Virus record (IMG/VR): IMGVR_UViG_3300044998_000596
Coordinates: 1-47,986 of that record
From: a virus
DNA length: 47,986 nucleotides
Strand: one strand, 5' to 3'
Shown piece after piece: positions 1 through 47,986 of this stretch. The translations under genes were made by a program, and so were the position numbers. Under the pieces are notes generated by a model that was not told where the DNA came from, made no database searches, and was given only the letters and a program-made list of their open reading frames with translations. Within the stretch, counting starts at the first letter, position 1. Each line of letters starts with the position of its first letter.

Positions 1-1884
1 TTAAGAATCTTCTGGTCACATCCATTAGATGTAGCAATATACAGATCTCAAGGTATCACCGTTAGACCTGCTTACCAATTGGCTTCTTATAACACAGGTG
101 CTTCAGGATCTAATAAGCCTTTTTACAGCAATGCTTATCAGTTCGGTGATTCAAATTACGTTGATATTGTTAGTGCCACTACCCCTGATGGTGTAACTGG
201 ACCTAATGCTCCTTTGGGTGTTTCGAATGTACTCCAAGGATATAACTCGTCTGCATTATTCCAGGATGTAAAATATCAAGAAATATCAGATGGTGACATC
301 GTCTGGTTAGACTCTGCTGGAACTTCTGTTAACTATTTAACATTTGAAAATAATGTTGATAGAGATCAGTTTAATTTTGTTAATGCAAGATCACATACAA
401 ACGTTTCTCTTTCAGGAACTACTATTAATAATATTGCTCCTTTTGGAAGCATGTATGCTTCTAATAATATTGGGTCTTCAGTTTCTCCTCAGAAGTTTGA
501 CATCATATCACAGGAAGGTTCAATCGACTCTTTTGTTGAATGTTCAAGAATTGATACGACCACTTTCTTAGTTAATGAAGACGCTAACGGAAACGTTCCA
601 TTCTCTGTTGGAGATTTGGTAGTTTCTACAGATCTTGATATTTGCATTCCTCCTACCGGAAACCAACAAAGCAGATTAGCAAAAATAACAGTTGTTGCTT
701 CAACAACCACACCTGGACAATACAGAGTGGTTTCAGCAAGACCTGTATTATACTACTCTAGCACAGGTATGGGATTCAGAGTTCAGAAGTTCAAATCTAT
801 TGCACAGTTTACTAAATCGTTCGATTTTACTTACCTTGCTGGATTTACCATGAAAGAAAGCCACAGACCTAATGGTTCTGATGCTAGAATCTCTGAGATC
901 CTTGATGTACTTTATGATACTAACATAGCTAAAACCTTAGCTTCTAAAGACGTTATCTCATTCAGATACATCGTTGATACATTCTCTGGTCAGATCTTAC
1001 CTAATTCTAAGTATCAGCTTTCAAGACTTGCTAAATTAAGACAACAATCACTTGCCTTAATTAACGCACCGTCAATGGCTCAATTCCAGGCTAGTACAGA
1101 TCCTAGATTTACTAATGCTCCAACTGCAGCTAATCCATATCCTAGCTTAAACACTGCTTATATAGCAGACGGTGGTAACTTATCACTTAATCCAAGCTAT
1201 ACGTTCAGCTTACCTAGCGAGGACGAAGGATCTAAATTTGCAGCATTCTATTCTCCTTATATCACAATAAGAGAGTCAAATAGAAACATCAACGTTCCAC
1301 CAGCTGCTATGGTTTCTAACAACTTCGTTAGAAAATTTGCAAACGGTGAACCATACGCGATCATAGCAGGTCAAAAAAGAGGTATTCTCAGCGGAGGTGG
1401 AAACATCGTAGGAGTTGAATATGACTTTACAGACGAAGATAGAGCAAATCTTGAACCGTTTGGTATCAACCCTATCATCAAGAGAAGAGGAATTGGCGTT
1501 GTTATCTTCGGTAATCAAACTGCTTACCAACAAGTTAACTCTGCATTCAACTTAGTTCACGTAAGAGATCTCTTGATCAGTGTAGAAACTGACGTACAGT
1601 CAATCCTATCTAACTACTTGTTTGACTTCAACGAAGACACAATCAGACTTGAAATTAAAACTTTAGTTGATAACTACCTAGACGGTGTAAGAGCAGGAGG
1701 AGGAATTTACCAGTATCAAACTGTAATGGATGCTTCTAACAACACTCCAGCTATCATAGATATGAATATGGGAGTAATAGATGTTATCATCGAACCTGCT
1801 AGAGGTATACAGAAATTTATCAACAGAATCACAGTTACAAGAACTGGTGGTATCTCATCTGGCGGATTTATTCAATTCGTTTAA
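1..1884 (+). CDS. Tail sheath protein (gp18-like), 5' end missing
   Basis: Contractile tail sheath subunit, which polymerises around the tail tube and contracts to drive DNA delivery. The frame is open from base 1 with no stop, so the gene starts upstream of the window; a TTG at 79 is not a credible start. The last ~130 residues carry the typical sheath C-terminal domain: a long helix-strand segment with FDFNEDTIRLEIKTLVDNYL, then a Gly-rich YLDGVRAGGGIYQY stretch, a VDVIIEPARG-like strand and a final ITVTRTGG strand. The two following genes are tail-tube proteins, the usual neighbours in T4-type phages. Family assignment is strong; the missing N-terminus prevents comparison of full length. 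Confidence 0.93.
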   Translation, partial: LRIFWSHPLDVAIYRSQGITVRPAYQLASYNTGASGSNKPFYSNAYQFGDSNYVDIVSATTPDGVTGPNAPLGVSNVLQGYNSSALFQDVKYQEISDGDIVWLDSAGTSVNYLTFENNVDRDQFNFVNARSHTNVSLSGTTINNIAPFGSMYASNNIGSSVSPQKFDIISQEGSIDSFVECSRIDTTTFLVNEDANGNVPFSVGDLVVSTDLDICIPPTGNQQSRLAKITVVASTTTPGQYRVVSARPVLYYSSTGMGFRVQKFKSIAQFTKSFDFTYLAGFTMKESHRPNGSDARISEILDVLYDTNIAKTLASKDVISFRYIVDTFSGQILPNSKYQLSRLAKLRQQSLALINAPSMAQFQASTDPRFTNAPTAANPYPSLNTAYIADGGNLSLNPSYTFSLPSEDEGSKFAAFYSPYITIRESNRNINVPPAAMVSNNFVRKFANGEPYAIIAGQKRGILSGGGNIVGVEYDFTDEDRANLEPFGINPIIKRRGIGVVIFGNQTAYQQVNSAFNLVHVRDLLISVETDVQSILSNYLFDFNEDTIRLEIKTLVDNYLDGVRAGGGIYQYQTVMDASNNTPAIIDMNMGVIDVIIEPARGIQKFINRITVTRTGGISSGGFIQFV

Positions 1885-1908
1885 GATTTGATGATTTTCT
1901 AAAACAAA

Positions 1909-1919
1909 GATAAATATAA
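1909..1919 (+). promoter_or_regulatory. Candidate late promoter before first tail-tube gene
   Basis: GATAAATATAA lies 6 nt before the ATG of the tail-tube gene. It resembles the T4 late -10 element TATAAATA and is a variant of the GATATATA motif seen before other virion genes in this window. The short distance to the start codon makes it weaker than the others. Confidence 0.35.
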
Positions 1920-1925
1920 AAGAAT

Positions 1926-2480
1926 ATGGCAGGATTACCACATTATCAAAACTCGCTCTCTGCAACCAACAGGTTTGAACCGGTTTATTTGAACCAGTTT
2001 GAGGTTACAATCATACCTCCTGCGGCTGTTTTGGGAGGTGACATCCTTCTCCAACACGTCACAAAGGTTAGCGGTCTATCTTTAGATAAAAACCCTGGAT
2101 TGGTAACTCAAAAATATAAGTTCGCTAAAAGGAACTATGCAGGTGCTAAGCCTGACACTACCTTTATGGACTTGAGTCTTAGTTTCACTATAAACTTGAA
2201 TGATGACAATTCAATGTACGTATTTAAAACACTAAGACAATGGAGTGATTTAATCTATAACCCACTAACCGGTGCGATGGGTCTTAAGAATGACTATGTT
2301 GGAACGATAGTGATTTCAATCTTCAATAAACAAGGTGATGTTTTCAGAAGAATTACTTGTAGAGATTGTTACCCAACCAAACCAGTCAATCCGATGAATC
2401 TAAACTATACATCGACCGACATCTATAAAATAGACGATATGACTTGGGCGGTTGATTATTGGGAAGATCTATTCTTATAA
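1926..2480 (+). CDS. Tail tube protein (gp19-like), copy 1
   Basis: Subunit of the inner tail tube through which DNA passes. The 184-residue length is close to T4 gp19 (163). Recognisable family features are the N-terminal NRFEPVYLNQFEVTIIPP segment, a central KFAKRNYAGAKPD loop and the C-terminal half with RQWSDLIYNPLTGAMGLKND, GDVFRRI and a terminal DYWEDLFL. It follows the sheath gene by 41 nt and is followed 17 nt later by a close paralogue with the same start (MAGLPH) and end (DYWEDLFL). Which copy forms the bulk of the tube cannot be told from sequence. Confidence 0.9.
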   Translation: MAGLPHYQNSLSATNRFEPVYLNQFEVTIIPPAAVLGGDILLQHVTKVSGLSLDKNPGLVTQKYKFAKRNYAGAKPDTTFMDLSLSFTINLNDDNSMYVFKTLRQWSDLIYNPLTGAMGLKNDYVGTIVISIFNKQGDVFRRITCRDCYPTKPVNPMNLNYTSTDIYKIDDMTWAVDYWEDLFL

Positions 2481-2497
2481 AAAAAGTTAAAAATTAA

Positions 2498-3073
2498 ATG
2501 GCAGGTTTACCACATTTTACTAACTCAAGAGCGGCGATAAACAATTTTGAACCTGTTTATCTGAATCAATTTGAGGTGATCATTAGTCCTCCAGCAGGTA
2601 TTATTGATGCAACCACCACGTTCAAGGGTGAAACCATATTGACCCAACAAGTTAAATCGATCACAGGTTTAGCAGTGGATATATTACCAGCTGCAAACGT
2701 TGAGCAAAACTATAAATTTGCCACAAGAAGATACGCTGGAGGTGAGCCTTCAACCTCTGATATGACTCTCACTATGGAATTCGAGGTCAACTTAAATGAT
2801 ACTAATTCCATGACAACATACAAAATTCTCAGACAATGGAGTGATTTGATCTATAACCCTTTAACAGGTGCGATGGGCCTCAAATCTGATTATGTTGGTT
2901 CTATGGTTATTTCAGTATTCAACAAAAGAGGAGACGTTTTCAGAAGAATTAGAATACCTTCATGTTTCTTGAGTGAAGCTATTAATGCTATGGAATTAGA
3001 TTACGAGAATCCCGCTATCTACACAGTTAGCACCTCTTGGATATGCGACTACTGGGAAGATCTATTCTTATAA
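2498..3073 (+). CDS. Tail tube protein (gp19-like), copy 2
   Basis: Second tail-tube paralogue, 191 residues. It shares MAGLPH, NNFEPVYLNQFEVIISPP, RQWSDLIYNPLTGAMGLKSD, GDVFRRI and DYWEDLFL with the upstream copy, but has a seven-residue longer N-terminal half (around TTFKGETILTQQ) and a diverged loop before the last strand. The two are clearly homologous but not near-identical, so the duplication is old and both are probably kept by selection. The gene closes the sheath-tube-tube unit and is followed by a strong terminator. Confidence 0.9.
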   Translation: MAGLPHFTNSRAAINNFEPVYLNQFEVIISPPAGIIDATTTFKGETILTQQVKSITGLAVDILPAANVEQNYKFATRRYAGGEPSTSDMTLTMEFEVNLNDTNSMTTYKILRQWSDLIYNPLTGAMGLKSDYVGSMVISVFNKRGDVFRRIRIPSCFLSEAINAMELDYENPAIYTVSTSWICDYWEDLFL

Positions 3074-3093
3074 TAGAAATCCTAAAAATATCG

Positions 3094-3124
3094 AAAAGAG
3101 ACAATGAAAATTGTCTCTTTTTTT
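3094..3124 (+). terminator. Rho-independent terminator after tail-tube genes
   Basis: A perfect 12-bp stem, AAAAGAGACAAT with ATTGTCTCTTTT, closed by a GAAA loop and followed by a run of T. It ends the sheath-tube transcription unit. Confidence 0.9.
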
Positions 3125-3132
3125 GTTTTCTG

Positions 3133-3141
3133 TTATATAAT
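3133..3141 (+). promoter_or_regulatory. Candidate late-type promoter before chaperone-like gene
   Basis: TTATATAAT lies 21 nt before the ATG at 3163, just after the terminator. It is a weaker match to the GATATATA motif of other virion genes, but in the same position relative to the start codon. Confidence 0.4.
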
Positions 3142-3162
3142 AAAAAACAAGAGTAGAATACT

Positions 3163-4302
3163 ATGGATTTCATGAGCAATTTTTCACCCGAAGAGATACT
3201 AAGAAAAAAGGAACTAGAAGGAGGCCTGGAATACGATCCGATTCCAGAAAATCAAATTTTGGCCGAGAGACCTCCGGTTACTTCTGAAGCTGCTGTTGAA
3301 ATACCAGCACCGATACAACAACCTGTGGTTGAACCCGTTTTTAAAAGTAATCCCACACCCACATCCGAGCCTGAAATTAAACAGCAATACCAGACTCAAG
3401 AACCATTAAATCCACCCATTAGCTCATTGGGAAAATCCCAGAAAATGAAATCCAGCACTGAAGATAATATCGGGTGGAAAAATATTCCAATTCACTTGCT
3501 TCCTTCTATGGGTATGTTCTATCCAGAGGGGACCAAAATTGCTATTAGAGCAGCAGAGGTAAAGGAGATAAGGTTCTTTTCTACCATAGACGATGATGAT
3601 AATTTGGACATTGAAGAAAAGTTATCGTACGTTATCGATAGATGTAGTAGAATGGAATTTCCCGGAGAGGGTTTAGTTTCATATAAGGATCTCAAACAGG
3701 AAGATAGATTCTTTATTGTCTTGGCAATTAGGGATTTGACTTTCGTCAAGGGTGAAAATATGATCATACTAAAGCCTTATAAAAAGTGCAAATCAACCCC
3801 AGATTGTCCATTTAATCACGGAATAGAACTCAGAACAGGTGTATTAAGCTCTTACGAAATAGATCCTCAGATCCTCAAATACTATGATGCTTCGACTAGA
3901 AGCTTCGTCTTTGAATCAAGCAAAATAGGCAAGAGAATTGAAATTTCGATTCCTAGTATAGGAGTTACGCAAGAGATTGCTAGTTTCTTGAGAGAAGCCG
4001 CTAAGAGGGGAATTGAAGTTGATGACGGTTTTGTTTCCATATCACCTTTCTTATTTAATGACTGGAGATCTTTATCGTTTGAACGTATTTTAGGAAAGCT
4101 CAGAGAAGTTGATAATTTCTGGAGTAAAGAAGAATATAGCTTATACTTCGAACTTTCTGAAAGAATTAAGATAGGAACGAAATTAGAAGTTAAATTAGAA
4201 TGTCCAGTATGCGGTGAGAAGGAGGTCACCGCCAATATTACCTTTCCCGGAGGGCTCAGATCTCTTTTCGTTATTTCAAATATCTTTGGAGAACTTCTTT
4301 GA
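3163..4302 (+). CDS. gp26/gp51-like baseplate or tail assembly chaperone-like protein
   Basis: The 379-residue protein has a Pro/Glu-rich disordered N-terminus (about 1-95) and a folded C-terminal part resembling the T4 baseplate hub assembly family (gp26/gp51 type). Visible features are IPIHLLPSMGMFYPEG near 107, FFSTIDDDDNLDIEEKLSYV near 137, a Cys pair in the KKCKSTPDCPFNHG region, and a CPVCGE zinc-ribbon-like pair near the C-terminus. The gene lies between tail tube and a tape-measure-like gene, the position of the tail assembly chaperone in most tailed phages. It ends in CTT TGA with a second frame overlapping it, as in gpG/gpGT frameshift pairs. The family call is moderately sure; the chaperone role is inferred from position and frameshift. 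Confidence 0.7.
   Translation: MDFMSNFSPEEILRKKELEGGLEYDPIPENQILAERPPVTSEAAVEIPAPIQQPVVEPVFKSNPTPTSEPEIKQQYQTQEPLNPPISSLGKSQKMKSSTEDNIGWKNIPIHLLPSMGMFYPEGTKIAIRAAEVKEIRFFSTIDDDDNLDIEEKLSYVIDRCSRMEFPGEGLVSYKDLKQEDRFFIVLAIRDLTFVKGENMIILKPYKKCKSTPDCPFNHGIELRTGVLSSYEIDPQILKYYDASTRSFVFESSKIGKRIEISIPSIGVTQEIASFLREAAKRGIEVDDGFVSISPFLFNDWRSLSFERILGKLREVDNFWSKEEYSLYFELSERIKIGTKLEVKLECPVCGEKEVTANITFPGGLRSLFVISNIFGELL
4288..4302 (+). promoter_or_regulatory. Candidate programmed +1 ribosomal frameshift site (CTT TGA)
   Basis: The stop of the chaperone-like gene is preceded by CTT, giving CTT TGA at 4297-4302. This is the slip site of the bacterial RF2 gene, where the Leu tRNA shifts from CUU to UUU. A GGAG lies 5 nt upstream of the CTT at 4288-4291, comparable to the stimulatory Shine-Dalgarno of RF2 but 2 nt further away. 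A +1 shift here enters the frame that runs to 4480. Seen directly; function is inferred. Confidence 0.6.
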
Positions 4303-4480
4303 TATTAAATTTAGACTCTGGAAAGAACACGGACTAGATCCAGAATGGATTGAAACTATACCTTTTTATGAATATCAAATTTGGATTGATAAACTCAACG
4401 CCGTAATAGAAGTTGAAAACGCCGAAGCTCAAAGCAAGGATGGATTAAAGCAAATCTTCAATTTTACCAAGGGAAGTTAA
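4301..4480 (+). CDS. Frameshift extension of the chaperone-like protein (gpGT-like C-terminal part)
   Basis: This second frame continues for 59 codons after the proposed +1 shift and reads DIKFRLWKEHGLDPEWIETI then PFYEYQIWIDKLN. The open frame reaches back only to a GTG at 4214 and a TTG at 4286 and contains no ATG at all, so independent initiation is unlikely. The fused product would be about 438 residues. The Trp/Tyr-rich helix with a PFYEY motif is similar in style to the T part of other tail chaperone GT fusions. The next gene, 35 nt downstream, has a tape-measure-like motif, the usual partner of such chaperones. If there is no frameshift, this would be a small protein starting at TTG 4286. 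Confidence 0.65.
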   Translation, partial: DIKFRLWKEHGLDPEWIETIPFYEYQIWIDKLNAVIEVENAEAQSKDGLKQIFNFTKGS

Positions 4481-4485
4481 CAGGG

Positions 4486-4494
4486 GATATATAC
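4486..4494 (+). promoter_or_regulatory. Candidate late promoter (GATATATAC)
   Basis: GGGGATATATACATAAAA sits 21 nt before the ATG of the tape-measure-like gene, at the same spacing as other copies of the motif. Confidence 0.55.
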
Positions 4495-4515
4495 ATAAAA
4501 CACGATTAGTGTCAG

Positions 4516-6051
4516 ATGGACAACAACCAAAAGCTTATATCCCAAATCGCAGATCTAAGTAGAAATTTGAATCTGATGAATGATTCTCTAAAGAGAAACA
4601 CACAGTCAATTCAAGCTCTAGTAGATGTTACGCCTACATCAGAAGCAGAAAAGCCAACAAAATCTGAAAAATCTCCAATTGAGAAAGATTTAAAAGACCT
4701 CTCTAGTGTGCTTTCTAAAATGATGTCTCCAGAAAGTCCCCTTTCTAAAATAGCTAAAGCCATGGAGGAATCGTCTTCCAAACCTGTCGACTTCACTAAA
4801 ACTGGAGAGATTAAAGGTGCATTCCAAACTGGCGGAGTTGCAAAACAAGAAGGTAATTATGTCGTTGGAGAAAATGGACCAGAGGTTGTCAAGCTCCCTA
4901 AAGGTAGCGGAATCATTCCTATTAACACTAAAGATTTAATAGAAGGTCTGAAGAAAGTTCCGGAACTTTCAGCTCTCCTTAAGGAAGGCGACGTTGTAAA
5001 TGTAACTGGTGAATATTACGACAAATCCATATTATCCTCTGACGGAAAGAGAATAAGCCTAAATAAGCTTATTAATAAATATGAAGATGAGACATTCTTT
5101 TCTGATGACGAGACAAAGGATAAGAAGACAGCGGAAAGATTGGAAAAGAATCTAAAATCTTTAGAGGATCTTCAGAAGGCAGCAGATGATAAATTAAACT
5201 TCGAGTTCAATTCGATAAGGGAAGAAAAAATGAAGTTGGATTCCCAAAGAGGAGGAGCAGAACCGCCTGAACAATTTGAAGAGAAGTTAAGAATATCCAA
5301 AGATATTTTAAAAACTCTTCCACCTGAGGAGCATACCGAACTCGCAGTTGCCAAAGCTAGACTCGAAGCTGAGAAAATAATACTTGCTAAGTCTCTGGAA
5401 AGAAGTGAAGCGAAACCAACTGGAAAGACTGAATCGTCAGAAACTGCTGTTTCTAAAACCGACCTAAAGAAGCTAAACACTGAAGCCAAAACCTCTGAAT
5501 CTAAATCAGAATCAGAAAAACCTGGAAAGGAGAAAGGCCCGGGAGTTTTTAGTAAACTTGGAAGTCAGCTCAAAAAAAGTGCAGGAAGAGTAGCCGAGGG
5601 TGTAGCCGATAAAACTGGGATTAGTGGAATCCTTTCTGTTGGTAAAAAAGCTCTTGAGTCTAGATCAGAAAAAAATAAATCTGAAAAGTCTTCAACTGCA
5701 GCTTCGAGTGAATCTAAAGGTGAACCTTCAGAAATGAAGAGGAGTGTACCAGCTTTAGCTGCACTCCCACCTAAACCTGAGCCTAAACCAGAACCTCCTA
5801 AAACAGAAGCACCTAAACCACCTAAACCTGTTGAATCTAAAAAAGAATCGGTGACATCTGCGTCATCAGAACCTGCTTCTGCTAAGTCTACTACTCCAAG
5901 TAGAAAGGAAGAAGAATCCAAAGAAAGTATTACTCCTGCAGATCTAAATGATATAAAATCCGCACTTGCAAGAATAGCATCTTTATTAGAGGGTCCAATA
6001 ACGGTCTCTTCTATGGACGGACCATTTAGACCTGATTCTAGAAGGGTATAA
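4516..6051 (+). CDS. Probable short tape-measure-like tail protein
   Basis: A 511-residue, very polar protein. Residues about 1-30 form a predicted coiled coil (DNNQKLISQIADLSRNLNLM). Near residue 108 it has the segment GNYVVGENGPEVVKLPKGSG, the Gly-Glu-x-Gly-Pro-Glu motif often found in tail tape-measure proteins. A charged helical middle follows, then a long Lys/Ser/Glu/Pro low-complexity region with repeated PKPEP-like units (about 410-480) and a short folded C-terminus. It stands directly after the frameshifted chaperone-like gene, where a tape measure is expected, and its length is near T4 gp29 (590). The long disordered region is unusual for a tape measure, so the role is inferred. It could instead be another hub or scaffold component. 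Confidence 0.55.
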   Translation: MDNNQKLISQIADLSRNLNLMNDSLKRNTQSIQALVDVTPTSEAEKPTKSEKSPIEKDLKDLSSVLSKMMSPESPLSKIAKAMEESSSKPVDFTKTGEIKGAFQTGGVAKQEGNYVVGENGPEVVKLPKGSGIIPINTKDLIEGLKKVPELSALLKEGDVVNVTGEYYDKSILSSDGKRISLNKLINKYEDETFFSDDETKDKKTAERLEKNLKSLEDLQKAADDKLNFEFNSIREEKMKLDSQRGGAEPPEQFEEKLRISKDILKTLPPEEHTELAVAKARLEAEKIILAKSLERSEAKPTGKTESSETAVSKTDLKKLNTEAKTSESKSESEKPGKEKGPGVFSKLGSQLKKSAGRVAEGVADKTGISGILSVGKKALESRSEKNKSEKSSTAASSESKGEPSEMKRSVPALAALPPKPEPKPEPPKTEAPKPPKPVESKKESVTSASSEPASAKSTTPSRKEEESKESITPADLNDIKSALARIASLLEGPITVSSMDGPFRPDSRRV

Positions 6052-6079
6052 CCTTCATTTACAGTCACTTTAAAAAAAT

Positions 6080-6109
6080 ATTTACAAAACCCCTGTTGTA
6101 AATTTTTTT
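6080..6109 (+). terminator. Rho-independent terminator after tail module
   Basis: Stem ATTTACAA (6080-6087) with TTGTAAAT (6096-6103), loop AACCCCTG, followed by seven T. It ends the tail unit; its T-tail overlaps the upstream element of the next promoter. Confidence 0.75.
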
Positions 6110-6134
6110 CTCGCGTTTCTTTTTAGTATATTTG
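6103..6134 (+). promoter_or_regulatory. Bacteroidota-type promoter (T-tract + TATATTTG)
   Basis: A T7 tract with TCTCGCG (6103-6115) is followed 17 nt later by TATATTTG (6127-6134), matching the TAnnTTTG -7 element of Bacteroidota primary-sigma promoters. The -7 element ends 16 nt before the ATG of the dCMP deaminase gene, so the leader would be very short. Three other genes in the window have the same arrangement. Confidence 0.75.
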
Positions 6135-6150
6135 TTTTAAATTCTCAATT

Positions 6151-6759
6151 ATGGACTTCAAAGAAAAGATAGGCAAATCCCTCGCATCCACAGTAGACCC
6201 CACCCTTCTCCTCGACCAGTTGGTGAACATTTCCAACTGGAGAATCTCTAAAAACAAGAAAATCGAATCATACCAAATACGATGGGATGATTCAGAAACC
6301 CTAGATCTAAATAACATTACCATTCATGATGATGTCAAATCTTTAAAGAATGATTTGATCTATTTACAGATGGCTTCGGTGTGGGGAAAGAATTCACACT
6401 GCGAAAGAATGAAAGTCGGATGTCTAATGGTTAAAGACAAATCCATTATTTCAGATGGTTATAACGGATCACCGACAGGATTCCCGAATATCTGCGAAGA
6501 CGAAAATATGGTAACATTACCTTATGTCTTACACGCAGAAGCCAATGCAATCACTAAATTAGCTAAAAGCACACAGAGCTCGGATGGATCAACTATTTAC
6601 GTTACCTTATCTCCATGTTATGAATGTTCAAAACTTATTATCCAATCGGGGATAAAAAGAGTTGTATTTTCTGAAGTGTATAGGAAACCTGAATCGATAG
6701 CATTCTTACTAGAAGCTGGAATTGAAATTGTTAAAATATCTAACCTGACCCAAATTTAA
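6151..6759 (+). CDS. cd: dCMP deaminase
   Basis: Zinc-dependent deaminase converting dCMP to dUMP, feeding dTMP synthesis for phage replication. Of the 202 residues, the catalytic domain lies at about 70-195. The zinc site is visible as HAE at 128-130 (His ligand and catalytic Glu) and PCYEC at 155-159 (Cys 156 and 159). The preceding SDGYNGSPTGFPNICED segment is typical of ComE/T4 Cd-type deaminases. The N-terminal ~65 residues are extra compared with minimal deaminases and have no recognisable domain. It heads an early-type operon with a sigma factor and a nuclease. Confidence 0.93.
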   Translation: MDFKEKIGKSLASTVDPTLLLDQLVNISNWRISKNKKIESYQIRWDDSETLDLNNITIHDDVKSLKNDLIYLQMASVWGKNSHCERMKVGCLMVKDKSIISDGYNGSPTGFPNICEDENMVTLPYVLHAEANAITKLAKSTQSSDGSTIYVTLSPCYECSKLIIQSGIKRVVFSEVYRKPESIAFLLEAGIEIVKISNLTQI

Positions 6760-6764
6760 CCTAT

Positions 6765-7403
6765 ATGCAGCAAATTAAAGAAACGAACATTCAAAAATTA
6801 GCTGAGGATTTTATCCAAAGCAAAAGCGACAAATCATTTGCAAATCTATTTAACAGACTTAAGCCCGGAGTCTCAAATCACTGCTTCTTAATTCTTAAAG
6901 ACGTGGAGTTAGCTGAGGATGCTTTTCTGAACACTATGTCAAAAATATGGCTGAAGATTGATCAATACAACCTTGAAAGAGGTAATTTTTCGACCTGGTG
7001 TTATAATATAGCTCGAAATGAATCTTTGCTCCTTATGAAATCTAGAAAGAAGCTTGTTAATCACGAGGATATTGACCTAGAGTTTTTATCATCAAAGAAC
7101 ACGATAGGAGATTTAGGCGGGGTTTATACAATCGAGGACGATCCTGCTTATGCTTTCTTTAGTGAAGAAAATACTATTGATGCAGTGTATGAATCGGTTC
7201 TCGATGAAATCAGATCCCTTCCCGAAACATATCGTGATATTATGATAGATAGAGAGATTCACGGCATGAAGTACAAAGACATTGCTGAGAAATACGGGAT
7301 CAAGAAAAGATCTATTGCAACCAGGATCAGAAGAGCTAGAGGTAGAATCAGAAAGCAGATTGACGGGAACAATAAGCCTAAAGCCAAGTATAAAAAGAAA
7401 TAA
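6765..7403 (+). CDS. ECF-like sigma-70 family factor
   Basis: Predicted RNA polymerase sigma subunit, 212 residues. Region 2 is at about 20-95, with the SFANLFNRLKPGV start, an EDAFLNTMSKIW helix and a FSTWCYNIARNE segment typical of region 2.3/2.4. Region 4 is at about 145-195, with LPETYRDIMIDREIHGMKYK, then a helix-turn-helix DIAEKYGIKKRSIATRIRRA. The tail is Lys-rich. The gene follows the dCMP deaminase by 5 nt under a host-type promoter, so it is probably made early and could redirect host polymerase to middle or late genes. A separate gp55-like factor is encoded at 14347, so this is a second phage sigma. Confidence 0.88.
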   Translation: MQQIKETNIQKLAEDFIQSKSDKSFANLFNRLKPGVSNHCFLILKDVELAEDAFLNTMSKIWLKIDQYNLERGNFSTWCYNIARNESLLLMKSRKKLVNHEDIDLEFLSSKNTIGDLGGVYTIEDDPAYAFFSEENTIDAVYESVLDEIRSLPETYRDIMIDREIHGMKYKDIAEKYGIKKRSIATRIRRARGRIRKQIDGNNKPKAKYKKK

Positions 7404-7409
7404 ATCAAT

Positions 7410-7856
7410 ATGTTAGCGATATTCAACTTTTTCAACGTCTGGAAAGATGTAAAAATCTACAGAGACTATCTTAAGATTATAAAAAAGGAGTCTTTAAATT
7501 CTCCTGTATGGTCTAGAAAAAACTTGAGAAAGGATTGGTTTGGTCGTGTCTATACTGTAATCAATCTTCCACCTGAAGTTATATTTTCAGCCGATCTTCC
7601 TAAAGAGGCTAGACCTTCTTTTGTGATGAATGAGATTAAGCCCATTAATGACTATATGAAGTCTTTAAATCTTGAGGAGATACTGACATTAGGTGTAGAG
7701 GAAGTAAAGGGTACAAACAGCGAATCATATTTAGTTGTATATCAATATCTATTTAGAGAGCTTAATTGGATATGGATTTTTAGATTCATTCTAGAAATTT
7801 CATTAGTCGTTTTTGTTTATGTAAAGTGGGATTGGATAATGGGATTTTTTAGATAA
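7410..7856 (+). CDS. Unknown protein with a C-terminal membrane segment
   Basis: A 148-residue protein with no family I recognise. The N-terminal ~115 residues are soluble and charged, and residues about 120-146 form one hydrophobic segment (WIWIFRFILEISLVVFVYVK), suggesting a tail-anchored membrane protein. It begins 6 nt after the sigma factor and ends 1 nt before the nuclease gene, so it is co-transcribed with both. A link to the sigma gene, for example as an anchor or anti-sigma factor, is only suggested by adjacency. Confidence 0.7.
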   Translation: MLAIFNFFNVWKDVKIYRDYLKIIKKESLNSPVWSRKNLRKDWFGRVYTVINLPPEVIFSADLPKEARPSFVMNEIKPINDYMKSLNLEEILTLGVEEVKGTNSESYLVVYQYLFRELNWIWIFRFILEISLVVFVYVKWDWIMGFFR

Positions 7857-7857
7857 C

Positions 7858-8664
7858 ATGGACGAAAGATTACTTTTAGCTAAGGCAGACATTGAAAAGA
7901 AACTGGCAGTTTTCCAGGATCGAAATTTTACTTTCGATGAAGACAGCCACACATACAGGTACGACAATACCAAATATGACTCTGTAACCACTTTCTTGAA
8001 AAATTTCAAGGTACCTTTTGATAGAGAATACTGGTCTAAAAGGAAGGCTGACGAAAGAGGTGTTGATGTTTCTGTAGTTCTTAACGAATGGCAAGAAAAG
8101 GCAAACGGAGCCACCAGTTTAGGAACAAAGGTCCATAAATTCATAGAGGATTTTTGGAGTGGGAATTCGCCGGAAATGCCATCTGACGAAAATCTGCTTG
8201 AAAGGATAGAGAAGTTCATGGACATCTATAACAGAAAACTCCATGTTCTAATGCCTTTGAAATCTGAACTGAAAATATTTTCTAGAAGATGGAGATTAGC
8301 AGGAACGATAGATCAGCCTTTTTTATTCTGGTCTTCTGAACAGGAAAGGCCTTTCCTTATAATTGGTGATTGGAAAACCAATGGTGAATTTAGACATGAT
8401 GAGCATCCTAAGGGGAGATATAAAAAACTTCTAAGACCTTTTGCCCATCTTTATGAAAACCACCATAATGAATATTCGATTCAAATAAGTCTTTATCGTT
8501 TGATTTTGGAGGAAGAAGCTAACATAGAAACACAAGATGGATTTCTGTGCCATATAGGTCCAGAAGGACCTGCAAAGATTTATCGAACCAAAGATCTTCG
8601 TGAGCCTTTAAAGGCTTTCCTAAATCACAACAGAACCGAATTTGATATTTTTAGCATAGACTAA
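7858..8664 (+). CDS. PD-(D/E)XK exonuclease, RecB/Cas4-like
   Basis: Predicted metal-dependent DNA nuclease of 268 residues. The N-terminal part has a YDSVTTFLKNF motif often found in phage PD-(D/E)XK proteins, and a GTKVHKFIEDFW helix with the conserved His. The catalytic core shows GTIDQ (Asp 152) and a second strand with GDWKTN (Asp 171, Lys 173). The later helix YSIQISLYRLILEE fits the QxxxY motif of the RecB/Cas4 group. It probably acts in DNA processing or recombination. There are no Cas genes nearby, so a CRISPR role is not supported. Confidence 0.82.
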   Translation: MDERLLLAKADIEKKLAVFQDRNFTFDEDSHTYRYDNTKYDSVTTFLKNFKVPFDREYWSKRKADERGVDVSVVLNEWQEKANGATSLGTKVHKFIEDFWSGNSPEMPSDENLLERIEKFMDIYNRKLHVLMPLKSELKIFSRRWRLAGTIDQPFLFWSSEQERPFLIIGDWKTNGEFRHDEHPKGRYKKLLRPFAHLYENHHNEYSIQISLYRLILEEEANIETQDGFLCHIGPEGPAKIYRTKDLREPLKAFLNHNRTEFDIFSID

Positions 8665-8711
8665 GAAACAAAATCAACTATTCAATCTAAAAAAAGAAAA
8701 AAGAAAAAATC

Positions 8712-9236
8712 ATGTCAAATTCTAAAGGAAAAAATTTACAGGAATCAGCAGGTCCTGGTGCATCGCAAGAAATCGATTTTGCTGTAATGAACGAAGAATC
8801 TAATCTTATCATAGATCAAGAACTTGTTGATTCTTTACAACAAACAATAAAGTCAAAAAAAGAAGAGATTCAAACTAAGGTCTATGCAATCGCTTTCAGC
8901 GAGGATCTTTTAAAAAGATACGAGAATTTCGTTACTCATGAAGCAGAGTGGAATTCAACAGAAGCTTTAGGTGTAAAGGAAATCAGCAAACAGATCCAAA
9001 AGATCAAAAAGGATGGAGTGAAGAACCAAGTAATTTATATGTCTGCCCTCCACTTAGAAGCCAGCCATTATTTCATTTCTAAATCTAAAGGAAAGGGCTT
9101 AGAATCAGCTGAAAATTTCCTAGAACTTTACAAACCTTTCGATAAAGCCTTAAGTGATGCCAAAAAAGATGCGGCAGAAATTAAGGATCTAGAAAAACAA
9201 CTTGCAGCTGCTATGCAAGGAGTTTCTTTAGGATAA
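8712..9236 (+). CDS. Unknown helical protein
   Basis: A 174-residue protein I do not recognise. It is soluble, highly charged and largely helical, with a disordered Gly/Ser start (to about residue 20) and a possible coiled coil near the C-terminus (SDAKKDAAEIKDLEKQLAAA). The leader is extremely A-rich (8689-8711) and has no clear Shine-Dalgarno. It stands alone between the nuclease gene and a strong terminator, and I see no convincing promoter of its own, so it is probably the last gene of the 6151 operon. Confidence 0.75.
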   Translation: MSNSKGKNLQESAGPGASQEIDFAVMNEESNLIIDQELVDSLQQTIKSKKEEIQTKVYAIAFSEDLLKRYENFVTHEAEWNSTEALGVKEISKQIQKIKKDGVKNQVIYMSALHLEASHYFISKSKGKGLESAENFLELYKPFDKALSDAKKDAAEIKDLEKQLAAAMQGVSLG

Positions 9237-9255
9237 TGCTCAATCATTTATTTAG

Positions 9256-9283
9256 AAAACCAGCTAATGTGCTGGTTTTTTTT
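9256..9283 (+). terminator. Rho-independent terminator
   Basis: Nine-bp stem AAAACCAGC (9256-9264) with GCTGGTTTT (9271-9279), six-base loop TAATGT, and eight consecutive T. It closes the operon starting at 6151. Confidence 0.9.
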
Positions 9284-9298
9284 GTGATCTTTAATTTC

Positions 9299-9307
9299 GA
9301 TATATAA
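9299..9307 (+). promoter_or_regulatory. Candidate late promoter (GATATATAA)
   Basis: TTTCGATATATAATG lies right after the terminator and its core ends 21 nt before the ATG at 9329. The TTCGATATATAA context is repeated before the prohead protease gene at 29820. Confidence 0.6.
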
Positions 9308-9328
9308 TGAAACTAAAAATAAGTAAGT

Positions 9329-9637
9329 ATGAAACAGCTACAAAAAATCAAGGAGTATTCTTGGGCTATTACCCTAATTTTAGGGATTCTATTATTCTTT
9401 AAACAGTGTGGGGTAAGCAGTGACCTAGAGAAAATCCAAAAGAACATGAAGACTATAACATCTAATGTTGATTCACTTCAAAAGGAGCAAACCTCTAAGA
9501 CTGAAATTAAGCAAATGATGAATGAGGTTATGTTCGATTTCCTGATATATGAGGATGACTTCGATAAGGGTAAATCTTCTCTTTCTGATATAAAGTCTAA
9601 AATAAAACCTGCTGCTGATGCAAACAGCGAAAAGTAA
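9329..9637 (+). CDS. Small membrane protein with coiled-coil tail
   Basis: A 102-residue protein with a short charged N-terminus, one hydrophobic segment at about 11-24 (SWAITLILGILLFF), then a charged helical region (about 32-62) likely to form a coiled coil. A Cys at 27 follows the membrane segment, but the preceding FKQ does not fit a lipobox, so a lipoprotein is not supported. It overlaps the next membrane gene by 20 nt, suggesting translational coupling. Topology resembles small phage envelope or lysis accessory proteins, but no family is recognised. Confidence 0.65.
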   Translation: MKQLQKIKEYSWAITLILGILLFFKQCGVSSDLEKIQKNMKTITSNVDSLQKEQTSKTEIKQMMNEVMFDFLIYEDDFDKGKSSLSDIKSKIKPAADANSEK

Positions 9638-10301
9638 ACTAGTTAACGCTTTTATAATAAGTACCTTCGTAGGGCTATATTTAATAGTTTCGGTCATATC
9701 GACCATTCACGTTATCGAGTTCTTTGAATTATCGAATCCTAGATGGTTGGCCATTTCCTTAGCTTTGGCTTTTGAGATTGGTGCTGCAGCTTCTTTAGCA
9801 TCACTGATAGTTCTGGATAAGATGAACAAATTCCTAGTGTGGATGCTTTTCATCGTTTTAACGTGTATGCAAGCAATGGGAAACACCTATTATGCTTATA
9901 CTCATATTCATAACTTTCAGTCGTGGAGCGAGCTATTTGGACTTATAGAAGAGGATATAATTTACCAGAAGAGACTTCTTTCTATAATCAGTGGAGCTAT
10001 TCTACCTTTAGTATCTTTGGGGTTCATTAAATCTTTGGTTGATTACATAAAACCAGAAGAGGAGAAAGAAGTACAGGCAGAAGATATAATACTCGATCTT
10101 AAGAAAGAAGCTGAGAGTCTAAACGTCGATACTGCTGAGGTAGAAAAAGATGTAGTTCAAGAAGAGATTCAGAACGAGCCAGTTCAATCGGTTAATGAAC
10201 AGGATATACCATCGGAACCTATTGGTGAGGTGATTGAATCAGTCAACAGGCATAAAAGCGGTTACATTCCAACCGATTTAGATCCCACTAAAATAATATA
10301 A
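9618..10301 (+). CDS. Four-pass membrane protein of unknown function
   Basis: A 227-residue protein with four hydrophobic segments at about 8-30, 44-66, 73-95 and 120-142, followed by a long acidic cytoplasmic-type tail (about 145-227) rich in Glu and Val. The start ATG lies inside the previous gene. The four-helix plus acidic tail layout does not match a phage holin I can name. It may form a membrane complex with the single-pass protein upstream. The last residues (SGYIPTDLDPTKII) look like a short peptide-binding or docking tail, but this is speculation. Confidence 0.7.
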   Translation: MQTAKSKLVNAFIISTFVGLYLIVSVISTIHVIEFFELSNPRWLAISLALAFEIGAAASLASLIVLDKMNKFLVWMLFIVLTCMQAMGNTYYAYTHIHNFQSWSELFGLIEEDIIYQKRLLSIISGAILPLVSLGFIKSLVDYIKPEEEKEVQAEDIILDLKKEAESLNVDTAEVEKDVVQEEIQNEPVQSVNEQDIPSEPIGEVIESVNRHKSGYIPTDLDPTKII

Positions 10302-10307
10302 ACCTAA

Positions 10308-10982
10308 GTGTCAGATAACAATAACTTAAATTTTGAAGGTGGATCAGCTTTTAACTCAAGCGGAGATATTCTCCCTGGGGGTTCTGCCGGGTATCCTTTA
10401 AATCCAATGCAAGGTGTAACGGGTCCTCAGGAATTTATCACCAAATACACGAACATAGCACTCACTAAGGATACCTTACAAAGGGTAGATGCTACTTTTA
10501 AAGAGTTCAACGAACAACCGGAAATCAAATTTATTAAGGAGTCTTTTGATGTTATACAAAAGGCTGACACATTGGATTATTTAGATGTGGCAGATTTTTT
10601 TCATCCACTTCAATCTTTTTCTGATTTCCAAAAACAAACCTTTGTGATAGGCCCAAGAAATTCTGTTAATTTAGATCCTTCTGGATTTGAAGGTACGTCT
10701 GGTGAATCCTCTATGTTAATCGCTAGAGCATATTATCTCCCAGAAACCCCAGCAGATCAAAAGATTTTATTCTGGGATTATAAGGGAATAGGACGTAACA
10801 CCATGGGTCAGTTTATGATCTTAACAGGAGCCATAAAAGAAGACACTCATTGGAAGGGATGGGATTTAGATCCATTTTCAACTTATGTCCACACTGGTGA
10901 TGCAGACTCTTCACAGGGGGGATTCATCTTTACGAATCCAACCGATAACAACGTGAAGCTAACAATAATAACAGCAAACTAA
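10308..10982 (+). CDS. Probable virion protein, paralogue of the next gene
   Basis: A 224-residue protein starting with GTG, 6 nt after the previous stop. The N-terminus (1-40) is Gly/Ser-rich and disordered. The C-terminal ~70 residues align by eye with the C-terminal half of the next gene: W-x-Y-x-G, five or six residues, G-x-x-M-x-L-(T/S)-G, then GW, GG-(F/I)-(I/V)-F-x-N and VKL-x-I. This is a beta-rich domain, probably a beta-sandwich of the kind used in decoration or baseplate proteins. I do not recognise a named family. It sits between membrane proteins and a large structural-looking gene. Confidence 0.65.
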   Translation: MSDNNNLNFEGGSAFNSSGDILPGGSAGYPLNPMQGVTGPQEFITKYTNIALTKDTLQRVDATFKEFNEQPEIKFIKESFDVIQKADTLDYLDVADFFHPLQSFSDFQKQTFVIGPRNSVNLDPSGFEGTSGESSMLIARAYYLPETPADQKILFWDYKGIGRNTMGQFMILTGAIKEDTHWKGWDLDPFSTYVHTGDADSSQGGFIFTNPTDNNVKLTIITAN

Positions 10983-10984
10983 AA

Positions 10985-11467
10985 ATGGCAACAAAACCAG
11001 TAACATGTCCATATGACGAAGGAACGGGATTTAGATTTCATAGAGGTAATCTAGTTTTAGATGAGGGTGGTAGCAAATTACCAGTTTATCTGGAATTGAG
11101 TGATATGTTCCAGGAAACTCCTGCTTTTAGTAAAAGTAGGGTCTTTTTAAAGGCTAACAAGTGTTTCCTTTTAAGCCAAACCAACGTTGGAGACGAAGAC
11201 GGCTACGTCTCATTTATTGCTGTAAAGGCAACATACCCAGCATCTACTGTTGAATCTAAGAAGTACATAGAGTGGACTTATATGGGAAATACTTACTATA
11301 TGGGTGAACTTATGGTTCTTTCTGGTAAGAAACTCTCCTCTACCGATTCTGTCTACGAGGGATGGCTTCTATCTAAACCAGGTGTTTATTCACAGCTAGG
11401 TGGCATCGTTTTCTGTAATACGCATCCCGACATAGATGTGAAGCTAGAGATTTTGGTGTGTAAGTAA
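10985..11467 (+). CDS. Probable virion protein, paralogue of the previous gene
   Basis: A 160-residue, beta-rich protein. From about residue 95 it has the pattern shared with the gene before it: EWTYMGNTYYMGELMVLSGK, a GW, a GGIVFCN strand and VKLEILVCK at the end. It lacks the long disordered N-terminus of its partner. It starts 2 nt after the previous stop, so the pair is co-translated. A role as decoration, fibre or baseplate component is inferred only from fold style and the virion-gene context. Confidence 0.65.
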   Translation: MATKPVTCPYDEGTGFRFHRGNLVLDEGGSKLPVYLELSDMFQETPAFSKSRVFLKANKCFLLSQTNVGDEDGYVSFIAVKATYPASTVESKKYIEWTYMGNTYYMGELMVLSGKKLSSTDSVYEGWLLSKPGVYSQLGGIVFCNTHPDIDVKLEILVCK

Positions 11468-11521
11468 AGAAAAAGAGTCTTTTCGTTAAATATATAGTGA
11501 AAAGTTTCCATCCTCTAATAG

Positions 11522-11530
11522 GATATATAA
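11522..11530 (+). promoter_or_regulatory. Candidate late promoter (GATATATAA)
   Basis: AGGATATATAAAAAGAATAA ends 22 nt before the ATG of the 849-residue protein. A second AT-rich element, AAATATATAG, lies about 35 nt upstream of it. Confidence 0.6.
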
Positions 11531-11552
11531 AAAGAATAAAAAAACTAAGACC

Positions 11553-14102
11553 ATGGATTTCATAAACCAAGTAAAAAAATTAAAAGAGCTAACAAAATCA
11601 CCAGAAGTTAGACAAATCTGTGAAAACTATCTCAACGGATCCAACGAGGTATCTAAAGAACAAATTGAAACAGTTCTTAATGAGCAAGCTACACCAGAAA
11701 TAAAAAGTCACTGGGATTCTATCGCTCAAGAGCAATTAAATGCTTCCAAGAAGGCTGCTCAAGCCCTTATGGAATCTTGGGGAGGATTCGGTAACAAAGC
11801 TTCAAATGCTGGTTCATATGCAAACAAACCTGAAACTCAACAAGATACAACTGCGTTAATGGAAAATCTTAATTCCATCACATCAGCAGATGAAAACGCT
11901 AAATCTTTTGTTGAAGCTCAGAATCTAAGAAATCTAGGAATTCTAGAATCGATCAACAAGATTAAAGGACTTTCTATTTCTGAATACCCTAAGGTAAAAA
12001 TTGTTTGCGAGCAATACGCTAATCTTATAACAAACAAAAGCGTTCCTGAGTTTGCTTTATTGAATTCTTTCATAGCAGAATTAGAATCGTTCAAATGGGA
12101 CGTTTCGGTTTTACCTATACTAGATACTCTTAAAGAGAAATCTAAAACTTTCTCTAGAGAGATTGAGGTAGCTAAAGTTATTGAATCAATCAGAAACAGT
12201 GGATCAAATTCTTTCTACTCTGATCTTTCTGAATCTTTAAATTCTTGGTTAATCTCAGAAAACAAATCATCTGGATTACTTGCTAAAGAAATCGGCAAAT
12301 GGTCTTTCAATCCAGTAGTTAGAAACCTTATTAACTTCTTGAATGTTAATGAAGCTGAGAACTCTATGAAATTAGAGCTTCCTATAAAAGCTCAAAACGA
12401 GTCAAGCGTTTCAAGAATATTCTCTCCTATACTAATTGAGGGTGAGGTTACTCTCTTCACTGCAGGTAAAAGCATTTTCCAAATCAAGGAAAATGAAATC
12501 AAAAGATTAAGTGAAAAGGAATTAAGAAACGTTCCTGGCGAATACCTTAACTTAGTTAACACTTGCCTTAAGCCACACGTGAAAATCTCAGAAAGTGGTA
12601 TTGCAATTAGATTGGGTAAGAAAAGCGTTTCTTTAATCGAAGAAAACGAAAACGTGTCAGTTTATTTAGGTAAATCTAGACTTAACTTCAGATCAGTAGG
12701 TGAACTTGCTAAAATCCTAGGATTGGAATCTGGTAATCACTTCGGAGTAAATGAATCAGAAGTGGTTGGAGACATTATTAACTTGTATTCAAACTTTAAG
12801 AATATAGTAGAACTTGATTTTGCTAAGAACATTACTTCTAATATCTATGAAGGTGTTGCAGTAAACCTTATTAAATGGAACGACACTATTTACTTACAAA
12901 GAATGAACGAGTCGATGAGAGAAAATTCAATCTATAAGGTGAATGGATCTCAGGCCGTTAAGATGGTTAAGGATTTCTTAAGATACGACATATCAGAAGG
13001 ATTAACAGAGTTTTTAGATGGAGAACAAAAGGTTAAATCTATCATGGTAAACGATAGAACTAAAGTTTTAGAGAACATCTCTAAAGTTGAAAGTGAAATC
13101 GTTAAAATCGAAAGCTTAATGGAGAGTAATCCGTTATATGCTGCTTCCAAGGAGATTAAATCTGCACACAACTTGTTAACTAACGAATTATCAGTTCTTA
13201 GAGAAAAATGGAATCAAATCAATTTAGAAATCACTAAGATTGAATCTGAGCCTTCGTTAGAGAATGTGTTATCAGAGGATGAACAATTCACAATAGGTGA
13301 TTACGTAAAGATTAAAGAATCTGGAGAAACCGGTAAGATCATTTCAGTAGATGGTAGCTCGGGAAGATATACAGTTCTTATGGATAATGGAAAAACTTCG
13401 GATTTCATGGTTAATGAAATCACTGACTTAGAAGAAGCATTATCACAAGCTGCTGAGAAAAATGCAGAAGATGCAGGTGAAGATAAAGGAGAAGAAGAAG
13501 GTTCGGAAGAAATGAAAGAATCTAACAACTTGAATAAATCTGAACTTAGTGTTGAAGAACAAAAAGGTCTATTAAAGACTTTCTCTGACGGCCACTCTTT
13601 CTCAAAGGCTCCTGGAAGTGAGAATGAGAAAATCGAAATGGAACTTGACAGTTTACATGGTTACAATGTAACAATGAACGAGAAGGACGAAGCTAAAGCT
13701 CCTGGCGATAGCAAAATGACTTCAGGCAAGGATATGAACAAGAAAAACCTAGAAAAAGCTCCTGGATCTAATAAGAAAGAAAAGGGTAAAGTTGAAGGTG
13801 AGGATTTACTTGATGATAATGCACCTGAAACAAAAGATAAGACAGATTTCAAAGGAAAGGACGCAGAAAATTCTAAATACGAAATAGGATACAACATCAG
13901 AGAGGGAAAGGCAGAAAATGAAGGTGAGATGGTAGAAGCTCCTGAAGGTGGTAAACCTGCTAAAGAAACTGAAGCTAAAGGAAACATTGAAAAATTAATG
14001 GATTTAGCTGAAGCTCCAGGAAAAGAAGGTGACATCGACTTCGAAGTTAACTCAGAAATGGGATACAACCTAAAAGAATCTGACGAAGTAAAAAAAAACT
14101 AA
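11553..14102 (+). CDS. Large probable virion protein with KOW-like domain and APG/GYN repeats
   Basis: An 849-residue protein I do not recognise. The N-terminal two thirds is helical and Ser/Asn/Glu-rich, starting MDFINQVKKLKELTKSPEVR with an LNE near residue 45 that could be a maturation cleavage site. A small SH3/KOW-like domain is seen at about 580-630 (QFTIGDYVKIKESGETGKII). The acidic C-terminal ~200 residues are low-complexity and carry repeated (K/E)APG units plus three HGYN/IGYN/MGYN motifs, each followed by a Met/Leu/Ile and an acidic residue. It has a late-type promoter and its own terminator. The frame ends in an A9 run and may be extended by a -1 shift. A head-internal or scaffold role is possible but unproven. 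Confidence 0.7.
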   Translation: MDFINQVKKLKELTKSPEVRQICENYLNGSNEVSKEQIETVLNEQATPEIKSHWDSIAQEQLNASKKAAQALMESWGGFGNKASNAGSYANKPETQQDTTALMENLNSITSADENAKSFVEAQNLRNLGILESINKIKGLSISEYPKVKIVCEQYANLITNKSVPEFALLNSFIAELESFKWDVSVLPILDTLKEKSKTFSREIEVAKVIESIRNSGSNSFYSDLSESLNSWLISENKSSGLLAKEIGKWSFNPVVRNLINFLNVNEAENSMKLELPIKAQNESSVSRIFSPILIEGEVTLFTAGKSIFQIKENEIKRLSEKELRNVPGEYLNLVNTCLKPHVKISESGIAIRLGKKSVSLIEENENVSVYLGKSRLNFRSVGELAKILGLESGNHFGVNESEVVGDIINLYSNFKNIVELDFAKNITSNIYEGVAVNLIKWNDTIYLQRMNESMRENSIYKVNGSQAVKMVKDFLRYDISEGLTEFLDGEQKVKSIMVNDRTKVLENISKVESEIVKIESLMESNPLYAASKEIKSAHNLLTNELSVLREKWNQINLEITKIESEPSLENVLSEDEQFTIGDYVKIKESGETGKIISVDGSSGRYTVLMDNGKTSDFMVNEITDLEEALSQAAEKNAEDAGEDKGEEEGSEEMKESNNLNKSELSVEEQKGLLKTFSDGHSFSKAPGSENEKIEMELDSLHGYNVTMNEKDEAKAPGDSKMTSGKDMNKKNLEKAPGSNKKEKGKVEGEDLLDDNAPETKDKTDFKGKDAENSKYEIGYNIREGKAENEGEMVEAPEGGKPAKETEAKGNIEKLMDLAEAPGKEGDIDFEVNSEMGYNLKESDEVKKN

Positions 14103-14126
14103 GTAGGAACTTCTATTTCGCTCCTA
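14090..14126 (+). promoter_or_regulatory. Candidate -1 slippage site (A9) with short downstream stem
   Basis: Nine consecutive A (14090-14098) lie just before the TAA of the 849-residue gene. A -1 ribosomal slip, or transcript slippage, would avoid the stop. A weak 5-bp stem TAGGA/TCCTA starts 6 nt downstream. An assembly error in the homopolymer is the main alternative. Confidence 0.45.
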
Positions 14127-14251
14127 AAGACAAAAATCAGAACTTACCTGGCCAAAAATTCGTAGATCCTCTAGAAGGAAGAATGAGTAAAGCACCAACA
14201 GGTAAAAGTGAGGAGAAACCGGAAGAAGATTCAAAAGAGGATTCTAAATAA
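14096..14251 (+). CDS. Possible frameshift extension of the 849-residue protein
   Basis: In the -1 frame the sequence stays open for 51 codons after the A9 run and reads KLSRNFYFAPKDKNQNLPG, then a segment containing KAPTG, with an acidic Lys/Glu/Asp tail before TAA. The KAPTG unit and acidic tail match the composition and repeats of the protein upstream, which argues that it is the same coding region. A separate small gene starting at ATG 14183 (22 codons) is possible but less attractive. A strong terminator follows directly. Confidence 0.5.
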   Translation, partial: KLSRNFYFAPKDKNQNLPGQKFVDPLEGRMSKAPTGKSEEKPEEDSKEDSK

Positions 14252-14263
14252 GAACAATATTAG

Positions 14264-14293
14264 AAAGAACGTAGGATCCCTACGTTCTTTTTT
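14264..14293 (+). terminator. Rho-independent terminator
   Basis: A perfect 12-bp stem, AAAGAACGTAGG with CCTACGTTCTTT, three-base loop ATC and following T. It ends the unit with the 849-residue protein. Confidence 0.92.
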
Positions 14294-14346
14294 GTTTGAA
14301 ATAAAATCCACCTTTTACGCTACAATTAGAAAAAATTAACCAATAA

Positions 14347-14706
14347 ATGGCAAAGGATTATGTAAGAAATAGCGATCTAATGATCGCTGTTGTAGAATCA
14401 AAAAAAGCTGGGAAGCTTACTCCTGATACCATTGCTATGTTTTCCTTGATGATACAAGGGATATCTAAGAAAATGGCCTATAAAGATCCAGAGGATAAAG
14501 AGGATTGTATGGCTTTTGCTATGGAAGACCTCTGTAAATATTGGGATAGATTTGATCCTGAAAAGTCGAATAATCCCTTTGCTTACTTTACTCAGATAGC
14601 AAAGAATGGATTTGCAAAAGGATGGAAGAAAATACACCCACCAAAAAGTCCTAAGACAATACCATTCAGTCACATAACAGGTGACGACAATAGTTACAAT
14701 ATTTAA
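14347..14706 (+). CDS. 55: Late-transcription sigma factor (gp55-like)
   Basis: Predicted phage late sigma factor, 119 residues (T4 gp55 is 185). The alignment by eye with T4 gp55 is good over the whole length: NSDLMIAVVESKK with the T4 NKELLQAI start, TIAMFSLMIQGISKKM with T4 TIGLAIMLIAEGLSKRF, a central CMAFAMEDLCKYWDRFD helix, and KSNNPFAYFTQIAKNGFAKG with T4 KNPHAYITQACFNAF. This is the region-2-like core that contacts polymerase and the -10 element. The C-terminal part that binds the sliding clamp in T4 is short or absent here. It probably recognises the GATATATA motifs in this window. Confidence 0.85.
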   Translation: MAKDYVRNSDLMIAVVESKKAGKLTPDTIAMFSLMIQGISKKMAYKDPEDKEDCMAFAMEDLCKYWDRFDPEKSNNPFAYFTQIAKNGFAKGWKKIHPPKSPKTIPFSHITGDDNSYNI

Positions 14707-14708
14707 GT

Positions 14709-15197
14709 ATGACTGATATTAAAAAAGTAAAACCTAATGGAGAATATAAATCTGGCCTGTACGAACCGCAGAATCCAGATAAGTACATAGGTGATATCCA
14801 TAATATTATTTTCAGATCGTCGTGGGAATATAGATTTTGTGTTTATTGTGACACAAACGAATCGATTCTTAAATGGAGTTCGGAACCGATAACTATTCCA
14901 TATTACAATCCTCTTGATAAAAAAGAGCACGATTACAATGTTGATTTCTATATCAAGGTACAGCAAGAGTCTGGAGAAGTTGCAGAATGGATAATTGAAA
15001 TAAAACCGGAAAGGCAACATCTACACAAGCCAGTTCTTGAAGGTGCAGTTACTGTACAAAAACTCAAAAGTTACAACAGAAACATGCAAATCTGGATTAC
15101 TAATCAAGCAAAATTCAAAGCTGCTAAACTTTGGGCTGAGAAAAGAGGTTTTAGATTTGGTGTGGTTGATGAAAATTTCCTCTTTAAAAGTAAATAA
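14709..15197 (+). CDS. 4: Head-completion nuclease (gp4-like)
   Basis: A T4 gp4-type protein of 162 residues, needed for head completion before tail joining; the family has a PD-(D/E)XK-like fold. Visible family features are YEPQNPDKYIGDIHNIIFRS at the start, SWEYRFCVYCDTNESILKWS, an IPYYNPLDKKEHDYNVDFYI strand with the likely catalytic Asp, and WIIEIKPE with the Glu-x-Lys. The length fits gp4 (150 residues). It starts 2 nt after the gp55 gene and overlaps the next gene by 1 nt. Confidence 0.85.
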   Translation: MTDIKKVKPNGEYKSGLYEPQNPDKYIGDIHNIIFRSSWEYRFCVYCDTNESILKWSSEPITIPYYNPLDKKEHDYNVDFYIKVQQESGEVAEWIIEIKPERQHLHKPVLEGAVTVQKLKSYNRNMQIWITNQAKFKAAKLWAEKRGFRFGVVDENFLFKSK

Positions 15198-15772
15198 TGA
15201 GATATTCAGAAAAAGTACTTGAGTATAAGGATTCATTCGAGAACCTGTCACAGGCTGTTAAATCTGTGGATCTTCTTTTCGACTCTAAATACTATCCTAA
15301 TTCAAAGGGAAATAGTACTTTTAAGCCTCCATTTTTACCTGGACAAATCTACAGTTTTTCCTACAAAACAACATCTAAACTATCTGATGAAAGAAAGTTC
15401 ATAAACAGAAATCCAGTGGTACTATGTACCGATTCATTTGATAATAAAGATGGACTCATATTAAAGGGAATAGACTTAATAACAGTTCCTCCTAATTTTA
15501 GGTTAGAGATATTAAAAAGAATCTACGATCAATTCATAAACGAACTAACTTCAGGTAGAACCCCACTACCTCTAAATGACAAAAATTTGAGTAGTTTTTT
15601 GAGCGGAACTGGATATCAACAATCAGTATTTGGTTTTAAGACATCTTTTTTCGGAGATGTTTATACTGTCTCTATTGAGGATTGGCCGAAGCTACCATAC
15701 CTCAGTAAATCCTTCATAGAGGGGATGAATCTGCAGGGGATATATACAGAGTATAAATCGAAATTAATCTAA
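15197..15772 (+). CDS. Unknown protein between gp4 and portal genes
   Basis: A 191-residue protein whose ATG overlaps the stop of gp4. It has an FLPGQIYSFSYKTTSK strand pair and an NRNPVVLCTD strand, then helical and Phe-rich segments. T4-like phages have head or tail assembly proteins with a similar 'PGxxYxFxY ... PLV' pattern, but I cannot name the family with confidence. It was compared from memory with T4 gp53, which also follows gene 4 in T4, and no similarity was seen. A late-type promoter for the portal genes lies inside its 3' end. Confidence 0.65.
   Translation: MRYSEKVLEYKDSFENLSQAVKSVDLLFDSKYYPNSKGNSTFKPPFLPGQIYSFSYKTTSKLSDERKFINRNPVVLCTDSFDNKDGLILKGIDLITVPPNFRLEILKRIYDQFINELTSGRTPLPLNDKNLSSFLSGTGYQQSVFGFKTSFFGDVYTVSIEDWPKLPYLSKSFIEGMNLQGIYTEYKSKLI
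15739..15747 (+). promoter_or_regulatory. Candidate late promoter inside the preceding gene (GATATATAC)
   Basis: GGGATATATACAGAGTA (15737-15753) lies 46 nt before the first portal ATG, within the end of the upstream coding region. The same 16 bases, GGGATATATACAGAGT, recur before the gene at 33679. Confidence 0.5.
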
Positions 15773-15793
15773 GCTTAAGCACTACAAAAAGAA

Positions 15794-17389
15794 ATGGCAG
15801 GTTTCGTAGATAATAATAGTCCTTCTCAATCCCCGGTAATAACTAGGATAAGAGAATCTGTACGTAAGCTCAGCACGTTCGGGATGAAATATGATGACAT
15901 GGTTATCAGAAACTCCCAGGCTGTTGGAGTCACGGAAGCAGCTTTTTTAAACAAAAATAAATCCAACGTAGAGGATGAAAGCATGCTTTGGACATTAGCC
16001 AAGCAGGACATAACGTCTAAGCAATTCATTTCTTATTTTGATAAGGACTACAAAGGTAAAAGAGATTACTTAAGGAAGTTTTCATTAAACCCTGAAATTG
16101 AATGGGTTTTAGATACAATTTGTGACGAGTCTATCTCATACGATCCAGCAAATTTCTTCGCTTATCCTGATTTCATAGATCTAAGTGACGTGAATGAAAA
16201 GATCAAAGATTCCCTCTATGAATCATACAGAAAACTTTATGACATCTGGGGATTTTCAGACGACATTACAGCTTGGCAGTATTTCAGACAGTTTCTTGTT
16301 GATGGTTTTCTTTGTTTTGAAATCATCTATGATAACGATGGCAAGAACATTATTGGATTCAAAGAATTGGATCCGGTCACTATAGTTCCTAGTGTTGAAA
16401 AACAGATTGACGGAAGTTTCATAAACACGTGGACGCAGTTCCCACAGGATCCGAGAAGACGTAGAGTATTATATGATCCACAAGTCATTTATATCTCATA
16501 TGCGAAAGGCAACTCAATTTCCAGGATAAGCTATATTGAAAGGCTAATACGTCCGTATAACATACTAAGAATCATAGAATACACGAGAGTTATCTGGTCT
16601 GTCATGAACGCATCGTTCAAACTGAAGATGACTGTTCCGATTGGTACTAAATCTCCTCAAAAAGGACTACAAACTTTAGGAGAGTTAATGAGTATCTATA
16701 AGGAGGACGTTCAGCTGAATGATGAAAGCGGTGAGCTCTTTATAGACGGGAGACCGAAGATACAATTCTATAAAAACTACCTTATGCCTTCAGGCGTGAA
16801 TGGTACACCTACTATTGAGCCTATAAACACCGAAGGCCCCAATCTTAACGATCCAGCACCTTTAGCTTATTTCTTTGATAAATTTGTACAGGAATCGAAA
16901 GTTCCTCCTTCTAGATTTACTGGACCTGATGGAACTAATGCTTCTACATACACTAATGCTGCAGAAGGTTTAGATAAAGAAGAAATCAGATTCGCTAAAT
17001 TTATAGAAAGATTAAGATCAATATTCCAGGAAATTTTAACCAAGCCTTTATGGATTCAAATGGTTAAGAAATATCCTGAACTTGAAAAAGACTTTATGTT
17101 TAAGAGCCAATTGGGATTGGATTATTTTTCTGATAATCCTTTTAGATTGAATCAGGAAATAGAAGTTATAACCAAAAGAAAAGAATCTGTGACTTCCATG
17201 TCCGGTTTGGTTGATGACGAAGAAAAACCGTTCTTCTCTGTTCCATTCCTTGTTGAAAATTTCCTTGGTCTTTCTAGACAGGATATACAAGCTAATAAAG
17301 AGGCAAAAGAGAGAAAAGAAAAAGAGAAGAAGAAAGAAGAAAAAAAAGGCGGAGAAGGTGAAGAGGGAGGAGAAAGCATAACATTATAA
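15794..17389 (+). CDS. 20: Portal protein (gp20-like), copy 1
   Basis: Portal vertex subunit; the dodecamer is the DNA entry and exit channel of the head and nucleates head assembly. Length of 531 matches T4 gp20 (524). Clear family segments are FSLNPEIEWVLDTICDESIS, WQYFRQFLVDGFLCFEIIYD, GFKELDPVTIVPSVEKQ, VIYISYAKGNSISRISYIER, LRIIEYTRVIWSVMNASFKL, then DGRPKIQFYKNYLMPSG and FIERLRSIFQEILTKPLWIQ. The end is a charged Lys/Glu/Gly tail. It is followed 1 nt later by a second full-length portal homologue. Confidence 0.92.
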   Translation: MAGFVDNNSPSQSPVITRIRESVRKLSTFGMKYDDMVIRNSQAVGVTEAAFLNKNKSNVEDESMLWTLAKQDITSKQFISYFDKDYKGKRDYLRKFSLNPEIEWVLDTICDESISYDPANFFAYPDFIDLSDVNEKIKDSLYESYRKLYDIWGFSDDITAWQYFRQFLVDGFLCFEIIYDNDGKNIIGFKELDPVTIVPSVEKQIDGSFINTWTQFPQDPRRRRVLYDPQVIYISYAKGNSISRISYIERLIRPYNILRIIEYTRVIWSVMNASFKLKMTVPIGTKSPQKGLQTLGELMSIYKEDVQLNDESGELFIDGRPKIQFYKNYLMPSGVNGTPTIEPINTEGPNLNDPAPLAYFFDKFVQESKVPPSRFTGPDGTNASTYTNAAEGLDKEEIRFAKFIERLRSIFQEILTKPLWIQMVKKYPELEKDFMFKSQLGLDYFSDNPFRLNQEIEVITKRKESVTSMSGLVDDEEKPFFSVPFLVENFLGLSRQDIQANKEAKERKEKEKKKEEKKGGEGEEGGESITL

Positions 17390-17390
17390 A

Positions 17391-19049
17391 ATGGCAGGAT
17401 TTTTAGATTTTTTAAAACCTAACGAATCAGCTCTTGGTAATATTCTAAGAAATCTGAGCAAAGTATCCAAGTTTGGAATGGAGTACGATGATATGGTTGT
17501 TCGTAACTCACAGGCTATTGGTAGAAGTGAGGGATATTTTTTCAATCAGCAAGGTACTGGATTCACCCAAGATGATGCTTTTTATTGGACACTTTCATAT
17601 CAAGACACAAAAGTTAGAAAATACATAGCTTATTTTGATAAGGACTACATCGAAAAAAGAAACTTTCTTAGAAAGTTTTCTCTTAACGGTGAGATTGAAT
17701 TTATTCTCGATAGCATAACAGACGAAGCAATCTCTTATGATGATAGAAACTTTTTTGCAACACCTTCGTTCATAAATCTTGATCTGAAAGAAAAAGTTAT
17801 CGATAGAATTGCTTCACATTACAATAGGCTCTATAACATTTTTGGCTTTCAGAATTCAATATTAGGCTGGCAATTTTTTAGACAATTTCTAGTTGATGGA
17901 TTCTTAGCTTTTGAGATCATCTACGATAGCAAAGGAAAAGAAGTTATAGGTTTCAAGGAACTTGATGCTACATCTTTACAGCCAGCAGTCGAGAAAATTG
18001 GTGAAAATGAATATCAGCAATTCTGGATTCAGTATCCTAAGAATCCACAAATGACTAGAAAACTTACAAATGAGCAAGTAATCTATATTTCCTATGCTAA
18101 AGGAAATAGCGTTTCTAGAGTAAGTTATGTTGAAAGATTGGTTAGATCGTACAACATTCTTAGAATCATGGAAAATTCTAGAGTTATCTGGAATGTTATG
18201 AATGCTTCTTATAGAATGAAATTCGTAATCCCTACTGGAAGTCAATCACCACAAAAAGCCATGCAGACTCTGGGACAATTAATGTCACACTACAAGGAAG
18301 AGATCAACATAAATGATGCTTCTGGTGAATTGACAATTAATGGACGTCCTAAGGTACAATTTTACAAGAACTATTTATTTCCTGAAATGAATGGACAATC
18401 TCCTGAGATTTCTTCGTTGAATCCTTCGGGTCCAGATTTCAATGTCATGGAAAATGTTGTTTATTTCTTTAATAAATTGAAGATGGATTCTAAACTTCCT
18501 TATGCAAGATTTGCAGCAAGAAGTGCAGGTCCTTCACAATATAAAATTAGTATCGATGCTCTTGAAAGAGATGAGATAAGATTTGAAAAGTTCCTTAGAA
18601 GATTAAGATCGATTTTCCAAGAGATCTTAGTTAAACCTCTTTATATCCAAATGTGTTTAGATTTCCCAGAATTAGCTAGAGACAGAAGCTTCAAGGTGAA
18701 CCTAGGACTTAATTTTCATAGAGAAAACGAATTCGAAGAAATGGTTCAACTTTCAAATTACACAAAGAGAAGCGAATTCATTAAAGGTCTAGGAGAATTC
18801 AAAGTTAAATTGGGAGAGGAGGAAAAACCGTATTTTGATAACAACTTCCTTATTCAAAGATTCCTTGGTTTAACACCAGATCAGATTAAACTCAACGAGG
18901 AGTATAAAAAGAGAGAAGAAAAAGCTGCTCCTAAAGAAGGCGGAGAAACACCAGAGGCTGGCGGAACAGCAGCACCAGAAGGTGGCGGAGAGACTCCTCC
19001 AGAAGGCGGCGGAGAAACCCCAGAAGGAGGAGAAGAAACTACCCTATAA
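17391..19049 (+). CDS. Portal protein (gp20-like), copy 2
   Basis: Second full-length portal paralogue, 552 residues. It matches copy 1 along its length, for example FSLNGEIEFILDSITDEAIS, WQFFRQFLVDGFLAFEIIYD, VIYISYAKGNSVSRVSYVER, NGRPKVQFYKNYLFPEM and FLRRLRSIFQEILVKPLYIQ. Divergence is moderate, so both were kept long after duplication. The C-terminus has a low-complexity tail of Gly-Gly-Glu-Thr-Pro-Glu units from about residue 515. Either a mixed portal ring or one copy with a changed role is possible. Confidence 0.9.
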   Translation: MAGFLDFLKPNESALGNILRNLSKVSKFGMEYDDMVVRNSQAIGRSEGYFFNQQGTGFTQDDAFYWTLSYQDTKVRKYIAYFDKDYIEKRNFLRKFSLNGEIEFILDSITDEAISYDDRNFFATPSFINLDLKEKVIDRIASHYNRLYNIFGFQNSILGWQFFRQFLVDGFLAFEIIYDSKGKEVIGFKELDATSLQPAVEKIGENEYQQFWIQYPKNPQMTRKLTNEQVIYISYAKGNSVSRVSYVERLVRSYNILRIMENSRVIWNVMNASYRMKFVIPTGSQSPQKAMQTLGQLMSHYKEEININDASGELTINGRPKVQFYKNYLFPEMNGQSPEISSLNPSGPDFNVMENVVYFFNKLKMDSKLPYARFAARSAGPSQYKISIDALERDEIRFEKFLRRLRSIFQEILVKPLYIQMCLDFPELARDRSFKVNLGLNFHRENEFEEMVQLSNYTKRSEFIKGLGEFKVKLGEEEKPYFDNNFLIQRFLGLTPDQIKLNEEYKKREEKAAPKEGGETPEAGGTAAPEGGGETPPEGGGETPEGGEETTL

Positions 19050-19076
19050 TTCGTAACAACTAATTTGACTGTTTAA

Positions 19077-19107
19077 TTTTTTCTCTCGAGATTGTGTATT
19101 ATATTTG
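19077..19107 (+). promoter_or_regulatory. Bacteroidota-type promoter (T-tract + TATATTTG)
   Basis: TTTTTTCTCTCG (19077-19088) precedes TATATTTG (19100-19107) by about 17 nt counted from the T-tract. The -7 element ends 16 nt before the ligase ATG, exactly as for the dCMP deaminase gene. The upstream element shares TTTTTTCTC with that promoter. Confidence 0.75.
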
Positions 19108-19123
19108 CTTCAAATAAATTCAC

Positions 19124-20473
19124 ATGATTAAGGAAATAAAAATTCTCTCGGAATTAGAAGGACTCACCGGAGAAGGGTCTCAAAAATCTAAACAACAATT
19201 AATTAAAACCAGCATCAACCCAAGATTATCTTACATCTTGGATGTTTGTTTTAATCCTTTCGTTACCACCAAACTCCACAAGTTAAAGTTTCAGGATGTT
19301 CCGACAGATTCGGATTACAGAGAATCTAATGACGATGATCTCTGGGAAAAATTCAAAAATCTCGTTGAAGATTTGAAAATAGCTCCAGCTGCAAACGATA
19401 GTCTAAGATTAAGAGCTCAGGATTTAATCTCGTGCAGATTATCAGATTCTGATGTGGAAGATACCACCATTCGAAAAAATCTTATGAAAATCCTAACCAA
19501 AAGGATGAATATCGGAATTGGTGCCAAACTAATCAATAAAGCTATTGGCAGAGAGCTTATACCTGATCCATCTCTAATGCTTGCCACTGATGATCACGAA
19601 ACCATAGAAAAATGGAATACCATTTATTGCGAAGAAAAGTATGATGGAGTTAGAGTAATCGCAGTTTATAAAAACGGAGAAATGTCTTATTTCACCAGAG
19701 CCTTTAACGAACTAGATTCTTCTTGTTTCCCTAAAATAACTTTCGATCTTAAACTCTTTATGATCAATTCTGGATTATCCGGGAATTGGTTTTTTGATGG
19801 CGAGTTGACTGATTTGAATAGAAAATCTGTGAGTGGAAAGGTTACTCAAATCCTAAAAGGAACTGTTGACGAGAAGATTGAATCTGGTATGCTTTTCAAT
19901 GTATTTGATTTCGAAGAACTCAGTACATTAGATAAGGGGGTCGGAGTAATAGATTACGAGACCAGAAGAGCTACACTCGAAAGAGTCCTAAAAGATCTAG
20001 ATCCCAACTCTCCTATTAAACTTGCACAGATGTGGAAATTGAATGATGCAAGTGAGGTGACCGCCATTTATAAGAAAATCGTAGAAATGGGAGGAGAAGG
20101 AGTAATCTGTAAGGATAACGGTGTTTATGAATGCAAAAGATCTAAGTCATGGGTTAAATTCAAAGAAGTTAATGACTGCGATTTGGAGATAACCGGTTGG
20201 TATCCAGGAGAAGGTAAAAGAGAAGGATTCATCGGTGGATTCTATATGACTGACTCTAGCAAAACCTTAAATGTAAAAGTTGGATCGGGATTTACTGACG
20301 ATGATCTGAAAATTCTAAGTTCAAATCCAGATTCTTTAATTGGTAAAATTGCAGCTGTGCAGTATAATGTAACCATTACGGATAAGCACAATAATAGATC
20401 ACTCTTTTTACCTAGATTTATAGAGATCCGAAACGATAAGACTCAGGCTGACGATCTTTCTTCTAAATTCTAG
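19124..20473 (+). CDS. 30: ATP-dependent DNA ligase (gp30-like)
   Basis: Seals nicks in phage DNA during replication and repair. The 449-residue length is near T4 ligase (487). The adenylation motif I is CEEKYDGVR with Lys 172 as the AMP-accepting residue. Motif III-like WFFDGELT, motif IV GGEGVICKD, and motif V WVKFKEV are visible in order, followed by an OB-fold with GSGFTDDDL and IAAVQYN. The N-terminal ~150 residues are a helical DNA-binding domain. It heads a replication block under an early promoter. Confidence 0.93.
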   Translation: MIKEIKILSELEGLTGEGSQKSKQQLIKTSINPRLSYILDVCFNPFVTTKLHKLKFQDVPTDSDYRESNDDDLWEKFKNLVEDLKIAPAANDSLRLRAQDLISCRLSDSDVEDTTIRKNLMKILTKRMNIGIGAKLINKAIGRELIPDPSLMLATDDHETIEKWNTIYCEEKYDGVRVIAVYKNGEMSYFTRAFNELDSSCFPKITFDLKLFMINSGLSGNWFFDGELTDLNRKSVSGKVTQILKGTVDEKIESGMLFNVFDFEELSTLDKGVGVIDYETRRATLERVLKDLDPNSPIKLAQMWKLNDASEVTAIYKKIVEMGGEGVICKDNGVYECKRSKSWVKFKEVNDCDLEITGWYPGEGKREGFIGGFYMTDSSKTLNVKVGSGFTDDDLKILSSNPDSLIGKIAAVQYNVTITDKHNNRSLFLPRFIEIRNDKTQADDLSSKF

Positions 20474-20507
20474 GGAACAACTAATTTTTTTGACAATAAA
20501 AAGAAGC

Positions 20508-21452
20508 ATGATACAAGAACTATTAACAGAAAAACTAAGGCCTAAAGAGCTCAGACATATGATTCTTCCCTCTCGAATTTCTAAGCAGTTTGAGAACGGA
20601 TTGAATCAAAATGTATTATTAAGCGGCCCTCCTGGATGTGGAAAAACAACTCTAGCCAAAATTTTGGCTTCTCAATTACCTTTCATTTTCATAAACGTTT
20701 CTGACGAAAGCTCCGTTGAAACAATTAGGGTAAAGATCAACGACTTCTGTTCTACTATCTCTGTGTTGGATGGAAAATCTTCAAAGAAGATCGTTATACT
20801 TGATGAGTTTGACGGTGCATCAGATCAATTCTATAAAGCTTTAAGAGGAACAATAGAAAAGTTTGCATCCAATGCAAGATTCATTGCCACTTGTAATTAC
20901 ATTAATAAGGTTCCTGATGCAATCCAAAGTAGATTTGAAGTAATTGATTTCAATCCTGTAAATTCACAGGAAGAGGAAGCACTTAAAGCTGAATGGAATA
21001 AGAGAGTTAAATTGATTCTCGGTAAGATTGGAATCTCTATTGATGATGAATCTTTGACCGAATTCCAAAGAAACTATTACCCCGATTTCAGATCTGCTTT
21101 AAATAAGATTCAGGCCTGGATGATAGAGGGTGTTACTGTAATCGATTCTGCTAAGATCAACGAGCTCGGTTGGGATTATGAAGACCTTTACAATCTAATA
21201 GTTTCATCGAAAGATCCCGTAAGTAACTACCAAAACATCGTTGGAGAGTACCAAGGAAAGGTTGATGAAGTAATGTCTGCACTCGGAAGCGAGTTCATAG
21301 ATTGGATAATCAATAATAAACCAGATCTTAAAAAGATTATTCCCGGTGTTATAGTTTTAGTTGCTGATCATCAGGCTCAAAGAACACAGGTCATAGATCC
21401 TATGGTTTCTTTGCTTTCACTTATCTTCCAAATACAAAAACTCGTATCTTAA
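20508..21452 (+). CDS. 44: Clamp loader large subunit (gp44-like AAA+ ATPase)
   Basis: AAA+ ATPase that, with gp62, loads the sliding clamp for DNA polymerase. With the ATG at 20508 the protein has 314 residues, close to T4 gp44 (319). P-loop GPPGCGKT is at 40-47, Walker B ILDEFD at 97-102, sensor 1 in FIATCNY near 125, and the arginine-finger-type motif SRFEVIDF follows. The start LTEKLRPKEL is typical of gp44/RFC N-termini. An in-frame TTG at 20490 would add six residues; the ATG is preferred because an A-rich AATAAAAAGAAG leader precedes it. It ends 1 nt before the guanylate kinase gene. Confidence 0.9.
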   Translation: MIQELLTEKLRPKELRHMILPSRISKQFENGLNQNVLLSGPPGCGKTTLAKILASQLPFIFINVSDESSVETIRVKINDFCSTISVLDGKSSKKIVILDEFDGASDQFYKALRGTIEKFASNARFIATCNYINKVPDAIQSRFEVIDFNPVNSQEEEALKAEWNKRVKLILGKIGISIDDESLTEFQRNYYPDFRSALNKIQAWMIEGVTVIDSAKINELGWDYEDLYNLIVSSKDPVSNYQNIVGEYQGKVDEVMSALGSEFIDWIINNKPDLKKIIPGVIVLVADHQAQRTQVIDPMVSLLSLIFQIQKLVS

Positions 21453-21453
21453 T

Positions 21454-22032
21454 ATGGATTTTAAATTCAAAAGAATCATCGTAGCCGGAAAGGGTGGATC
21501 TGGAAAAGACTATCTTGTTAAAATGTTGAAAGAATCGGGATACACTTATTCAGTTTCTCATACTTCCAGACCAAAAAGGGACGAGGAGATTGAAGGTGTC
21601 GATTATTACTTCATTGAAAAAGATGAAGCATTAAGGATGGCAAAGAATTCTGAATTTTACGAGTATGTTGAGTTCAACGAATGGTTCTATGGAACATCTA
21701 TCAAAGAATTCGAAAGAGCTAATCTTTTTATAATGACCCCTTCAGGTATCGCTAAGCTTAAACCTGAGCACAGACAAGAATCACTTATTCTTTTCCTTGA
21801 TATAGACGAGGAGATTTTAGTGGAAAGACTTTCTAAGAGGAAGGATGCGGATAAAGCAGATAGAAGGATAGCAGCGGACAGAGAAGACTTTAAAGATTTC
21901 GTTGATTACGATCACAGAATAACTAATCCAAATTTCACCCTTTCTGAAATTGGAGGGTTAATCAATAAAAGGGTATTGGAAATTTTTTCAAAATACCCGT
22001 CTATAAATATCAAAAGCAATCAAGATGATTAA
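21454..22032 (+). CDS. Guanylate kinase-like nucleotide kinase
   Basis: Probably phosphorylates GMP/dGMP for DNA synthesis. Of the 192 residues, the P-loop is GKGGSGKD at 12-19, followed by the guanylate kinase signature: SHTSRPKRDEEIEGVDYYFI near 38-57 and FYEYVEFNEWFYGTS. A lid region LSKRKDADKADRRIAADRED contains the Arg residues expected to close on ATP. The usual Ser/Thr after the P-loop Lys is Asp here, which is unusual for the Mg-binding position. It overlaps the next gene by 8 nt inside the replication operon. Confidence 0.85.
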   Translation: MDFKFKRIIVAGKGGSGKDYLVKMLKESGYTYSVSHTSRPKRDEEIEGVDYYFIEKDEALRMAKNSEFYEYVEFNEWFYGTSIKEFERANLFIMTPSGIAKLKPEHRQESLILFLDIDEEILVERLSKRKDADKADRRIAADREDFKDFVDYDHRITNPNFTLSEIGGLINKRVLEIFSKYPSINIKSNQDD

Positions 22033-23173
22033 TATACTTTGTGATGGTAATTACGTTTTCCATAAAACATTCGGTGTTTTTGCTGGATATGGAAATGTCG
22101 ATCCGGGAAAGGTTTTAAAAAGTAAATCAGATCAGGCTATGTTTATTAGAAAGGTAGCCACAGATTTAACAGCTTCACTCAAGCTCCTTCCTGCAGGGGG
22201 AAGACTGATTTTCACTGCAGATAGCAGAAGCTGGAGAAAGGACGTTGAAATAGAAGATGGTGGTTATAAATCAGGAAGGGTTAAAGATGAAAATGTTGAC
22301 TGGAGTATTTTCTTTGATTTAATGCACTCATTTGGGACCCATTTAGAAAAAATGGGTTTTGTGTTTTCTAAAGTCAACGGTGCAGAAGGTGATGATCTTC
22401 TACTTTTCTGGTCTCAGGAGTTTAATAAGCAAGGAGAGAGTGCAATCATAATCAGTGGAGATAATGATTTACACCAGCTAGTAAAAATGAATGGACCTGA
22501 TTCTTGGACTTGCGTGTGGAACAGTAATTCTAAAAAGAATGTTCTATATGTACCCCAAGGATGGAAAGATAACTGGCTAAATGAAGCAAACCGCTCGGAG
22601 GTTTCTATTTTTAACATGGGATCTACTATATCTCCAGAGAAAGAGCGATTAAAAGACTTTATCAAGAAAGTTAACATCGAAGAAATAAACAGCTTCCCTT
22701 TTGTTTTCAACAAGATATTAATAGGTGATAAAGGAGACTCAGTCCCTAGCGTTTGGGAGTATGAAACTGGAGGTAAAATTACAAGGTTCACTCAAAGCAA
22801 AGCTGATAAGTTATATGAGCTTTTCCAGCAGTCCGAATTCAAGCACCTTGAAATGAAAGAACTTTCTGAGGATCAAGATTTTCTAAATTGGGTATCACCT
22901 TTAATTCTTAAATTATCTAAAGGTGTAGATAGCAGTGAAAATCGAATCAAGGCTAAGAATAATTGGCTAAGAAACCTTAAACTCATGTGGCTAGATACAT
23001 CGGTAATACCAGAAAGCGTATCCTTTAATTCATCTTTAGACATCCAGAGGGGTCTAGCTATAGAAAAGAAGACTGTTACTTTCGATAGAATAAAAATTCT
23101 CGAAGGTACTGAATGGATCACTACTAATTATCAACCTAAGGGATTCGATCCTTTTGAGAACCTTTTAAAGTAA
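22025..23173 (+). CDS. rnh: 5'-3' exonuclease, T4 RNase H / FEN-like
   Basis: A 382-residue predicted flap nuclease that removes RNA primers from lagging-strand fragments. Acidic metal-binding sites are visible in order: CDGNY with Asp 7, FTADSRSWR near 65, AEGDDLLLF near 122, and SGDNDLHQL near 141. The helix-3-turn-helix element is LIGDKGDSVPSVW, the standard FEN/T4 RNase H DNA-binding loop. The length is somewhat longer than T4 Rnh (305), with a C-terminal extension. Position next to ligase and clamp loader fits lagging-strand maturation. Confidence 0.87.
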   Translation: MINILCDGNYVFHKTFGVFAGYGNVDPGKVLKSKSDQAMFIRKVATDLTASLKLLPAGGRLIFTADSRSWRKDVEIEDGGYKSGRVKDENVDWSIFFDLMHSFGTHLEKMGFVFSKVNGAEGDDLLLFWSQEFNKQGESAIIISGDNDLHQLVKMNGPDSWTCVWNSNSKKNVLYVPQGWKDNWLNEANRSEVSIFNMGSTISPEKERLKDFIKKVNIEEINSFPFVFNKILIGDKGDSVPSVWEYETGGKITRFTQSKADKLYELFQQSEFKHLEMKELSEDQDFLNWVSPLILKLSKGVDSSENRIKAKNNWLRNLKLMWLDTSVIPESVSFNSSLDIQRGLAIEKKTVTFDRIKILEGTEWITTNYQPKGFDPFENLLK

Positions 23174-23178
23174 ACTCC

Positions 23179-23610
23179 ATGCAACTTTTTGATATTGTAA
23201 AATTAATTTTTAGCAACAAAGCATCCGAATGGAAGTCTGTTGGAAGAAATGATAAGACTAGAAATTTTTTCATGATTAATAGAATCATGGCTATCAACTT
23301 CCCAGTTCAAGCAAATCAGTTTAACAAACTGAAGGTTATTCCTGCACCTGTCGTAGATTGGTGGAGAGATACACTTCATACTAGATTTACAAGAACTCCT
23401 CAATGGATCTTCACTAAAACTAAAAAATCTGATTCCTCTTCCAAAGACGAGAATAAAAAAAATTACGAGCTGGCTGAAGATTTCATAAGATCTAAATACA
23501 ACGTTTCTAAAAAAGACCTTCAGACACTAAAAAAATTCTATCCTGCTAAATATGAAACTTGGATTAATGACGTTTCAGAACAAGCCGGTATCCAAACCAA
23601 GAATATATAA
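23179..23610 (+). CDS. 62: Probable clamp loader small subunit (gp62-like)
   Basis: A 143-residue helical protein. It resembles the small gp62-type clamp-loader subunits of T4-like phages in layout: an N-terminal helix LFDIVKLIFSNK, an FMINRIMAINFPVQANQFNK segment (the 'hxxNRxxS' style helix), an aromatic RDTLHTRFTRTPQWIFTKT segment, and a C-terminal helix pair. The match is from memory and weak at residue level. It lies within the replication operon together with the gp44 homologue, which supports the call. If wrong, it is an unknown replication-associated protein. Confidence 0.6.
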   Translation: MQLFDIVKLIFSNKASEWKSVGRNDKTRNFFMINRIMAINFPVQANQFNKLKVIPAPVVDWWRDTLHTRFTRTPQWIFTKTKKSDSSSKDENKKNYELAEDFIRSKYNVSKKDLQTLKKFYPAKYETWINDVSEQAGIQTKNI

Positions 23611-23613
23611 GAT

Positions 23614-24177
23614 ATGAAAAAAAGTACTACGGGAAACAAGATAGTTGAGAAGATAATCTCAAGCTTGGATTGGGATTCCATTTATGAAGTTAACAAATGC
23701 TTTAAATTGGGTGTCGGAGAAGGCACCTCGGTAGTTCCCGGTATAAAGAGAAAAGTTTTTAGTGATTCTCTTACCAAGAATGACATAAAGGGCGAGCTAA
23801 AGACTTTACTTAAATATGTCATAGAAAATGATGTAGCAGAGTTATTCTATGGTCCTTGGATGATTTTCTGGGTTAACGGGGAATGGATCAAATTAAATTT
23901 GGAAGATAAAGATGACGAAGGGTCTGAAGAATCTTTAGGTGAAGTGAATACGGAGATAAACATAAGTTTTGATTCCACCCTAGAAGTTATCTATTCCCCC
24001 CAAAGAATTACCGTTAGTGGAAGTAATCCACAAACAGAGGCTGTTAATGAGGACTCTGATGTCACTCTTTTGGAAAGTATGTTGAAAAAAGCTCTCGATT
24101 CAGAGAATTACGAGTTGGCTAATAAAATAAAAGAGCTTTTGGCCCTTCAGAATACACAGAGCTCTGAAGATAAATAG
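23614..24177 (+). CDS. Unknown protein with C-terminal UVR-like helix pair
   Basis: A 187-residue protein not recognised as a whole. The N-terminal ~100 residues form a mixed fold with the Trp-rich strand pair FYGPWMIFWVNGEWIKL, then an acidic linker. Residues about 150-176 read LLESMLKKALDSENYELANK, close in pattern to the UVR/UvrB-C interaction motif (helix, E-N/D-Y-E-x-A, helix). It may bind another replication or repair protein through this helix pair. It begins 3 nt after the gp62-like gene. Confidence 0.65.
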   Translation: MKKSTTGNKIVEKIISSLDWDSIYEVNKCFKLGVGEGTSVVPGIKRKVFSDSLTKNDIKGELKTLLKYVIENDVAELFYGPWMIFWVNGEWIKLNLEDKDDEGSEESLGEVNTEINISFDSTLEVIYSPQRITVSGSNPQTEAVNEDSDVTLLESMLKKALDSENYELANKIKELLALQNTQSSEDK

Positions 24178-24181
24178 CTTA

Positions 24182-24658
24182 ATGAAACACATTAAAAGCA
24201 TCTATGAGTTTGACACTGCATTCGGGGATACCTATGGATATGGCGGTGCAAACGGGGTTCTGAAAATCAACTATAAGCCTTTTTCGGATCTTTCTGTATC
24301 TGTTGGACAAGATCCAAACGTTGAAACCACCGTCAAAGGATCACAATTTCAAATTGGTGATACTGTTATTGCACAGCCTTTACACTCTAAAAGAAAGCTC
24401 ACTGGAATTATAGTTAGAGCCTTTAGAGATCCAGATAACAAAGAATTCAGGTACTTTATCCAAGTTTACAATATAGGTAAGAAGACAGAAAAGGTCATAG
24501 AGGTTAAGAGTGATTCTATTAAATTTGCAGAGGGTGGAGACCACGGACACATTGAAACCATCTCTAAATACAAAAACAATACTGTACCAGACAGCGCATA
24601 TAACTCTAAAACTGTTTATAACGCATCTGAATTGGGCCTAGAAACAACAGGCGGATAA
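24182..24658 (+). CDS. Unknown small protein with capsid-targeting-like N-terminus
   Basis: A 158-residue protein with no named family. It starts MKHIKSIYEFDTAFGD, which partly matches the hydrophobic-x-x-F pattern found at the N-termini of the head-module proteins further on. A beta-rich, SH3-like core with FQIGDTVIAQPL, LTGIIVRAF and FRYFIQVYNIGKKTE spans about 60-120. The C-terminus is disordered. It sits in the replication operon, which weakens the virion interpretation. Confidence 0.6.
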   Translation: MKHIKSIYEFDTAFGDTYGYGGANGVLKINYKPFSDLSVSVGQDPNVETTVKGSQFQIGDTVIAQPLHSKRKLTGIIVRAFRDPDNKEFRYFIQVYNIGKKTEKVIEVKSDSIKFAEGGDHGHIETISKYKNNTVPDSAYNSKTVYNASELGLETTGG

Positions 24659-24669
24659 GAAACTTATCC
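24653..24669 (+). other. Short hairpin over a stop codon
   Basis: GGATAAG (24653-24659), loop AAA, CTTATCC (24663-24669). The stem contains the TAA of the preceding gene and ends 3 nt before an in-frame TTG of the next gene. There is no T-run, so it may be a weak terminator, an RNA processing site or a translation-coupling structure. Confidence 0.4.
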
Positions 24670-24699
24670 TTATTGCTTCCGTATAAAATTAAAAGTTTA

Positions 24700-25596
24700 A
24701 TGATATTCGGAAGCAATCCACCAAAACTATCTTATATAGGTCCGCACAGCGAAGACGACCAGAGTCCTCGTCAGATAAATTCATTTACTGATTTATTAGT
24801 TGTAATCTACAACAACCTTTGCTTGAACGAGAAGATCGATATATTTAACACTTGCATTGACATATCTTCTCTTACATTTTCATCAAACTTCCATAAAGAG
24901 ATAATAGATGAAGAGTCTGTAGAAGCTTCTGAGATAATAAACAAGATTAATTCACATTTGGCTCGGAGTGGATCTAAGGTATTCTTTTACCTCGGTAAGG
25001 AATATTTTTTAGGTACACAGCTCGAGAACGTAGAAAAGTCAACGATTAGTCTAATCACAAAACTTTCCGAGATATTGGAAACAGTAGGCGTTAATTATCC
25101 TTCGATACTAATAAGGATCGGATCTGCCTACGGTAACCGAAAAAACACAATGGACGTATTCTGCCAAAGAGTTTTACAGTTAGGAAAGGCCACAATATCT
25201 AGACTGTGTGTTATGAATGACGATAAACCTAGTCTTTTCTCTGTTACCGATCTTCTTTCCGGAGTTTATTATAAAACTAGGATCCCAATATGCTTCAGAA
25301 TCTTACCACACCAGTTTAATGATGGTGGACTTTCGATCAGAGAGGCTTTATTTTTGTCATGCTCAACATGGGGATCTGAACATAAGCCAATCTTTATACA
25401 CTCCGAATCCTCTTCAGTTGACGAATTCGGGATTCCCGTAGATCCGAAAGGATCAGAGTATCTGAAACATAGAATACCAACCTTCGGCTTGAATCTAGAT
25501 GTGATTATAGATTCTCCAGCAAAAGAGGATGCCTGCCTTAAATACAGAATGGATTACAAATCACTCACTCCAATCATCATAGGAAGAAAAAATTGA
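24700..25596 (+). CDS. UvdE-like TIM-barrel protein (UV damage endonuclease family)
   Basis: A 298-residue protein whose C-terminal half resembles UV damage endonucleases (UvdE/UvsE): NDDKPSLFSVTDLL, a PICFRILPHQFNDGGLSIRE segment, a TW, PIFIHSES and a final DVIIDSPAKEDACLKY. These correspond to the LENDD, HHH, HxSE and DVMLEAKDKE regions of the family. Several metal ligands that I recall for UvsE appear changed: Glu before NDD is Met, and the Glu of DVMLE is Asp. It could be a diverged enzyme or an inactive relative. The ATG at 24700 is chosen; an in-frame TTG at 24673 would add nine residues. It ends the replication operon. Confidence 0.62.
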   Translation: MIFGSNPPKLSYIGPHSEDDQSPRQINSFTDLLVVIYNNLCLNEKIDIFNTCIDISSLTFSSNFHKEIIDEESVEASEIINKINSHLARSGSKVFFYLGKEYFLGTQLENVEKSTISLITKLSEILETVGVNYPSILIRIGSAYGNRKNTMDVFCQRVLQLGKATISRLCVMNDDKPSLFSVTDLLSGVYYKTRIPICFRILPHQFNDGGLSIREALFLSCSTWGSEHKPIFIHSESSSVDEFGIPVDPKGSEYLKHRIPTFGLNLDVIIDSPAKEDACLKYRMDYKSLTPIIIGRKN

Positions 25597-25628
25597 TTTT
25601 TTAAACTCGGTGAGATTTATTATATTTG
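25593..25628 (+). promoter_or_regulatory. Bacteroidota-type promoter (T-tract + TATATTTG)
   Basis: TTGATTTTTT (25593-25602) is followed by TATATTTG (25621-25628), 18 nt after the T-tract. The -7 element ends 16 nt before the exonuclease ATG, the same distance as in two other copies. Confidence 0.75.
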
Positions 25629-25644
25629 AGAAAATTGAAACATT

Positions 25645-26352
25645 ATGTTTACAAAAGACTTAGTAAAAAAATTCCTATATTTTGACGTAGAGACAGCTGG
25701 AAGATATCCAGATCTCATATCTCTGCACGATCAAAATCATCGCCTCTGGGAACTATGGTCAAAGAGGGAAAAGTATTATCGAGGTGCATACCCAGATCTG
25801 GCAGATGCTGACTCGGAGGAGATCTATCAGCAAAAGGCTGGATTAGAACCCGAATTCTCTAGAGTAGTTTGTGTGTCTTTTGGATCATTCACCGATGAAG
25901 GTGAAATGAGGTTCATTTCATTCTATGGACCTGATGAAGCAGACATCTTAACTAAATCGGCCAAAGTTTTAAATAACGCAGCTTCTAAAGGATGGAAACT
26001 GTGCGGACACAATATTAAAGGATTTGACGTTCCTTGTTTAGGCAAGAGAATGATTTATAACCAAATCAATCCACCAATTAACATAAGAATCTGGGATAAG
26101 AAACCATGGGAGGTTCCATATGTTGATACGTCGGAGATATTTGCATTTGGTAGTTGGATCCAACAAAAATATCTAAGTTTAGATCTTCTTGCATGCTCAC
26201 TCGACATACCTTCTCCAAAGGGATTAATGGATGGTTCTATGGTACATGCTAGATTCTGGTCTGATGCTGATCTCGAAACCATCAAAGAATATTGCGAACT
26301 TGACGTTAAAACTGTTATGCAGGTCATGGATAAGGTATGCTTTGAAAATTAG
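25645..26352 (+). CDS. DEDDy-type 3'-5' exonuclease
   Basis: A 235-residue predicted 3'-5' DNA exonuclease related to DNA polymerase B proofreading domains. Exo I is YFDVET with Asp 14 and Glu 16. Exo II is GHNIKGFD at 121-128 with Asp 128. Exo III is YCELD at 216-220 with Tyr 216 and Asp 220, giving the DEDDy set. The LSLDLLACSLDIPSPKG segment before Exo III is typical of the family. It has its own early-type promoter and stands alone, just before the head module. Confidence 0.88.
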   Translation: MFTKDLVKKFLYFDVETAGRYPDLISLHDQNHRLWELWSKREKYYRGAYPDLADADSEEIYQQKAGLEPEFSRVVCVSFGSFTDEGEMRFISFYGPDEADILTKSAKVLNNAASKGWKLCGHNIKGFDVPCLGKRMIYNQINPPINIRIWDKKPWEVPYVDTSEIFAFGSWIQQKYLSLDLLACSLDIPSPKGLMDGSMVHARFWSDADLETIKEYCELDVKTVMQVMDKVCFEN

Positions 26353-26391
26353 GTAAAGTCTCTTAAAAGTAATAATAAAAGCTTTTTCTTT

Positions 26392-26400
26392 GATATATAA
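26392..26400 (+). promoter_or_regulatory. Candidate late promoter (GATATATAA)
   Basis: TTTGATATATAAAGAAAAA ends 16 nt before the GTG start chosen for the nucleotidyltransferase gene. Its position argues against the in-frame TTG at 26390, which would lie inside the promoter. Confidence 0.6.
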
Positions 26401-26416
26401 AGAAAAATCTTTTTTT

Positions 26417-27226
26417 GTGGGCAAAATATTATCTTATTCAAACTTTTCCAGCTCTCAGGCTCTTCTAGAAAAAAAGATAGGACCCTTCTATCATGATGAA
26501 TTGAACCCAACTTTCTGGACAAAGGAAGAAAAGAAAGACGGAGAGACAGAGTGGGTCTTTGACGATAGGGTCAGAAGAAAGCTAGTAAGAATCGCCAATG
26601 AATTTTTCGAAAGCTTCGAAGAGATACTTAAGAAGAAATCAATCGTTGACATTAGATTAACTGGATCTCTTGCTAACTATAATTATACCAATCTTTCAGA
26701 TCTTGATGTCCACGTGATAGTGGATCTAGAAGGCATTGACGATGACAATCCAAAGATTCTTAAAACAGCAATGGATGGATTAAGATTCATATGGAACATC
26801 AGACATAATATCACAATCAGGGGATATGACGTCGAGATGTATGTTCAAGATGCTAAAGAAGAGCACACCGCATCAGGACTCTACTCCTTATTAAATGGTG
26901 AGTGGATTAAAGAACCAAAGTTTGATCCCCCAACAGTTGATGATGCAAACGTTGATAAAAAATATCAATCCATTGCCTATGAAATAGAACAACTAGAGTC
27001 TAGGTTACTTCTTATATCCTCACTTCCATCGAATGCTAAAGAACTTTACAAAAGAGCAGTTAAGCTCAAGGAGAAAATTATGAAGATGAGGAAAGAAGGT
27101 CTTTCTAAAGATGGCGAATTCTCTATAGGTAATTTGGCATTTAAAAAACTCAGAAACGAAGGATATATAGAAAAGTTAATAGAGTTGATTTCCAAGTCTT
27201 ACGACAAAATTTACACAGAACAATAA
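26417..27226 (+). CDS. Nucleotidyltransferase-fold protein with capsid-targeting-like N-terminus
   Basis: Predicted nucleotidyltransferase, 269 residues from GTG 26417. The NTase core is LTGSLANYNYTNLSDLDVHV: Gly 83-Ser 84 bind the triphosphate and Asp 95/Asp 97 bind metal. A third acidic site is likely at GYDVEMYV (Asp 138, Glu 140). The substrate is unknown; the fold includes protein AMPylators and tRNA-modifying enzymes. The N-terminus GKILSYSNFSSSQALLE aligns closely with SFKDFSDNQSLLE of the gene at 33679, the presumed capsid-targeting and cleavage region. The C-terminal ~100 residues are helical. It is the first gene of the head module. Confidence 0.8.
   Translation: MGKILSYSNFSSSQALLEKKIGPFYHDELNPTFWTKEEKKDGETEWVFDDRVRRKLVRIANEFFESFEEILKKKSIVDIRLTGSLANYNYTNLSDLDVHVIVDLEGIDDDNPKILKTAMDGLRFIWNIRHNITIRGYDVEMYVQDAKEEHTASGLYSLLNGEWIKEPKFDPPTVDDANVDKKYQSIAYEIEQLESRLLLISSLPSNAKELYKRAVKLKEKIMKMRKEGLSKDGEFSIGNLAFKKLRNEGYIEKLIELISKSYDKIYTEQ
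27172..27180 (+). promoter_or_regulatory. Candidate internal late promoter (GATATATAG)
   Basis: AAGGATATATAGAAAAG lies inside the end of the nucleotidyltransferase gene, 50 nt before the next ATG. The sequence context matches the motif before 40645. Confidence 0.4.
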
Positions 27227-27230
27227 GATC

Positions 27231-29798
27231 ATGATAATATTTTTAGGAAAAGATTCAGTCTATAAGATTAATGACGACTTCCCTATATTTTCCATTCCGG
27301 TTGATATGGAGGGTGCAACTACCCAGTCTCTTTCAGACTTTCAGTGGTGGGCATTCTCTTCAGATTTCGAAAAATGGTTAAAGGAAAATCCAAGAGAATG
27401 GACGGCAGATTCAGAGGACATGAGTAAATATGGTTCTCCGATTGACTTCATTAAGGAGAGTTTAAGAGAACAATATCTTGCTAACGGAACACAAGATGGT
27501 GTTTTAGATTTCGATACTTTTCATGAAAATCCATTATTTGAAGAGGAAGGTGATGAATCTTCTAAAGATGCTATCAAATTCCTTTATGCCTATAATAAGC
27601 TTTTATCTGAGAATAAAATCCAAAAGGAGTTTGTAACTTCTGCACAGAAACAAGGCGCAGAAAAAGCTGTTTTTGTAACTCTGGATGATCCGGAGTCTAA
27701 ACAAGAAATAGCAGAAACACTTAGTGCCTTTAAAATGACTGCACTACCAGTTTCTTCTAATTCTAAAATGGCACTCTTTAAAATTTCTGAGACACTACCT
27801 GGAGGTCCGATTAAAGATGAAGAGTCTAGTGAAACACTAGTTAAAAGGGTCGCAGATAGTGCAATCAAAGTAGGTGGTCTTGGACTTGTTGGTCTAGGCT
27901 TATATCAGGTCATCAGTGTAGTTGGTGGAATTTTCATGTTTAGAAAAGCTTCTAGATATTTAGATAGACTCCTCCCTGCTGCTAGAGTTACTGATGAGGC
28001 TAAAAAAAGCTCAGCGATAATAAAGGCTTTAACTAAAGGAAAGGATGCAACAAAAGGCTTAATCGGTAGAAGATTGAACCCTTTAAAATTTGGAAAGGGA
28101 ATAGGCGAAGCTGGTAAATTCTGGAAAACTGTTGGTACTTCATTAACTAGAGGTGCTAGTGGTGCATATAAGGCAGTAACTAAAGGAAAGCAAGGAATTA
28201 GTACAGCAATGAAAGCTTTCGGTAAAGGAGCTACTAGAGGACTAGGTAAATTAGGAGCAAAAGGAGCAGTTGATTGGATTCCTGTTGTTGGATGGACTTT
28301 AGCAGCCATTGACGTAGTAGGATCTACTTGGAACTGGTTCAGTAACAAACAAGCACCTAGATATGGTGAAGTTGAATCTTTTGCTAAGGATAAGTTTGTA
28401 GCTAAATCTATACCTATTGGAGTTCCGATAACAATTTGCTGGTCACAAGAAGCAGGTGGAACCTGGGGAACTGTTATGAATTTCATTGCTAACAATGATA
28501 CTAGAACAACAATGGAACTGGTAAAAGTTGCTGACATCAACGGTAAATCTGTTTTCATATTAACACAAATACACTCAAAAGAGCTAGGTAAACAGTTAGC
28601 AGAAAACGAACTAACTTTAGTAGCTTTCGATAGTTCTGAAGAAGTTGAAACAGGAATTCTAGACAATGATGATTTGGATTTTGAATTACTTGCAATAAGC
28701 GGTCTTTCTAATATTGCTAGCATTTTCAACTTTAAAGGTGTATGTGATTGGAACGATCTCATGACCAACTATGATTCATCTTCAAATAGACTATTCATAG
28801 CTGACGATACTGCTCCACCTAAATATAATTTCTACTTTGAAGATAAAGATGGTGAGGAAATAAACGTTTCCGGTGATCTTATATCCAGCGATGAATTATC
28901 TAAGATTTCGGATGCAGATCTAGCCAAATATATGGGATACCCAGAGTCTTCTCAGGGTAAAGGTAAAAATGAAAGCTTGGATTCAGATTTCATCTGGAAT
29001 AGACAACTACTAGAGTCTGAAGAAATCTTAAGCTTTGATTCATTCGTTTCCAAATCTTCTAGCTTAAACGAGGAAGATGGCGAATCGGAATCTGGTGAAA
29101 TAAGTGCGGATCTTAAACCTTCCCAAGCAACCGGGCCCGCAAAAGTTGCTATCTATAGGGTAACAGAAAGAGAGTACGCTAATCCTGAATACAGAGGAAA
29201 ATATGAAACTGGAGACTTTACGAGTTTCGTTGTAAATCCAGAAGACTGGAAAGTTAAAGACGGAACCAGCATCGAAGTTTATCCTGATACAGATGAGATC
29301 CTAGATAATTCTATCAAGGGCATTTACACCTATAAGAAAGATGAAGAGGAAGGAGAAGATAAATCAGGTGAAACTAAGACCTTCGTAACCACAAGAGATG
29401 ACGAAGAAAAGGATAAGAAATCTAAAGAAGAAGACGAAGAAGAGGGTAAAAAAATATCTGATGACTATTACATAACAGCAGATCCAGATGACATCAAGAT
29501 CAAGCAAAGAGAAAGATCTACATCAGTAAGAGACGCTAGTTTATCAGGTGGGATTAATCTATTTGACGAGTTCTTAACACCTAGACAGAAAGAGATTCTA
29601 GGTATCGATAAATGGAAGACCATAACTTTCGCTAAAGAATTCTATGATAAGAGAGGAGACATTATAGAGGTTAAACTCAAGAACAAGTATGCACCTCTTG
29701 GAGATAAGAGTAGAAAATATAGAGTAGTTGATGGCGAATCCTTTGAGATTGCTAAGAAATTCGTAGAGGATACTAAGGAAAGAATAAAATACGAATAG
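27231..29798 (+). CDS. Large probable virion protein with two hydrophobic segments
   Basis: An 855-residue protein with no family recognised. Residues 1-200 are acidic and soluble. A hydrophobic, Gly-rich segment lies at 214-237 and a second at 349-370 (WIPVVGWTLAAIDVVGSTWN); between them is a basic Gly/Ala/Lys-rich stretch. The middle (about 380-560) is a mixed domain. Near 600-614 is LSFDSFVSKSSSLNEED, an internal copy of the N-terminal motif of the head-module proteins, ending in LNE at 612-614. Acidic low-complexity sequence follows, then a folded C-terminus. It lies between the nucleotidyltransferase and protease genes. A head-internal, membrane-active protein split by the protease is one reading. 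Confidence 0.7.
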   Translation: MIIFLGKDSVYKINDDFPIFSIPVDMEGATTQSLSDFQWWAFSSDFEKWLKENPREWTADSEDMSKYGSPIDFIKESLREQYLANGTQDGVLDFDTFHENPLFEEEGDESSKDAIKFLYAYNKLLSENKIQKEFVTSAQKQGAEKAVFVTLDDPESKQEIAETLSAFKMTALPVSSNSKMALFKISETLPGGPIKDEESSETLVKRVADSAIKVGGLGLVGLGLYQVISVVGGIFMFRKASRYLDRLLPAARVTDEAKKSSAIIKALTKGKDATKGLIGRRLNPLKFGKGIGEAGKFWKTVGTSLTRGASGAYKAVTKGKQGISTAMKAFGKGATRGLGKLGAKGAVDWIPVVGWTLAAIDVVGSTWNWFSNKQAPRYGEVESFAKDKFVAKSIPIGVPITICWSQEAGGTWGTVMNFIANNDTRTTMELVKVADINGKSVFILTQIHSKELGKQLAENELTLVAFDSSEEVETGILDNDDLDFELLAISGLSNIASIFNFKGVCDWNDLMTNYDSSSNRLFIADDTAPPKYNFYFEDKDGEEINVSGDLISSDELSKISDADLAKYMGYPESSQGKGKNESLDSDFIWNRQLLESEEILSFDSFVSKSSSLNEEDGESESGEISADLKPSQATGPAKVAIYRVTEREYANPEYRGKYETGDFTSFVVNPEDWKVKDGTSIEVYPDTDEILDNSIKGIYTYKKDEEEGEDKSGETKTFVTTRDDEEKDKKSKEEDEEEGKKISDDYYITADPDDIKIKQRERSTSVRDASLSGGINLFDEFLTPRQKEILGIDKWKTITFAKEFYDKRGDIIEVKLKNKYAPLGDKSRKYRVVDGESFEIAKKFVEDTKERIKYE

Positions 29799-29821
29799 TC
29801 AAAAAAATTGAAAAAAACTTC

Positions 29822-29830
29822 GATATATAA
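29822..29830 (+). promoter_or_regulatory. Candidate late promoter (GATATATAA)
   Basis: CTTCGATATATAAGAAATAA ends 23 nt before the ATG of the prohead protease gene and has the same TTCGATATATAA core as the copy at 9297. Confidence 0.65.
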
Positions 29831-29853
29831 GAAATAATAATAAGTAGTAAAAA

Positions 29854-31815
29854 ATGCAGAAACTACAATCACTAAACGAAGATTACGTATTCATTCTGGA
29901 AAGACAGAATTCGATTCTCGAGGCAAAAAGATCAGATTCTGATGATTATGTCTTAGAAGGTATTGCTGCTGTTTTCGGTCAAGAGAACAACAACAATAGA
30001 ATCTACGAGGAAAGAGAATACCTTCCACACTTAGAGTATCTCAGAGATAAGATAGCTCAAAATAGACTAGTTGGTGAATTAGACCACCCAGAAAAGTTTG
30101 ATGTCTCTCTTAAGAACATCTCACACATTATCACAGATTTAGTTCATGATAAAGAAGGTAGAGTTCTTAAGATCAAAGTTAAACTCCTAGACACCCCAGC
30201 AGGAAAGATTGCTAAAAGCCTTGTAGATGCTGGAGTTCCTTTATCAATATCTTCTAGAGCTGCTGGTTCAGTAGGTCCAGATAAAAAGGTACAGATCAAA
30301 AAGATCTTCACTTATGACCTCGTTGCCGATCCTGGTTTCAAAGACGCACAACTTGAAAGAGTGTATGAAAGCCAAGGTTTCTCATCTATTCAGATTGAAG
30401 AGATGAAGAAAAATAGCATTTTGAACGGATTAGAATGCTTAAATGAGTCATTAGGGATAGAAAATGAATCTTCGTTAAAGATATATAAAGTCGAAAACGA
30501 TGAGGAATTCCAAAAGATCGTAAATAAATCAGACAAGAAAAATAAAACAGTCCTTATGGAGAATAATGAATTTGTTACTGCAGAAGAACTTAATAAGTAT
30601 TCGATTTTTCTTAAAAAAGAAATGGATGCTTTGAAAGGCGCTATTGCAGAGGTGAAAGAACAAAGAGCATCCCTAACAGAATCTGAAGAAGTAAACAGAA
30701 CCACTCAAGCTTTAGAAGCTAGAATCGGTAAGTTGGAAAAATATTCAGAGTACCTAGCAGAAAACCTAGAGAACGCAATTCAATATGGTGAGTACCTAGC
30801 AGAAAACTTAGACAACTCTATTAACTACAGCAAATACTTAGCTGAGAATTTAGATAAAAATATTTCTTACTCTAAGTACTTAGCAGAAAACGTAGATAAG
30901 TCTATTTCTTATTCTGAGTACGTAGCTGAAAGCGTTGATAAGAATATCGAGTATTCTAAATACTTAGCTGAAAAGCTAGATCAAGGTATTCAATACACTG
31001 AGTATTTAGCAGAGAACGTAGAGCAATCTATTAACTACTCTGAGTACTTAGCAGAAAGCTTAGATAAAGGTATAGCTTACACTGAATATGTTGCTGAGAA
31101 ATTAAACGATGGTATCGAATACTCTGAGTACATTGCAGAAAACCTTAACAAAGGCATCGAATATTCTAACTATTTAGCAGAGAATATTAATGGAAATATT
31201 GAATATTCAGAAAATCTTTCAGAAAAACTCAATAAATCTATCTCTTACAGTGAATATATAGCAGAATCAATATCTAACAAAATGCCTGTTGATAATTCTA
31301 CTATTTTAAAAGAAAGCGTAAACACATCTGCAGTTGCAGGACTTAATGAATCTGGCTTTGCTGGAAACTATGACGGTCTTACATCACAGATTGATTCACT
31401 TATAGAATCGGTTAAAACACAGAAAACCGAATCAAACATTAACGAAGCTACTCAAAAGGTAGCAGCAGCCGAAACACAGAAGGCTCAAGAAGAAGTTCTT
31501 AACGAGAACGCAAACACAACTAAAACAGGTCTTAAATTCCTTGACGAAATGCCTGAGGATTTCGTTCCAGTTTGGGAATCACTTAATGAAGGACACAAGC
31601 AATCTATTATTGCTCAGTCACACTTCTATAAGTTAGATACTCCTTACCAGATCAACAATTTCTGGCAAACACGTCAATTAGGATCTAAACCAGTTGGAGT
31701 TCAAAAACTTGTCGAGAATGAAAACGTTGCTGAAAACGCAAAACCACAAGCTTACAATTCAGATTACATGAATTACATAGCTTCAGCGTTAGAGCAAAAG
31801 TTTGGCAAAAGATAA
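29854..31815 (+). CDS. 21: Prohead protease-scaffold fusion (gp21-like protease, gp22-like scaffold part)
   Basis: Head-maturation serine protease joined to a scaffold-like C-terminal region, 653 residues (T4 gp21 is 212). The protease domain spans about 20-190: VGELDHPE with His 78, LSISSRAAG with the likely catalytic Ser in 131-134, and TYDLVADPGFKDA. Residues 297-478 are 13 tandem 14-residue repeats of the form YSEYLAENLDKGI, predicted coiled coil. The C-terminal part has several LNE sites (AGLNESG, VLNENA, SLNEGH), and SLNE also lies at residues 6-9, all fitting the T4 gp21 (L/I)-x-E cleavage rule. The scaffold would thus be digested by its own protease. Confidence 0.88.
   Translation: MQKLQSLNEDYVFILERQNSILEAKRSDSDDYVLEGIAAVFGQENNNNRIYEEREYLPHLEYLRDKIAQNRLVGELDHPEKFDVSLKNISHIITDLVHDKEGRVLKIKVKLLDTPAGKIAKSLVDAGVPLSISSRAAGSVGPDKKVQIKKIFTYDLVADPGFKDAQLERVYESQGFSSIQIEEMKKNSILNGLECLNESLGIENESSLKIYKVENDEEFQKIVNKSDKKNKTVLMENNEFVTAEELNKYSIFLKKEMDALKGAIAEVKEQRASLTESEEVNRTTQALEARIGKLEKYSEYLAENLENAIQYGEYLAENLDNSINYSKYLAENLDKNISYSKYLAENVDKSISYSEYVAESVDKNIEYSKYLAEKLDQGIQYTEYLAENVEQSINYSEYLAESLDKGIAYTEYVAEKLNDGIEYSEYIAENLNKGIEYSNYLAENINGNIEYSENLSEKLNKSISYSEYIAESISNKMPVDNSTILKESVNTSAVAGLNESGFAGNYDGLTSQIDSLIESVKTQKTESNINEATQKVAAAETQKAQEEVLNENANTTKTGLKFLDEMPEDFVPVWESLNEGHKQSIIAQSHFYKLDTPYQINNFWQTRQLGSKPVGVQKLVENENVAENAKPQAYNSDYMNYIASALEQKFGKR
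30742..31287 (+). repeat. 13 tandem 42-nt units (14-residue repeats) in the scaffold part
   Basis: Thirteen in-frame units of exactly 42 nt encode (Y)-(S/T)-x-Y-(L/V/I)-A-E-x-(L/V/I)-x-x-x-I-x. Fourteen residues equals two heptads, so a regular coiled coil is expected. The DNA copies have diverged while the protein pattern is kept, showing selection on the protein. Confidence 0.95.
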
Positions 31816-31842
31816 AAAATCAAAAAAAAATAACCACAAATC

Positions 31843-33561
31843 ATGAAATTGATTAACGAACAAGAAATCTATGAAACCTGGTCTCCGATTATCGAGAGCA
31901 AAGCGGGAATCACAGAGGAAAGCAAAAAAGGATGGTTGACTAAATATTGTCACTATCACTCACTTAACGAGTCTGCTGGTGCATACAACTCTTTAGGTGT
32001 AATGAACGGTATGGGTAACGTTACCCCACCAGTATTCCCTGGTGCTACAATTGGCGGTACTTCGTTCTCAACTGGCGCAAACGCTGGTTTCTACAACAAC
32101 ACTTGGCAAGGTTCAGGCGATAAATTCCCTTCACTTCTTCCATTAGCTATTCAAGTAGCTGCGAAGACTGTAGGTTTTGACATCGTTCCTGTTATCCCTA
32201 TGTCAGGTCCAACTGGTATCTTATCTTACTTAGATTACGTATACGCAGGTGGTAAAATTAGCGCTGCTGCTGCTGGTTCAGCTGCTGATCAGTTAGCTTC
32301 TGCTCCTTCAATGATTAAGTTCCCAGTTTACCAAACTGCTTCAGGAGCTGCTGGTACTACCGGTGCTACTGCTGGAACATTCACAGTTGGTGCTACTGCA
32401 TCTATCTCTAACACTCTTCTTTTAACCTTCGTAGGTTTATCAAGAATTGATGGTTTCCCTATTTTCGAAATCACCGGTTTAGCTTCAGGTTCAAACGTTG
32501 CTTCTTACTTCAACGGTACTCCTGCACAAATCGTTACTGGAGCAGGTGGATCAGGATTCTACACTGCTAACACAGCTGGTACAGCTCAATTAGTAAAAGC
32601 TTTAGAAGACCATATCCAAGGATTCTCTGGTGCTGGTTTCAACAACACTGATGACTGGCAAGGTCCTTACGTTGACGGTACTAAGACTTACAACCCTATG
32701 TTAAGAGGCGTTGCTGAATCTACCTACTACAACTCAATGGGTCTTTCTACCTTCACTAAGTTCGTAGAAGCTGAAACCTTCCAAGCTGCTGCATCAGTAA
32801 CAACTGAGCAAATCCAAGACTTAAACAAGCAGTTCGGTGTCGATATTATCTCAATGATCGAGAACGCACTTGTTAACGAGGTTTCTCAAGCAATCAACAA
32901 GCACATCCTTTCAAGAGCATTTGCTTTAGGTTGGTCAAATCACACTCAGTTCAACAACGTTGAAAACCAAAACTTAAACCTTAACTTAGTTATTGGTGGT
33001 GGTGCTGGTACAACTTTAGCTTACGTGAAGAAAGACGACACTGCTGGAAGTATGCCTATCCCTGCAGGTCCTGCAGCAGGTGGATTCGAGAACTTATCAA
33101 CTTTACAAAGAAGATTATTCTCAAGAATCCTTGCAGCTGCTAACGTGGTAGCTAACAGAGGTAGAAGAGGTCCTGCTAACTTCATCGTTACTAACGCTGC
33201 AGTAGCAAGTGCACTTCAAGACATCTCTCAGTTCACTTTCGCTCCATTCTCTAACACTTTAACTCAAAACAACGGTACATTATACCCTGTAGGTTCACTT
33301 GCTGGTATGACCGTATACGTAGATCAGAACATGAACTACAACGATACGAGAGTGTTAGTTGGTAGAAAAGGTGGCGATGACGAGCCAGGATTGAAATTCA
33401 TGCCTTACATGATGGCTGAGTCAATCCAGACTATCTCAGAAGGTACTATGTCACCTAAGATTGCAGTTAAGTCTAGATACGCTCTAGTAGAAGCTGGTTT
33501 CTTACCAGAAACTATGTACTTAACATTCTATGTGAACGTGCCAGCTGGCGGATTAGCTTAA
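31843..33561 (+). CDS. 23: Major capsid protein (gp23-like)
   Basis: Main head shell subunit, 572 residues (T4 gp23 is 521). The N-terminal region MKLINEQEIYETWSPIIESK is the cleaved propeptide type of T4-like gp23. LNE at 41-43 (HYHSLNESAG) is the likely gp21 cleavage site, equivalent to the T4 cut after Glu 65. The mature part shows QVAAKTVGFDIVPVIPMSGP and LSYLDYVYAGGK near 110-145, then STFTKFVEAETFQAAASVTT, LSRAFALGWSNH and the C-terminal GRKGGDDEPGLKFMPYMMAE region typical of gp23. Codon choice looks more uniform than in neighbours, as in highly expressed genes. A strong terminator follows. Confidence 0.95.
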   Translation: MKLINEQEIYETWSPIIESKAGITEESKKGWLTKYCHYHSLNESAGAYNSLGVMNGMGNVTPPVFPGATIGGTSFSTGANAGFYNNTWQGSGDKFPSLLPLAIQVAAKTVGFDIVPVIPMSGPTGILSYLDYVYAGGKISAAAAGSAADQLASAPSMIKFPVYQTASGAAGTTGATAGTFTVGATASISNTLLLTFVGLSRIDGFPIFEITGLASGSNVASYFNGTPAQIVTGAGGSGFYTANTAGTAQLVKALEDHIQGFSGAGFNNTDDWQGPYVDGTKTYNPMLRGVAESTYYNSMGLSTFTKFVEAETFQAAASVTTEQIQDLNKQFGVDIISMIENALVNEVSQAINKHILSRAFALGWSNHTQFNNVENQNLNLNLVIGGGAGTTLAYVKKDDTAGSMPIPAGPAAGGFENLSTLQRRLFSRILAAANVVANRGRRGPANFIVTNAAVASALQDISQFTFAPFSNTLTQNNGTLYPVGSLAGMTVYVDQNMNYNDTRVLVGRKGGDDEPGLKFMPYMMAESIQTISEGTMSPKIAVKSRYALVEAGFLPETMYLTFYVNVPAGGLA

Positions 33562-33580
33562 TCCCTAATTCTATAATAAT

Positions 33581-33612
33581 AAAACCCCAGGCCTTAAAAC
33601 CTGGGGTTTTTT
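33581..33612 (+). terminator. Rho-independent terminator after capsid gene
   Basis: Eleven-bp stem AAAACCCCAGG (33581-33591) with CCTGGGGTTTT (33600-33610), loop CCTTAAAA, then T. It is a strong, GC-rich stem suited to end a highly transcribed gene. Confidence 0.95.
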
Positions 33613-33646
33613 GTTGAGAATCATTACGGTATTTTTAATTGGAAGG

Positions 33647-33655
33647 GATATATAC
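33647..33655 (+). promoter_or_regulatory. Candidate late promoter (GATATATAC)
   Basis: GGGATATATACAGAGTAAAA ends 23 nt before the ATG at 33679 and is identical over 16 bases to the element before the first portal gene. Confidence 0.65.
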
Positions 33656-33678
33656 AGAGTAAAAAAAAATTGTTTTCA

Positions 33679-34851
33679 ATGAAGAACATACCATCATTTA
33701 AGGATTTTAGCGATAATCAATCTCTATTAGAATCCTCTTCTATCGATGAATTTAAAAAATTGGAGGATCTCGGAGAGATTCAAACAATACATACACTAAA
33801 CGAAGGAAAGGTTTTAGATTCGATTAAAAACTCTCTGACCAAATTTTTCTTAGGGAAGTATTCCAAAATAGGATTACTAGATAAAGCTAGAGAAGTCCTA
33901 GTTAAGTTAGAAATTGATCTAATAGAAAGACGTTACGAATTCGAAGAAGCTATCGATAAGATAGAAGCTCAGATTGATGCTTTAGGATCTAGCGGAGATA
34001 AACAAAGACTTGATGCTCTGAAAAGAGACAGAGATAATAAGCTAAAAGAGTTCGAGACTTATGAAAACTCAACAAAGCTTAAAATGAAGAAAGCTTTGGA
34101 AATAGTGAAAGATAACATCGGAGGAGATGCTAGAAGAAAGAGATATTACGAGGCAGGTAAAGCTGAAGATGAGATAGGATTAGCTGAACTCAAGTATAAA
34201 CTTGCAAAAGAAAAAGCTGACGATAAAGAGATCAAGAAGTACGAAGATGCTATAAAAAAAGCAAAAGAAGAGGCACAAGCCAAAATTGATGCTATAAAAT
34301 CGGAAGTAGAATCCAAAGAGGAGAAGACTAAAAAAGAAGGCGAGGAAGTTTCTAAACAAGCTGAACAGTCTAAAGTTGATCCGGAAAAAGAAAAGAAGAA
34401 AATATCCAGCAGAAAGGGTAAGGACATCATCGAAAGAAAAAGACAACTTGAAAATAGTATAGTTGATCTAAAAGCCGATATGGAAAGACAACTTGCACAG
34501 ATTGAAAAACACATCAAATCGGGCAAAAAAATTTCCAAGTCTTATCTTAATAACAAAAAAATTCAGTTGTTATCGATGGCTTCGACCGTAGATTCTCAAA
34601 CTAACCTACTCAGAATTTTGAGAAATCTAGGAAAAAGCGAGAGCGATATTACTAAGAAGTTATCCAAAGAGCACGAGTTTACCAAATTGACTAACCTGAT
34701 AAATCAGGGAATAGCAGATGGACAAGATGCAGGTTCTGGACTTAAGAAAGTTATCTCTAACGTTTTTGTCGGCCCAGAGGGAACAATCGATGCTGGAAAA
34801 ATTACTAAAGCTAAAGAAAAATTGAACGAAGGATATGACTTTGAATTTTAA
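33679..34851 (+). CDS. Coiled-coil probable internal head protein
   Basis: A 390-residue Lys/Glu-rich protein, mostly long coiled coil (about 60-300). The N-terminus MKNIPSFKDFSDNQSLLESS carries the shared capsid-targeting-like motif, and IHTLNEGK at about residue 40 and a C-terminal KEKLNEGY supply possible cleavage sites. The ATG at 33679 is chosen over the in-frame TTG at 33670 because the promoter and motif fit it. The gene overlaps the next by 17 nt. The function is unknown; scaffold, core or packaged DNA-binding protein are the main options. Confidence 0.72.
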   Translation: MKNIPSFKDFSDNQSLLESSSIDEFKKLEDLGEIQTIHTLNEGKVLDSIKNSLTKFFLGKYSKIGLLDKAREVLVKLEIDLIERRYEFEEAIDKIEAQIDALGSSGDKQRLDALKRDRDNKLKEFETYENSTKLKMKKALEIVKDNIGGDARRKRYYEAGKAEDEIGLAELKYKLAKEKADDKEIKKYEDAIKKAKEEAQAKIDAIKSEVESKEEKTKKEGEEVSKQAEQSKVDPEKEKKKISSRKGKDIIERKRQLENSIVDLKADMERQLAQIEKHIKSGKKISKSYLNNKKIQLLSMASTVDSQTNLLRILRNLGKSESDITKKLSKEHEFTKLTNLINQGIADGQDAGSGLKKVISNVFVGPEGTIDAGKITKAKEKLNEGYDFEF

Positions 34852-35758
34852 ACAATGGGAGAGATTAGACGAAGCTAATCTTTTCGACAAAATTAAAAAC
34901 TTCCTAAGCGGTGCTTTCGGTGGATCCGTAAGTAAGCTTGATAACCTTGGTGAGGAATACAGATCTGCTGAAATGGAATATGTAGAGGAATGGGAAAAAA
35001 CACAAGAGGAGATTGATAAACTTGAACTTGAAAGATCCCAAACCAAAGCAGATCCTGCAGAGCTTAAGAAGATAGACAGATTAATCGTCAGAAATAATCA
35101 ATTGTTAACCTCGCAAGCTAAAGCTCACGAGAAAAGAACCGATGAAATATTCTCTAAGGTTAAGAAGACAATTACAGAAAACAAGAGACTTAGAATCTAT
35201 TGGGAAAAAATTAAAACCAAGATTGATGCTGAGGTGAGTCAGGATATGTACGAGAAAGCCAAAAAGATGTCAGATTCTTCACTTTCTGGAACCCTTTACA
35301 ATAAGTATAAAGATGCAGTTTTAAAGGCTAAAAAGAAGGATGAGGAGTTCAGAGAGAAATATGGTAATCTGATGACCAGAGAAATCCAGGCCGGACCTAG
35401 AAAATATGCTAAGGACTCTGATGATTTCGACGATGATGTAGATCCTAAAAAATCTTCAGCTGAGGTTTCTTTTTCTAGACTCTCTAAGCTTTCAATTTCT
35501 GATTTCACATCAGAAGTAAAGGATCTAGGTTCGAAAGAAGCTAAGAGCCTCGTTTCGTATCTAATTAAGCAAAGAAACGAAAGATATGTAGCTATGGATT
35601 TAGAAAGAGATGCTTTGAATAAATATGTAGAGGCTTCTACTAATAAAGATAAAGCTAGAGACGCTGCTGCTGATAAGATTAAGGATATCAGAGCTAGATA
35701 CATGAGTGAGATTAGAGATCTAAGATCAAAAATTACAATAGCAAGAAAGTATGCTTAG
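34835..35758 (+). CDS. Coiled-coil probable internal head protein
   Basis: A 307-residue charged helical protein resembling the one upstream in organisation: short N-terminal motif LNFKQWERLDEANLFDKIKN, Gly-rich linker, then coiled coils with EEWEKTQEEIDKLELERSQ, comparable to ERRYEFEEAIDKIEAQ of its neighbour. An acidic Asp-rich loop (DSDDFDDDVDP) lies near 200. It overlaps the previous gene by 17 nt and the next by 8 nt. The two proteins may be old paralogues. No named family. Confidence 0.68.
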   Translation: MTLNFKQWERLDEANLFDKIKNFLSGAFGGSVSKLDNLGEEYRSAEMEYVEEWEKTQEEIDKLELERSQTKADPAELKKIDRLIVRNNQLLTSQAKAHEKRTDEIFSKVKKTITENKRLRIYWEKIKTKIDAEVSQDMYEKAKKMSDSSLSGTLYNKYKDAVLKAKKKDEEFREKYGNLMTREIQAGPRKYAKDSDDFDDDVDPKKSSAEVSFSRLSKLSISDFTSEVKDLGSKEAKSLVSYLIKQRNERYVAMDLERDALNKYVEASTNKDKARDAAADKIKDIRARYMSEIRDLRSKITIARKYA

Positions 35759-36002
35759 TTATAACGATTTCAAAGTACAGGAAGCAGAAACACAGTTAAC
35801 TGCAATCCAGAAAATTAAAACTCAAATTTCTCAGAAGTTTGACGAAATAGCCGATGCTAAAAAACAGAAAAGACCAGGTGATCTTAATTCTGAAGTGAAC
35901 AGCATAACCAAACAAGCTGCTGTGTATGCAGAGATCTCCGTGTTAATGAAATCGCTTGCAGCGGAAATTAAAACTAGTGGTAAAAGCGAAAATATCTATT
36001 AA
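35751..36002 (+). CDS. Small helical probable internal head protein
   Basis: An 83-residue helical protein starting MLSYNDFKVQEAETQ. The S-Y-N-D-F-x-x-x-E-A pattern closely resembles the T4 internal protein IPIII start (TYQEFIAEA), the capsid-targeting sequence cut by gp21. The rest is a two- or three-helix bundle. It is translationally coupled to its neighbours on both sides. Confidence 0.62.
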   Translation: MLSYNDFKVQEAETQLTAIQKIKTQISQKFDEIADAKKQKRPGDLNSEVNSITKQAAVYAEISVLMKSLAAEIKTSGKSENIY

Positions 36003-36004
36003 TT

Positions 36005-38491
36005 ATGAATAAGAATCAATATATCCTCAATCCTGTTGCTAGAGGACTTCTACAGGAGTACTATGACAAGATTTTCGAAAACGAAAATGTAGATCAGCTT
36101 TTAGTTAAAGTTGCAGATAACGCATTAAACGCTTTCAAAATAGTTACTTTCGACCTTGCTCCAAAGAGAGATAGAAATCCTGATGCAATCAGAGTTAAGC
36201 TATCGGACATTTCCAATTCCAAGAATTCAAAGGAATTGACATCTAAACTTTTGGATTATGCGGATGATAACGATCTATCAAATTCTAAGTTTTATGAGGC
36301 CAAAAAATTGTATCTTGATGCTCTTAAGAAATTTGCTGAAGCTTTAAATAGAACCTCAGAAATTTCTAAAGCTAAGGATGAAGTTGTCATTAAGCAGTTT
36401 AAATCGGCTACACAAAAGCTTATGAACTCTATAGACAACATTGCTAAACAATCTCAAGAGGAAGAAAAGAAAGCAAACGAGAATTTAGACCTTTACTACT
36501 TCGAAGACCAGCTAAACGAATCAATCTTTACTGGTTATAAAGATAGATTGATCGAGCTTAAGAAGTTGTTAACAAATCTAAAAACTTCTGCTGAAGGTAA
36601 AGATCAAAAAAGCGGTTACGGTAGAGATTGGAAAACCCTTTTCGTTGAATTGGATGAAACGAGAAAAGCTTTGGATGTCAACGAGGGTGGAGAGAAAAAC
36701 AGAAAGCTTTTAGAAGAACTTGAAAAGAAGGTAGCTAAACATCAATTAGAATTCAATGATGCTTTGATTAAGGCTGCTAATAGAACCTTACAGAATCTAG
36801 AAAATGACGAGGAGATAGCTACAAACTATTCTGACGTCACTGATTTAGTTAACCAAGCTTTAGAATTTTTAACCAGAGCTAAGACCCAATATTTGATGGC
36901 AGTAAAAGACATCAAAGACGAAAACGAGCTAAAAGAAGTTGAGATTTCTAAAACTCTTTTTCCTTTAAAAAGAGGTGACACTGATTCTGATAAGAAAATA
37001 AAAAACAGTGGACTTATCTATGCTATTCAGCAGGCTTTCATCGATGGAATTCCTTCTGCTGGAAAACTTTTGAAATCGAAAGGAGCACCTAACGGTAAAT
37101 TCGGACCTGTTACGACAGCAATCGTTTCTACCCTCCAGAAGATCACAGGAAATAAAAACCAAAACGGTGAACTTGATAGAACACTTCTTGGTGATATAAT
37201 CTCTTCTGATTGGGTTTCTAAAGAGAATAAGAAGAAAATCCAGGATGCCTTAGAGATCATCAAATCTAAGACTAATGAAAACTATGATTATGTAAACGCT
37301 AAATCTGAGTTTTTATTCGAAGGTAAAATTCAAATTAACCAATCTGAATTCGAAAGCGAACTTGATAAGAAATACAAAGAGATTAAGTCTATATCTGTTG
37401 ATCGTGCGAAAGGAGAAGATGTTAGTCACAAACCAGGATCTGCTTCGGGTGTTGGCAAATTAGCCAAGAAGCTCAGAAGTATGTACAGCATCAAAGTTGA
37501 AGAAGAGGATTTCGTAAAAGAAGATGGATCTTTAAAATCTTCATACAGCACACAGTTCATTAAAGACTGGAATTCAGCTTTAGATAAAATCGAATCTGAA
37601 GACCCTAAGACCTATGGCTACTTCTTTACCGATGGCGGAGTTTACGATATTAATTTAGCTTCTACCTCTTTAAAGAATCCTTGCAACTGGGTAAAATGGA
37701 CAGATTACAGAAAGATCAAAACCTTGAATACTGAGGATGCTGTAGATTATCTTACTAGCTACCTTAAAGGTTGGACAACATTTGGTATGATCAGACCTGG
37801 ATACAGATATGATGGGATCAAATCTTTGGTTAAGAGTAATTCTGAAAACGACTCACTCGATTTAGCCGGTCCTTACGAGATGATGGAATCTGTAATCAAA
37901 AACAAAGAAGTTCCTTACATAGATTACGAAACCCTCAAGGGTGATGTTGCAAAGGCTTTCAAGATTGTTTTACAGAAAGAGGAAAAATCACCTGACCTTG
38001 GTAAGGAAGAATTTGTTGCACTAAACAACTTCTTGATAATGATTGGTAACTGTATATCCTTTGATGGTGATAAATTCATTAGCTGTGCTAAATGGATTGA
38101 TGAAAACATTATAGGTGAATCAGCAGCCAAAAGAATTAGTAAAGATCTTATCATAGGAATTGATCGCGACACTAGCGACACCGGTCCTCTTCTCGGTTAT
38201 GAGTCTTCAAAGATCATATCTGGAAAGTTCAATGAGATTTCTAAAAAACAAACCTCTACTAAAAGAGGCAAGAAAATGTCATCGGCTCTACCATCTCTCG
38301 GAGTTTTGGCCGGGATGAAAACAGGAGAGGGTGACGCTATGGGAATAAGAGACGTTTTAGCTGATACATGTTACTACATAGCAGCAGACATCTACCCTAG
38401 TATCGAAAGTCATCTAAAGCGTATGAACGCAAAGACATTCGATCAGGTTCCACAAGCATCTCCTAATAAATGCGTAAACGTTACCAAGTAA
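36005..38491 (+). CDS. Large probable virion protein with peptidoglycan-binding-like domain
   Basis: An 828-residue protein. The N-terminal third is helical; YYFEDQLNESIFTGYKD near 160 contains an LNE possible cleavage site. Residues about 318-398 read as a peptidoglycan-binding-1-type domain: LKRGD start, NGKFGPVTTAIVSTLQKITG and an NGELDRTLL end, the pattern of repeats that bind cell-wall peptides. The C-terminal half (about 430-800) is a mixed domain with CNWVKWTDYRKIKTL and WTTFGMIRPGYRYDGIK that I do not recognise. A packaged cell-wall-active or cell-wall-binding protein is a reasonable guess. It ends the head unit with a strong terminator. Confidence 0.68.
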   Translation: MNKNQYILNPVARGLLQEYYDKIFENENVDQLLVKVADNALNAFKIVTFDLAPKRDRNPDAIRVKLSDISNSKNSKELTSKLLDYADDNDLSNSKFYEAKKLYLDALKKFAEALNRTSEISKAKDEVVIKQFKSATQKLMNSIDNIAKQSQEEEKKANENLDLYYFEDQLNESIFTGYKDRLIELKKLLTNLKTSAEGKDQKSGYGRDWKTLFVELDETRKALDVNEGGEKNRKLLEELEKKVAKHQLEFNDALIKAANRTLQNLENDEEIATNYSDVTDLVNQALEFLTRAKTQYLMAVKDIKDENELKEVEISKTLFPLKRGDTDSDKKIKNSGLIYAIQQAFIDGIPSAGKLLKSKGAPNGKFGPVTTAIVSTLQKITGNKNQNGELDRTLLGDIISSDWVSKENKKKIQDALEIIKSKTNENYDYVNAKSEFLFEGKIQINQSEFESELDKKYKEIKSISVDRAKGEDVSHKPGSASGVGKLAKKLRSMYSIKVEEEDFVKEDGSLKSSYSTQFIKDWNSALDKIESEDPKTYGYFFTDGGVYDINLASTSLKNPCNWVKWTDYRKIKTLNTEDAVDYLTSYLKGWTTFGMIRPGYRYDGIKSLVKSNSENDSLDLAGPYEMMESVIKNKEVPYIDYETLKGDVAKAFKIVLQKEEKSPDLGKEEFVALNNFLIMIGNCISFDGDKFISCAKWIDENIIGESAAKRISKDLIIGIDRDTSDTGPLLGYESSKIISGKFNEISKKQTSTKRGKKMSSALPSLGVLAGMKTGEGDAMGIRDVLADTCYYIAADIYPSIESHLKRMNAKTFDQVPQASPNKCVNVTK

Positions 38492-38494
38492 TAC

Positions 38495-38523
38495 AAAAGG
38501 GATTCTCAAAAGAATCCCTTTTT
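38495..38523 (+). terminator. Rho-independent terminator after head module
   Basis: Twelve-bp stem AAAAGGGATTCT (38495-38506) with AGAATCCCTTTT (38511-38522), loop CAAA, then T. Confidence 0.93.
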
Positions 38524-38525
38524 AG

Positions 38526-38557
38526 TTTTTAATCCTACGAACATTTAATTATATTTG
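38526..38557 (+). promoter_or_regulatory. Bacteroidota-type promoter (T-tract + TATATTTG)
   Basis: TTTTT (38526-38530) is followed 19 nt later by TATATTTG (38550-38557). The -7 element is 43 nt before the ATG, a longer leader than the other three copies. Confidence 0.7.
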
Positions 38558-38600
38558 CATCCTACGAAACAAGCTTCAATTACTTAATATAAAGAATGTT

Positions 38601-39182
38601 ATGGTATACGTTTTCGAAGGACCCAGAAATAGCGGTAAGACTTTTTTATCCAAGTACATTTCTGAAAAGTTCCAAATACAAAGATTTCAATTCCTATTTG
38701 CTGAGTATTTTAGCAGACTGAGGATGGTTAGTCAGGGAAATAAAGAGTCTCATGCTTTTGCAATGGGTAAGGAACTTATGCTTATGCAGCTTTTTAAAGA
38801 CCTCACTTTCAAAGACTCTGACGGATCAAATTTGGACATAATACACGACAGAGGTATATTAACAGTTCTTGCCTGGGGTATTATGGAGGGTCGAATTTCA
38901 GAGGAAGAAATGGATGAGCAGGTCAAGATGATAAAGGACCTTAATTTAATGGACGAGATCCAAATTGTATTCGTAACCGGAGACAATCCCAATAAGGGTG
39001 AAAGAAATAAGGATGAGTGGGATAGAATAGATGGTGATTCAAGAGAACTTGAATCCTATTTAAAAGTGATTGACGTGTTTAAGAAATACAAAATCGCAAA
39101 AATCTGGAGATTCAAGAATCATTTCAATGAAGGGTCTCTACAAGACATTGTACTTTTATTCGAAGAAATTTTATTTAACTAA
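38601..39182 (+). CDS. P-loop deoxynucleotide kinase-like protein
   Basis: A 193-residue P-loop kinase of the dNMP/thymidylate or deoxynucleoside kinase group. The P-loop is EGPRNSGKTF with Lys 13 and Thr 14. A second motif LDIIHDRGILTVLAWG near 80-95 supplies the DR pair that binds the nucleoside in this superfamily. QIVFVTGDNPNKGERNKD contains a probable lid with Arg/Lys. The exact substrate cannot be decided. It is in one early-type unit with the asparagine synthetase-like gene 1 nt downstream. Confidence 0.75.
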   Translation: MVYVFEGPRNSGKTFLSKYISEKFQIQRFQFLFAEYFSRLRMVSQGNKESHAFAMGKELMLMQLFKDLTFKDSDGSNLDIIHDRGILTVLAWGIMEGRISEEEMDEQVKMIKDLNLMDEIQIVFVTGDNPNKGERNKDEWDRIDGDSRELESYLKVIDVFKKYKIAKIWRFKNHFNEGSLQDIVLLFEEILFN

Positions 39183-39183
39183 T

Positions 39184-40593
39184 ATGTGTGGAATCCTGCT
39201 AACTACAAGAGCAAAGAATAATCCTTTAATTCTGGATAGTATTAAACATCGTGGTATAGAAAGAACTGAGATCGAGTTAGATCAAGTTACACTCTGCCAT
39301 CATAGACTTCCTATTCAAACATCGGATGGTGACGAATGGACACAACCAAGAGAACTTTCTCCTGGTGTTTTTATGATGTTTAATGGAGAAATCTTTAACT
39401 ATGACAAAAATCAATTTTCGTCAGATACTGAATACCTTTGCCACTTATTTAGAGGTTTCAATGGTTCTAATATTGAATTCTTCACTGCCATGTATCAAAC
39501 TCACATTCAAATGTGGGATGGATTTTGGGCTATAGTGTTTTATGATTCTCGCACTGGTGAGGTTCTGGCCTTTACTGATCCTCTTGGAAAGAAGTCTCTG
39601 TATATTAATGATCTTGGTGAAATCTGCTCTGAAATTAAAGGACTAAGAGGTCCTTTAGATGAGATTGATGAGATTTACATCAGTTCAGTTAGAAAATGGG
39701 GATATAACAAGGACAATAGAACACCATTCAAAAGTATAAAAAGAATTCTTCCTAACACCTTTTACTCGTATAACATACAATCACCCTGGTTTCCAAAAAC
39801 TTTCGGACCTTATTACAGGACTTGGGAATCTCCGATTCTGGAGCTAGATGGTGCTTCATATGAAGATCATATGAATTGGCTTTGGGATAAGATGTTCGAA
39901 AGTGTTCAAAACCGATTAGTTTCTAAGAATTATCCAATCTCTCTTCTGGTTTCAGGAGGCTTAGATTCCTCTATTATAGCCGCTATTTTAAAACATATGG
40001 ATGCAAAGGTAGCCTGGTTCAGTATAGAGAATGGAGAAACCCCCTTTATTAATGATTTAGAAGCTCATATAGGCGTTCAAACCAATTTTCTAGAGTATGA
40101 TATGGATTCAAGTAAGAACTCGCTTATATACACTCTATGGAACGAAACACCGGTGGATTTAGGCTCGGTTATTCCTCAGTATCATTTGTTTGATGCAGTA
40201 AAGAAAAAAAGCGGATATAGGATAGTACTAAGTGGTGACGGATCAGATGAACTTTTTGGAGGGTATTCAAGAATTCATGATTATGACTCTCAAAAATCTG
40301 ACATTTTCGAGGAACTCACTTTCTATCACCTTCCTAGACTCGATAAGATGTCAATGGCTCATACACTCGAGTTAAGAAATCCTTTCCTAAACCTAGATAT
40401 TTTAAGATTTTCTGCTCATTTACCTATTGAATGGAGAACTGACAAGAAGATTTTGAAAGACACATTTGGACCATTGCTACCAGATACAATCGTCAACAGA
40501 AAAAAAGAAGCCCTTAAGAATCCTGAAATCAAGGACGATAAGCTTAAATACAGACAAAAAGCTGTTGATCTATTCCTTTCTTCGATCAAATAA
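39184..40593 (+). CDS. Asparagine synthetase-like class II amidotransferase
   Basis: A 469-residue two-domain enzyme of the glutamine-hydrolysing asparagine synthetase family. The glutaminase domain begins MCGILLTTRAKNN with catalytic Cys 2 and includes a MMFNGEIFNYDKN motif. The synthetase domain has the PP-loop LVSGGLDSSII at about 255-265 and SGDGSDELFGGYSR. Start at ATG 39184 is decided by Cys 2, since the enzyme needs a free N-terminal Cys; the frame is open further upstream to 39070. AsnB of E. coli is 554 residues, so this is compact. It may make asparagine, or amidate another acid such as a modified base precursor. Confidence 0.9.
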   Translation: MCGILLTTRAKNNPLILDSIKHRGIERTEIELDQVTLCHHRLPIQTSDGDEWTQPRELSPGVFMMFNGEIFNYDKNQFSSDTEYLCHLFRGFNGSNIEFFTAMYQTHIQMWDGFWAIVFYDSRTGEVLAFTDPLGKKSLYINDLGEICSEIKGLRGPLDEIDEIYISSVRKWGYNKDNRTPFKSIKRILPNTFYSYNIQSPWFPKTFGPYYRTWESPILELDGASYEDHMNWLWDKMFESVQNRLVSKNYPISLLVSGGLDSSIIAAILKHMDAKVAWFSIENGETPFINDLEAHIGVQTNFLEYDMDSSKNSLIYTLWNETPVDLGSVIPQYHLFDAVKKKSGYRIVLSGDGSDELFGGYSRIHDYDSQKSDIFEELTFYHLPRLDKMSMAHTLELRNPFLNLDILRFSAHLPIEWRTDKKILKDTFGPLLPDTIVNRKKEALKNPEIKDDKLKYRQKAVDLFLSSIK

Positions 40594-40619
40594 TACTTTC
40601 GATTACAGAAGGTCTTATG

Positions 40620-40628
40620 GATATATAG
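40620..40628 (+). promoter_or_regulatory. Candidate late promoter (GATATATAG)
   Basis: TGGATATATAGAGAAAAAAG ends 16 nt before the ATG at 40645. Confidence 0.6.
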
Positions 40629-40644
40629 AGAAAAAAGTTATACA

Positions 40645-41310
40645 ATGACTAGAATAATTAAAGATCTAAACACCTTTTCTGAAGAGACGAGTCTCAACGA
40701 GGATTTCAGCTGGGGTAATCTCCTATCTGGAGCCTTAGATTTTGCAGGAGAGGGCGTGAGAAAAACCATAAAGGAGAAGATTGCAGCTTCAATTATGGAG
40801 ACTTTTGGTATTATGGAGAATTCCCTTTTATCAGCTTTCGTACAGGAAATTGTTGAAAAAATCCCCGTTAAAGACTACCCTGGAATTATAATGGGCGAAA
40901 AAGCCAATGTTGATTATTTGGCTCCTATTATGGTTGAGGCGATGGACGAATTCATCGAAAGAAAGGGATTTGATGCTCTTGCAGAACAACTTGGTATAGA
41001 ACCAAATGGATGGTTATACAGAATCATAGTAAACGGAATACAATCTCCTTCAGGTAAAGAAAAGCTTAAGCAAATGTTTGTTGAAGCTTTCGGAGGAAAG
41101 GATGCTACAGGATCTGTTGCTAGAGATGCAATATCATCTTTACCCGTTAAGGACAAGAAATTAATATCCGATAACGTTAAGAAAAAGCTATCGTCTTATT
41201 ACGGAAAATCTGTCGAGATGGAGCCAGATAAATCAAAAGGATTTGGAGACTATGTTTCTGATTTCTGGCATTCACTTATTGGAGACAAAGAACCTCAAAA
41301 ATCACTTTAA
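40645..41310 (+). CDS. Probable virion protein with capsid-targeting-like N-terminus
   Basis: A 221-residue protein with the shared N-terminal motif: DLNTFSEETSLNEDFS, ending in LNE at 17-19, a probable gp21-type cleavage site. The mature part is helical, with an amphipathic N-terminal stretch (WGNLLSGALDFAGEGVRKTI) and several predicted short helices. No family is recognised. It is the first gene of a short late-type unit that ends in a bidirectional terminator. Confidence 0.7.
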   Translation: MTRIIKDLNTFSEETSLNEDFSWGNLLSGALDFAGEGVRKTIKEKIAASIMETFGIMENSLLSAFVQEIVEKIPVKDYPGIIMGEKANVDYLAPIMVEAMDEFIERKGFDALAEQLGIEPNGWLYRIIVNGIQSPSGKEKLKQMFVEAFGGKDATGSVARDAISSLPVKDKKLISDNVKKKLSSYYGKSVEMEPDKSKGFGDYVSDFWHSLIGDKEPQKSL

Positions 41311-41313
41311 ATT

Positions 41314-41658
41314 ATGAATGTAAATGATGTTGCTCAAAGAGAAATCCTAGATTTCCAGCACTTTTTAAAGAAAGTTCACGATAACACTTATAAGCCTTTG
41401 GCCCCTGCCAATCAATCAGAGGGTGGACTTGCAAAGTCTGGCTTACACGATATTAAAAGAGAGCCAGCCTACGATTTCGTAGGATATGCAGATGCTGTAT
41501 TCGCAAACAAATCTAAAATCGATGTACCTGGAATTAGAGTAAGTATAGGTAAAGAGTTAGGTATGGCAGATGCTACAGGATTCGGTACAAGCTTTAATAT
41601 GGGCACTAACGAATCTGAATCGGTTTTCTCAGGACTTAAGAAATTATCTGACTTCTAA
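41314..41658 (+). CDS. Small unknown protein
   Basis: A 114-residue protein, 3 nt after the previous stop. The N-terminus DVAQREILDFQHFLKKVHDN has a hydrophobic-x-x-F pattern that only loosely resembles the targeting motif. Ala/Gly-rich C-terminal half with VGYADAVFANKSKID and MADATGFGTSFNMG. Probably a virion protein by context only. Confidence 0.6.
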   Translation: MNVNDVAQREILDFQHFLKKVHDNTYKPLAPANQSEGGLAKSGLHDIKREPAYDFVGYADAVFANKSKIDVPGIRVSIGKELGMADATGFGTSFNMGTNESESVFSGLKKLSDF

Positions 41659-41674
41659 AAGAAAAGTAATTCAC

Positions 41675-41708
41675 AAAAAAGCCAATCGATTATCGATTGG
41701 CTTTTTTT
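41675..41708. terminator. Bidirectional terminator between convergent genes
   Basis: Stem GCCAATCGA with TCGATTGGC and loop TTA, flanked by six A on the left and seven T on the right, so it works in both directions. It separates the plus-strand gene ending at 41658 from the minus-strand gene whose stop codon (41707-41709) overlaps the T-run. Confidence 0.92.
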
Positions 41709-42438
41709 ATTGGCAAATTTGATCTATGAATTTTTCTTTTGCTAGTTTATAGATTTCTGAGTCCTCATCAAAGTTCTCGTAGATTTCTATAACATAAAAG
41801 GCTGGAGAATAGCTTATATCACCTGGCTGGATTTCATCCATTATTTCGTGATAAATGTATTCGTAATTAAGTGAGAATAGATTATTCTTTAGGTGTATTT
41901 TCTTCATAATAGAAATTTCTCTCTCACCTTCTGCAGTCTCCATTTTTATTTTCCCTTTGAAGAAGAAATTGGACAGTCTATCAGTGATCATATTTCTGAT
42001 AATTACGATTCCTGAGTTTTCCTTAGGGTTCTCCATCGCAAATTTAGACTGTATTTTAAAGATCTTTATTTTAGATTCTTCTTCCTTAAGTATGTCTAGA
42101 CAGATCTCTGAATATTCATAAAGTGTCTGTAATGACGATTCTACAATATCCATTATTTGCATCTTGTCCTCTTCACTCAGACTATCATAGTCGAATTTCA
42201 AAGCCATTTCTTTCTCCTCCTTTTTTAGAGGTTTTAGAAGGGAATCATCGATCTTCCTTTCACTCTTGAAAGAGTTCAGGGTTCTTACTATCTGTGAGAT
42301 TTCTCTCATTATAGAATAGCAGGTCTTTGGATTAAGGTTTTTGCTTATAGCCTTTAGGTAATCAAGCAAAATGTATTCTTTATACTCTGGATCTAAGGGA
42401 TCGCTTAGAAACCAGATTGGGTTTAGTTTTTTTCTCAT
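41707..42438 (-). CDS. Unknown protein, only minus-strand gene in the window
   Basis: A 243-residue protein, charged and mostly helical, with LNPKTCYSIMREISQIVRTL, an EEKEMALKFDYDSLSEEDKM helix and a beta-rich C-terminal part ending FIDQICQ. I recognise no domain. It is transcribed against all its neighbours. The sequence upstream of its start (minus strand) has AAATATATAC about 30 nt before the ATG, so it may use a divergent late-type promoter. Its base composition looks like its neighbours', so recent transfer is not evident. Confidence 0.75.
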   Translation of the reverse strand: MRKKLNPIWFLSDPLDPEYKEYILLDYLKAISKNLNPKTCYSIMREISQIVRTLNSFKSERKIDDSLLKPLKKEEKEMALKFDYDSLSEEDKMQIMDIVESSLQTLYEYSEICLDILKEEESKIKIFKIQSKFAMENPKENSGIVIIRNMITDRLSNFFFKGKIKMETAEGEREISIMKKIHLKNNLFSLNYEYIYHEIMDEIQPGDISYSPAFYVIEIYENFDEDSEIYKLAKEKFIDQICQ

Positions 42439-42467
42439 TTTTTAAAAAAGAGTTACATCCGTTACTT

Positions 42468-42477
42468 GTATATATTT
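42468..42477 (-). promoter_or_regulatory. Candidate promoter of the minus-strand gene
   Basis: On the minus strand, AAATATATAC lies about 29 nt before the ATG. It is divergent from the plus-strand GATATATAG element at 42482. Confidence 0.4.
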
Positions 42478-42481
42478 TTAG

Positions 42482-42490
42482 GATATATAG
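42482..42490 (+). promoter_or_regulatory. Candidate late promoter (GATATATAG)
   Basis: TAGGATATATAGTTAAAAAAG ends 15 nt before the ATG at 42506, in the divergent intergenic region. Confidence 0.6.
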
Positions 42491-42505
42491 TTAAAAAAGA
42501 AAAGC

Positions 42506-42937
42506 ATGAGCAGAATCTACGATTATAACCAATTTTCATCTAAGAAGAATAGAATAGGTGGGGATTATACATTTGGTCAGGATCTTAAAAGCATGGACAT
42601 TGATCTTTTTAACAGACCTGATGATTGGCAAGATCTGGATGATTATAAGGCTTTTATAGAATATTCTGTTGACGTTGAAGTTAAAAAATCTGGAATAGAG
42701 GGCCTTATGTTTAGAATAAACATGGTTGAACTCGAATTCACAGTGGATGATTATCCTAACGAAAGTAAGGAGTTTGATTTCGATCTTGTACCTGGGAAAA
42801 ATATAGATTTTAGCCAATTAGAGGCTAATCCTTTAGAATATGTTATCCCAACGTATCCTAGCAATCTCACAATTGACATGAATAAGAGCACAGAGCCTAT
42901 TAAGTGGAAAATTACAGTTTCTTTCGGAAATGACTAA
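42506..42937 (+). CDS. Small probable virion protein with targeting-like N-terminus
   Basis: A 143-residue protein starting MSRIYDYNQFSSKKNRIGGD, which resembles the Y-x-x-F part of the head-module N-terminal motif. The rest is beta-rich with paired strands (VDVEVKKSGIEGLMFRI, MVELEFTVDDYP, KWKITVSFGND), suggesting one beta-sandwich domain. No family is recognised. It overlaps the next gene by 8 nt. Confidence 0.65.
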   Translation: MSRIYDYNQFSSKKNRIGGDYTFGQDLKSMDIDLFNRPDDWQDLDDYKAFIEYSVDVEVKKSGIEGLMFRINMVELEFTVDDYPNESKEFDFDLVPGKNIDFSQLEANPLEYVIPTYPSNLTIDMNKSTEPIKWKITVSFGND

Positions 42938-43844
42938 CAAATTAATGGATTTTAACGGATTTCAGAAGCTTATAACTGAATCCACTAGTTATCAGATTCC
43001 CGGTGTGAAAAACATCTGGGGTGGAGGTTATGAGCTTGAAGTTTTTAAATCACCTAAACACTCCGAAGATTCAGAGAAACCACAGGGTATCTTTATTGCA
43101 GATAAAAATGAGAAATCCGTAGCTCTTTGTTTTTTAAACCAGGATGGATCTGAATCCGAATATCTCTGGGTTCCAAATGATGCTATAGCACTAAAGGATT
43201 TAGACGAAGAGCAACACCTCTTAAAATTCGACCCATACAAAAAATGGATTTTAAAGCACGAGAACAAAGATAAAGTTGAGGATTTCCTCGAGGATTTTGC
43301 AGATCACATCGAGTCATCTAAACTTTGGGGACCCGATAAAATGGGAAGAAATGCAAAGGACGACGTTGAGATGCTAATGGATATTTTCGATATACCTTCT
43401 CCGATAAAATCTTTTGAAGTTAGTGGAGATAATCAATGGGATGCAGAATTAGAGGACGGAAAGGTTATTGAGATCACAAAGAGAAATCAAGATGATCTGA
43501 TGTCTACCTTTAAAATATTTCCAGATAAAAAAGACTCGTCACCAGTATTGACTATAAAGAACCAAACATCTTCCCCTAAAACCGTTTTTAGACTCCCTAA
43601 TTTAGGCGAAATAGAAATGGGTGAGGTTCTAATAGGGTATAATAAACAAAGTCCGTACGTAAAGTATCTAATAAAAAAATGCTTGGGTTTAGAAACTTCT
43701 GCAGACCAAGCTGATCTTTTTGATCATTTCCAAAAGATTGCAAAAGAAAAAGGTCTAAAATCTGATGAGGTTAAGACCATTATGAAGCTTCTTGAGGATT
43801 TCATGGATCCTAAGGAGATCACTTCTTTTCTACCTTCTAGATAA
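42930..43844 (+). CDS. Unknown protein with targeting-like N-terminus
   Basis: A 304-residue protein starting MTNKLMDFNGFQKLITESTS, close to the D-F-x-x-F-x-x-L-x-x-E form of the shared motif. Mixed fold with beta strands in the first 80 residues (WGGGYELEVF, GIFIADKNEKSVALCFL), a helical middle and a C-terminal helix pair. No named family. It ends 38 nt before the next gene. Confidence 0.65.
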   Translation: MTNKLMDFNGFQKLITESTSYQIPGVKNIWGGGYELEVFKSPKHSEDSEKPQGIFIADKNEKSVALCFLNQDGSESEYLWVPNDAIALKDLDEEQHLLKFDPYKKWILKHENKDKVEDFLEDFADHIESSKLWGPDKMGRNAKDDVEMLMDIFDIPSPIKSFEVSGDNQWDAELEDGKVIEITKRNQDDLMSTFKIFPDKKDSSPVLTIKNQTSSPKTVFRLPNLGEIEMGEVLIGYNKQSPYVKYLIKKCLGLETSADQADLFDHFQKIAKEKGLKSDEVKTIMKLLEDFMDPKEITSFLPSR

Positions 43845-43882
43845 ATTCGAAACAATTTCCATCTTTCGTCCATACAATTTCC

Positions 43883-44149
43883 ATGGAAATAGATGAAAAT
43901 TTTGATCTTAAGCACGATCAGGTCTTAAGACTTAAAAAAGAAAGGGGCTATACAGTCCTGGAGTTTTCTAGACCCAAGGATAAAGAACTCAATAATATAA
44001 TAGAGTTCTGGAGATATGACTCCAGAAAGCCCAAAGGCGAATCCTCATGGCTTACAGAGAATGATTTCAAGGATCACCTAGACAACTATTTAAGTCTATT
44101 TCCGGTGGTGAGTTTAGAAACAATTCAGAAAAAAGACAATACGAAATAG
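43883..44149 (+). CDS. Small unknown protein
   Basis: An 88-residue charged protein with EIDENFDLKHDQVLRLKKER and WRYDSRKPKGESSWLTENDF. No family is recognised. It is followed 4 nt later by the next gene with a GTG start. Confidence 0.6.
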   Translation: MEIDENFDLKHDQVLRLKKERGYTVLEFSRPKDKELNNIIEFWRYDSRKPKGESSWLTENDFKDHLDNYLSLFPVVSLETIQKKDNTK

Positions 44150-44153
44150 AACC

Positions 44154-44816
44154 GTGGGAAATAAGAGAAATTTTTTTCGTTTTTCTTGGTTAAAGTGGCC
44201 ATCTAAAAAAAATCAAAAAATGGAGATTACTGAACAAAGCATACATGAGTCTAGAATATATTATTCTGCATTCGAATTCCAGTGGATAAAGGGAGACGAT
44301 ACATCGATGATCGAAAAATTTAGAGATGTAACAGTCAACGGTGATTTGATATTCATCGAATTCCAAAGTGGAAAAAGGATCAATCAAGAACTCTTGAACG
44401 AGTACATGATAACCTATCCTGCACCTCCACCTACTACACCTTCAAATCCTGCAGCTTTAGCACCTCAGATAAACACACCGAAGCCTTCGGATTTCTCTGT
44501 AACATCTATCGATTATCCCGATGCTAAAAACCAGACTCCGGATTCCCCGATATATAAGTTGCTGAAGAAACAGAAGAAAAATATAGTAGAGGTCTCAATA
44601 AAGCTAAAATTGAATTTACCTCCTAAAGATCTTTACACAGTTTTATCTGGATCTTTCGATGACGCAGAGAAAGAGATAATTGATTTCGTTTTAGACGGTG
44701 TTGATATTGATAGCATAAAAGCTTCTCTTGCAGATTCGATCAGAAAAAATTACTATTCAGAGGGTGGTAAGACACCAGAAACTCCGAAAAGAACAACAAA
44801 AGAAAATAGCAAATGA
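44154..44816 (+). CDS. Unknown protein with Pro-rich linker
   Basis: A 220-residue protein starting with GTG, 4 nt after the previous stop; an in-frame ATG at 44220 would give a start at MEITEQSIHES and drop a basic, aromatic N-terminus (NKRNFFRFSWLKWPSKKNQK). Residues about 80-110 are Pro/Thr-rich (YPAPPPTTPSNPAALAP), joining an N-terminal beta domain to a C-terminal helical domain. No named family. It overlaps the Nudix gene by 4 nt. Confidence 0.65.
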   Translation: MGNKRNFFRFSWLKWPSKKNQKMEITEQSIHESRIYYSAFEFQWIKGDDTSMIEKFRDVTVNGDLIFIEFQSGKRINQELLNEYMITYPAPPPTTPSNPAALAPQINTPKPSDFSVTSIDYPDAKNQTPDSPIYKLLKKQKKNIVEVSIKLKLNLPPKDLYTVLSGSFDDAEKEIIDFVLDGVDIDSIKASLADSIRKNYYSEGGKTPETPKRTTKENSK

Positions 44817-45403
44817 GCAACCACTCCGAAGAAAAAGTCCTACACTCAACTCCCAGATTTGAAGTTGTAGATAGAGATGGAAACATCGGTATAAGATCGA
44901 CTGTTGAGCCTGTTATAATTTTACCTTTCATTTCTGATGATCAAGGTCTTCCTTTAATGCTAGGTGTTTTAAAGGAAAGAAATCTTTTTAGAGATGGCGG
45001 ATATTCTATTTCAGCAATATCTGGAACTTCTGAGGAAGAGGATCCGGATTACCTTTCAACCGCAAAAAGAGAATTGAAAGAAGAATCTGGTTATGATGTC
45101 GAAGACAGTTCTAAATGGTTTTTCTTAGGAACCGTTACCGCCTCAAAGATGGTAGATTGCGAGCATCCTTGTTTTGCCGTTGATGTGACAGATATGCAAA
45201 AAGGCGAAGCTACTACTGACGGATCTGAAGGAGAGAAACTTTCTCAGTTTGTTTTCATTCCCGCAAATGATGTTGTAAAAGCTAAGGACGTTTTTATTCC
45301 TGCTTTATTTTTAAAACTCTTCAAATTCGTTGTCGGGATGGATCTTTATAACAGAGAAGATTCCGTTTTCGGTAAATCTAAAGGATTCACAACTGAAATT
45401 TAA
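44813..45403 (+). CDS. Nudix hydrolase
   Basis: A 196-residue Nudix-fold pyrophosphatase. The Nudix box core is AKRELKEESGYD (84-95) with the REUxEExGU residues in place; the spacing from the first Gly/Glu of the box is two residues longer than the classical one. N-terminal strands VVDRDGNIGIRSTVEPVIIL and a KERNLFRDGGYSISAISG loop fit ADP-ribose or nucleoside diphosphate-linked substrates, but the substrate cannot be decided. T4 NudE is a related phage example. It overlaps the preceding gene. Confidence 0.85.
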   Translation: MSNHSEEKVLHSTPRFEVVDRDGNIGIRSTVEPVIILPFISDDQGLPLMLGVLKERNLFRDGGYSISAISGTSEEEDPDYLSTAKRELKEESGYDVEDSSKWFFLGTVTASKMVDCEHPCFAVDVTDMQKGEATTDGSEGEKLSQFVFIPANDVVKAKDVFIPALFLKLFKFVVGMDLYNREDSVFGKSKGFTTEI

Positions 45404-45409
45404 TACTGT

Positions 45410-45682
45410 ATGCAAAACAGAAAAGAAAGAAGACAGCTACTTAAAAAGCTCGGTCTCTTAAATTTGGACAAGAAAAAAGATCCTCTAAAAAGAATAGAGG
45501 ACGGAAAAGAGAAACATCGCTTGAATCTACAAGAGATGAAGAATTCTGAAATTAAAAAGAACAGAGAAAAGGGCATAGAACCCCAAGAAAATGAGTTCTT
45601 TATGTACAGAAATCTAGATAATAGTTACGATAACCTTCAGTCTTTCCTCCTTAAAAAGGACTGGAATGACACCGAAAAATGA
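45410..45682 (+). CDS. Small basic unknown protein
   Basis: A 90-residue Lys/Arg/Glu-rich helical protein (NRKERRQLLKKLGLLNLDKK). No family is recognised. It follows the Nudix gene by 6 nt and precedes another small gene by 13 nt, so it is probably co-transcribed. Confidence 0.6.
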   Translation: MQNRKERRQLLKKLGLLNLDKKKDPLKRIEDGKEKHRLNLQEMKNSEIKKNREKGIEPQENEFFMYRNLDNSYDNLQSFLLKKDWNDTEK

Positions 45683-45695
45683 TTGATTCCCTAAC

Positions 45696-46025
45696 ATGAG
45701 GCAGAAATTCAATGTCAATTTTTACATATCCAAGCACTCCCCCAAAGAAGTCAAAAAAAGATCCGGTTTAGAATGTGATTTTTTTATAATAGACATCACT
45801 AAAATCATTAGGGACATGGGCTATGAGATTGACAATCTAAGCCCAGAGTCTGAATTTATTATAAACCATTCAATTCGCAACAAAATAACTCGGGGAATAT
45901 ATAGTACGAAGTGTGATAGTATACTTGTGTGCTATAGAAATATGACCCCCGATTTTATTAAAAATTTGGAGGATTTCTTAGACGAGTTTTCCGAAACCCT
46001 CGAATATGCTATCCACAGACTTTAA
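45696..46025 (+). CDS. Small unknown protein
   Basis: A 109-residue protein with a mixed fold (FNVNFYISKHSPKEVKKRSG, CDFFIIDITKIIRDMGYEID). Two Cys residues are present (27 and about 73-79) but no metal motif. A late-type AATATATAG element (45896-45904) lies within its 3' part and may serve the following large gene. No family is recognised. Confidence 0.6.
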   Translation: MRQKFNVNFYISKHSPKEVKKRSGLECDFFIIDITKIIRDMGYEIDNLSPESEFIINHSIRNKITRGIYSTKCDSILVCYRNMTPDFIKNLEDFLDEFSETLEYAIHRL

Positions 46026-46041
46026 AAAAGTGGAAGTGTAA

Positions 46042-47892
46042 ATGTACGATAAAATAAGATTAGATCTTTTAGACGAAGCCAGACTCCAAGGTACTGCGAA
46101 TAACCTAATATCTAGATATAGCAATATTGGAGCTAGCAATCCTAATAAAGGACCAACCGCTAAAAGTCTTTTTTACGAAGCAGGAAAAAGAGTTCCTGGT
46201 AAATATGGCAATTTCCTATTCTATGCTCTCGGTAGTAATGAAAATAGCTTTATTGACGCCTACTATAGATCTGAGGCCTCTGAATACAACGTTAGGACCT
46301 CTTCGATAAAGTCCAAAAATCCCACAGCTTCTTATTTAGTAACTGAAACGGTTAGACTCCAGGCTAAGACTGATGAAAATACCGGTGCTCTCAAAGGACT
46401 AATCTCGAATTTTCCTGGAGAGATAGTTGGTGGCGAAAGTGCTCCTTATTACTGGAAAGATTTTTTATATTGTAAGCATTACGGAACAATTCCCAATAAC
46501 TATATGGTAACCCTGAGAAGGTTTCCGACTCCAGTTTTAGACAATATGTCAATTCCTACTGCTATAAAGGATTCTGATAAATTTAACTCCGAAGGTGCAG
46601 GTAGACCTGTTGCACAAGCGGTTACCTGGTTCGGGAGAAATACTGGTAACAGTTTAAATGAATTAATCTCTTTTGGTACAGGTATAGAATGGAAATCTAA
46701 ATCACAGGATTTGGAGAAAACCCAAGAAGCTATGAGTAAAGGATTCTTCCAAGATGGTTTGGTTGGTCAATTGGGTCAGCTTTTAGGAAGAACTACTGAG
46801 ACCGGAAGTGGAGCACTAGATACACTTGAAGCAGTTGCCAACGCGGCAGTGATTGCAACAGATCCTTCAGAGACTACTACTAATGCAAGCATTGCAGCTA
46901 AGCTAAGAGATAGAGCTAAAGATGATAACGGTGGAGTGATGAGCGAGTACATATGGACTTCTGTTGATGTTGTTAAAAATACCTACGTAAGAGATGTTGG
47001 ACTTAAATTTGACTGGAAAGACATAAAGGTTGTTTTTGAATACGAATTGACTTCAGTTGGTGAGGTCAATACTAAAGCAGCTCTTTTGGATATTCTGGGA
47101 AATCTTTTGTCTATTGGTACTAATTATGGTACTTTCTTGTCTCCTGATGTTCGATATAACTCTAATTTTGCCGCTGTTGGATTCCCCGGAGGAAATGCAG
47201 GACTTGAATTATATTATAGCGATCCCCTCGCCTGGCTTGTAAGATACGCTTCGGAGATAACCAATATATTAAGTACTGTGATGAAGGAGGATGATTTGAA
47301 AACCTCAAAAACAAATGATAAGTCTAGATGGGAACAATATAAGTCAGATCTTGAACAGATCTCCAAAGACGGTTCAAAATCAGATTCAGAGAAAGCTGAG
47401 TGGTTAAGAGATCTTGCTGGAAGTAAAGAATTCAGAAGACTTTTCAGAGCAAATCAAACTAATGATTTCATAGCCAACTACCAGATGCCAGTGAGTTTTT
47501 TAACTGGTGCACCTATCGGTGAGTGGCATTTAGTTATAGGAAATCCTTGCAACCCTGTTGCTATGATAGGAAACCTTATCTGTAGCGATCTTAATATAGA
47601 ATTCACAGACCTATTAGGTCCTGATGATTTCCCTACCGGTATAAAGGCAACTTTTACCCTACAACACGCAAGAGACAGAGATCGTGGTGAGATTGAAAGT
47701 ATATTTAACAGGGGTGACGGAAGGCTCTACCACTCTGCTGCAGAAACAGCTTCTAACCAGCAAAGTTTTGGATCTGTTGCCGATGTAGCCGGAAATGTAC
47801 TCAGCTATACCTCTGCTGGATCTCTTAAAAGTGGATTCTGGAGATCACAACTTGGTAGCGTAGGAGATCAATCTCAACCAAACAATCCTTAA
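46042..47892 (+). CDS. Large probable baseplate or tail structural protein
   Basis: A 616-residue protein. The C-terminal ~120 residues include PIGEWHLVIGNPCNPVAMIG, then CSDLNIEFTDLLGPDDFPTG, IKATFTLQHARDRDRGEIES and IFNRGDGRLYHS. This is a tube-like domain pattern (WHLTIGNP ... IKxxFTLxxARxRxxxEI) seen in tail or baseplate proteins of large phages. The N-terminus MYDKIRLDLLDEARLQGTAN is helical. The middle is large and mixed, with a TSVDVVKNTYVRDVGLKFDW segment. It could be a baseplate-tube initiator (gp48/gp54-type) or a wedge component; the family name is not certain. The start of a next gene follows 4 nt later. Confidence 0.65.
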   Translation: MYDKIRLDLLDEARLQGTANNLISRYSNIGASNPNKGPTAKSLFYEAGKRVPGKYGNFLFYALGSNENSFIDAYYRSEASEYNVRTSSIKSKNPTASYLVTETVRLQAKTDENTGALKGLISNFPGEIVGGESAPYYWKDFLYCKHYGTIPNNYMVTLRRFPTPVLDNMSIPTAIKDSDKFNSEGAGRPVAQAVTWFGRNTGNSLNELISFGTGIEWKSKSQDLEKTQEAMSKGFFQDGLVGQLGQLLGRTTETGSGALDTLEAVANAAVIATDPSETTTNASIAAKLRDRAKDDNGGVMSEYIWTSVDVVKNTYVRDVGLKFDWKDIKVVFEYELTSVGEVNTKAALLDILGNLLSIGTNYGTFLSPDVRYNSNFAAVGFPGGNAGLELYYSDPLAWLVRYASEITNILSTVMKEDDLKTSKTNDKSRWEQYKSDLEQISKDGSKSDSEKAEWLRDLAGSKEFRRLFRANQTNDFIANYQMPVSFLTGAPIGEWHLVIGNPCNPVAMIGNLICSDLNIEFTDLLGPDDFPTGIKATFTLQHARDRDRGEIESIFNRGDGRLYHSAAETASNQQSFGSVADVAGNVLSYTSAGSLKSGFWRSQLGSVGDQSQPNNP

Positions 47893-47896
47893 TATT

Positions 47897-47986
47897 ATGG
47901 CTTTACTTATAGATACGATTAGTCAAAACAAAAAAGTATTTAATCCAAATACACAGGTTAATAATGGTGACAATTATGGAATTTGG
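47897..47986 (+). CDS. Start of a following gene, cut by the window end
   Basis: An ATG 4 nt after the previous stop opens a frame of 30 codons to the window end, beginning MALLIDTISQNKKVFNPNTQ. Too short to identify. The tight spacing suggests it belongs to the same structural operon. Confidence 0.55.
   Translation, partial: MALLIDTISQNKKVFNPNTQVNNGDNYGIW

Follow-up and report, generated by a model that had tools for sequence, protein, structure and literature searches.

A putative +1 frameshift at UUU_C, preceded by a likely conserved hairpin, in a gp26/gp51-like chaperone gene of large phages

Introduction

Phage T4 was listed in a 2016 review as an exception to the G-T frameshift rule of tail assembly chaperones (PMC5009743). 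As cited in PMC10885494, Vladimirov, Gautam and Davidson (2022) identified gp26 and gp51 as the proteins that serve T4 as tail assembly chaperones. In phage Konradin, both proteins were already annotated as tape measure protein assembly chaperones. Vladimirov and colleagues reportedly described frameshifting for several T4-like groups in that 2022 work.

Signals for +1 frameshifting in bacteria are of several kinds. In the E. coli prfB gene, an SD-like element is located 3 nt from CUU (AGGGGGUAUCUUUGA; PMC8710568), and UUU_Ynn sequences are prone to +1 shifts (PMC5009743). Moreover, upstream hairpins stimulate +1 shifting on 70S ribosomes, where they stand in for the SD duplex; this precedent concerns CUUUGA without RF2, not a sense codon in the A site (PMC6321510). 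Bacteroidia have an occluded antiSD (PMC8710568), and a hairpin that stands in for the SD duplex would therefore be useful in these hosts.

Here, we analysed a stretch of 47,986 nucleotides of viral DNA (IMG/VR record IMGVR_UViG_3300044998_000596, positions 1 to 47,986; hereafter the window), in which a gp26-like gene is followed by an overlapping +1 frame.

Results

The gp26-like gene lies in a T4-like structural module

The features considered in this work are as follows.

1926–2480, + strand: tail tube protein (phrog_45/phrog_3629 tail tube; PF06841 gp19, 0.004)
2498–3073, + strand: second tail tube protein (phrog_45 tail tube, 1e-6)
3163–4302, + strand: G (TAC-N), the short product, a predicted gp26-like tail assembly chaperone of 379 aa (phrog_36717, 7e-20; phrog_150 'baseplate hub', 2e-4)
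4211–4232, + strand: likely RNA hairpin GCGGUGA-GAAGGAGG-UCACCGC with a 7-bp stem (-12.2 kcal/mol, z -3.3)
4218–4225, + strand: hairpin loop, displaying GGAGG (4221–4225)
4233–4242, + strand: 10-nt spacer between hairpin and slip codon, of identical length in the megaphage-type clade
4243–4248, + strand: putative +1 slip site UUU_CCC, placed by conservation (the P-site UUU would re-pair on UUC, with CCC in the A site)
4243–4302, + strand: dual-coding overlap of the end of G (frame 0) and the start of the T domain (+1), with a synonymous diversity of ~0
4244–4480, + strand: T domain (TAC-C) in the +1 frame, beginning FPEGSDLFSLFQISLENFFDIKF (phrog_634 'baseplate hub assembly catalyst', 2.2e-4)
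4297–4302, + strand: CTT TGA, the frame-0 end of G, apparently a by-product of +1 Phe-Asp codons
4516–6051, + strand: tape-measure-like gene, 511 aa (phrog_19914 tail length tape measure protein, 1.4e-4, limited to a short stretch)

The G/GT gene is located between the tail tube genes (1926–3073) and the gene at 4516–6051, and a tail sheath gene is also present upstream of G. The order tube, G, GT, tape measure proposed by the first-pass annotation thus holds, with the last gene weakly assigned as tape-measure-like from a short motif. An ORF of 454–608 aa is the next one downstream in 15/15 close loci examined, 13 of which carry the motif GExGPE. The window also encodes a T4-type major capsid protein (Gp23) and two T4-type portal proteins, which identifies it as a T4-like structural module. 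The portal genes (Gp20, PF07230; 15794–17389 with 7.5e-56, 17391–19049 with 5.9e-64) adjoin each other, an unusual tandem pair. Likewise, the two tail tube genes belong to the same family and stand in tandem, and two are also found in several relatives. A sigma-70 family factor (regions 2 and 4) is encoded within the module at 6765–7403.

Searches with tblastn revealed relatives in Lak phages, huge phages of the LR756500 type, Sphingomonas phage PAU, Tenacibaculum phages pT24 and PTm1, Chryseobacterium phages MA9V and Flavobacterium phage MaF61. Judging by these named relatives, the hosts presumably belong to the Bacteroidota. Two sets of IMG/VR loci were compared: a close set of 80 (L014–L093), reduced to 79 by excluding L014, which is near-identical to the window, and a more distant set of 80 megaphage-type loci (L100–L179). 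A scan with the MA9V-1 protein yielded no matches, and one with the PAU protein returned only PAU itself.

G and T are related to gp26 and gp51

Profile-profile comparison of the G family with the T4-like gp26/gp51 families gave a probability of 96.7 (E 4.8e-10) over 204 columns. The T domain matched the T4-like T domains with a probability of 80 (hhalign, E 1.4e-5), and this match includes the +1 stretch upstream of the TGA. The link to T4 was settled by these profile-against-profile comparisons; comparing the profiles with single T4 sequences by hhalign gave no information. Among the 19 members, phrog_150 was matched by 5 and phrog_634 by 10; for PF12322 taken alone the match remained below its cut-off. 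In T4, gp26 and gp51 share matches to PF12322 and phrog_150, and phrog_634 is matched by gp51 only, via its C-terminal part. These profile matches show that G and T are homologous to gp26 and gp51, and G and GT presumably function as chaperones. The suggestion of the first-pass annotation that gp26/gp51 are the T4-type version of the G/GT pair had already been published (Vladimirov et al. 2022). The fold model reached moderate confidence (mean pLDDT 65). It retrieved only relatives from a viral library and nothing significant from the PDB (HK97 chaperone, E 3.9), and a sequence search of the PDB gave chance matches only.

A conserved +1 frame overlaps the end of G

The frame-0 ORF (3163–4302) ends with CTT (4297–4299) and TGA (4300–4302), and GGAG (4288–4291) is located 5 nt ahead of CTT, exactly as first annotated. 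Equally correct was the description of the +1 frame, which is open from 4199 to 4477 (stop 4478–4480), extends 59 codons beyond the TGA and contains GTG 4214 and TTG 4286 as its only possible starts, ATG being absent. This arrangement far exceeds what chance would give: 55/57 unique relatives keep a frame-0 TGA at the equivalent codon, and their +1 frame extends ~57–60 codons further. Every relative aligned (19 diverse phages) has its T domain in the +1 frame. As in G/GT gene pairs, the second frame overlaps the first and is conserved, and its own start is missing in many relatives. In the window's relatives, the T domain was not found in the −1 frame at a heptamer like U_UUU_UUC.

Some relatives differ in detail. 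In the Lak phages L002 and L005, the T domain is located in the +1 frame downstream of the frame-0 stop, frame 0 ending with TTT TAA, and in Lak-B a TAG interrupts the T domain under the standard code. The T domains of L095–L179 and of the named phages end in a conserved short C-terminal K/M-P tail (e.g., YKVPKFKTPKI or FSMPSF) after a low-complexity linker; this tail is absent from the window's clade.

The sequence TTT CCC (4243–4248) lies 57 nt 5′ of the TGA. It is invariant in 79/79 close IMG/VR relatives (57/57 unique close loci) and in 80/80 of the megaphage-type loci, and in all 79 close loci besides L014 it is found 19–21 codons before the end of frame 0. According to clade, UUU_C is followed by CC, CT, AA or GA (the last three as TTT CCT, TTT CAA and TTT CGA), and UUU, presumably in the P site, followed by a pyrimidine, the UUU_Ynn pattern, is present as TTT C in all loci of L014–L093 and L095–L179 with a readable site. 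In the window, CCC is rare and accounts for 7.9% of Pro codons.

The phase of variation changes at this site. Synonymous diversity is about 0.2–0.7 upstream and drops to ~0 between TTT CCC and the stop. Upstream of the overlap, the frame-0 third position is the most variable (0.54 vs 0.38 and 0.40); within the overlap it is the frame-0 first position, i.e., the +1 third position (0.209 vs 0.046 and 0.091), and downstream of the stop it is again the +1 third position. Correspondingly, 19 changes within the overlap alter frame 0 and are silent in +1 and 9 do the opposite, vs 31 and 138 upstream (Fisher p = 3e-7, for change types that are phylogenetically non-independent). In the megaphage-type clade the overlap is almost invariant. 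Because the phase switches after TTT CCC, the +1 frame appears to be translated from about TTT CCC on. Furthermore, PAU, pT24, PTm1, MA9V-1 and huge phages preserve the +1 peptide SDLFSLFQISLENFF, encoded 5′ of the TGA, and the +1 consensus SxLFSLFQISLxNxF upstream of the TGA spans PAU, pT24, PTm1, MA9V-1, MaF61 and huge phages. At the level of sequence conservation, these patterns show dual coding from UUU_C onward, and the exact slip codon would be UUU (4243–4245). Two observations qualify this placement. UUU_C stands at a differing place in MA9V-1, PTm1 and LR756504, which counts against it. In addition, a second in-frame UUU_CCC at 3658 indicates that the tetranucleotide alone cannot suffice; this control site has no preceding hairpin with a GGAGG loop and is not conserved (nine loci, rough pattern match).

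A change of frame could in principle also reflect slippage during transcription, an indel introduced by sequencing or decay of the gene. We regard this as so improbable as to be nearly negligible: nothing more than the frame change itself points to it, whereas the arrangement is repeated in about 160 contigs from independent assemblies, a long homopolymer is absent at the site, and purifying selection acts in both frames.

CTT TGA is not conserved together with the +1 frame

The first-pass annotation proposed an RF2-type frameshift at CTT TGA. In that case ribosomes would pause at UGA (4300–4302), and peptidyl-tRNA-Leu would slip from CUU to UUU, perhaps making this a second, minor site. CUUUGA is indeed a known +1 site, and XTT TGA is present in 55/57 unique close loci. 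However, the selection for +1 coding begins 57 nt earlier, and the hexamer is lost where the +1 frame is kept. This is the case in three close loci (L056, L067 and L068); in L067, TTC GAC removes the frame-0 TGA while maintaining the same +1 residues (FFDL), and L056 has lost the frame-0 TGA as well, with its +1 frame intact. Likewise, frame 0 ends with CTT TAA in L095–L099 and with GAA TAA or AAA TAA, never CTT TGA, in L100–L179. Moreover, the SD-like element before CTT TGA is not conserved among relatives (AGAG, GTCA and others), and none is kept at the RF2 spacing. A slip at CTT TGA would also omit SLFQISLENFF, which is alignable with other T4-like T domains and lies within a predicted helix (375–388). 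CTT TGA is best regarded as a by-product, because the same bases read Phe-Asp (TTT GAT) in the +1 frame. On the basis of the variation phase and of the relatives without CTT TGA, it was rejected as the slip site, and we consider an RF2-type shift very unlikely.

Of the earlier proposal, the programmed +1 fusion of a gp26-like to a gp51-like domain stands, and the slip site and the RF2 type do not. As conservation puts the slip at UUU_C (4243–4246), the junction would be Phe361-Pro362 instead of Leu379-Asp380. The predicted GT fusion comprises 438 aa, with the residues ITFPEGSDLF... across Phe361-Pro362 (window form EVTANITFPEGSDLFSLFQISLENFFDIK).

A hairpin is likely conserved upstream of UUU_C

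Over 44 rows, 93.5% of the pair cells of the 7-bp hairpin are kept, vs 26–64% for slid versions, and three pairs have changes on both sides. In the megaphage-type clade the stem is a different one, GUGUGG...CCACAC; it is 97.6% paired, and 4 rows have C-G in place of U-A. A covariance model gave a single match in the window and also matched the correct place in L096, L099, L135, L153 and L170, which were not in the building set. It yielded no match in T4, phiAS5, Cygsa01 or Syn33, and no element in pT24, MA9V-1, MaF61, PTm1 or Lak. As compensatory changes are few, the conserved hairpin structure is likely rather than proven. No downstream (3′) structure rose above shuffles. Stimulation by the SD sequence only was considered and rejected: relatives do not all preserve GGAGG (it is reduced to GAGG in L016, L055 and L059), and the motif is separated from UUU by 17 nt. 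The hairpin itself would be the +1 stimulator.

The GGAGG in the loop (4221–4225) resembles a ribosome binding site, which raises internal initiation as an alternative: the T domain would be a separate protein, made from GTG 4214, TTG 4286 or another codon, and no fusion would arise. Annotators often call a separate small ORF here, and megaphage-type loci carry +1-frame ATGs at -29/-26. These ATGs fall within the conserved domain, however, and +1 conservation starts well upstream of them. Furthermore, GTG 4214 is situated upstream of GGAGG, and it is implausible as a start because it lies inside the 5′ arm of the conserved hairpin. In 20 loci (L016, L017, L019–L025, L029, L031, L033, L035–L041 and L045), there is no ATG, GTG or TTG in the +1 frame from the upstream stop (-59) to +40, and the occluded antiSD of Bacteroidia (PMC8710568) likewise speaks against this route. 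Internal initiation as the sole source of the T domain is thus highly improbable in our view. In L100–L179, the ATGs at -29/-26 might additionally give a truncated T protein. A one-frame fusion or an ATG start without slip site, which the first-pass annotation had named as evidence against frameshifting, was not seen among the relatives, although the megaphage-type loci do have these in-frame ATGs within the overlap.

Discussion

The data make it highly probable that the locus encodes a G/GT chaperone pair by means of a +1 slip at UUU_C, with the upstream hairpin as the likely stimulator. Most ribosomes would read 3163–4302 and yield the short chaperone G of 379 aa. Some would slip at the point where tRNA-Phe occupies UUU (4243–4245) and the rare CCC stands in the A site: tRNA-Phe would re-pair on UUC, and translation in the +1 frame to 4477 would give GT, 438 aa in length with the T domain at its C-terminus. 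Once the ribosome has passed over it, the 7-bp hairpin could refold, with the end of its 3′ arm 10 nt ahead of UUU, approximately at the position of an SD-antiSD duplex. G and GT would be expected to coat the tape measure and to recruit the tail tube, as in lambda.

In the literature searched, we found no published description of the +1 site or of the hairpin. As far as this search extends, the use of UUU_C and a 5′ hairpin for +1 shifting by large phages of Bacteroidota type appears to be new. Only tentatively do we propose that it might represent a new class of bacterial +1 signal, in which a refolding 5′ hairpin 10 nt before UUU_C replaces the SD-antiSD duplex in large phages that presumably infect Bacteroidota, in which the antiSD is occluded. 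Whether upstream hairpins drive +1 shifts on bacterial ribosomes could be tested in this compact natural system, in hosts with the antiSD tucked away. In addition, the annotation of Lak-like, megaphage-like and Flavobacterium phages would gain a long chaperone that is now omitted or called as a separate small ORF.

The window shares with prfB (RF2) the CTT TGA hexamer that ends frame 0 and the +1 polarity; unlike prfB, the hexamer is not conserved in the wider family, there is no SD at 3 nt (the spacing being 5 nt), and entry into the +1 frame takes place further upstream. Influenza A PA-X, which shifts at UCC_UUU_CGU (PMC5009743), has no evident stimulator, whereas the window has the likely conserved 5′ hairpin. 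In lambda, gpG and gpGT are likewise a short and a frameshifted long chaperone encoded between the tail tube and tape measure genes, but the shift is −1, and no sequence match was established in this analysis.

Within the gp26/gp51 family, T4 gp26 ends like G, and gp51 combines a G-like body with a T-like C-terminal domain. In T4, however, these are two paralogous genes on opposite strands, in contrast to one gene with a +1 shift in the window. The phages phiAS5, Aeh1, Syn33, S-SSM7, SFP10, Cygsa01, Vibrio D506 and Yut3 belong to the same family and also have the T domain in another frame, right after the short protein and in several cases before a long gene. In these eight T4-like phages, this is the −1 frame, with nearly no overlap, and T TTT TTC, ATT TTC or CTT TTC is located one codon ahead of the stop; the window has a +1 shift, with UUU_C 19 codons ahead of the stop and a 5′ hairpin. 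In L186 and L188–L194, from phages of Aeromonas, cyanobacteria, Salmonella, Vibrio, Pseudomonas and Stenotrophomonas, the gp51 C-terminal domain follows T TTT TTC or (A/C)TT TTC in the −1 frame, and annotations mostly list it as a small gene of its own or omit it. Taken together, these comparisons suggest that one protein family has arrived at three genetic solutions, namely a −1 shift, two genes as in T4, and a +1 shift with a hairpin, by which large phages of Bacteroidota type would reach the long chaperone in a third way.
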